Part shown: piece by piece, positions 1-32,396 of the stretch | Layout of the letters: each line of letters begins with the position of its first letter | Numbering within the stretch: the stretch's first letter is position 1 | Origin: an uncultured Verrucomicrobia subdivision 3 bacterium | GTDB taxonomy: Bacteria; Verrucomicrobiota; Verrucomicrobiia; Limisphaerales; UBA11358 | Reading direction: 5' to 3' | Length of the DNA stretch: 32,396 bases | Assembly: GCA_903888765.1 (NCBI GenBank) | Contig: CAISVF010000074.1 | Location: 1-32,396 of the forward strand | Translations under genes and position numbers: made by a program | Notes under the pieces: model-generated | The model's database searches: none | Told to the model about the DNA's origin: nothing | Seen by the model: the letters and a program-made list of their open reading frames with translations, nothing else

Positions 1-1989
1 AATATGCCCGAAAACTGTCCCGGGCGTTACTTCCCGCTCGCGGGCAATTTGCGAGACCGTGTGGCCGGCACGAAAGCGGCGCAACGTCTCGCGGGCGGAA
101 TCCCCCAGCCGCCCGCGCACCGGCGGCGGCGTGCCCGGCGTGACGGCCACATCATCAGCAAATATCTGCCGCGCGTTCATTTGCAAATGCACCGTGATTT
201 CGCCGAGGAAAATATCGCCGAATTCACGCAGCTTTTTCTCCCCGACACCGCTGATGCGGGTGAAGTCGCGCTCCGTCGCCGGGTAGTTTCGGGCCATCTG
301 CCGTAATGCTACGTCCGAGAAAATAATGTAGGCTGGCACGTCGCGTTCATCGGCCAGCGCTTTGCGGAGCGCGCGCAATCGCTCGAACAAGACTTCGTCA
401 CAGGTGATTTCGCCGACCGAATGGGCCAGGGGTTCCGGCACGGCGGCTGGTTTGGTGAGCGTGATTTTCCGGCGTTCCCGCAGTGCCGTCCCGCCCTCGG
501 TGGTCAGTTCCAGCACGCTGAATTTTTCCGTGGTTTTCTGCCGGAGCAGTCCCAGGCGCACCAGTTCGCGGCCGATGGCCGACCATTCGGGGCGGCTGTG
601 TTCGCGCCCGATGCCGTAAGTCGAAAGCTGGTCGTGCGACCATTTGCGGATCCTTTCCGTGGCCGCGCCGGTGAGGACTTCCACCACGTGAATCAGCCCT
701 ACGCCAAAACCGCTTTTCTCGCGAATCCGATAGACGCATGAAAGAAATTTCTGGGCCGCCAGGGTGCCGTCAAAGGTGGCGCGCGGAGACAGGCAGTTGT
801 CGCATGCGCCGCAGTCATCCGCGGAAAATTCCTCGCCGAAATAGGCCAGCAATTCGGTGCGCCGGCAACTGGCGCACTCGGCGTAATGGACCATCTGTTG
901 CAATTGTTCGCGGGCGATCTTCTGCTCGCGTGGATCCGACTTTTCTTCAATGAAAGCGGTTTGCTTGACCACATCGCCGGCGCTGAATAACAAAACACAT
1001 TCGCCCGGCAATCCGTCGCGGCCCGCCCGTCCGGTTTCCTGATAGTAGCCCTCAATGTTTTTCGGCAGATCGTAGTGGACCACAAAGCGGACGTTTGGCT
1101 TGTTAATGCCCATGCCGAAGGCAATCGTGGCGCAAACCACGCGGATGTTGTCGCGCAAAAAAAGTTCCTGATGGTCACTGCGTTCCTTGGGGGTTAGCCC
1201 GGCATGATATGGCCGGGCCCGGATGCCATCCTCGGTCAACTGGGCGGCCACGCGCTCGGCGGATTTACGAGACTGGCAATACACAATGCCGCTTTCCTTC
1301 GGGCGGCCGCGGAGATAATCCAGCAACTGATCGTAGGGCTTGTTTTTGGGGATGACGCGGTAGGTGAGATTCGGGCGGTTGAAACTGGCGACATAGCATT
1401 GCGGATCCCGCAGCTTCAAATGCGTGATGATATCTTCGCGCACCCGGCCGGTGGCGGTGGCGGTGAGGGCCATGAATGGCACGTCGGGAAAATGTTCCCG
1501 CAATTGCGCAATCTGCCGGTATTCCGGACGAAAATCATGGCCCCATTCGCTGATGCAATGGGCCTCGTCCACGGCAATGAGGCGAACGTTCCAGCGCTGC
1601 AAATCCTCCAGGAATCCTGAGAGCATCAGTCGTTCCGGTGCGGCATACAGCAGCCGATATTCGCCCTGATGCAATCCGCGCAAGCGCTTGCGCGATTCCT
1701 CGCTCGCGAGCGAGGAATTTAAAAACGTGGCCGCCACGCCGGCAGCCTGCAACGCATCCACTTGATCCTTCATCAGGGCGATAAGCGGTGAGACCACGAC
1801 GGTGAGCCCGTCCCGGGCGAGTGCCGGCAGCTGGAAACAGAGCGATTTACCGCCGCCCGTCGGCAGCAGCGCAAAAACGTCCCTCCCTGCCAGCGCGTCC
1901 CGGATGATTTCCTGTTGCAGCGGGCGGAAGGAGGTGAAGCCGAAGTATTGCTTTAGCAGCGGGAGTAGCTCGTTGGCGGCGGATTTCAC
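1..1989 (-). CDS. recQ: ATP-dependent DNA helicase RecQ (3' end off window)
   Basis: 3'-5' DNA helicase of the RecQ family, acting in recombinational repair and replication fork processing. The ORF track omits it because it reaches base 1 without a stop; I translated it by hand. Seen: N-terminus FTSFRPLQQEII, Walker A as TGGGKS near residue 45, DEAHCISEWGHDFRPEY near residue 140, zinc-binding cysteines (ECASCRRTE, DDCGACDNC) near 370-395, a winged-helix/RQC stretch, an HRDC domain (DERDVPAYIIFSD, YPATERDFTRISGVG) near 545-585, then a C-terminal helix-turn-helix (SARETLRRFRAGHTVSQIARE). About 663 codons are visible, so only a short tail is missing. I chose GTG at 1989 because it matches the usual RecQ N-terminus; an in-frame GTG at 2028, right after the proC stop, would add 13 residues. 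Either way it lies directly downstream of proC and is probably cotranscribed. Confidence 0.95.
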   Translation of the reverse strand, partial: MKSAANELLPLLKQYFGFTSFRPLQQEIIRDALAGRDVFALLPTGGGKSLCFQLPALARDGLTVVVSPLIALMKDQVDALQAAGVAATFLNSSLASEESRKRLRGLHQGEYRLLYAAPERLMLSGFLEDLQRWNVRLIAVDEAHCISEWGHDFRPEYRQIAQLREHFPDVPFMALTATATGRVREDIITHLKLRDPQCYVASFNRPNLTYRVIPKNKPYDQLLDYLRGRPKESGIVYCQSRKSAERVAAQLTEDGIRARPYHAGLTPKERSDHQELFLRDNIRVVCATIAFGMGINKPNVRFVVHYDLPKNIEGYYQETGRAGRDGLPGECVLLFSAGDVVKQTAFIEEKSDPREQKIAREQLQQMVHYAECASCRRTELLAYFGEEFSADDCGACDNCLSPRATFDGTLAAQKFLSCVYRIREKSGFGVGLIHVVEVLTGAATERIRKWSHDQLSTYGIGREHSRPEWSAIGRELVRLGLLRQKTTEKFSVLELTTEGGTALRERRKITLTKPAAVPEPLAHSVGEITCDEVLFERLRALRKALADERDVPAYIIFSDVALRQMARNYPATERDFTRISGVGEKKLREFGDIFLGEITVHLQMNARQIFADDVAVTPGTPPPVRGRLGDSARETLRRFRAGHTVSQIAREREVTPGTVFGHI

Positions 1990-2028
1990 AGGGGATGAGG
2001 GTGCCGGGTGAGCGCGATTGCCTCGCAC

Positions 2029-2844
2029 TTACGACTGGCCGAGCCTTTTGGATTTTTCTGACGCTGCCCGGACTGCGCTCATCACTGTGGCGCGCAGCTG
2101 GCCTTTTTCCAGTTCGTGAATACCTTCAATGGTGGTGCCACCCGGGCTCGTGACCTGGTCCTTTAGCGCGCCGGGATGCTGACCTGTCACCAAAACCATT
2201 TTGGCCGCCCCCAGCACCGTCTGAGCTGCGAGTTGTGTGGCCACCTCGCGTGGCAAGCCAGCGGCCACTCCACCATCACTTAATGCTTCGATGAATTGAT
2301 AAACGTAAGCCGGCCCGCTGCCGCTCAATCCGGTTACGGCGTCCAACCAACTTTCTTTCACTGGCAGAGCCAGGCCGACAGCCGATAATAATTTTTTAGC
2401 CAGTTCGCCGTCATGGGCCGTCGCATTATGGCCGAGCGCAAAAGCCGCCGCCCCGGCCCCGACCAGTGCGGGTGTGTTGGGCATGACGCGAATGACCCGC
2501 GCCCCGGCTGGTAGCGCGGCTTCCAGCCGGGCGATCGGCACGCCGGCGGCAATGGAAATGAGCAAATGCTCTGGGGTGAAGCTGCCGGCAATTTCCGCGA
2601 GCGCGGCGGCGGCTTGATCCGGTTTTGTTGCAAGTAATAAAACCTTGGCCGCCTCGCTGACGGCGCGGTTCGAAATCTCGGTTTTGGCCCCGGTTTCGGC
2701 GCTGAATTGTTTGCGCGCAGATTCGACCGGATCGGCGGCAAATATCTGACTTGGTTTCACCAGCCGGGCATGGATGAAACCTTGGGCCAGTGCTGTCGCC
2801 ATTTTGCCAGCGCCGAAAAAGCCGATTTTTAATGGTTGTGCCAT
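2029..2844 (-). CDS. proC: Pyrroline-5-carboxylate reductase
   Basis: Last step of proline synthesis: NAD(P)H-dependent reduction of 1-pyrroline-5-carboxylate to L-proline in the cytoplasm. The 271-residue product has the usual family length. Seen: N-terminal Rossmann motif IGFFGAGKMATAL, VIRVMPNTPALVGAGA in the middle, and the C-terminal signature GLSGSGPAYVYQFIEAL...DQVTSPGGTTIEG. The ORF track extends 27 residues upstream, but the sequence before MAQPLKIG is low quality and the ATG at 2844 fits the family. recQ follows with no or little gap. The gene that makes its precursor, proA, is also in the window but 16 kb away on the other strand, so the pathway is not one operon. No Shine-Dalgarno is visible. 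Confidence 0.96.
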   Translation of the reverse strand: MAQPLKIGFFGAGKMATALAQGFIHARLVKPSQIFAADPVESARKQFSAETGAKTEISNRAVSEAAKVLLLATKPDQAAAALAEIAGSFTPEHLLISIAAGVPIARLEAALPAGARVIRVMPNTPALVGAGAAAFALGHNATAHDGELAKKLLSAVGLALPVKESWLDAVTGLSGSGPAYVYQFIEALSDGGVAAGLPREVATQLAAQTVLGAAKMVLVTGQHPGALKDQVTSPGGTTIEGIHELEKGQLRATVMSAVRAASEKSKRLGQS

Positions 2845-2937
2845 GTGGGTTTTGTAGCAGGCTGCGCTCCAAATCGGAAGCGGAATTCGCGGCTTGAATT
2901 CGCCGGCTCGCCCGCTAAGCTTCACCAGCTAGTAAAA

Positions 2938-3612
2938 ATGTCCGGCAATCGCAAATCATGGGATTCATTTGAAGCCATGCGCACCGCTGCTCAGGAAGGC
3001 GATGCGCAGGCCCAATGTTATCTCGGCGTTTGCTACCAGAACGGTCAGGGCGTGGACCAGAATTATCAGGAAGCCGTGAAGTGGTTTCGCCGTTCTGCCG
3101 ATCAGAATGATCCGGTGGCTCAATGTTACCTCGGTGTTTGTTACTGGATGGGGCAGGGGGTTCCCCAGGAGCTTGGCGAAGCAGCCAAGTGGCTGCGCGA
3201 AGCGGCGGAACAAGCCGATCCGGCAGCCCAGTTCAATCTCGGAATGCTATACGAAACCGGCCAGGGTGTCGCGCAAAACTATGCGGAGGCGGTGAAGTGG
3301 TATCGCGAATCCGCTGAGCGCGGTTATCCGGCGGCCCAATTCAATTTAGGGGTGTTTTACGAAAATGGGCAGGTGGTTCCTCAGGATTTCCAGACGGCGG
3401 CTAACTGGTATCTCGCTGCCGCCGAGCAGGAGTTGGCGGATGCCCAGTGCAATCTAGGTCTCTGTTATCAAACCGGCCGAGGCGTCCCGCAGGATACCCA
3501 GGAAGCCGTGCAGTGGTTCATCCGGGCAGCACGGCAGGGTAATAAAACCGCACAGCATAATCTCGGCTTGCATTATGCCGCCGTCGAAGGCGTGATGGAC
3601 GCCGAAATCTGA
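2938..3612 (+). CDS. Sel1-like repeat protein
   Basis: A 224-residue protein made almost entirely of Sel1-like (TPR-related) repeats. Five full 36-residue units and a partial sixth are visible, each of the type A(Q/A)xxLGxxYxxGxGVxQxxxEAxKWxxxAAEQ, for example AQCYLGVCYQNGQGVDQNYQEAVKWFRRSADQ. Such alpha/alpha solenoids act as protein-interaction scaffolds; nothing here identifies the partner. No signal peptide or membrane segment is seen when the ATG at 2938 is used, so it is probably cytoplasmic. The track's longer start (2836) adds sequence antisense to the proC start and is unlikely. The gene stands alone, diverging from proC and meeting trpD tail to tail, the two stop codons being immediately adjacent. 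Confidence 0.9.
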   Translation: MSGNRKSWDSFEAMRTAAQEGDAQAQCYLGVCYQNGQGVDQNYQEAVKWFRRSADQNDPVAQCYLGVCYWMGQGVPQELGEAAKWLREAAEQADPAAQFNLGMLYETGQGVAQNYAEAVKWYRESAERGYPAAQFNLGVFYENGQVVPQDFQTAANWYLAAAEQELADAQCNLGLCYQTGRGVPQDTQEAVQWFIRAARQGNKTAQHNLGLHYAAVEGVMDAEI

Positions 3613-4668
3613 TCAGCTTGCAAGTTCTGCCAGCTTGGCCGCCGCCGCGCCGGAATCGATTGTTTCACCCGCCAGTTCCCAGCCTTCGGCCAGTGATTTA
3701 CACTTGCCGGCGATGAACAGCGCCGCTCCGGCGTTCAGTAACACCGCGTCGCGTTTCGGGCCCCGTTCACGTCCGCCTAAAATGCTGCGGGTGATTTCCG
3801 CGTTTTGAAACCGGTCGCCCCCCAGTAAATCTTCCAGTTTTGCCGGCTGAAGCGGAAAACTTTCCAGATTCAAACCCGAAGCGGTAAACCCGCGTTCCTG
3901 ATAAAATTCCGCCACAAAATTTTCTCCGAGGATTGAGAGCTCATCCAGTGCTTGCGCGTCTCCCGTATGCGGATCGCCGATTTTTCCGGTGACAACCATG
4001 GCGCGCCGCACGCCTAAGTTTTGCAATACTTTTGCGAGCGGTTCACACAGTTCCGGTCGTGGCACGCCCACGAGCATCGCCGATGGATGCGCCGGATTAA
4101 GCAATGGACCAAGGAAGTTAAAGATGGTTCGCCGGCCTTGTCCGGCACAGAGTTTTCGCGCCGCCGCGATGTTTTTAAAAGCCGGATGAAAATTGGGTGC
4201 AAATAGAAAAACAAAGTTTTTTTTCTGCAACGATTCCGCGGCTTCGGAGGGCGACAGGTCAATGCGAATACCCAGCGCTTCCAGCACGTCGGCACTTCCG
4301 GATTGTGAGGTTACGGCGCGGTTCCCATGCTTGGCCACGGCCACGCCGGTGGCCGCACAAAGAATAGCCGAAGTGGTAGAGATGTTGAATGTGCCAACCC
4401 GGTCGCCTCCGGTGCCGACCAGATCGAGAATCTCCCGCGAACTGCGCCAGGTCGGATCAATCGGCGGCGCGATGGATTTTTCGCGGAGTGCGGCGGCGAA
4501 AGCGGCGATTTCTTCCGGCGTTTCTCCCTTTTCAGCCAGCGCGAGCAGGAAATCAGCCTTGGCCGCAGCGCTGATGGTTCCATCCGTCAGATCGGCGACG
4601 GCTTGATATACCTCGCCCGCCGTCAGATGGTTTCCCGCGATCAGCTGATTGGTGTTTTTTTGCAGCAC
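3613..4668 (-). CDS. trpD: Anthranilate phosphoribosyltransferase
   Basis: Second step of tryptophan synthesis: transfers phosphoribose from PRPP to anthranilate. The 351-residue product has the normal length. Seen: N-terminal helical domain (LTAGEVYQAVADLTDGTIS), PRPP-binding glycine loop DLVGTGGDRVGTFNIST (about residues 80-95), and AKHGNRAVTSQSGSADVLEALG (about 110-131), where the family usually has KHGNR(S/A)(V/A)SS; later LGPLLNPAHP and GxxR-type contacts follow. The start is GTG, followed closely by a run of seven A residues. It lies 37 bases after a wbpE-like aminotransferase gene on the same strand and may be transcribed with the surface-polysaccharide genes. No other trp gene is present in the window. 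Confidence 0.95.
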   Translation of the reverse strand: MLQKNTNQLIAGNHLTAGEVYQAVADLTDGTISAAAKADFLLALAEKGETPEEIAAFAAALREKSIAPPIDPTWRSSREILDLVGTGGDRVGTFNISTTSAILCAATGVAVAKHGNRAVTSQSGSADVLEALGIRIDLSPSEAAESLQKKNFVFLFAPNFHPAFKNIAAARKLCAGQGRRTIFNFLGPLLNPAHPSAMLVGVPRPELCEPLAKVLQNLGVRRAMVVTGKIGDPHTGDAQALDELSILGENFVAEFYQERGFTASGLNLESFPLQPAKLEDLLGGDRFQNAEITRSILGGRERGPKRDAVLLNAGAALFIAGKCKSLAEGWELAGETIDSGAAAAKLAELAS

Positions 4669-4705
4669 GGCGGATTGTTATTTGGCAGGGGGATAAAGAT
4701 AGGAC

Positions 4706-5797
4706 TCAAGCCCGCGCTCGTTTCACCGCTGCGATGATGGCATCTTGATCTTTTTCTCCGAGAAACGGATGCATGGGTAGGCTGATGACTTCGCCTGCGG
4801 CTTTTTCCGCTTGCGGAAAATCCCCATAGCGATAGCCGCAACCGGCAAAAACCGGCTGTTCGTGCAAGCACTTTGGATAATAAACCGCGGTCGGTATACC
4901 CTCGGCTTTGAGAGCGGCTCCCAATTTGTCCCGGTCTGGCACCCGGATGGTGTATTGGGCGTAAACATGGGTGTTGCCGGGGGATACTTCCGGCACAATG
5001 CAGGTTTCTTGCAGAAGTTCGCTGTAACGCGCGCCAATGTTACCGCGTTGCGCGACTTCCCATTCAAAGCTTGGAAATTTTGCCAGCATTATTGCTGCCT
5101 GCAGCGTATCGAACCGGCCGTTCATGCCTAGCAGGGGGTGATGATGGCGCTGCAGTCCGCCGTGGTTCCGGATGGCCTTCATTTTGTCAGCCAGCTCATC
5201 GTCGCTGGTGAACAATGCGCCGCCATCCCCATAGCAGCCGAAGGGTTTGGCTGGAAAAAAACTGGTGCTGGCTACGGTCGTCACGCCTCCGCTGCGTCGG
5301 CCGTTGCGAGTGGCGCCAAAACTCTGCGCAGCATCTTCGATAACCGTAAGCCCATGCTTTGCCCCGATGGCGTTGATGCGGTCATAGTCCGGCATCTGGC
5401 CGAACAGGCTGACGGGGAGTAACGCTTTGGTGCGCGGCGTGATCGCGGTTTCCAGCAAATCCACATTGAGATTGAACGTTGCCGGGTCAATGTCCACAAA
5501 CACCGGTTTCGCTCCCACCAAACCGATGACTTCGGCCGTGCTTATCCAGGTAAACGGGACGGTGATGACCTCGTCGCCCGGGCCGATGTCTAGCGCCCGC
5601 AGTGCGATCTCCAGACTATCGGTGCCGCTGGCGACGGTTAAGCAATGTTTGACTCCGACGTATTGCGCGAGCGCAGTTTCCAGCTGCGTAATTTCCGGTC
5701 CCATGACGAATTGGCCATGGTCCAGCACGCGCTGGATGTGCGCGTTGATTTCCGCTTTGTGGCACTGGTATTGCTGCTTTAAATCAATGAATTCCAT
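4706..5797 (-). CDS. wbpE: DegT/DnrJ/EryC1-family sugar aminotransferase, WbpE-like
   Basis: PLP-dependent aminotransferase acting on nucleotide sugars. Much of the sequence tracks WbpE of Pseudomonas, which aminates UDP-2-acetamido-2-deoxy-3-keto-glucuronate: EFIDLKQQY at the start, HGQFVMGPEITQLE, ASGTDSLEIAL (PLP phosphate loop, about residues 57-65), VIEDAAQSFGA (about 152-162), and the catalytic lysine in FFPAKPFGCYGDGG (K184). Length is 363 residues, normal for the family. The wbpA-like dehydrogenase gene lies 97 bases upstream on the same strand, which supports a role in making a 2,3-diamino-uronic acid. The exact substrate is inferred from similarity and neighbourhood; related enzymes such as ArnB or FdtB use other keto-sugars. 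The intermediate dehydrogenase and acetyltransferase genes are not in the window. Confidence 0.85.
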   Translation of the reverse strand: MEFIDLKQQYQCHKAEINAHIQRVLDHGQFVMGPEITQLETALAQYVGVKHCLTVASGTDSLEIALRALDIGPGDEVITVPFTWISTAEVIGLVGAKPVFVDIDPATFNLNVDLLETAITPRTKALLPVSLFGQMPDYDRINAIGAKHGLTVIEDAAQSFGATRNGRRSGGVTTVASTSFFPAKPFGCYGDGGALFTSDDELADKMKAIRNHGGLQRHHHPLLGMNGRFDTLQAAIMLAKFPSFEWEVAQRGNIGARYSELLQETCIVPEVSPGNTHVYAQYTIRVPDRDKLGAALKAEGIPTAVYYPKCLHEQPVFAGCGYRYGDFPQAEKAAGEVISLPMHPFLGEKDQDAIIAAVKRARA

Positions 5798-5894
5798 CGT
5801 TTGCCGGAGATTTTACAAAAATATTGCCGCGAGCGACAGAATTATTGGCCGGCTGTTCTCTCGCCCGGCCCGCATCGCTTGCCTCGCGCGGTCA

Positions 5895-7214
5895 TCAAGC
5901 TTTCCAGACTTGCCCAGGGGTCGCCGGCAGACCAGCGGTGACGTTGCGGGTGTCCACAATCAGGGGCGACCATTCCAGCAGCTCCTGATAATTAACTTTG
6001 CTGTGCGCGGTGCTGACCAAAACTAAATCAAAGGCTGCGATAACCTCGCGAGTCCAATCCACGGACCGGGTTCCTGTCCAAATTCCCTGCTGGCGCGCCG
6101 ATTCAATCATCGGCACATAGGGATCGTGATAGGCTACGCGCGCGCCTCGCTGATGCAGTTTTTGCATGAGAACGTAGCTGGGGGATTCCCGGTCGTCGTC
6201 CACATTGGCCTTGTAGGCCAGCCCCAAAATCAGGATGCGCGAGCCATGAATCGCTTTTTGGCGCGAATTCAAGGCTTCCGCCACGCGATTGACCACCCAC
6301 TCGGGCATCACCGTGTTGATCTCTCCGGCGAGCTCAATGAACCGGGTGGACTGGCCGAATTCTCGCGCTTTCCATGCGAGGTAAAATGGATCGATCGGAA
6401 TGCAATGCCCGCCAAGTCCCGGCCCCGGATAAAACGGCATAAAGCCAAATGGTTTGGTTTTGGCCGCCGCAATCACCTCCCACACATCAATATCCATGGC
6501 GCCATAAACCACCTTGAGTTCGTTTACGAGGGCGATATTGACGCTGCGGAAAATATTTTCCAAAAGCTTGGTGGCCTCGGCGGCTCGACAGGAGGATACC
6601 GGCACCAGGGTTTTGAGGGCCTGACCATAAAGCTCGCAGGTCAAAGCGAGGCAGGCGGGAGTCAGGCCGCCGACCACTTTGGGAATTTGCGACACCACGC
6701 TATCAGGATTGCCCGGGTCTTCGCGCTCCGGGCTGAAGGCCAGATGAAAATCCGTGCCGGCGCGGAGACCTGATTGTTTTTCTAAAACCGTCCGGAGTTC
6801 CCCATCGGTGGTACCGGGATAGGTGGTGGACTCCAGAACAACCAGTTGGCCGGGTTGTAAATGTTGCGCGATGGCCTGCCCTGCCTGAATTATGCACGAG
6901 ATATCCGGCTCACGGTTTTTATTCAACGGGGTGGGCACGCAAATGATGATCGCCTGCACCTCGCGCACCCGGCTGAAATCCGTTGTCGCCGTAAATTTTC
7001 CGGTCGCCACCTGATCAGCCACGGCTTGTGCACCGATGTGATGAATATAACTTTGGCCGGAATTGATGGCTGCCACTTTGGCCGGGTCAACCTCCAAGCC
7101 AACCACGATTACCCCCGAGAGGGCAAACTGCAACGATAGCGGCAGGCCGACATAGCCCAGGCCGACGATGGCAATTTTCTGGATCTTGTGTGGTTGGGGA
7201 GAATTCGCGGGCAT
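5895..7214 (-). CDS. wbpA: UDP-N-acetyl-D-glucosamine 6-dehydrogenase, WbpA/WecC family
   Basis: NAD-dependent oxidation of the C6 hydroxyl of a UDP-HexNAc (or UDP-hexose) to the uronic acid, a first step towards acidic surface sugars. Seen in the 439-residue product: N-terminal Rossmann motif IAIVGLGYVGLPL (about residues 14-26), SGQSYIHHIG, TTYPGTT, FSPEREDPGN, EATKLLENIFRSVNIALVNEL, and the catalytic cysteine in GLGGHCIPIDPFY (C271). YPGPGLGGHCIPIDP and SPEREDPGN are typical of the WbpA/WecC (UDP-HexNAc) group rather than the UDP-glucose group. The ATG at 7214 was chosen because it is 2 bases after the stop of the upstream ligase gene, implying translational coupling; the track's longer start has no family similarity. 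Confidence 0.9.
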   Translation of the reverse strand: MPANSPQPHKIQKIAIVGLGYVGLPLSLQFALSGVIVVGLEVDPAKVAAINSGQSYIHHIGAQAVADQVATGKFTATTDFSRVREVQAIIICVPTPLNKNREPDISCIIQAGQAIAQHLQPGQLVVLESTTYPGTTDGELRTVLEKQSGLRAGTDFHLAFSPEREDPGNPDSVVSQIPKVVGGLTPACLALTCELYGQALKTLVPVSSCRAAEATKLLENIFRSVNIALVNELKVVYGAMDIDVWEVIAAAKTKPFGFMPFYPGPGLGGHCIPIDPFYLAWKAREFGQSTRFIELAGEINTVMPEWVVNRVAEALNSRQKAIHGSRILILGLAYKANVDDDRESPSYVLMQKLHQRGARVAYHDPYVPMIESARQQGIWTGTRSVDWTREVIAAFDLVLVSTAHSKVNYQELLEWSPLIVDTRNVTAGLPATPGQVWKA

Positions 7215-7216
7215 GT

Positions 7217-9133
7217 TTATCGTCTTTCGGGTTGGAGTGGTGGCCGGACGGATGCGCGTGCCTCCAGTTTGGGTTCGCAAACGTACAAGAGATAATTTTT
7301 GGCAATTTCACTTTTGTTGCTCAATTTCAGCGAACGTTCGAACCACTGGCGTGCGGCCGCATAATCGCCCGTTTGGACGAAGTGCCAGCCGATGTTGGAA
7401 AGCATGAAATAGCTGTTGGGATCGCAGCGCTCCGCCTCGCGATAAAGCTGTTCTGCCTCCGCCGGCCGCCCCAGCCAGTCGAGGCACATCGCGGTGTGCA
7501 GATAATTATCGCCGTAATGGGGATTCAATTCGCAACTTCGCGCATAACAATCCATGGCTTGTTGTGCCATGGCCACATGGTTAGTCCCGCCTTCAAAGCT
7601 CTTATTGCGGAAGCATTCGCCGAGGTCGTGAACTGTTTGAAAGTTTTTGGGTTCGCTGGCAAAAGCCTGGGTGAGCATGGCGGCGCGCTCCGGCGAATAG
7701 AAATCTTCCTGCTTCGCTGCCGAGAGCCAGCGCGCTTCGTTCGCACGCCGCCATTCCTGGCCGGCGAAAAAGATCACCACAGCGAGCAGGGTGGCGGTCA
7801 GCCCCAGCTTTCCTCCTGATTTCGGGCGGAGCCAGTATTTTTCGGTGGCAAAACGAATATTGCTGGTCACCAGGGCGAGGAGCACCACCGCGATCAGCGC
7901 ATTGGCCGGAACATGCAGGTTGAAATCAAAGGCGGAGTGCACCAGCAAGGCGGACAGGCCACCTGCGGCGCCAAGAAAAAATGCGAACCGGTTGCTCTGC
8001 CCGCTGCCAAAATCATTTTCCTCCCGGCGGATGTGTGGCCAGGTTTTTACCAGCCCGATAATAAAGAGCCCCAGGCCCGCGAATACGATGACGCCTCCAG
8101 CCAGCCCCCAATCTGCAAACAAATTCAAATAATCATTGTGCGCGCGTTCGGGGCGCAACTGGATTTGCTCCGGCCGGTATTCCGGAAACCGGTAGTCGTA
8201 ATGCGCCGGTCCTACCCCCCACCAGAAATGATCTTCCCACATCCTAACTGCCGCCCGCCACATCTCCAGTCGCGTGTCCACATCCAGCACGCCCGGACCG
8301 GTACGGTCCGGGGATTTAATATGCTGGATATAACCCATTGTCTTGGAGAGATACAAGGAGGTAAATGTGCCGGTGCCGGCAATCAGAACCAGCAACAGCA
8401 GCCCCGCCCGCACCCGGTGATTGCGGTGCCCTAGCAGAATTCCCAGCACCAGCAGCACTCCCGCGGCTGCCGCTGCCCATCCCGCGCGAGAAAGCGTCAC
8501 CGCCAGCCCTATCATGAGCATCAGCAGTGCGTATCCCAACAGGACGCGTTTCATGATGCTAATGCGTCCCACCAGTAGAAATGCCAGAGTCAGCGGCAGG
8601 ATCAGCTCCAGAAAACAGGAAAAGTTATTCGGCGAAATGTAGGTGCCCGATGCCCGTCCTGGATATTGCGATACCAGATTCCAGACTTGATGGGAATGCC
8701 TTAGAAACTGGGTCAAGGCGAAGGAGGAGGTCAATACTGCCACCGTGATGAGCGTTCCCGCAATGACTTCCGCATCCTCTTGTCCTCGCAGATTGTTGAG
8801 CACCGCCAGAAAAAGAAAGCCGAACAATAGCACCTGAACCAGCTCCAGTCGGGCAATGTATTCAATATCGGCCGTGAAATACCGCGCCACTCCATAAAGC
8901 GTGAAGGCTACCACGGCCCAGGCGAGTGGGGGCCAGAGCAAACGCGGCCTGCGGTTCAGCCACAAGCGGCCCGCCCATAGCAGCAGTACGCCCACTGCCA
9001 TCGTCTGTAATACCAGTAGCGCCCAGGCATGCACCGCCCCAAAAGCCAGTGGCGCGAATACCAGCATGGCCAAAACGAGGGACAAAATCCCGCGTTCACA
9101 CCACCAGTCGAGATTTTTGCGGGTGAAAACCAT
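7217..9133 (-). CDS. O-antigen ligase/polymerase-like membrane protein with C-terminal TPRs
   Basis: A 638-residue multi-spanning inner-membrane protein. Around ten hydrophobic segments occupy roughly residues 10-460, with a large periplasmic loop (DVDTRLEMWRAAVRMWEDHFWWGVGPAHYDYRFPEY...RAHNDYLNLFADWGLAGG) typical of the Wzy_C/O-antigen ligase superfamily, including the conserved H of RAHNDYL. The C-terminal 140 residues carry TPR units (AMDCYARSCELNPHYGDNYLHTAMCLDWLGRPAEAEQLYREAERCDPNSYF). It would polymerise or ligate an undecaprenyl-linked glycan at the outer face of the inner membrane. The start at 9133 (MVFTRKNLDWW) was preferred over the track start. It is followed with a 2-base gap by the wbpA-like gene. 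Ligase and polymerase cannot be told apart from sequence. Confidence 0.85.
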   Translation of the reverse strand: MVFTRKNLDWWCERGILSLVLAMLVFAPLAFGAVHAWALLVLQTMAVGVLLLWAGRLWLNRRPRLLWPPLAWAVVAFTLYGVARYFTADIEYIARLELVQVLLFGFLFLAVLNNLRGQEDAEVIAGTLITVAVLTSSFALTQFLRHSHQVWNLVSQYPGRASGTYISPNNFSCFLELILPLTLAFLLVGRISIMKRVLLGYALLMLMIGLAVTLSRAGWAAAAAGVLLVLGILLGHRNHRVRAGLLLLVLIAGTGTFTSLYLSKTMGYIQHIKSPDRTGPGVLDVDTRLEMWRAAVRMWEDHFWWGVGPAHYDYRFPEYRPEQIQLRPERAHNDYLNLFADWGLAGGVIVFAGLGLFIIGLVKTWPHIRREENDFGSGQSNRFAFFLGAAGGLSALLVHSAFDFNLHVPANALIAVVLLALVTSNIRFATEKYWLRPKSGGKLGLTATLLAVVIFFAGQEWRRANEARWLSAAKQEDFYSPERAAMLTQAFASEPKNFQTVHDLGECFRNKSFEGGTNHVAMAQQAMDCYARSCELNPHYGDNYLHTAMCLDWLGRPAEAEQLYREAERCDPNSYFMLSNIGWHFVQTGDYAAARQWFERSLKLSNKSEIAKNYLLYVCEPKLEARASVRPPLQPERR

Positions 9134-9297
9134 CGCCAAAAAATGAACCACCCGCTGAGCCAAGTAAAGCGCAGCCTCGCACTGTCGGCATCCGCCCTTG
9201 GTCGGCGGCAAGCGATTACCGACCTCCTGTTAGCGCGATTCCGTGAAAGAAAACTGAACGATTTGGGCTGTTTTACGGGTGGTACTGCCGGCTAACC

Positions 9298-9825
9298 TCA
9301 CCCATAGCGATACGGATAGCTCAACGCAAAGGTATTGGGCAGGTGGCGGATTTCGCGTACCGCTCCGTCGGTGAGCAGAACCTCTACGATGTCAAACCGG
9401 ATCTTTACCGGTGGATTGTTCAGTAAGCGCAAATAGTCCAGTGCCGTCTGCGACAGCAATCGCCGCTTGCGCGCATCCACCGCTGCGGCCGGCCGGCTCC
9501 AATCCTCAGAAGAACGGGTCTTCACTTCAACAAAAACCAGACAGCCAGCCATGGGTTGGTTCATTTGGTGAGATCCGGGGTGGAGCGTGGCCTGGATTAA
9601 TTTAGAGAGAATGGAATCATGCGAACCCTCCCGGTCGCGAAAGATCAGGTCAATTTCCCCTCGCTGGGATCGAAAGTTGGCTGTGAGGAATTTCAGGCCA
9701 ATCCGCTGCAAATGCTTTTTGGCCGCCCGTTCGCCTAGTGCGCCTCTCTGCAAATGGACCGGGTGAGTTTGGGGCGCAATATAAACTTTGAATTTTGCCA
9801 AGAGGTTCACCGGACATGAATTCAA
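9298..9825 (-). CDS. yraN: YraN/UPF0102 family endonuclease-like protein, with insertion
   Basis: Member of the YraN (UPF0102) family, a predicted PD-(D/E)XK nuclease fold of unclear biological role. Seen: RGALGERAAKKHLQRIGLKFLTANFR, then the active-site pattern GEIDLIF (residues 57-62) and LVFVEVKTR (96-104), with YLR and RFDIVEV downstream. The family is usually about 120 residues, with the two active-site strands separated by a few residues (GEIDLIxRDGxxLVFVEVKTR). Here about 28 extra residues (GSHDSILSKL...QMNQPMAG) sit between them. The start is uncertain: the track uses TTG at 9825, and an in-frame GTG at 9810 would shorten it by five residues. It stands alone between the ligase gene and the permease-kinase gene. 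Confidence 0.85.
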   Translation of the reverse strand: MNSCPVNLLAKFKVYIAPQTHPVHLQRGALGERAAKKHLQRIGLKFLTANFRSQRGEIDLIFRDREGSHDSILSKLIQATLHPGSHQMNQPMAGCLVFVEVKTRSSEDWSRPAAAVDARKRRLLSQTALDYLRLLNNPPVKIRFDIVEVLLTDGAVREIRHLPNTFALSYPYRYG

Positions 9826-9920
9826 CCCGAACGGAACACTATTGCCAATCTATTCCGGAGGCTAATTCCTCCAGAATTTATCCAAAGCTAACCTGCTCAG
9901 GTAAATCGAATGCACGGCAC

Positions 9921-12900
9921 TTAGCTCTCTGCGCCCTGATTCAACTCTTCCTGAACAGAAAGCAATACCTTCCTCAGGGCGTCCAGCCGCAGCGGTTTGG
10001 GCAAAAATCCGTTCATTCCTGCTTCCTTGCACGCATCCTGATCTTTCCTCATCACGTTAGCGGTCAGAGCGCAAATATAGGGTTGCCGAATTTTGGGGTT
10101 TTCTTGACCCAATCTCCTTACTTCACGGGCTGCCGTAAAACCATCCATCTCCGGCATGTGCAAGTCCATCAGAATAAGGTCGTAAACGTTGCGTTTGGTA
10201 ATCTCCAGGCATTCCCAGCCATTGCCGACGGAATCCGCCTGGTATCCCAGCACACCCAGCATCCGCAACGTCAGTACCCGGTTGATTTCGATGTCTTCCA
10301 CGAGCAGGATCCGGAGGGGCTTGAATGGTTTCTCCAGCGCCGGCTGTGGCGCGACGCGCATGTCCGGCGGTTGGAAATCCACCTTTTCACCGGCAGTTTT
10401 GGCAACCTCTACGGGCAGGGTAAAAGTCACGGTGGTTCCCTTGCCTAACTGGCTTTCCATCGCAATGCTTCCGCCCATAAGTTCAACCAGGGTTTTGGAA
10501 ATGGCGAGGCCCAAGCCGGTGCCGCCCTGCTTGCGGGTGGTCGAACTGTCCACCTGGCTGAAAGGTTTGAACAGGGATGCGATTTTTTCGGCAGGAACGC
10601 CGATGCCAGTGTCGATTACTTTAGTCATAATCATAATTTTTCCGTCCTCTCGCCTTGTCGGGTCCTGATGAACATTTACCGTCACTGTGACGGTGCCTTG
10701 GGGGGTGAATTTAACCGCGTTGCCGACCAAATTAACCAATACCTGATGGAGGCGGGTGCTATCGGCAACGACAATCTCAGGCACGTCGGATTCGACGTGC
10801 CATGACAATTTTACTTTCTTTTCCTGACCCGGGGTGCAGATCTCGATCGCATCCCTCAGGCAATTGGCCAGATTTACCGGCTGCATTTCCAGTCGCAATT
10901 GGCGGGCTTCAATGCGGGAAATGTCGAGGATGTCGTCAATGATCACCAGCAGTGAGTCGCCGCTCTTGGAAATGGTTGTCACATATTCGCGCTGTTGCTC
11001 GCTGAGAGGGGTTTCTTGCAAGAGCGTGGCAAATCCCAGCACAGCATGCATCGGGGTGCGGATTTCATGGCTCATTACGCCAAGGAATTCACTCTTGGCA
11101 CGGTCCGCTGCCTCAGCGGCTTCCTTGGCCTGGCGCAATTGTACTTCCGCTAGTTCGCGTTCCACCAGGAGGGCGGCTAGCTCATTAACCCGTTGCTCCA
11201 GCTTCTGGTTGGCCACCGTCAGATCTTGTCGCGCCTGGCTTAATCCTTCGCGTGCCCCGCCCAAACCTTCCGCGCTGCGGGCGATTTCAAACTGTAATTT
11301 ATTAAAACTATCGGCCATTTCGCCCAGCTCGTCTTTAGAATGAACGCCCACCGGCTGGTAATCCACCCGGGCATGGGCAGCTTTCAGGTCCCCCTTGCCC
11401 AGCGCCTGCATCGCCCGCGAAAAATCAGTGATGGTGCCGCTGACTAGCCGGTCAGCGGCTTTGGCCACCTGCACGGCGGAATGGGCAATCATCCCGGGCA
11501 ATACCATGCCCACCGTGATCGTCAGCATCGCTACCGCTACAAAAATGTCGGCCAGAAGTGTTAGCAGGCCGGTGTCCTGCTTGGGAATGGCATTAAAGGC
11601 GATCAAATAGCCGGCACCATCCAGAAAAAGCACCAGCAGCATGGCTCCGGTCAGTTTGATGTGCAGGGTGCGGGCAATGCCAGGCAGACCCATTTTGCGA
11701 CGGTCAGAATAACGGCGCCAGGCGTATAAGGCGGCTCCGGAATAAGCAAAGGTCAGACCGATGAGCACTGTGGAGAGTCCGAATTGTTGAAAACCAAAAA
11801 TGGCGGTTATGGCCCAAATAATGGCTGCGCCGACTCCGAGCAAAACCAATCCCTTGGGTGCCCGGTACGGTCTTGGCAGGTCCGGTTCATTCTTGCGCAG
11901 CAGCCACACGGCTACATTGGGCATGCCGATACCGATCAGATAGGTGAAGTTGGCCGAGGCTACCAGCCAGATCGGATCGCCGATCCACATAAACCAGATG
12001 GAAAAGCCGGCGGTCAACAGGGTGGCTACCCACGGTGCATCGGTTCGGGAGCGCCAGGCCAGAAATTCGGGGGCCAGGCCATCTTCTGCCAGTTGTGATA
12101 ATGTTCGAGATGCCCCTGCCAGCGGTTGCAGAGTGCCATGAAACATGTTGAAGGTCATGAAACCCAGCGCAGCCGCTTTGGCCCCACTGCCAAACACCGG
12201 GGCAAAAGTAGGCCCCAGCACTTGAATCAAATCCTTGCCGAGCGCTTCCGGTCCCAACGCGCCGAGCCAGACCAGTGGTAAAATTACAAAATAAACCGAG
12301 GCCATCAGTCCCGATGCCAGGACTGCTCTCGGCACGTTTTTTTCCGGGTTGATCGTTTCACCCACGTGACAGGTTGCCGCCTCAAAAGCCGGCGCGGCAA
12401 AGCCCACCAGATATAAGCCTGCCATCGCGCTGGACAACGCCCCAAACCAGCCGGGAAAGGGGAGGGTTAAATGGAAAGTGGTTGCCTGATGCCAGTCCAC
12501 CTTGCCGGTCAGGACCGGTGCCATAAATGAAATAAAAGCCAGGCTGGCGGAAGTAAAGGCAAACGGAAGGGCAAAACGGCCGGTCCATCTTACCCCGCAG
12601 AGGTTGACCACCGTAAAGATGCATACAATCGACAAGGCAATCCACTTGGCGTCGAGAGAAACTCCCAGCCAGTCATGAATGGCGGCTGCGGAGAGTAAAG
12701 CGGTCAAACCGCAGGTGGGCACCCAGCCCCACCAGTAGCAAACGCCGGTTAAATTTGCCAACACCGGACTGTACGGTTTAAATGCTTCGGCACAGGTAGC
12801 GGCAATGCCGCCCACCCGCTTGGGATACATCAGAATCAGTTCCACCCAACCCGGTGCCGCGGCCCAGCTCAATAAAAGTCCCAAAATCAGCAATGGCACC

Positions 12901-13061
12901 GCCGCACTGCCTTGGCCGGGAATGGGGTCTTGTCCAATGAACAGGGCGGCAATTAGAAATAAGCTCTGGTTGCTGCCGCCCATGGCCATGGCGGTGGTGG
13001 TCAGCCATCCCAACGTCCGGGGATGTTCACGCATGGGGGCAGTCGTCGCGGCGGTGTTCAT
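9921..13061 (-). CDS. APC-type amino acid permease fused to hybrid histidine kinase
   Basis: A 1046-residue single reading frame. Residues about 15-450 form a 12-helix APC-superfamily permease: the first helix contains MAMGGSNQSLF, then YPKRVGGIAATCAEAF, GFAAPAFEAATCHVGETINPEKNVPRAVL and GASRTLSQLAEDGLAPEFLAWRSRTDAPW, all in the order found in amino acid transporters. Two further hydrophobic segments (about 467-492 and 499-528) lead to a HAMP-like region (SKDELGEMADSFNKLQ, 575-590) and a coiled coil (600-655). A HisKA domain follows (FLGVMSHEIRTPMHAVLGF, phospho-acceptor H665), then a HATPase domain (N-box LVNLVGNAVKF, DTGIG, GGTGLGLAISK) and a receiver domain (VEDIEINR, phospho-acceptor D966 in LILMDLHMP, K1022). 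All catalytic residues look intact. The design recalls CbrA, but with an APC rather than an SLC5 transporter. Ligand and partner regulator are unknown; no response regulator gene is adjacent. Confidence 0.93.
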   Translation of the reverse strand: MNTAATTAPMREHPRTLGWLTTTAMAMGGSNQSLFLIAALFIGQDPIPGQGSAAVPLLILGLLLSWAAAPGWVELILMYPKRVGGIAATCAEAFKPYSPVLANLTGVCYWWGWVPTCGLTALLSAAAIHDWLGVSLDAKWIALSIVCIFTVVNLCGVRWTGRFALPFAFTSASLAFISFMAPVLTGKVDWHQATTFHLTLPFPGWFGALSSAMAGLYLVGFAAPAFEAATCHVGETINPEKNVPRAVLASGLMASVYFVILPLVWLGALGPEALGKDLIQVLGPTFAPVFGSGAKAAALGFMTFNMFHGTLQPLAGASRTLSQLAEDGLAPEFLAWRSRTDAPWVATLLTAGFSIWFMWIGDPIWLVASANFTYLIGIGMPNVAVWLLRKNEPDLPRPYRAPKGLVLLGVGAAIIWAITAIFGFQQFGLSTVLIGLTFAYSGAALYAWRRYSDRRKMGLPGIARTLHIKLTGAMLLVLFLDGAGYLIAFNAIPKQDTGLLTLLADIFVAVAMLTITVGMVLPGMIAHSAVQVAKAADRLVSGTITDFSRAMQALGKGDLKAAHARVDYQPVGVHSKDELGEMADSFNKLQFEIARSAEGLGGAREGLSQARQDLTVANQKLEQRVNELAALLVERELAEVQLRQAKEAAEAADRAKSEFLGVMSHEIRTPMHAVLGFATLLQETPLSEQQREYVTTISKSGDSLLVIIDDILDISRIEARQLRLEMQPVNLANCLRDAIEICTPGQEKKVKLSWHVESDVPEIVVADSTRLHQVLVNLVGNAVKFTPQGTVTVTVNVHQDPTRREDGKIMIMTKVIDTGIGVPAEKIASLFKPFSQVDSSTTRKQGGTGLGLAISKTLVELMGGSIAMESQLGKGTTVTFTLPVEVAKTAGEKVDFQPPDMRVAPQPALEKPFKPLRILLVEDIEINRVLTLRMLGVLGYQADSVGNGWECLEITKRNVYDLILMDLHMPEMDGFTAAREVRRLGQENPKIRQPYICALTANVMRKDQDACKEAGMNGFLPKPLRLDALRKVLLSVQEELNQGAES

Positions 13062-13540
13062 GACAAATTCGATTGTGTGTTTCCAACCAGGCTAGCCGGG
13101 CAAAAATGGACCTGCAACTGCTGGTTCCCATGGCTGCCAGCTTCATTCATTGGACAAAATAATTCAACTAGTCTTCTACTCATCAAAAAAGTGGCATCGC
13201 ATCGCTGCGCCGCCGATTGGTAGCTTAGGTTTGATTTGCATAGCCTAAACTAGTAAGCAAAAATTGTGCCAACAGAAACAGCCGATTTTTCGCAGTATTT
13301 TACAGGAATCAGGCGTTGCTTAACCATGCAAGCAATGCAATTGCACGGCTTGCGCAGCGTTCATAAACACAAAAAGTTGGGATGGATAGCCAGAAAATTG
13401 AGGGTGCCGGCAATATAATGCCACTCGCAAAGCGGACGCAATTTACGCCAATAATCGTTGGTAAAAACTATCGTCCGCTCTTGCCCCTCGCCCGCAACTG
13501 CAGAAAACACCTGTTTTCTGGAAGCCTCACCGAATCTTCT
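13062..13540. other. 479-base intergenic region upstream of the permease-kinase gene
   Basis: No open frame with a recognisable protein is seen. The stretch is visibly more AT-rich than its neighbours. It holds the 26-base dyad at 13328-13353, reported separately. It lies upstream of the permease-kinase gene and downstream of the TerB-like gene, so it should contain the kinase promoter, but I cannot pick a convincing -35/-10 pair. The track ORF at 13382-13576 (plus) shows no family features. Confidence 0.6.
13328..13353. promoter_or_regulatory. Composite 26-base dyad, possible operator
   Basis: The arms GCAAGC (13328-13333) and GCTTGC (13348-13353) flank a perfect palindrome TGCAATTGCA (13336-13345). 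Both share the same centre at 13340.5, so 22 of 26 positions are symmetric. It sits about 270 bases upstream of the permease-kinase start. This shape is that of a homodimeric regulator site, but no regulator is known and function is inference. Confidence 0.35.
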
Positions 13541-13918
13541 TCAGAGCCGGAATTTCATCCGCAATTCCATCAATAAAGTGCTTTCCCAGGTACTGACGTT
13601 GTTGTCGCTGGTCATCAATTGTTCTACTGCGGCATAAACCTGCTTTTGCTGCTTTCGACCGGTAAAAACCTCAGCCAACCCCAAAGCCAGTTCCTTGGCT
13701 TTGTGGATGGATTGAATACTGGGCCGTATCCTGGTCACCGCCGCATCAAATTCACGGTGGCGGTCAATTTCGTCAGTAAATCCCATGGCCGCCAACACTT
13801 GCTGCAGCTTTTGATCTTCAAAAGAAGTCAGATGCCCGTCCGCATACATGGCTAAAATCAACAAATCGAAAAGCGCCTGTTTTTGGGATGCCGAAAAATT
13901 TTCGAGTTCAAAATCCAT
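13541..13918 (-). CDS. TerB-like small protein
   Basis: A 125-residue predicted soluble, all-alpha protein. The segment FDLLILAMYADGHLTSFEDQKLQQVLAAMGF has the look of the acidic helical repeat of TerB/TerB-like and DjlA N-terminal domains, where an ADG(x)ExxxL turn binds metal. The second half (KAKELALGLAEVFTGRKQQKQVYAAVEQLMTSDNNVSTWE) is consistent with the same fold. The ATG at 13918 was chosen over the track start, 18 residues upstream, because MDFELENFSASQ begins the conserved helix region. No other tellurite-resistance gene is nearby, so the family name should not be read as a function. It is followed by a long intergenic region before the permease-kinase gene. Confidence 0.65.
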   Translation of the reverse strand: MDFELENFSASQKQALFDLLILAMYADGHLTSFEDQKLQQVLAAMGFTDEIDRHREFDAAVTRIRPSIQSIHKAKELALGLAEVFTGRKQQKQVYAAVEQLMTSDNNVSTWESTLLMELRMKFRL

Positions 13919-14191
13919 GGCTGAAATTAACACAATTTGCCGCGAATGGTAAGAGGGAAGCAGATTTTGCATTTCCAGAATGGGTGGCCATCCGATGGAA
14001 CGAACTTATCCAATGCGGTTTGCGTGCTTTGGAGAAAAGGTTTCAACGGAGGGAAGTCTAAAAGTATTCCCGCCCGCCCCGCCCCTGGTTACTGATATTT
14101 GCGCCTGCGGCTGCTTTTCCAGCCGGCCGGAACTTCGCGCAAAATAATTGTTTGAATCGCACGCAAAACCGGTTAGTTATTCCCCGCTGAA

Positions 14192-15478
14192 ATGAAACCA
14201 ACCGATCTGCGGGGTATCCTGCAATATATTCCGCAATTCCGCGAGCGGACCTTCGTGCTCGCGCTGGATGGCGCTATTGTCACCGACGAAAATTTCGCCA
14301 CGCTCCTGCTGGATGTGGCGGTGCTGCGTTCGCTGAATATTCGCGTGGTGCTCGTTCATGGCGCCTCGGCTCAGATCAAGGCGCTGGCGGAGAAACACGG
14401 CCTCAAGCCGTCGAACGCCGATGGCTCGGGCATCACAGATGCGCCGACCTTGCAAATCGCGATGGACGCCGCAAACCGGTTGACGCACGAGATTCTCGAG
14501 GGGCTTTCGGCGAACGACCTGCGCGCGGCCTGTCCGAACGCCATCATTGCCCACCCGCTCGGCATTCTTCAGGGCGTGGACCATCTGTGCACCGGCAAAG
14601 TGGAGCGGGTGGATGTGGACCTGCTCCAAACCTTGCTCGCGCAGGGCATTATTCCGGTAATCCCACCGCTGGGCTTCGACGGCGACGGCAAGACTTATCG
14701 CGTAAATTCCGACAGTGTGGCGGTGGCGGTGGCGGACGCATTAAAGGCGGTGAAGCTGATGTTCATCACGCCGCAGGATGGTATTCTCGTGCAGGGCCGG
14801 CTCATTCGACAAATGTTGCTGGCGGACTTCGAATCCGTCCTCGCGCTGCAAAAAAACGACATTACGCCCGAGCAGCTATCCAAGGCGCTGCACACGGTGA
14901 CTGCGTGCAAGTCCGGCATTCCGCGTGTCCACGTGATCAATGGCAAGGTGGACGAAGGGCTGCTTGCCGAGGTGTTTTCCAACGACGGCGTCGGCACCCT
15001 CATTTATGCGAATGAATATCAGCAGATTCGTCGCGCATTGAAAAAGGATATCCGGGCGATCCAACTGCTCACCAAGGCGGCGGTGGAATCGGCTGAACTC
15101 GTCAAGCGGACCCGCTCGGTGATCGAGAAGCATCTCAGTGATTATTTTATTTTCGAAATTGATAAAAACCCCGTGGCCTGCGTGGCGCTGCACGTTTATC
15201 CCGAGCAAAAAAAAGGGGAGCTGGCCTGCCTCTATGTCAACCCGGCGCATGAAAACCATGGCATCGGGAAAAAATTGATTCAGTTCGTCGAAAATAAGGC
15301 GCGGGAAATGGGACTGGGCGAATTGCTCACGCTCTCGACTCAGGCCTTCACTTATTTTCAGTCCAAAGGCGGATTCAGCGAAGGCACGCCGGATGATTTG
15401 CCGCCGGCGCGGCGTGAGAAATACGATCAGAGCGGCCGCAATTCGAAAGTGCTGGTAAAAAAACTAAACCGGGCCTGA
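14192..15478 (+). CDS. argA: N-acetylglutamate synthase (amino-acid N-acetyltransferase)
   Basis: First step of arginine synthesis: acetyl-CoA plus glutamate to N-acetylglutamate. The 428-residue product has the classical ArgA layout: an amino acid kinase-like domain (residues about 1-285; FVLALDGAIVTDENFATLLLDVAVLRSLNIRVVLVHGAS, IIPVIPPLGFDGDGKTYRVNSDSVAVAVADAL) followed by a GNAT acetyltransferase domain (about 295-428; LACLYVNPAHENHGIGKKLIQFVENKAREMG, with the acetyl-CoA loop in NHGIGKKL). In such proteins the kinase-like domain is regulatory and binds arginine. LAKAL-type and SGIPRVHVINGKVDEGLLAEVF linker features match E. coli-type ArgA. The L,D-transpeptidase gene begins 4 bases after its stop. 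argG is in the window but 10 kb away. Confidence 0.93.
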   Translation: MKPTDLRGILQYIPQFRERTFVLALDGAIVTDENFATLLLDVAVLRSLNIRVVLVHGASAQIKALAEKHGLKPSNADGSGITDAPTLQIAMDAANRLTHEILEGLSANDLRAACPNAIIAHPLGILQGVDHLCTGKVERVDVDLLQTLLAQGIIPVIPPLGFDGDGKTYRVNSDSVAVAVADALKAVKLMFITPQDGILVQGRLIRQMLLADFESVLALQKNDITPEQLSKALHTVTACKSGIPRVHVINGKVDEGLLAEVFSNDGVGTLIYANEYQQIRRALKKDIRAIQLLTKAAVESAELVKRTRSVIEKHLSDYFIFEIDKNPVACVALHVYPEQKKGELACLYVNPAHENHGIGKKLIQFVENKAREMGLGELLTLSTQAFTYFQSKGGFSEGTPDDLPPARREKYDQSGRNSKVLVKKLNRA

Positions 15479-15482
15479 TGCC

Positions 15483-16091
15483 GTGAATGCCCGGCTTTTG
15501 CGGCGGATGAGCCTGACGTTTCTTTTTTGCGCCGGCTGTGCGGGCTTCCACCCCATGAATTCCCCAAACGAGATTCCCGCCGCCTGCCGCGCGGCTTGCG
15601 ATCATTGGCAAATCAAGCCGACGACCTTTGTTTTGGTGGTCAACATTTCCCGGCAAACCGTATCGTTGTTCGAAAACAACCGGTTCGTCACCCGATTTCC
15701 CTGTTCGACCTCGCGGTTCGGCATCGGGCAAATCGAAGGCTCTAATTGCACGCCGCTCGGCTTGCATTGCATCGCGGAAAAAATCGGCGATGGCGAACCG
15801 GCGGGAACCGTATTCAAAGGCCGTCGGGTGGTCGGCCACATCTCGCAGCCGCAATTTGCCCGCGCCAGAATTACCACGCGCATTCTGTGGCTGGCCGGCA
15901 TGGAGCCGGGCTTCAATCAGGGCGGCAACGTGGACACCCATGAGCGACTGGTTTACATTCACGGTACGGGCGACCAGGCATCCATTGGCGCACCGGCCTC
16001 GCACGGTTGCATTCATCTGGCGGACGCGGATTTGATCTCTCTTTTTGATTTGCTCCCCACGGGCACATTGGTGTGGATTGCCAGGCAATGA
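15483..16091 (+). CDS. L,D-transpeptidase (YkuD domain), exported
   Basis: Predicted peptidoglycan cross-linking or lipoprotein-anchoring enzyme of the YkuD family. The 202-residue protein has a basic N-terminus and hydrophobic stretch (RRMSLTFLFCAGC) that could be a Sec signal or an atypical lipobox (FCAGC; position -3 is not the usual L/V/I). The domain starts near residue 45 (TFVLVVNISRQTVSLFENNRFVTRF) and contains the catalytic pattern HGT...SHGCIHLADADLISLFDLL, with the nucleophilic cysteine in SHGCIH. No LysM or peptidoglycan-binding domain is present. The start is GTG, 4 bases after the argA stop, so translation is probably coupled to argA. Confidence 0.88.
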   Translation: MNARLLRRMSLTFLFCAGCAGFHPMNSPNEIPAACRAACDHWQIKPTTFVLVVNISRQTVSLFENNRFVTRFPCSTSRFGIGQIEGSNCTPLGLHCIAEKIGDGEPAGTVFKGRRVVGHISQPQFARARITTRILWLAGMEPGFNQGGNVDTHERLVYIHGTGDQASIGAPASHGCIHLADADLISLFDLLPTGTLVWIARQ

Positions 16092-16134
16092 ACCAACCTT
16101 GACTTGCGCGGGACAACCATGGATTTTGACACCT

Positions 16135-16515
16135 GTGTTCGCGCGTCTCGCTAAATGGTGCCTGGTCGCCGCGCTGGTTTTGACAACCGGTGTCCAATGG
16201 GCTGCCCTGCAAACGGTCGCGTGGACGACGATGCTTGCTAGCAACCTGCGCAGCGATTCCCTGACGCAAGCCGTGGCCAAAACGTTCGACGGGGACCACC
16301 CCTGTCCCTTGTGCAAGGCCATTGCCGCTGCCAAAAAGTCCGGGAACAAAGCGGAAATCCTGACGCCGGTTATTAAATTGGAATTTCCGCCGATTCCGGC
16401 AGTATTTGTTTTTCTTGCGCCACCGCCCGTTTCTGCGTTTTCGCGGGCTGAAATTTTTGCTTCGCCCCTTTCCCTCCAACCGCCGGTGCCGCCGCCGCGC
16501 GGCTGCTTCGCTTGA
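16135..16515 (+). CDS. Small exported HPCPLC-motif protein, possible metal-binding
   Basis: About 126 residues, beginning with a hydrophobic signal-like segment (FARLAKWCLVAALVLTTGVQWAAL) and containing the motif DGDHPCPLCKAIAAAKKSGNK, then a Pro-rich C-terminus. HPCPLC offers two cysteines and a histidine for a metal; small proteins with CPxC motifs (DUF2946-like) occur beside copper genes. This placement beside two SCO genes supports a metal role, but function is inference. The start is uncertain: GTG at 16135 or TTG at 16126; the track start at 16045 overlaps the L,D-transpeptidase gene and is unlikely. It lies 40-odd bases after that gene on the same strand. Confidence 0.6.
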   Translation: MFARLAKWCLVAALVLTTGVQWAALQTVAWTTMLASNLRSDSLTQAVAKTFDGDHPCPLCKAIAAAKKSGNKAEILTPVIKLEFPPIPAVFVFLAPPPVSAFSRAEIFASPLSLQPPVPPPRGCFA

Positions 16516-16626
16516 TTCAACGCAGTTTTTTCGGGCCAACGTCGTGAGGCGTCGGCTCACATTAAATATTAATTCCTTTTCCTTGAGAACGCTGGGTGGC
16601 GCTCTCGCAATCGTTAGCTTGGCTAT

Positions 16627-17562
16627 ATGAAAAATCAAAATCTGAACGACTCTTTAAAGAAAGCCAGTGTGGGTGTGTTGCTGAGTTTTGGGGCTCCGGT
16701 CGCGGCGTTTGCCTGCGCTTGCGGCTGCGGTGTGTTTGATGTGGGCACCAGCTCCATGTTTCCATCAGATGCCGGCGGTACCGCGTTTCTGAACTACGCT
16801 TACCAAAACCAGGATCATAACTGGAGCGGCACGTCATCTGCGCCCGCTGGCAGCAATGACGATAAAAAAATCGAAACCCACTTCGTCACCTTGGGATTAC
16901 AATATCTGTTCAATCCTGATTGGGGTGTGCAATGGGAACTTCCGTTCGCCAACCGCACCTTTGATTCTGTTGGCAACACTTCCTCTCTGAATTGGACCAG
17001 TCTGGGCGATGTCCGCCTCAAGGGCCTTTACACCGGTTTCTCGGAGGATTTATCGAGTGGCCTGACGTTCGGGGTCAAGCTGCCCACCGGCAGCTACCAT
17101 CACACCGAAGCCCTTGGCAGCATTGACCGGGACACGCAGATCGGCTCCGGCAGCACGGATTTTCTGCTGGGCGGTTATCACCGTGCCCGCCTGGGAAATT
17201 CGCCCTGGAATTGGTTTGTGCAGGCAGAACTGGATATGCCGGCTTTGAAACAAGGCGATTATCGTCCGGGGCTCGAAGCAGATGCAGCCGTGGGATTTTA
17301 TTTCGACGGCCTCTCGCTCGGCCGCACCAAGGTTTCACCCGTCGCGCAGGTCATCGGTTCTTGGCGTGGGCGTGATACCGGATTGGCTGCCGCGTCGGAC
17401 AATTCCGGCTATCAGCGCATCTTGGTTTCGCCCGGACTTGAGTTTCATCTGCACCCCGTGAAAATATACGCCGACGCGGAACTGCCGGTTTATCAAAATG
17501 TGAGCGGCCATCAGTTGGTGGCGCCGGTATTGTTCAAATTGACCTTGAGCTATATGTTTTAG
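16627..17562 (+). CDS. Exported beta-barrel-like protein with CACGCG N-terminus
   Basis: A 311-residue protein with a signal peptide (KKASVGVLLSFGAPVAAFA) followed at once by CACGCGVFDVG, a four-cysteine cluster at the predicted mature N-terminus. The rest alternates polar and hydrophobic residues with many aromatics (LGLQYLFNPDWGVQWELPFANR, GLTFGVKLPTGSYHH, LLGGYHRARLGNSPWNWFVQAELDMP) and ends in LTLSYMF with a terminal phenylalanine, all typical of outer-membrane beta-barrels. I do not recognise a characterised family. The SCO gene starts 2 bases after its stop, so it belongs to the copper/SCO unit; binding or passage of a metal is a plausible but unproven role. Confidence 0.8.
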   Translation: MKNQNLNDSLKKASVGVLLSFGAPVAAFACACGCGVFDVGTSSMFPSDAGGTAFLNYAYQNQDHNWSGTSSAPAGSNDDKKIETHFVTLGLQYLFNPDWGVQWELPFANRTFDSVGNTSSLNWTSLGDVRLKGLYTGFSEDLSSGLTFGVKLPTGSYHHTEALGSIDRDTQIGSGSTDFLLGGYHRARLGNSPWNWFVQAELDMPALKQGDYRPGLEADAAVGFYFDGLSLGRTKVSPVAQVIGSWRGRDTGLAAASDNSGYQRILVSPGLEFHLHPVKIYADAELPVYQNVSGHQLVAPVLFKLTLSYMF

Positions 17563-17564
17563 GC

Positions 17565-18230
17565 ATGCCGCCGGTTCCCGACATACCTGCCACGCCCGTC
17601 CAGCACCGTGATGAGCGGCTGTTTTTGCTTATCGTCATGGTGCTGGCGGCTGGCGCCGGCTTGGGCAGTTGGTTCGCTGCCACCGCCCTGTCACACCATG
17701 ATCGGTCGCAAATCCGGATGCCGGAAAAATCCCGCAAGCTGGTGAACTTCTCCCTGACCGATAGTGCCGGGCGCGACGTCACGCGCGCCGGGTTGGACGG
17801 AAAAATTCTCGTCGTTAGTTTTTTGTTCACGAGCTGTTCGTTGACCTGTCCCGAGGTTAGCCGGCGGATGGCGGAAATCCAGCGACTCACTGCGGAAGTG
17901 CCGGATGTGCGATTGCTTTCCCTTACCGTGGATCCTCGCTCCGATACGCCGCCGGTGCTGGCCAGGTGGGCCGCCCGTTTCGGTGCCGAAACAAATCGCT
18001 GGCGGTTGCTTACGGGCGCAAAATCGGTTTTATATAATCTGATTGGCACCAGTTTTCTGGTTGTGGAAACGAACAATCCGTTCAATTCCATGCCCGGAAA
18101 TTTTGCCGGCACCGAGCGTATTGCCCTGGTGGATCGGCACGGTAACATCCGGGCGTTTTTTGATGGCCTGCGCGCCGAAACCCCGGCAGCCGTGGTGGCG
18201 GAAATTGCCGCATTGGAACTGGAAAAATAG
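17565..18230 (+). CDS. SCO1/SenC-family protein, membrane-anchored, lacking the usual copper histidine
   Basis: SCO proteins deliver copper to, or reduce the CuA thiols of, cytochrome c oxidase. This 221-residue protein has one N-terminal membrane segment (LFLLIVMVLAAGAGLGSWFAA, residues about 19-39) and a thioredoxin-like domain facing the periplasm. The CX3C site is present: FTSCSLTCPEV, C91 and C95. VRLLSLTVDPRSDTPPVLARWA is the normal following strand and helix. The distal copper-binding histidine, expected eight residues before the D of LVD, appears to be glycine (G182 in AGTERIALVD), so it may act as a thiol-disulfide protein rather than a copper carrier. It starts 2 bases after the barrel gene, and the second SCO gene follows 13 bases later. 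Confidence 0.87.
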   Translation: MPPVPDIPATPVQHRDERLFLLIVMVLAAGAGLGSWFAATALSHHDRSQIRMPEKSRKLVNFSLTDSAGRDVTRAGLDGKILVVSFLFTSCSLTCPEVSRRMAEIQRLTAEVPDVRLLSLTVDPRSDTPPVLARWAARFGAETNRWRLLTGAKSVLYNLIGTSFLVVETNNPFNSMPGNFAGTERIALVDRHGNIRAFFDGLRAETPAAVVAEIAALELEK

Positions 18231-18243
18231 CAGATTGAAAACC

Positions 18244-19128
18244 ATGAAAATAAGTTTTTTGCTGTGCGGGTTGATCGCGGTATTGGCCTCCGGCTGCAAG
18301 CCGCAGTCTGCCGCACCGCCCTCCCAAAAATCTCCGGCCAGAATCTTTTCAGTGCACGGCGTCATTCGGCAAATTCCGCCGGATCATCGCCACGCCACCA
18401 TTCAGCATGAAAAAATTCCCGGTTATATGGCGGCCATGACCATGGATTTTTCCGTCCGCGATACCAATGCGCTTGCCGGGCTCGTTCCCGGTGACGAGAT
18501 CAATTTCAACCTCGTAGTTACGGACGATGACGATTGGATTGAAAGCCTCCAGCGCACCGGCAAAACGACCGGCGTTTCCGGCCCCCCTGGCTGGCATGTC
18601 GTGGAGCCGGAATTGCAGGTCGGCGATCTGTTGCCGGATGCGGAATTTACCAGCGAAAACGGGCGCATCATTCATCTCTCGGATTTTCGTGGTCAGGCGC
18701 TGGCCTTCACTTTTTTCTTCACGAGTTGTCCGTTGCCTGAATTTTGTCCGCGCATGAACAAAAACTTTGCTGAGGTGAGAAAGCTCCTTCTCGCCGATAC
18801 GAATGCCGCTACCAACTGGCAATTGCTTTCCGTTTCTTTTGACTCGGCATTTGATGAGCCGGTGATTTTGGCGAGCTACGCCGGCCTTTATCGCGGCACC
18901 AATGCGGAACGCTGGGGGTTTGCGGTGGCCTCGACTAACACGCTGACCGCCCTGGCACCCCGACTGGACTTTCGTTACTGGCGCGATGCCGGTGTTTTGT
19001 CGCACAACCTCCGCACGATCGTGCTCGATGGGAGCGGTAAAATTTTCCGGCAATTCGATGGCAACGATTGGACGGCAGCGGAGCTGGCGAAAGCGTTGAG
19101 CACTGCGGCAAAGCAAACCGAGCGGTGA
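18244..19128 (+). CDS. Lipoprotein with CusF-like copper domain fused to SCO1 domain
   Basis: A 294-residue lipoprotein: the signal MKISFLLCGLIAVLASGC has a perfect lipobox (LASGC, C18). Residues about 36-100 resemble the CusF/copper-binding domain: VHGVIRQIPPDHRHATIQHEKIPGYMAAMTMDFSV, with H48, H50, H55 and a Met cluster M62/M65/M67. Residues about 120-290 are a SCO1 thioredoxin fold (GDLLPDAEFTSENGR...LAFTFFFTSCPLPEFCPRM). The metal cysteines are spaced CX5C (C162, C168) instead of CX3C, a variant found in a subset of SCO proteins, and the distal histidine is kept (H254 in LSHNLRTIVLD). It probably takes up copper on the CusF-like part and hands it to a target oxidase or to its own SCO domain. 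The track ORF starts too far upstream, inside the preceding gene. Confidence 0.87.
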   Translation: MKISFLLCGLIAVLASGCKPQSAAPPSQKSPARIFSVHGVIRQIPPDHRHATIQHEKIPGYMAAMTMDFSVRDTNALAGLVPGDEINFNLVVTDDDDWIESLQRTGKTTGVSGPPGWHVVEPELQVGDLLPDAEFTSENGRIIHLSDFRGQALAFTFFFTSCPLPEFCPRMNKNFAEVRKLLLADTNAATNWQLLSVSFDSAFDEPVILASYAGLYRGTNAERWGFAVASTNTLTALAPRLDFRYWRDAGVLSHNLRTIVLDGSGKIFRQFDGNDWTAAELAKALSTAAKQTER

Positions 19129-19239
19129 TAAAGTCAGCTTGAGCAAACGTTCTCGCGGAGCCCTCAGCTAACCATTCTTTGACCAACTCCTCTTTTTGGC
19201 GGTTTTGACTTCCGGGACATTTCGATTAACTTGGCATTT

Positions 19240-20526
19240 ATGAATCTGACGGAACAAATGACGCGTCTGGCCAAGCAGGCCAAGGCTGCATCACGCGAAC
19301 TTGCCAAGCTTACCCCAGCGGAGAAAAATGCCTGCCTGCTCGCCATGGCTGCCGCGCTGGAACAAAATACCGCCGCCATCAAGGACGCCAATGTGCTCGA
19401 CCTGGAATATGGTGCGCAGCTCGGCCTCTCCGCCGCCATGCTGGACCGCCTTAAGCTGGATGACAAACGGATCGCCGGCATGGCCAAAGGATTGCGCGAA
19501 GTCGCCGCGCTGCCCGATCCGGTCGGTCGTATTCTGGACGATCGCATCCGGCCGAATGGGCTGCGGTTGCAAAAAATTTCTACGCCGATAGGCGTGGTCG
19601 TCATTATTTATGAATCGCGGCCTAATGTAACGGCGGATGCGGCGAGTTTGTGTTTCAAATCCGGCAACGCCACGATTTTGCGCGGCGGCAAGGAGGCGTT
19701 GCATTCCAACCAGATCATTGCGCGGACGATGATTGACGCGGGTAAAACCTCTCACCGGCAGTTTCCCGAGCACGCCATTCAGGTGGTGCCCACGCCTGAC
19801 CGCGAGGCCATTCCGGCTTTGCTCGCGCTCACTCAGTACGTGGACCTTTGCATGCCGCGCGGCGGCGAAAGCCTCATTCGGGCCGTCGCGGATTGCTCCA
19901 AGGTCCCGGTCATTAAACATTTTAAAGGCGTTTGCCACGTTTTTGTGGATGCCGACGCTGATTTGGCAATGGCCGAAGCGATCGTATTAAACGCCAAAGT
20001 ACAGCGCCCCGGCGTCTGTAATGCGGCGGAAACATTGTTGGTGGATAAGGCCATTGCAGAAAAATTCCTGCCGCCGATGGCGCAGCGGCTCGCAGAAAAA
20101 AAAGTGGAGCTGCGCTGCGACCCGGTTGGACTGGGATTGGTTCAATCCGCCGTGCCGCATCCGTCATCCGCCATCAAAGCCGCCGTCGAGCAGGACTGGT
20201 TCACTGAATACAATGACTACATCCTGAATGTCCGGGTCGTGGATGGAGTGCAGGCGGCCATTGGCCATATTAATTACTACGGCTCAGCGCATTCCGATAG
20301 CATCGTGACGCGCAACGAGGCCCACGCCAAACAGTTTCTCTCGGAGGTGGATTCGGCGGCAGTTTATTGGAACGCCAGTACGCGCTTCACCGACGGCGGC
20401 GAATTCGGCATGGGTGCCGAAATCGGCATCAGCACCGACAAGATCGGGGCCCGCGGCCCGATGGGCCTGGAGGAATTGACCAGTTACAAATGGTTGGGTA
20501 TCGGTCATGGCCAGGTGCGGAGTTAG
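19240..20526 (+). CDS. proA: Glutamate-5-semialdehyde dehydrogenase (gamma-glutamyl phosphate reductase)
   Basis: Second step of proline synthesis: NADPH-dependent reduction of gamma-glutamyl phosphate to glutamate-5-semialdehyde. The 428-residue product matches family length. Seen: LTPAEKNACLLAMAAALEQN near the N-terminus, PIGVVVIIYESRPNVTADAASLCFKSGNATILRGGKEA (about residues 115-155), the catalytic cysteine in VQRPGVCNAAETLLVD, and EIGISTDKIGARGPMGLEELTSYKW at the C-terminus, the classic ProA ending. The ATG at 19240 is used; the track starts at a TTG three codons earlier. proB is not adjacent. The gene follows the SCO unit after about 110 bases, on the same strand, without obvious functional link. 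Confidence 0.96.
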   Translation: MNLTEQMTRLAKQAKAASRELAKLTPAEKNACLLAMAAALEQNTAAIKDANVLDLEYGAQLGLSAAMLDRLKLDDKRIAGMAKGLREVAALPDPVGRILDDRIRPNGLRLQKISTPIGVVVIIYESRPNVTADAASLCFKSGNATILRGGKEALHSNQIIARTMIDAGKTSHRQFPEHAIQVVPTPDREAIPALLALTQYVDLCMPRGGESLIRAVADCSKVPVIKHFKGVCHVFVDADADLAMAEAIVLNAKVQRPGVCNAAETLLVDKAIAEKFLPPMAQRLAEKKVELRCDPVGLGLVQSAVPHPSSAIKAAVEQDWFTEYNDYILNVRVVDGVQAAIGHINYYGSAHSDSIVTRNEAHAKQFLSEVDSAAVYWNASTRFTDGGEFGMGAEIGISTDKIGARGPMGLEELTSYKWLGIGHGQVRS

Positions 20527-20592
20527 CGCATTCACAGTCATGTCTGAGAAGAAGTATGGACATCCATGGGAGTAACCTGCTCTACTTTTGCC

Positions 20593-22968
20593 ATGAACAC
20601 AAAATTTGCCACCCTGCTGGGCTCCACTTTGGTCAGTATGTGTCTGGGCTGGAATCTCCCAGCCGCTGTCCCGCTGGAACTGTGGTATGATCAGCCCGCC
20701 CTGAAATGGACGGAGGCCCTGCCCGTGGGCAACGGTCGGGTCGGCGCGATGATTTTTGGGGGCGTGGCTGATGAGCACATCCAGTTCAATGAGAGCACTG
20801 TCTGGACCGGTCAACCCCATGAATACCAGCACCCGGGCGCGGTCAACTTCCTGCCGGCGATGCGCGCCCTCCTCAATGAAGGCCGCGCCTTGGACCGCGA
20901 GTCCGCTGCCTTGCAGAAGCAGGGCGATAAAGCCGGGGCGACCGCGAAACACCTCGCCGCCAGTGCCAAACAAAAGGAAGCCGAACAAATCGGTGAGCGG
21001 GAATTCATGAGCGTGCCGCTGCACCAAAAAACCTATCAGCCTTTTGGTGACTTGCGGATTTCCTTTGCCACGCTCACCAATGCCACCGCCTATCGCCGGA
21101 ATCTGGATCTCGATACCGCCGTTGCCGGCGTAAGCTATCGCGTCGGGGAGACCGGTTTCACGCGCGAATGTTTTGCGTCCTTCCCCGACCAGGTGTTGGT
21201 TTGGCATGTGGCTGCGGACCATCCCGGAGCCGTAAGTTTTACCGTGACGTTGGATAGCGCTCACAAATCGGCCAAAACCCGGCTGGCCGACGGCGATCAA
21301 CTGGCGCTGTTCGGTCAGGTTGAGGAAGGTGGTGTGAAATTTGAATCGCGTCTGAAAGTCAGCGCCGCCGGAGGCAAGGTCACCTATGGCAATGATACTA
21401 TTACGGTGGCCAATGCGGATGCGGCCACCCTGGTGCTCGCCGCCGCCAGCAGTTTTAAAAACTATACCGATATCAGCGCCGATCCCGCCGCCCGCTGCGA
21501 AGCGACGCTCGCGGCAGCGGCCGGCAAGGATTTTGCCGCGTTGCGTCAGGCCCATGTGGCGGATCATCAGGCCTTGTTCCGGCGCGTTTCCCTGAATCTG
21601 GGCCGGACCGGGGCGGCGGCATTGCCTACCAACCAGCGCCTGAAAAGTTTTGCCGGCGGGAATGATCCCGATCTCGCCGCGCTGACTTTCCAATACGGCC
21701 GTTACCTGCTGATCGCCAGCAGCCGCGCGGGCGGTCAGCCGGCCAATTTGCAGGGCATTTGGAATGAGTCGCTCAAGCCGGCGTGGGACAGTAAATGGAC
21801 CGTCAACATCAACACGGAAATGAATTACTGGCCCGCGGAGGTGGCCAACTTGTCCGAATGCGCCACCCCGCTTTTTGACTTGATCGCTGATTGCGCCGTT
21901 ACCGGTCACAAGACTGCGCAGGCGCATTACGGGGCCCGGGGCTGGGTGCTGCACCATAATACCGATCTGTGGCGCGGCACGGCGCCGATCAATGCCAGCA
22001 ACCACGGCATTTGGGTGAGCGGCGGTTCCTGGCTCTGCCAGCATCTGTGGGAGCACTACTTATTCACCGGCGATCAGTCGTTTCTCGCCGAACGCGCGTA
22101 TCCGCTCATGCACGATGCCGCCTTGTTTTTTGTGGATTACCTGTCACGCGATCCCCTCACCGGCAAATTGATCAGCGGTCCCTCCAATTCGCCCGAGCAG
22201 GGTGGTCTGGTCATGGGCCCGAACATGGATCACGCCATTATCCGCGCTCTGTTTGCCAACACCGCAGCGGCCGCGCGCGCGCTCCATCGTGATGCCGACT
22301 TTGCCGCGCAGTTGGACACCCTGCGGCAGGAAATTGTTCCGCAGCAAGTAGGGCAATACGGGCAGCTTCAGGAATGGGTGGAGGACAAGGATGATCCTCA
22401 AAATCATCATCGTCACGTCTCCCATTTGTGGGCGGTTTATCCTGGTTCAGAAATCACCCCGCAACAGCCGGCTCTTTTTGCCGCCGCGCGGCAATCGCTG
22501 CTCTATCGTGGCGACGAGGCCACCGGCTGGAGCATGGGCTGGAAGGTGAATCTCTGGGCGCGTTTTCTCGATGGCGACCACGCAAATCAGATGTTGAAGC
22601 TGCTCCTCAAGCCGATTGCGGATCGTGGCACCATGGGCGGCGGTGGCATGTATCCCAATTTATTCGATGCCCATCCCCCGTTCCAGATTGATGGTAATTT
22701 CGGCGCCGCCTCCGGCATTGCGGAAATGCTGTTGCAAAGTCACACCGGCGAAATCGTCCTCCTGCCCGCGCTGCCCAAAGACTGGCCGGATGGTGAAGTC
22801 ACCGGCCTGCGCGCCCGCGGCGGCTTCGAGGTCAGCCTGCAATGGAAAAACGGAAAGCTGACGAGCGGGGCGTTGCACTCGCTCCTCGGCAACCCTGCCC
22901 AAGTCCGCTATGGGGGTGAAACGCGGATGATCTCGCCGGCCAAAGGCGAGGTCTTTCATTGGCAATGA
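20593..22968 (+). CDS. Glycoside hydrolase family 95 alpha-L-fucosidase, exported
   Basis: Inverting alpha-L-fucosidase/galactosidase of family GH95, releasing fucose (or L-galactose) from glycans of algae, plants or mucus. The 791-residue product has a signal peptide ([23 protein letters not shown]), the N-terminal beta domain signature [15 protein letters not shown]...NESTVWTG, and the (alpha/alpha)6 catalytic motifs [12 protein letters not shown] (N405, N407), SGPSNSPEQ (E535, likely general acid) and [17 protein letters not shown] (D700), in the order of Bifidobacterium AfcA. An Ala/Lys-rich stretch (about residues 100-130) is longer than the loop usually found before [17 protein letters not shown]. 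The track start adds nine residues before the signal peptide. No transporter or SusC/D pair is adjacent. Confidence 0.93.
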
Positions 22969-23107
22969 GGTAGCCCGTCGGCACAGCGCTGCCGTGGCCT
23001 GAGCAAGCGTTAGCCGGCGCACGGTTGTGATGCAAAAACCGGCGTTGGAAAATGGTGATGTTATTCCGCCGGATTTCCTGCGATAGTCGCCGGGACTTTT
23101 TCCGATT

Positions 23108-23803
23108 GTGCATATTTCATCCGCCATTTTTGCCGGCAGCGCGCCGACTCTGGATTTGTGTCCCGACGAGTCGCTGCCGGAATTCGCCTTCATCGGCCGC
23201 TCGAATGTTGGCAAGTCTTCTTTGCTGAACCTGCTGGCGGGCAAGGAAGGACTGGCCCGCGTTTCGCCCACGCCGGGATTCACGAAAATGATTAATATTT
23301 TCACCATCAACCAGACCTGGCGGCTGGTGGATTTGCCGGGCTACGGTTTTGCAGAGGGTGCCAAAAAGGATAGCGCCCGCTTCAATCAGGCGGTGGCGCA
23401 TTATCTCCGGCGCCGCACGAATCTTTGTCTCGTCTTCGCGCTGGTGGATTCCGGGCTGCCGCCCCAGGATTTGGATGTGGAATTTGTCGAATGGCTCACC
23501 CGCAACGCCGTTCCCTTCGTCCTCGTTTTTACCAAGACGGATAAGGAGCCGCCCGCCGTGGTGCAGGCGAACATGGCCGCGTTCATGGCGCGCATAGCCG
23601 GCTGGTTTGAGCAGCCGCCTGCGGTTTTTACCTGCTCCGCCACCGAGGATCGCGGACGCCAGGATCTACTCGGGGTGATTGATGAGGCCATGACCGCCAT
23701 CCAGGCGGAGGCAAAGAAAAACTGGCTGGGGTCCGATGGCCAACCCGGTCGCAAACCGCCGGCTCCCGCCAAGCCCCGGCCCGACCGAGCCCGCCCCTGG
23801 TGA
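23108..23803 (+). CDS. engB: Ribosome biogenesis GTPase EngB/YihA/YsxC
   Basis: TRAFAC-class GTPase needed for assembly of the large ribosomal subunit. The 231-residue protein shows G1 GRSNVGKSS (residues 30-38), the switch I region SPTPGFTKMINIF with its threonine (G2), G3 DLPGYGFA, G4 TKTD, and G5 as SATED. Start is GTG at 23108. The C-terminus carries a Pro/Arg-rich tail of roughly 25 residues (GQPGRKPPAPAKPRPDRARPW) not typical of the family core. About 139 bases separate it from the GH95 gene, and about 128 from the DUF3826 gene, all on the same strand. Confidence 0.95.
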   Translation: MHISSAIFAGSAPTLDLCPDESLPEFAFIGRSNVGKSSLLNLLAGKEGLARVSPTPGFTKMINIFTINQTWRLVDLPGYGFAEGAKKDSARFNQAVAHYLRRRTNLCLVFALVDSGLPPQDLDVEFVEWLTRNAVPFVLVFTKTDKEPPAVVQANMAAFMARIAGWFEQPPAVFTCSATEDRGRQDLLGVIDEAMTAIQAEAKKNWLGSDGQPGRKPPAPAKPRPDRARPW

Positions 23804-23931
23804 GCATTCATGGCGCGATCTTGCGCCGCTGTATCGCCCTGACGGTTGGCCTGTAGTTTTTTGATGGTTTTTGGCAGATTCCGCCGGTCTGAGCCGTTGA
23901 CTTTGCCCGGCCAATGAACTTTCCTGCGGGT

Positions 23932-24621
23932 ATGAAATTCCTTTGGCTTGCAATCTTGATGCTGGCGGCAACTCTCGCTGCACCGGGACAGAATACTATT
24001 GCCCTTCCCCTGTCAGGTAGTGCCGACCGCGAAACCGCCACCTTGGAAAAACATCTTCAACCCATCCTCGCGGCCCTGCACCTGGCGGATTCTGCGCAGG
24101 TGAGCCAGGTGCGGGCTGTGTTGGCCGCTCACTTGCCGGAGCTGAATGCCTGGCACGCGCAGCATGATGCTGAGCTCAAGGGGTTTTGGAATGCCTTTAA
24201 CCGGGCGCGCAGCGCCAAAGATGTTGCGGGAGCCGATACGGCACTGGCGCAGATTGACGGTGTATATGCCGGCTTTCAGCCCCGGCACCAGAAATTCCTG
24301 GTCAGCCTGGCCGCCGTGCTCTCACCCGCGCAGGTGGAAACGGTGAAAGACACCTTGACCGTGAATAAAGTGGCGGTTACCTATGCCGTTTATCTCCAGA
24401 TTTTTCCCACGCTTACCGAAGCCCAAAAAGCCGTGGTTTTGGAGAAACTCAAAGCCGCGCGCGAACAGGCCATGGATGCCGGATCCATGGCGGAAAAATC
24501 CGCTTTTTTCAAGAAGTACAAAATCCAGATCGAGGACGGCTACCTTACCGCGCAGGGTTATGACCCTAAGCAGGCTCGCCAGAATTTTGCCGCTCAGCAA
24601 AAAGCGGCTGAAAACAAATAA
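23932..24621 (+). CDS. Exported DUF3826 family protein
   Basis: A 229-residue protein with a clear signal peptide (KFLWLAILMLAATLAAPGQ). The mature part is mostly helical. The segments LNAWHAQHDAELK, LSPAQVETVKDTLTVNKVAVTYAVYLQIFPTLTEAQKAVVLEKLKAAREQAMDAGSMAEKSAFFKKYK and YLTAQGYD match my memory of the DUF3826 family, common in Bacteroidota and Verrucomicrobiota polysaccharide-use regions; its biochemical role is unknown. The second ATG (23932) is preferred because it gives a compact signal peptide; the track start at 23914 adds six residues. The GH95 gene is two genes upstream on the same strand, so a glycan-related role is possible but inferred. Confidence 0.8.
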   Translation: MKFLWLAILMLAATLAAPGQNTIALPLSGSADRETATLEKHLQPILAALHLADSAQVSQVRAVLAAHLPELNAWHAQHDAELKGFWNAFNRARSAKDVAGADTALAQIDGVYAGFQPRHQKFLVSLAAVLSPAQVETVKDTLTVNKVAVTYAVYLQIFPTLTEAQKAVVLEKLKAAREQAMDAGSMAEKSAFFKKYKIQIEDGYLTAQGYDPKQARQNFAAQQKAAENK

Positions 24622-24673
24622 CCTCGATTAAGCATTTGACATCATCCGCACGCTGGCTTTCAACCTGAGTGGA

Positions 24674-24865
24674 TTATGGTTTCTTTTGTTCCAGTTCCTT
24701 GACCCTCGCGTCCAGCGCTTTGATTTGCTCTTCGAGCGCCTTGTTGCTGTCTTTGCGCCCGGTCAGGCTTTTGACCCAGTCCTCAAATCCGGTGATGCTG
24801 GAAAGGATGTGCCAACAGAAGACAATGGCAATGGCCCAGATGACGAGATCAAAAGGATCGTGCAT
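24674..24865 (-). CDS. Small membrane protein with C-terminal coiled coil
   Basis: A 63-residue protein: a hydrophobic span (FDLVIWAIAIVFCWHILSSITG) followed by a charged, heptad-like tail (NKALEEQIKALDARVKELEQKK). This is the same topology as PspB and similar small envelope proteins, but I see no sequence signature that would prove it. The ATG at 24865 gives a simple membrane protein; the track extends 19 residues further upstream with another hydrophobic stretch (MSFLFWLAGWWCRGYL), which cannot be excluded. It stands alone, convergent with the DUF3826 gene. Confidence 0.5.
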   Translation of the reverse strand: MHDPFDLVIWAIAIVFCWHILSSITGFEDWVKSLTGRKDSNKALEEQIKALDARVKELEQKKP

Positions 24866-25372
24866 AGCGCGGATGAGATACCCTCGACACCACCATCCCG
24901 CAAGCCAAAATAAAAAGCTCACTGCTGGGACCGCGACTTATCGCCGTAGGCCATCCACCCAGCGCGCAGCGCCGAGCCCACACGATCGCCTCGCATTTAG
25001 GCTAACCCGGCAGCTTCTTCCGCCCGCCAATGGTTGGTGTCACCATTAGTTTGAAAACGACCGCGCACCAGGTTTCCAACGCTCACCTTCGCTTTCACGC
25101 TTCATGCAGTTTTCGGTGGTCGAACTTGGCGAGTTGAGCTTGGCGAAATTCATTTGTCGAGCTACAGGAGCGACGTTACATCAAAATGCGTGCTTGACGA
25201 TGACGCTAGCTTTGAACTCGATCAATTTTCGTGAAGTTGAACCTGGAAATTGCAGTTGAGCTAAACCGCGAACCAGGCCAACCACGCGAAGGGGAAAGCT
25301 GGGAAGGATGCCCGGCGCAACAAAAAACTTCCCTCAGCGGGTGAACGGTTCTCGTTCGCAAAGCTTCGGCAC

Positions 25373-25399
25373 TTTTGCGTATTTCGCGTGTTTCGCGGT
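25373..25399. repeat. Three tandem 9-base units, TTTCGCGTG-like
   Basis: Units ttttgcgta, tttcgcgtg and tttcgcggt follow without gap. On the minus strand they read as three tripeptides, TAK-HAK-YAK, within a short open frame. Degenerate Ala-Lys-coding repeats of this kind recur in intergenic DNA of related bacteria, to my recollection; whether this one is dispersed in this genome cannot be seen here. Confidence 0.5.
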
Positions 25400-25439
25400 T
25401 TTAACTTCGAAATATATGTTGAAAATCTCCTTGATGATT

Positions 25440-25496
25440 AAGCCGGTGGCGTCGTCCTGGTTGCAAGCCTTGGTCGGCTTGCCTTTCATCGTGGCG
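25440..25496 (-). pseudogene. Duplicated fragment of argG 3' end
   Basis: These 57 bases align without gaps to 25821-25877 inside argG, with about 49 of 57 identical by hand count; the first 20 are identical. Translated on the minus strand it reads ATMKGKPTKACNQDDATGLI against Arg[21 protein letters not shown]. It is in the same orientation as argG, about 380 bases downstream of the parent sequence and beyond its terminator. Similarity stops abruptly on both sides. It lies in a 51-codon minus-strand frame (25334-25489) that continues into the 9-base repeat; expression is not implied. Confidence 0.75.
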
Positions 25497-25701
25497 TTCG
25501 TGGTTTATTCAAACCCTGGTGGCAACTGTGCAATTCAAACCTTGCTCACTTGGGAGCATTTTCAGCAATTCGCCATCGGATTGCACACGGGCAAGATGAT
25601 GCAAAAACAAAATTGGACGCAGCAACGATGCTTCTTGTCGGTAGGCGTTTAAGAGGGAGTCGCCCAGGACCGTTTCTAAGGAATTCGTCAAATCGTTCCA
25701 T

Positions 25702-25731
25702 AAAAAAGCCCACGGCTTGCACCGTGGGCTT
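25702..25731 (-). terminator. Rho-independent terminator of argG
   Basis: On the minus strand AAGCCCACGG, loop TGCAAG, CCGTGGGCTT form a perfect 10-bp stem, running into TTTTTT. It begins about 30 bases after the argG stop codon. Confidence 0.9.
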
Positions 25732-25759
25732 GGAAACATTGGCCGGTCGTCGCTGACGA

Positions 25760-26989
25760 CTATTTCTTCTTCGCGTGCACCTTCGCCGCGACCTTCAGTC
25801 GCAACCCGTTCAGCCGGATGAAGCCGGTGGCGTCGTCCTGATTGTAGGCTTTGGTCGGGTCGGCTTCCATCGTGGCGATGTGCGGGTTGTACAGGCTCAC
25901 CGCACTCTTGCGTCCGGTCACCATGATGTTGCCCTTATAGAGTTTCACGCGCACTGTGCCAGTGACGTTCTTTTGTGATTCCTCCACGTAGGCTTGCAGT
26001 GCGTAGCGTTCCGGCGCATACCAGAAACCGTTGTAAACCAGTTCGGCATACTTCGGGATGAGGGCATCGCGCTGGTGCATGACTTCGCGGTCCATGGTGA
26101 GCGATTCCATCTGGCGATGCGCGAAATGCAAAATCGCGCCGCCCGGGGTTTCATACACGCCGCGGCTCTTCATGCCTACAAAACGGTTCTCTACCATGTC
26201 CACCCGGCCGACGCCGTGTTTGCCGCCGATTTTATTGAGCGCCTTCATCACGCCAAGCGGATTGAGCTTCTTGCCATTGACGGCAACGCAATCACCCTTC
26301 ACGAAATCAAGTTCCACGAACTCGGGTTTGTTGGGAGCGTCTTCGGGCAGTACGGAAAGCGTGCAGAAATAGCCGCGGTTCTTGAGGTCGTAGCTGTCGT
26401 ACCACGGGTCTTCCAGAATGCCGGCTTCGTAGGAGATGTGCAGGAGGTTGCGATCCATCGAATACGGCTTCTTGGCGCTGGCTTGCACCGGGATCTTGTG
26501 TTTGGCGCAATAATCGATCATTTCCTGCCGGCCGGGAAATTCGCTCCGATAGCGCTCGTCGCGCCACGGGGCAATGACTTGCAACTCCGGCGCGAGCGCG
26601 GCGGCGGTGAGTTCGAAGCGGACCTGGTCGTTGCCCTTGCCGGTCGCCCCGTGCGCGATGGCGTCCGCCTTTTCCTTCTTCGCAATCTCCACCATGCGCT
26701 TGGCGATGAGCGGGCGGGCAATGGAGGTGCCGAGGAAGTATTGACCCTCGTAGATCGCCCCGGCGCGGAGCATGGGATAAATGAAGTCGCGCGCAAATTC
26801 TTCCTGCAGGTTATCAATGTAAATTTTGGATGCGCCGGTCTTGATGGCTTTTTTTTCGAGGCCGTTCAGTTCCTCTTCCTGGCCGATGTCGGCGCAGAAG
26901 CCGATCATCTCGGCGTTGTATTTTTCCTTGATCCAGGACATCAGCACCGAGGTGTCGAGCCCGCCGGAATAAGCTAAAACGATTTTCAT
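25760..26989 (-). CDS. argG: Argininosuccinate synthase
   Basis: ATP-dependent condensation of citrulline and aspartate to argininosuccinate, the penultimate step of arginine synthesis. The 409-residue product is full length. Seen: the N-terminal PP-loop [15 protein letters not shown] (residues 4-18), [36 protein letters not shown] (about 95-130), [21 protein letters not shown], and [30 protein letters not shown]. The track ORF runs 69 residues further upstream, but [10 protein letters not shown] is the standard beginning. A strong terminator follows. A degraded copy of its 3' end lies downstream of that terminator. Confidence 0.97.
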
Positions 26990-27186
26990 GTGACGCACAT
27001 TAAACCGCCAAAACGTGCGGAACGCAAAACGGAAATGTGCCCCGGTTCCCGGGCTCATTTCGTGCCGACGGACTTTGGTGGCCTCAATTCTCGCGCTGCA
27101 CGTTTTGGCTGAGTGCCGACCTTGCGGAGAGCCGATAAATCGGGAATGGTACCGGCGGAACGATGCAGCGTCTGGACAAAAACGGT

Positions 27187-27849
27187 TTACTGCCAACCAT
27201 GGATCGAATCGTAGCGGAAGGTCATGTCATTGGTATTGTAACCTTTGTACCACCGGGCATGGCCGTCAGCGAAAAGGATGTTCTGACCCTGGCTGTGCGC
27301 CTGCCAGTCTTCCCACGGCAGTCCATTGGCCGGCCCGCCGACACAGTTTTGGGAGTAATCATCTTTGTCGGCATCTTCCGGCGCAAAATCCAGGGTGTCA
27401 CCCGAAAGCACCAGCGCCGAGGGGAACTGGATGCGCTTCGCGTCCACGGCTGCATCATTTTCTCCGGCAGCAATGAATGCCGCCCGTGCGCCGTTAAAAT
27501 AGTTGAATCGTGACTGGATGGATGAGGGCAGGATTTTGTTGGAAGGGCAGCGGTAGATGTTCGTGTTCTGGGTGTACGAATAAATCTGTTGCATCCAGGC
27601 GTTAGTCGGTGCATTGGGGTTGACCGTGTTCCACGGTATGCTTCCGCCGGATTTGGGATAATGGCCGTTGGCATCGTCGGCATACATGGTCATTCCCAGG
27701 CTGATCTGGTGCAGGTTGGAATTGCAGGTGATCGTCCACGCCCGCTGTTTGGCCGAAGCCAGCGCCGGCAGGAGCATGGCTGCCAGGATCGCAATGATGG
27801 CGATGACCACCAGCAATTCAATCAAAGTAAAAGCATCTCGCCGTCTCAT
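27187..27849 (-). CDS. Prepilin-like exported protein with H-X9-DG motif
   Basis: A 220-residue protein with a type IV pilin/type II secretion N-terminus: short basic leader MRRRDA, then [31 protein letters not shown], cleaved before F by prepilin peptidase and carrying the conserved E at +5. The C-terminal part has [20 protein letters not shown], an H-X9-DG pattern found in the large families of such proteins in Verrucomicrobiota and Planctomycetota (DUF1559-like). These are thought to sit at the cell surface or periplasm, but their role is unknown; they are usually not part of a pilus operon, as here. No other secretion gene is nearby. Confidence 0.88.
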
Positions 27850-27989
27850 GGTTCCACAGACGCGGCAGAACTGGCTTTGTTACAAAAATACCGACCTGTT
27901 TTTCCGTTTTGGCACTTGAAAAATGGAACCGCAGTCCAACGCCGCCCTAAGCGGATGGTCTGTGCGAACCGTCGGCGCGCCGCGTTGAA

Positions 27990-29834
27990 TCAGGGTTTTT
28001 TCAGGCGGAAAAACTGGCGGGCGCCACCGGCATTGGTGACCGTAAAGGTTTTTACGGTGCCGCTGTCAGCGATGCCGGAAGTGACCGCCTGCCATTGCAC
28101 CGGAGGTTGCAGGGAAGAGGTCTTCTCCAGCGTGAAAGCGGCGGCAGCGCTGGGCCAGGTCACCGCAGCCGTGCTGGTTCCGCTGTTCGCCGGAGTAATG
28201 GCTAGGGCCGGGGTAGCCGCGCCGCCACTGCTGATGGCCACGCCGGCGGAAAATTCCGAGGTGTTACCATTCGCGTCCGTCGCCGTGGCGGTGATGACAT
28301 AGTTGGTGTCCGGCACGGTGGCCACCGTGGTCGAAAAACTGGCGTTGCCGTTTCCATCTGTGCTCACGCCGGTGGTGCCGAGAAATTGTTTGCCTTCCGA
28401 AATATTGGTGGCATCCCAGGTGGGGGTGGCAAAAAGCTCCACCCGATAGGTGGCGCCAGCTTTGCTGTTTAGCGTGCCCTGCACCGTTAAAGTGCTGTAG
28501 GCAACCGCGGCATTGGTCAGCATGGGGAAGTTTTGCAACCCGTTGGCACCGGTATCCACATCCAGCACATCGTTCGTGGTGATGCCGGTGGGGCCAAGGT
28601 CAATGGCCAGTCCGCCATTGTCATAAATCGAGTTGCCGCTGACTTCATTTTGCACCGCCGTGGTGGCCGTCACACTCACCCCCGCACCGCCATTAAATTC
28701 AATGGTGTTGGCCTGCCCGGCGTTTAACCCGCCCACCCGATTGGTGCTGCCCGAGATGCTTATGCCGGCGAGGGTGTTACCCAGCGGACGCGTCCCGGTG
28801 CTGTCCGTGCCAACCAGATTATTTTCCATCACCGTGCCGCTGGAGGTGGATAGGTTGATGCCGTTGGCCCGGTTGTTGACAATTTCGTTGCCGAGGATGC
28901 GTGTGCCGGTGCTGCTTGTCACATAAATGCCATCGGAAATGTTTCCCAGATCATATTGCCCGCTTACGTCGGTGCCGATGAAGTTGCCCTGGATCCAATT
29001 GTTTGGCCCGCTCTGCACGGTCACCCCGGTGCCGCCCGCTGCCGTCGCCCCGCCAATGATGTTGCGCGCCGCCGTGGTCCCGCCTCCGATTGTGATGTTG
29101 GTGCCGGTAAAAATATAAACTCCGCCAAAAAGATTTCCCCGCGGCAGCGTTCCGGTGGGGTCGGTGCCGATGAAATTGCCCTGCACCCAGGAATTCCCTG
29201 TGGTGGAACCGTTAAACCAGATTCCATAGCGGTTGCCGGCAATCACATTGCGATCGGCCGGCGCCGTGCCGCCGATGAGGTTATTATAACTCGGATTAAA
29301 AAAAGATGTGATATAGATACCCTCAAAGGTTGTGCCGCGTGCCACCCCATCCACGTCCATCCCTATCCAGTTGCCGGCGATGGTGATATTGCCGGCTTCG
29401 TTGACCTGAATTCCGCGATAGCATCGTACAATGCACAGCCCGCGTACGGAACTGCCGCTCGCACTGGTGCCGGTGAAGTTGAGTGCGGCGGGCGAAGCGC
29501 TGCTGATTTTGCCTTCATCCAGCCGGATGAGGATGACCGCATTGTCGCCGTTCGGGAGCGTGTTTGCGCTGCTCCCGGGTTGCGAGTAGCCGTTAATCGC
29601 GACCGCGTTTACGATGTCGGGTAAAACATTCGTCGGGGCAATGGTTTGCACCCCGGGGCCGGGCAGGTTGAACGTGATCGTGTTGGCACCGGGGCTGGCA
29701 TTGGCGTTCAAAATAGCCTGACGCAACGAACCGGCTCCGTTGTCATTGATGGTAGTCACGGTGAAAACTGCGGCGGAAGCCGTAAGTGCGGCCACGGCCA
29801 ACAAGGTTAAAAAACCAGCGAACAATTTTTTCAT
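27990..29834 (-). CDS. Exported right-handed beta-helix repeat protein
   Basis: A 614-residue secreted protein. The signal peptide (KKLFAGFLTLLAVAALTASAA) is followed by FTVTTINDNGAGSLRQAILNANA, a start shared with CSLREA-type and polymorphic outer-membrane beta-helix proteins. The middle repeats a unit of the form xxGNxIGTDxxGTxxxGNxxxGIxI: IAGNWIGMDVDGVARGT, VQGNFIGTDPTGTLPRGN, IQGNFIGTDVSGQYDLGN, MENNLVGTDSTGTRPLGN, consistent with a parallel beta-helix (about residues 110-400). A beta-sandwich region (about 440-540) and a C-terminal domain ending in ARQFFRLKKP follow. No catalytic residues of a polysaccharide lyase can be assigned, so binding, adhesion or glycan cleavage all remain open. 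Confidence 0.85.
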   Translation of the reverse strand: MKKLFAGFLTLLAVAALTASAAVFTVTTINDNGAGSLRQAILNANASPGANTITFNLPGPGVQTIAPTNVLPDIVNAVAINGYSQPGSSANTLPNGDNAVILIRLDEGKISSASPAALNFTGTSASGSSVRGLCIVRCYRGIQVNEAGNITIAGNWIGMDVDGVARGTTFEGIYITSFFNPSYNNLIGGTAPADRNVIAGNRYGIWFNGSTTGNSWVQGNFIGTDPTGTLPRGNLFGGVYIFTGTNITIGGGTTAARNIIGGATAAGGTGVTVQSGPNNWIQGNFIGTDVSGQYDLGNISDGIYVTSSTGTRILGNEIVNNRANGINLSTSSGTVMENNLVGTDSTGTRPLGNTLAGISISGSTNRVGGLNAGQANTIEFNGGAGVSVTATTAVQNEVSGNSIYDNGGLAIDLGPTGITTNDVLDVDTGANGLQNFPMLTNAAVAYSTLTVQGTLNSKAGATYRVELFATPTWDATNISEGKQFLGTTGVSTDGNGNASFSTTVATVPDTNYVITATATDANGNTSEFSAGVAISSGGAATPALAITPANSGTSTAAVTWPSAAAAFTLEKTSSLQPPVQWQAVTSGIADSGTVKTFTVTNAGGARQFFRLKKP

Positions 29835-30175
29835 TTTTTGACAGTTTCTTGGTGCAGGTTAAAATCCAAAACTCCCTTTTCAAGTACATTATGCGGCCCG
29901 TGCCCACCAAATCATTCGCGTTTTTCAAAAATTCATCGCAAATTCCGATGTTGCCAAGGTGAGGTTGTTTTGCGGCACCCTGCGCGTTCCGCCAGCCTTC
30001 GCAAAGTGCCAGGGTTGGCGCAGTTCAAGATCTGGCGGATCTACAGCGTGGCCTTGGGAAATGGTGAGGGTGGACGGAGGATGTTTGTTTTAACGTCCGT
30101 CCTCACCTGATTCAGGAAAACTTCCAACAAACGATCCTCGTCTCGCCTGGTGTAAGCTTAGCTGCCGCCAAAAAA
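29835..30175. other. 341-base intergenic region between ctaA and the beta-helix gene
   Basis: No gene is seen. It should hold the 3' end signals of ctaA and the promoter of the beta-helix gene (both minus strand). It contains an imperfect hairpin, GGTGAGG-(gtgg)-ACGGA with TCCGT-CCTCACC (30063-30107), without a T-run, and a short palindrome CCTGATTCAGG (30106-30116). Neither can be assigned a function; the hairpin might protect or weakly terminate the ctaA transcript. Confidence 0.5.
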
Positions 30176-31171
30176 CTATTTCAGCGCCTGCCGCGTTCGC
30201 TGTCCGGCCATCAGCCACCACAGCGCGCCGGTGAGCAGGGCTAGCGCGCCGACCATGACGTGGCCGGTGGCTACATCCGCGGCTTTGTTGGTCCAGATGG
30301 TGGCCGCCCCGAGACCGATTTGCACCAGCAGGAGAACCAGCCAGAAAAACGTCAGGCGGGTAAGGCTGTCACGCAGGCCTAGCTTTTTCTTCGCCAGCAT
30401 CGCCGCCGCCGCCACGCCCAGGAAAATGGCATAGGCTACCAACCGGTGAACCATTTGCAGATTGACCTGAAAGGCAGTAATGGGATTACCGATGGTGCCG
30501 GGCGGCCGGTGGGCGTTGTAAGCTAAAAGGGCTTCCGGGGTTGTGGCTGGCCAGATTTTTCCGTAAGCCAGCGGAAAATCGGTGATCGCCAGCCCGGCGT
30601 GCTGATGGCGCATCGTCGCCGCGATCAGCAATTGCACAAAAATCAACACCGTAACGTATAGCACATGGCTGCGCAAACCGCGCGGAATGGAAACTTGTTG
30701 CTCCATTTCGGAACGATGCCACCAGCGGCTGGTAAAGAGGGCGAGGGCACAGGTTAGCACGAGAAACGTTTGTGCGACCGCGCCATGCGGAACCCCGAGC
30801 CAATCCAGCTGCCAGCGAACGCGGAGTCCGCCCAGAATACCCTGCGCAATGACCAGCAAAAACGCGGCGATGCCCAGCCAATGGAGCCATTTGCGCGGTT
30901 CCCGGAGCCAAAGCCAGACGGCCAGAATGGTGGTCAGCAAGCCCACGGCAGAAGCCAGGAGGCGATGCGAATGCTCGTAGAATATGCCGCCGATCCATTT
31001 ATCCACGGGAAACAGAAACATGTTGTAGCCGTAGGTGGTCGGCCAGTCAGGAACGGACATGCCGGCTTCATGGCTGGTGACCAGGCCGCCGAGGCCGATC
31101 AACAGAAAGGTGGCGAAGGCGTTGAGCACGGCGAACCAAAACAGGGCGGGCTGATATTTGTTGTTATTCAT
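30176..31171 (-). CDS. ctaA: Heme A synthase, CtaA/Cox15 family
   Basis: Inner-membrane enzyme that oxidises the C8 methyl of heme O to make heme A for aa3-type oxidases. The 331-residue product has eight predicted membrane helices and the family histidines: SHEAGMSVPDWP after helix 1, EHSHRLLAS (H67, H69), GVPHGAVAQT, MRHQHAGLAITDFPLAYG, QMVHRLVAYAIF and ATGHVMVGAL. These fit the two pseudo-repeated four-helix bundles holding haem and substrate. ATG at 31171 is chosen; the track start adds 11 residues. It is a single gene here, without the ctaB or oxidase subunit genes, but its product would act with the SCO proteins encoded at 17.5-19.1 kb. glgC, upstream, ends in its own terminator, so ctaA has its own promoter. 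Confidence 0.93.
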   Translation of the reverse strand: MNNNKYQPALFWFAVLNAFATFLLIGLGGLVTSHEAGMSVPDWPTTYGYNMFLFPVDKWIGGIFYEHSHRLLASAVGLLTTILAVWLWLREPRKWLHWLGIAAFLLVIAQGILGGLRVRWQLDWLGVPHGAVAQTFLVLTCALALFTSRWWHRSEMEQQVSIPRGLRSHVLYVTVLIFVQLLIAATMRHQHAGLAITDFPLAYGKIWPATTPEALLAYNAHRPPGTIGNPITAFQVNLQMVHRLVAYAIFLGVAAAAMLAKKKLGLRDSLTRLTFFWLVLLLVQIGLGAATIWTNKAADVATGHVMVGALALLTGALWWLMAGQRTRQALK

Positions 31172-31270
31172 GCAATAAAGCGAAACCGCCGGGAATTGTG
31201 TCATGCCACGGGCGCGGGGAAAACTTAAATTATTGCCGGAGCCGGACTGAAAAGCGTCGAGAAACCGGAA

Positions 31271-31308
31271 AAATAAAAAGCCGCCCCGCAGTTGACGTGC
31301 AGGACGGC
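31271..31308 (-). terminator. Rho-independent terminator of glgC
   Basis: On the minus strand GCCGTCCTGCA, loop CGTCAAC, TGCGGGGCGGC form an 11-bp stem with two G-T pairs, followed by TTTTTATTT. It starts 17 bases after the glgC stop. Confidence 0.88.
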
Positions 31309-31325
31309 CCGAAAAAGTTGTCGGT

Positions 31326-32396
31326 TTATATCACCGTGCTGTGCGGAATTATGGCATCCTTCGGTATGATGACGATGCCATCGCGAACGAAGTAATGAGC
31401 GTGATCCACGTTCTCCGGCTTGCCGACCGGAGAAATGGTGACATTATTGCCGATGCGCGCGTTTTTATCTATGATCGCATTTTCAATTTTGCAGTGCGCG
31501 CCGATACCGACCCGCGGCAGGTTATCACGCTCGTGGCGATCCACCGACTCCTGCGATTCGTAATAGTCGCTGCCCAGAATAACGACGCGGTTCAATTCCG
31601 TGCCATCGCCGATGATGGTGCGCAAACCGACAATGCTATGGTTGATGCGGGCGCGGTTAATGATGCAACCATCGGAAATGACCGCGTGGTCAATCTGAGC
31701 GCCATTGATCTTGGAGCCGGGCAAATAGCGCGGCCGGGAAAAGATCGGCGCACTCATGTCGAAGAAATTAAAGCGCGGCAATTCGGAAACGAGGTCCAGA
31801 TTCGCCTCGAAAAAATTGCGAATGGTTCCAATATCCTCCCAATAGCCCTGATAGACATAGGAAAAAACGCGGTGCGTATTGATGGCGTGCGGAATGATGT
31901 GCTTGCCGAAGTCGGACAGCGGGTTGTCCAGCAGGCCGGCAATGGCGTGGCGGTTGAACACATAAATACCCATGGAGGCGAGAAATGATTCGCGATCACG
32001 GGGAATGCCGAATTGCGCATTCATCTCCGGGGTGAGATTAAGCGGATCCAGCAAAGCCGGGTCCTTGGGCTTTTCCACAAAACGGGTGATGCGGCGACTT
32101 TCGTCAATCTGCATGATGCCCAGCGCACCCGCCTCACTGCGACCCACCGGCAAGGTGGCAATGGTGATGTCGGCCCCCGTTTCCCGGTGCTGCTCAATGA
32201 CATCCTGAAAATCCATGCGATACAACTGATCGCCGCTGAGAATCAGCAGGTAATCAAAATCGTGGTTCATGAAGTGAACGAGATTTTTGCGCACCGCGTC
32301 CGCCGTCCCTTCGTACCAGGAGGTGTTATTGAACGTTTGCTGCGCCGCCAGAATCTCCACAAATCCCGCCGTGAATTGGTCGAATTTGTAAGTGCG
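31326..32396 (-). CDS. glgC: Glucose-1-phosphate adenylyltransferase (5' end off window)
   Basis: Makes ADP-glucose from glucose-1-phosphate and ATP, the committed step of glycogen synthesis. The frame continues to the window edge (RTYKFDQFTAGFVEILAAQQT), so the track's start, a GTG at 32360, is internal and the N-terminal nucleotide-binding motif is missing. About 356 residues remain. Seen: WYEGTADAVRKNLVHF, LILSGDQLYRMDFQDVIEQH, RFVEKPKDP, SMGIYVFNRHAI, FSYVYQGYWEDIGTIRNFFEANLDL, then the left-handed beta-helix (INRARINHSIVGLRTIIGDGTELNRVVILGSDYYE) and the ending VRDGIVIIPKDAIIPHSTVI. The ending is like the cyanobacterial/plant type rather than the E. coli type. It has its own terminator. 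Confidence 0.95.
   Translation of the reverse strand, partial: RTYKFDQFTAGFVEILAAQQTFNNTSWYEGTADAVRKNLVHFMNHDFDYLLILSGDQLYRMDFQDVIEQHRETGADITIATLPVGRSEAGALGIMQIDESRRITRFVEKPKDPALLDPLNLTPEMNAQFGIPRDRESFLASMGIYVFNRHAIAGLLDNPLSDFGKHIIPHAINTHRVFSYVYQGYWEDIGTIRNFFEANLDLVSELPRFNFFDMSAPIFSRPRYLPGSKINGAQIDHAVISDGCIINRARINHSIVGLRTIIGDGTELNRVVILGSDYYESQESVDRHERDNLPRVGIGAHCKIENAIIDKNARIGNNVTISPVGKPENVDHAHYFVRDGIVIIPKDAIIPHSTVI

Follow-up and report, generated by a model that had tools for sequence, protein, structure and literature searches.

The window, meaning the whole stretch of 32,396 nucleotides that was analyzed, carries four consecutive open reading frames (ORFs) on its forward strand: HP (16135-16515), BAR (16627-17562), SCO3 (17565-18230), and CusF-SCO (18244-19128). 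An ORF check confirmed the gaps of 111, 2, and 13 bases given for them in the initial annotation. The first two genes had been described as unclassified, and neither of them reaches the cut-off of any Pfam or NCBIfam family; the third and fourth are recognized by Pfam as SCO1-SenC and as CusF_Ec plus SCO1-SenC, in line with their earlier naming. When the four-gene order was sought among relatives, HP-BAR-SCO3-CusF/SCO was found again in L002, L003, L004, L037, and L041, and the cluster is therefore conserved rather than a product of chance. Variants also occur: a 2.7-kb stretch is inserted within the cluster in L036, several genes are inserted in L005, where HP heads a longer gene run and BAR lies several genes downstream, and gene 4 (CusF-SCO) is absent from L006. 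BAR is 65-76% identical in five relatives (Verrucomicrobia, Verrucomicrobiia, or Limisphaerales MAGs), with the same neighbors apart from the L005 insertions and the L006 loss. The window's own genome has a single BAR and a single HP copy, and a search for BAR on plasmids gave no match. Directly upstream of HP, on the same strand, are an N-acetylglutamate synthase-like gene and an L,D-transpeptidase gene (14192-16091), syntenic in close relatives. The L,D-transpeptidase gene (15483-16091) was rejected as part of the cluster, as its synteny extends to close relatives only and the upstream gene is on the opposite strand in L039 and L043. The copper link proposed for the cluster is well supported by the neighboring genes; the cluster is a copper operon. 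Several of its features are new relative to the initial annotation: HP carries a PPVPPPR tail, SCO3 has lost a His, an insertion turns the gene 4 motif into CxxxxxC, and the RNA of the 111-base gap is structured.

SCO3 is a membrane-anchored SCO1/SenC protein with the motif CSLTC (Pfam SCO1-SenC, 4e-20). In an alignment to 4hde, a Gly codon (18108-18110) takes the place where SCO proteins have the His that ligates copper. This position is Gly in all examined members except L041, where the His is kept (L041:6647-7321); judged from these alignments, SCO3 has lost its copper-ligand His in the window's genus. CusF-SCO is a fusion and a predicted lipoprotein (CusF_Ec 2e-16, SCO1-SenC 1e-8), its CusF domain scoring 59.8 bits against PF11604, with a cut-off of 27. 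An SCO copper chaperone is marked by CxxxC plus a distal His. SCO3 shares the fold and the CxxxC of the SCO1/SenC chaperones (4hde, 1xzo), with Gly standing in for the His ligand. Gene 4 retains the distal His (SHNLRTIVLD) but carries CPLPEFC (18727-18747), a CxxxxxC with two extra residues in place of CxxxC, and an N-terminal CusF domain that those chaperones lack. A canonical SCO (CxxxC plus HS) is encoded on another contig of the same genome, and a COX2 gene is present; service of the oxidase by SCO3 or gene 4 is therefore not required. The initial annotation had the cluster delivering copper to the oxidase, and this is weakened both by the canonical SCO elsewhere in the genome and by the missing ligand in SCO3. 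In the window's genus, SCO3 is more likely a thiol reductase than a copper donor.

BAR had been called barrel-like, and structure prediction agrees, giving an outer-membrane beta-barrel with moderate confidence (pLDDT 58, pTM 0.57, from only six sequences). Foldseek places the model nearest to the COG4313 channel (4rl8) and FapF (5o65-5o68), with E about 1e-7. These share the predicted barrel fold, but identity is only 13-16% and function is not transferable. Sequence searches of the PDB with BAR gave no match, nor did a comparison with PF13557 (Phenol_MetA_deg) at E 1. A CACGCG cluster (16714-16731) sits at the predicted mature N terminus, starting right after a plausible signal-peptide cut; its C30, C32, and C34 are invariant in six close relatives, and distant members carry CSxCGC or CSSC at the mature start. 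Searching the 286 genomes of the class with a BAR profile gave matches in 34, of which about 20 were strong. Of 25 BAR neighborhoods, 16 had a recognizable HP, 8 an SCO3, and 7 a gene 4. The association of BAR with SCO genes thus holds in close relatives and not otherwise, and the HP-BAR unit is older than the SCO part of the cluster.

HP encodes 126 amino acids from a GTG start, which it shares with L002-L006, L037, and L041; L036 uses ATG. Motifs, distribution, and alignment mark it as a putative leader ORF of the CutF/CruR type. An N-terminal hydrophobic segment (Kyte-Doolittle maximum 1.7-2.6 in 16 members) is followed, in 96 aligned HPs, by three conserved blocks: G.HW..LQ.VAW..M, A...TFDG.HPC.LC, and a terminal PP.PPPR. 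The CxxC (CPLC, residues 57-60; codons 16303-16314) is a putative copper-sensing site, present in the sequences of all 80 HP genes of the sampled loci and of all 96 aligned HPs. At the other end, PPVPPPR (residues 116-122; codons 16480-16500), a putative ribosome-arrest tail by alignment and tail survey, is separated from the stop by four residues. In 78 of the 80 loci, a tail of PP[RLK] or PVP[IRL] ends 1-9 residues before the stop; some termini read PVPVPI. The two exceptions are L121, which ends in PPIPPPELA, and L171, whose PPVPPPR is 22 residues from the stop. Distant relatives only 27-40% identical retain both the CxxC and the proline tail.

What lies between the two motifs is conserved in length more than in sequence. 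The distance from CxxC to tail has a median of 60 residues (10-90%, 56-63; range, 54-67). The linker forms nearly gap-free columns with little residue conservation except K81 and is the least conserved part of HP, mostly 3-3.9 bits per column versus 0-1.1 at the tail prolines and Arg; the HMM selection of these proteins favors HPs with both motifs but forces neither the stop position nor a gap-free linker. Among close relatives the tail Pro codons vary synonymously, and therefore selection acts on the peptide. Among about 2480 ORFs of at least 60 amino acids in the 305 kb of these loci, the strict tail ends no ORF other than HP with the exception of one in L038. A search of the window's own genome for further PPxPPPR leaders gave 15 pattern matches, no more than the reversed-pattern control, and none was convincing besides HP.

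The L038 ORF (L038:6288-6722, minus strand) is Cys-rich, unrelated to HP, and occupies HP's place before a barrel gene; it terminates in PPVPPPRLLIPA. Another Cys-rich ORF unrelated to HP, L182:1450-1827 (minus strand), terminates in PPVPPPRA. By their sequences, the two may represent a second sensor type on the same PPxPPPR tail.

Two experimentally known systems, both from Pseudomonadota, use copper-sensing nascent-chain leaders, and HP resembles each of them. CutF of Rhodobacter capsulatus, in the cutFOG operon, combines a CxxxC with the tail PEPEGPPPRL, and it needs both in vivo (PMC8456105, PMC9973294). It acts only in cis, via an intergenic stem-loop (PMC8456105, PMC9973294), and its tail alone causes no strong stall in a SecM-type reporter (PMC9973294). 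CutF-like proteins, charted mainly in Pseudomonadota and Bacteroidota, were filtered as proteins of <150 amino acids with PP in the last 15 residues, an N-terminal signal peptide, and a same-strand gene within 1000 nucleotides downstream (PMC9973294). HP has 126 amino acids, PP at 116-122 of 126, a same-strand gene 111 nucleotides downstream, and, as the metal-binding Cys/His motif expected of CutF-like proteins, a putative site in its CxxC. Like CutF, it is a small, and putatively exported, protein, first in its operon, with a central Cys pair and structured intergenic RNA behind it, and the GPPPRL of CutF resembles HP tails such as PPVPPPRGCFA and VPLPPPRV. The two differ in their Cys motif, CxxxC in CutF and CxxC in HP, and in what follows them: a multicopper oxidase gene behind CutF, and TonB receptor, barrel, SCO, and CopC genes behind HP.

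CruR of Bordetella pertussis is an upstream ORF of the DUF2946 family (PF11162), in which a CxxC senses copper and a stall at RAPP keeps the operon on at low copper; the CxxC-RAPP spacing of 45 varies by no more than one or two residues, and cruR is followed by a TonB receptor gene and then by PepSY_TM (PMC9426467). Its arrest was later demonstrated in vitro (PMC12992588). The TonB receptor of this operon is reported to import copper for respiratory oxidases (PMC12914433). HP has in common with CruR a CxxC at a constrained distance from a C-terminal motif, the first position in its operon, and downstream TonB receptor and PepSY_TM genes. It differs in spacing (about 60) and in its tail: arrest has been demonstrated for RAPP/RGPP tails, and that of HP is PPxPPPR. 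HP also stays below the threshold of PF11162. None of 16 members matched that model, and in 93 genomes it rose above cut-off at a single place, which is not an HP; membership in DUF2946 was ruled out by these Pfam searches. A borderline DUF2946 protein (L181) had no tblastn match on plasmids. Verrucomicrobiota are not named in the main text of the papers on CutF or CruR, and a literature search found no paper joining DUF2946 and Verrucomicrobi.

The initial annotation made HP a stable part of a copper route from the outer membrane to the oxidase. On this reading HP would be a small periplasmic copper-binding chaperone that passes copper to the barrel and SCO proteins, with the proline tail as a protein-interaction motif. 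The hydrophobic N terminus, the invariant CxxC, and the copper-type neighbors would all suit such a carrier, and a role of this kind was first considered for CutF by its authors (PMC8456105). For CutF and CruR it was contradicted by the cis-acting requirement and the lack of detectable protein. In HP, the linker is unconserved in sequence yet fixed in length, the tail is reused by the unrelated leaders of L038 and L182, and many different genes follow. We consider a stable carrier unlikely. Its anatomy and its place at the head of the operon are those of a CutF/CruR-type leader acting in cis, and HP is probably a leader ORF that responds to copper, not a carrier of the metal.

A sigma-70-like promoter candidate, TTGACT-17-GATTTT (16099-16127), ends 7 nucleotides before the HP GTG, and comparable TTGAC-type boxes lie 5-7 nucleotides before the HP start in L102, L104, L106, L110, L127, L145, and L037. 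The mean best score of the promoter scan, 7.7 versus 7.0 for shuffled sequence, is suggestive only, and a stricter scan did not list the candidate. Such a promoter would yield a near-leaderless mRNA starting with HP. Within the 111-base gap, we found two hairpins, at 16534-16557 and at 16585-16606, the latter about 20 nucleotides before the BAR start codon. Both recur at similar places in eight relatives with different arm sequences. Own arms pair better than arms exchanged between species, at 92% versus 71% for hairpin 2 (permutation, 0.0008; eight relatives) and 83% versus 58% for hairpin 1 (permutation, 0.003), with the proviso that the arms were selected visually on the folds, which in itself favors better own pairing. 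The RNA consensus from a MAFFT alignment of the gap is weak (-1 kcal/mol). Searches of the gap found no known RNA family in Rfam and no intrinsic terminator, and the possibility that it is a genomic repeat was ruled out, as it is single copy in the genome. That the gap is structured and unique counts in favor of a leader. C exceeds G around the HP end in 85% of the sampled loci, an excess partly forced by the CCN codons; C likewise exceeds G at the rut site of cruR. The modest hairpin evidence would sit well with HP being an ordinary short gene, cotranscribed with the barrel and conserved for some unrelated, nonregulatory reason. The constrained spacing, the position of the tail, and the changing partners of HP speak against this, and we give it very little credence.

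Of the 286 genomes sampled from the class, 178 carry HP, as do 100 of its 137 genera, and in a phylum sample it was also found in 13 genomes of other classes. HP, itself unannotated, stands first in copper-type operons in over half of the genomes sampled from its class. From 80 HP loci sampled for downstream reading, we obtained 67 first and 40 second downstream proteins; because gene calls were mechanical, the counts are approximate. By Pfam, the first genes include 24 TonB receptors (plug plus barrel), 15 proteins with N-methylation (pilin-like) motifs, 2 Phenol_MetA_deg barrels, 1 CusF, and 1 cytochrome c; the second include 8 PepSY_TM, 3 CopC, and 1 SCO protein. TonB receptor and PepSY_TM genes follow HP in L115, L127, L140, and others. 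The median distance to the same-strand downstream gene is 117 nucleotides, close to the 111 between HP and BAR. With no SCO protein among the first genes and one among the second, HP is mostly found away from SCO genes, an outcome that the initial annotation had named as refuting its reading.

Other recurring neighbors are less familiar. In L107, L108, L109, L118, L129, L154, L162, and L173, HP is followed by pilin-like N-methyl genes and by secreted proteins with HISYSGRNFGT or HINAGA, a recurrent set that is a candidate copper-responsive system. An AHGFxGDRFFPPT-type protein follows HP in L102, L117, L145, L167, and L169, with CopC recognized behind it in several of these loci. Another barrel-like family, with a mature start of CDLCGC, CDLCAC, or CDLCS, follows in L114, L120, and L133; Cys clusters at the starts of outer-membrane proteins recur. 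Several HP copies lie close together in one genome (L180 and G071:C15), two of them about 1 kb apart. Efflux-type neighbors are found at some pairs: CusBA-like genes after L054 and a P-type-ATPase-like gene after L046.

These uncharacterized secreted proteins and pilin-like genes raise the question of whether HP answers to a signal other than copper, such as zinc, nickel, silver, or the thiol redox state; among the CutF-like clusters, moreover, are ORFs that lie upstream in Czc and Sil systems (PMC9973294). The recurrence of SCO, CusF, CopC, and cytochrome c genes after HP argues for copper, and both characterized relatives, with CxxC or CxxxC, respond to it. We regard another signal as quite improbable.

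We therefore favor, with a probability of roughly 0.7, HP as a cis-acting copper-sensing leader ORF that switches the downstream genes via a copper-dependent stall. From its observed anatomy, spacing, tail, distribution, synteny, and conservation, we infer copper binding, arrest, a switch, and its direction as follows. Export machinery would engage the nascent chain via the hydrophobic N terminus, and translation would slow or stall on the PPxPPPR at the C terminus. Copper would be sensed by the CxxC, kept about 60 residues away from that point, and the stall altered accordingly. Ribosome occupancy at the HP end would then decide transcription or translation of the barrel, SCO, and CusF-SCO genes, by way of either the structured gap of 111 bases or a Rho-type terminator, and the peptide, once released, would probably not last long. 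The genes under this control probably deal with copper in the envelope, with BAR as an outer-membrane conduit or binder and CusF-SCO as a carrier. By analogy with cruR, whose operon content HP loci resemble, low copper more likely keeps the operon on and high copper shuts it off; the direction may differ, because some pairs adjoin efflux-type genes (L054, L046). A broader proposal is tentative, and we hold it somewhat short of even odds: that metal-sensing arrest peptides operate across Verrucomicrobiota with one PPxPPPR stall module and interchangeable sensors (the CxxC of HP, the Cys-rich L038/L182 type), without DUF2946 homology, and control most envelope copper acquisition, including the secreted and pilin-like systems.

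The main finding is the leader family itself, together with how widely it is spread through the class and the modularity of its tail. If HP is such a leader, a further whole phylum uses the mechanism, in many genomes and with a different tail, spacing, and sensor sequence. Because the leaders differ in these three respects, the rule of a sensor, a fixed-length linker, and a proline stall would become comparable across independent families. HP would also serve as a search handle, since the genes downstream of it would be candidate copper-handling parts in a poorly studied group: the CxCxC barrels, the AHGFxGDRFFPPT and HISYSGRNFGT secreted proteins, the pilin-like genes, and the TonB receptors.
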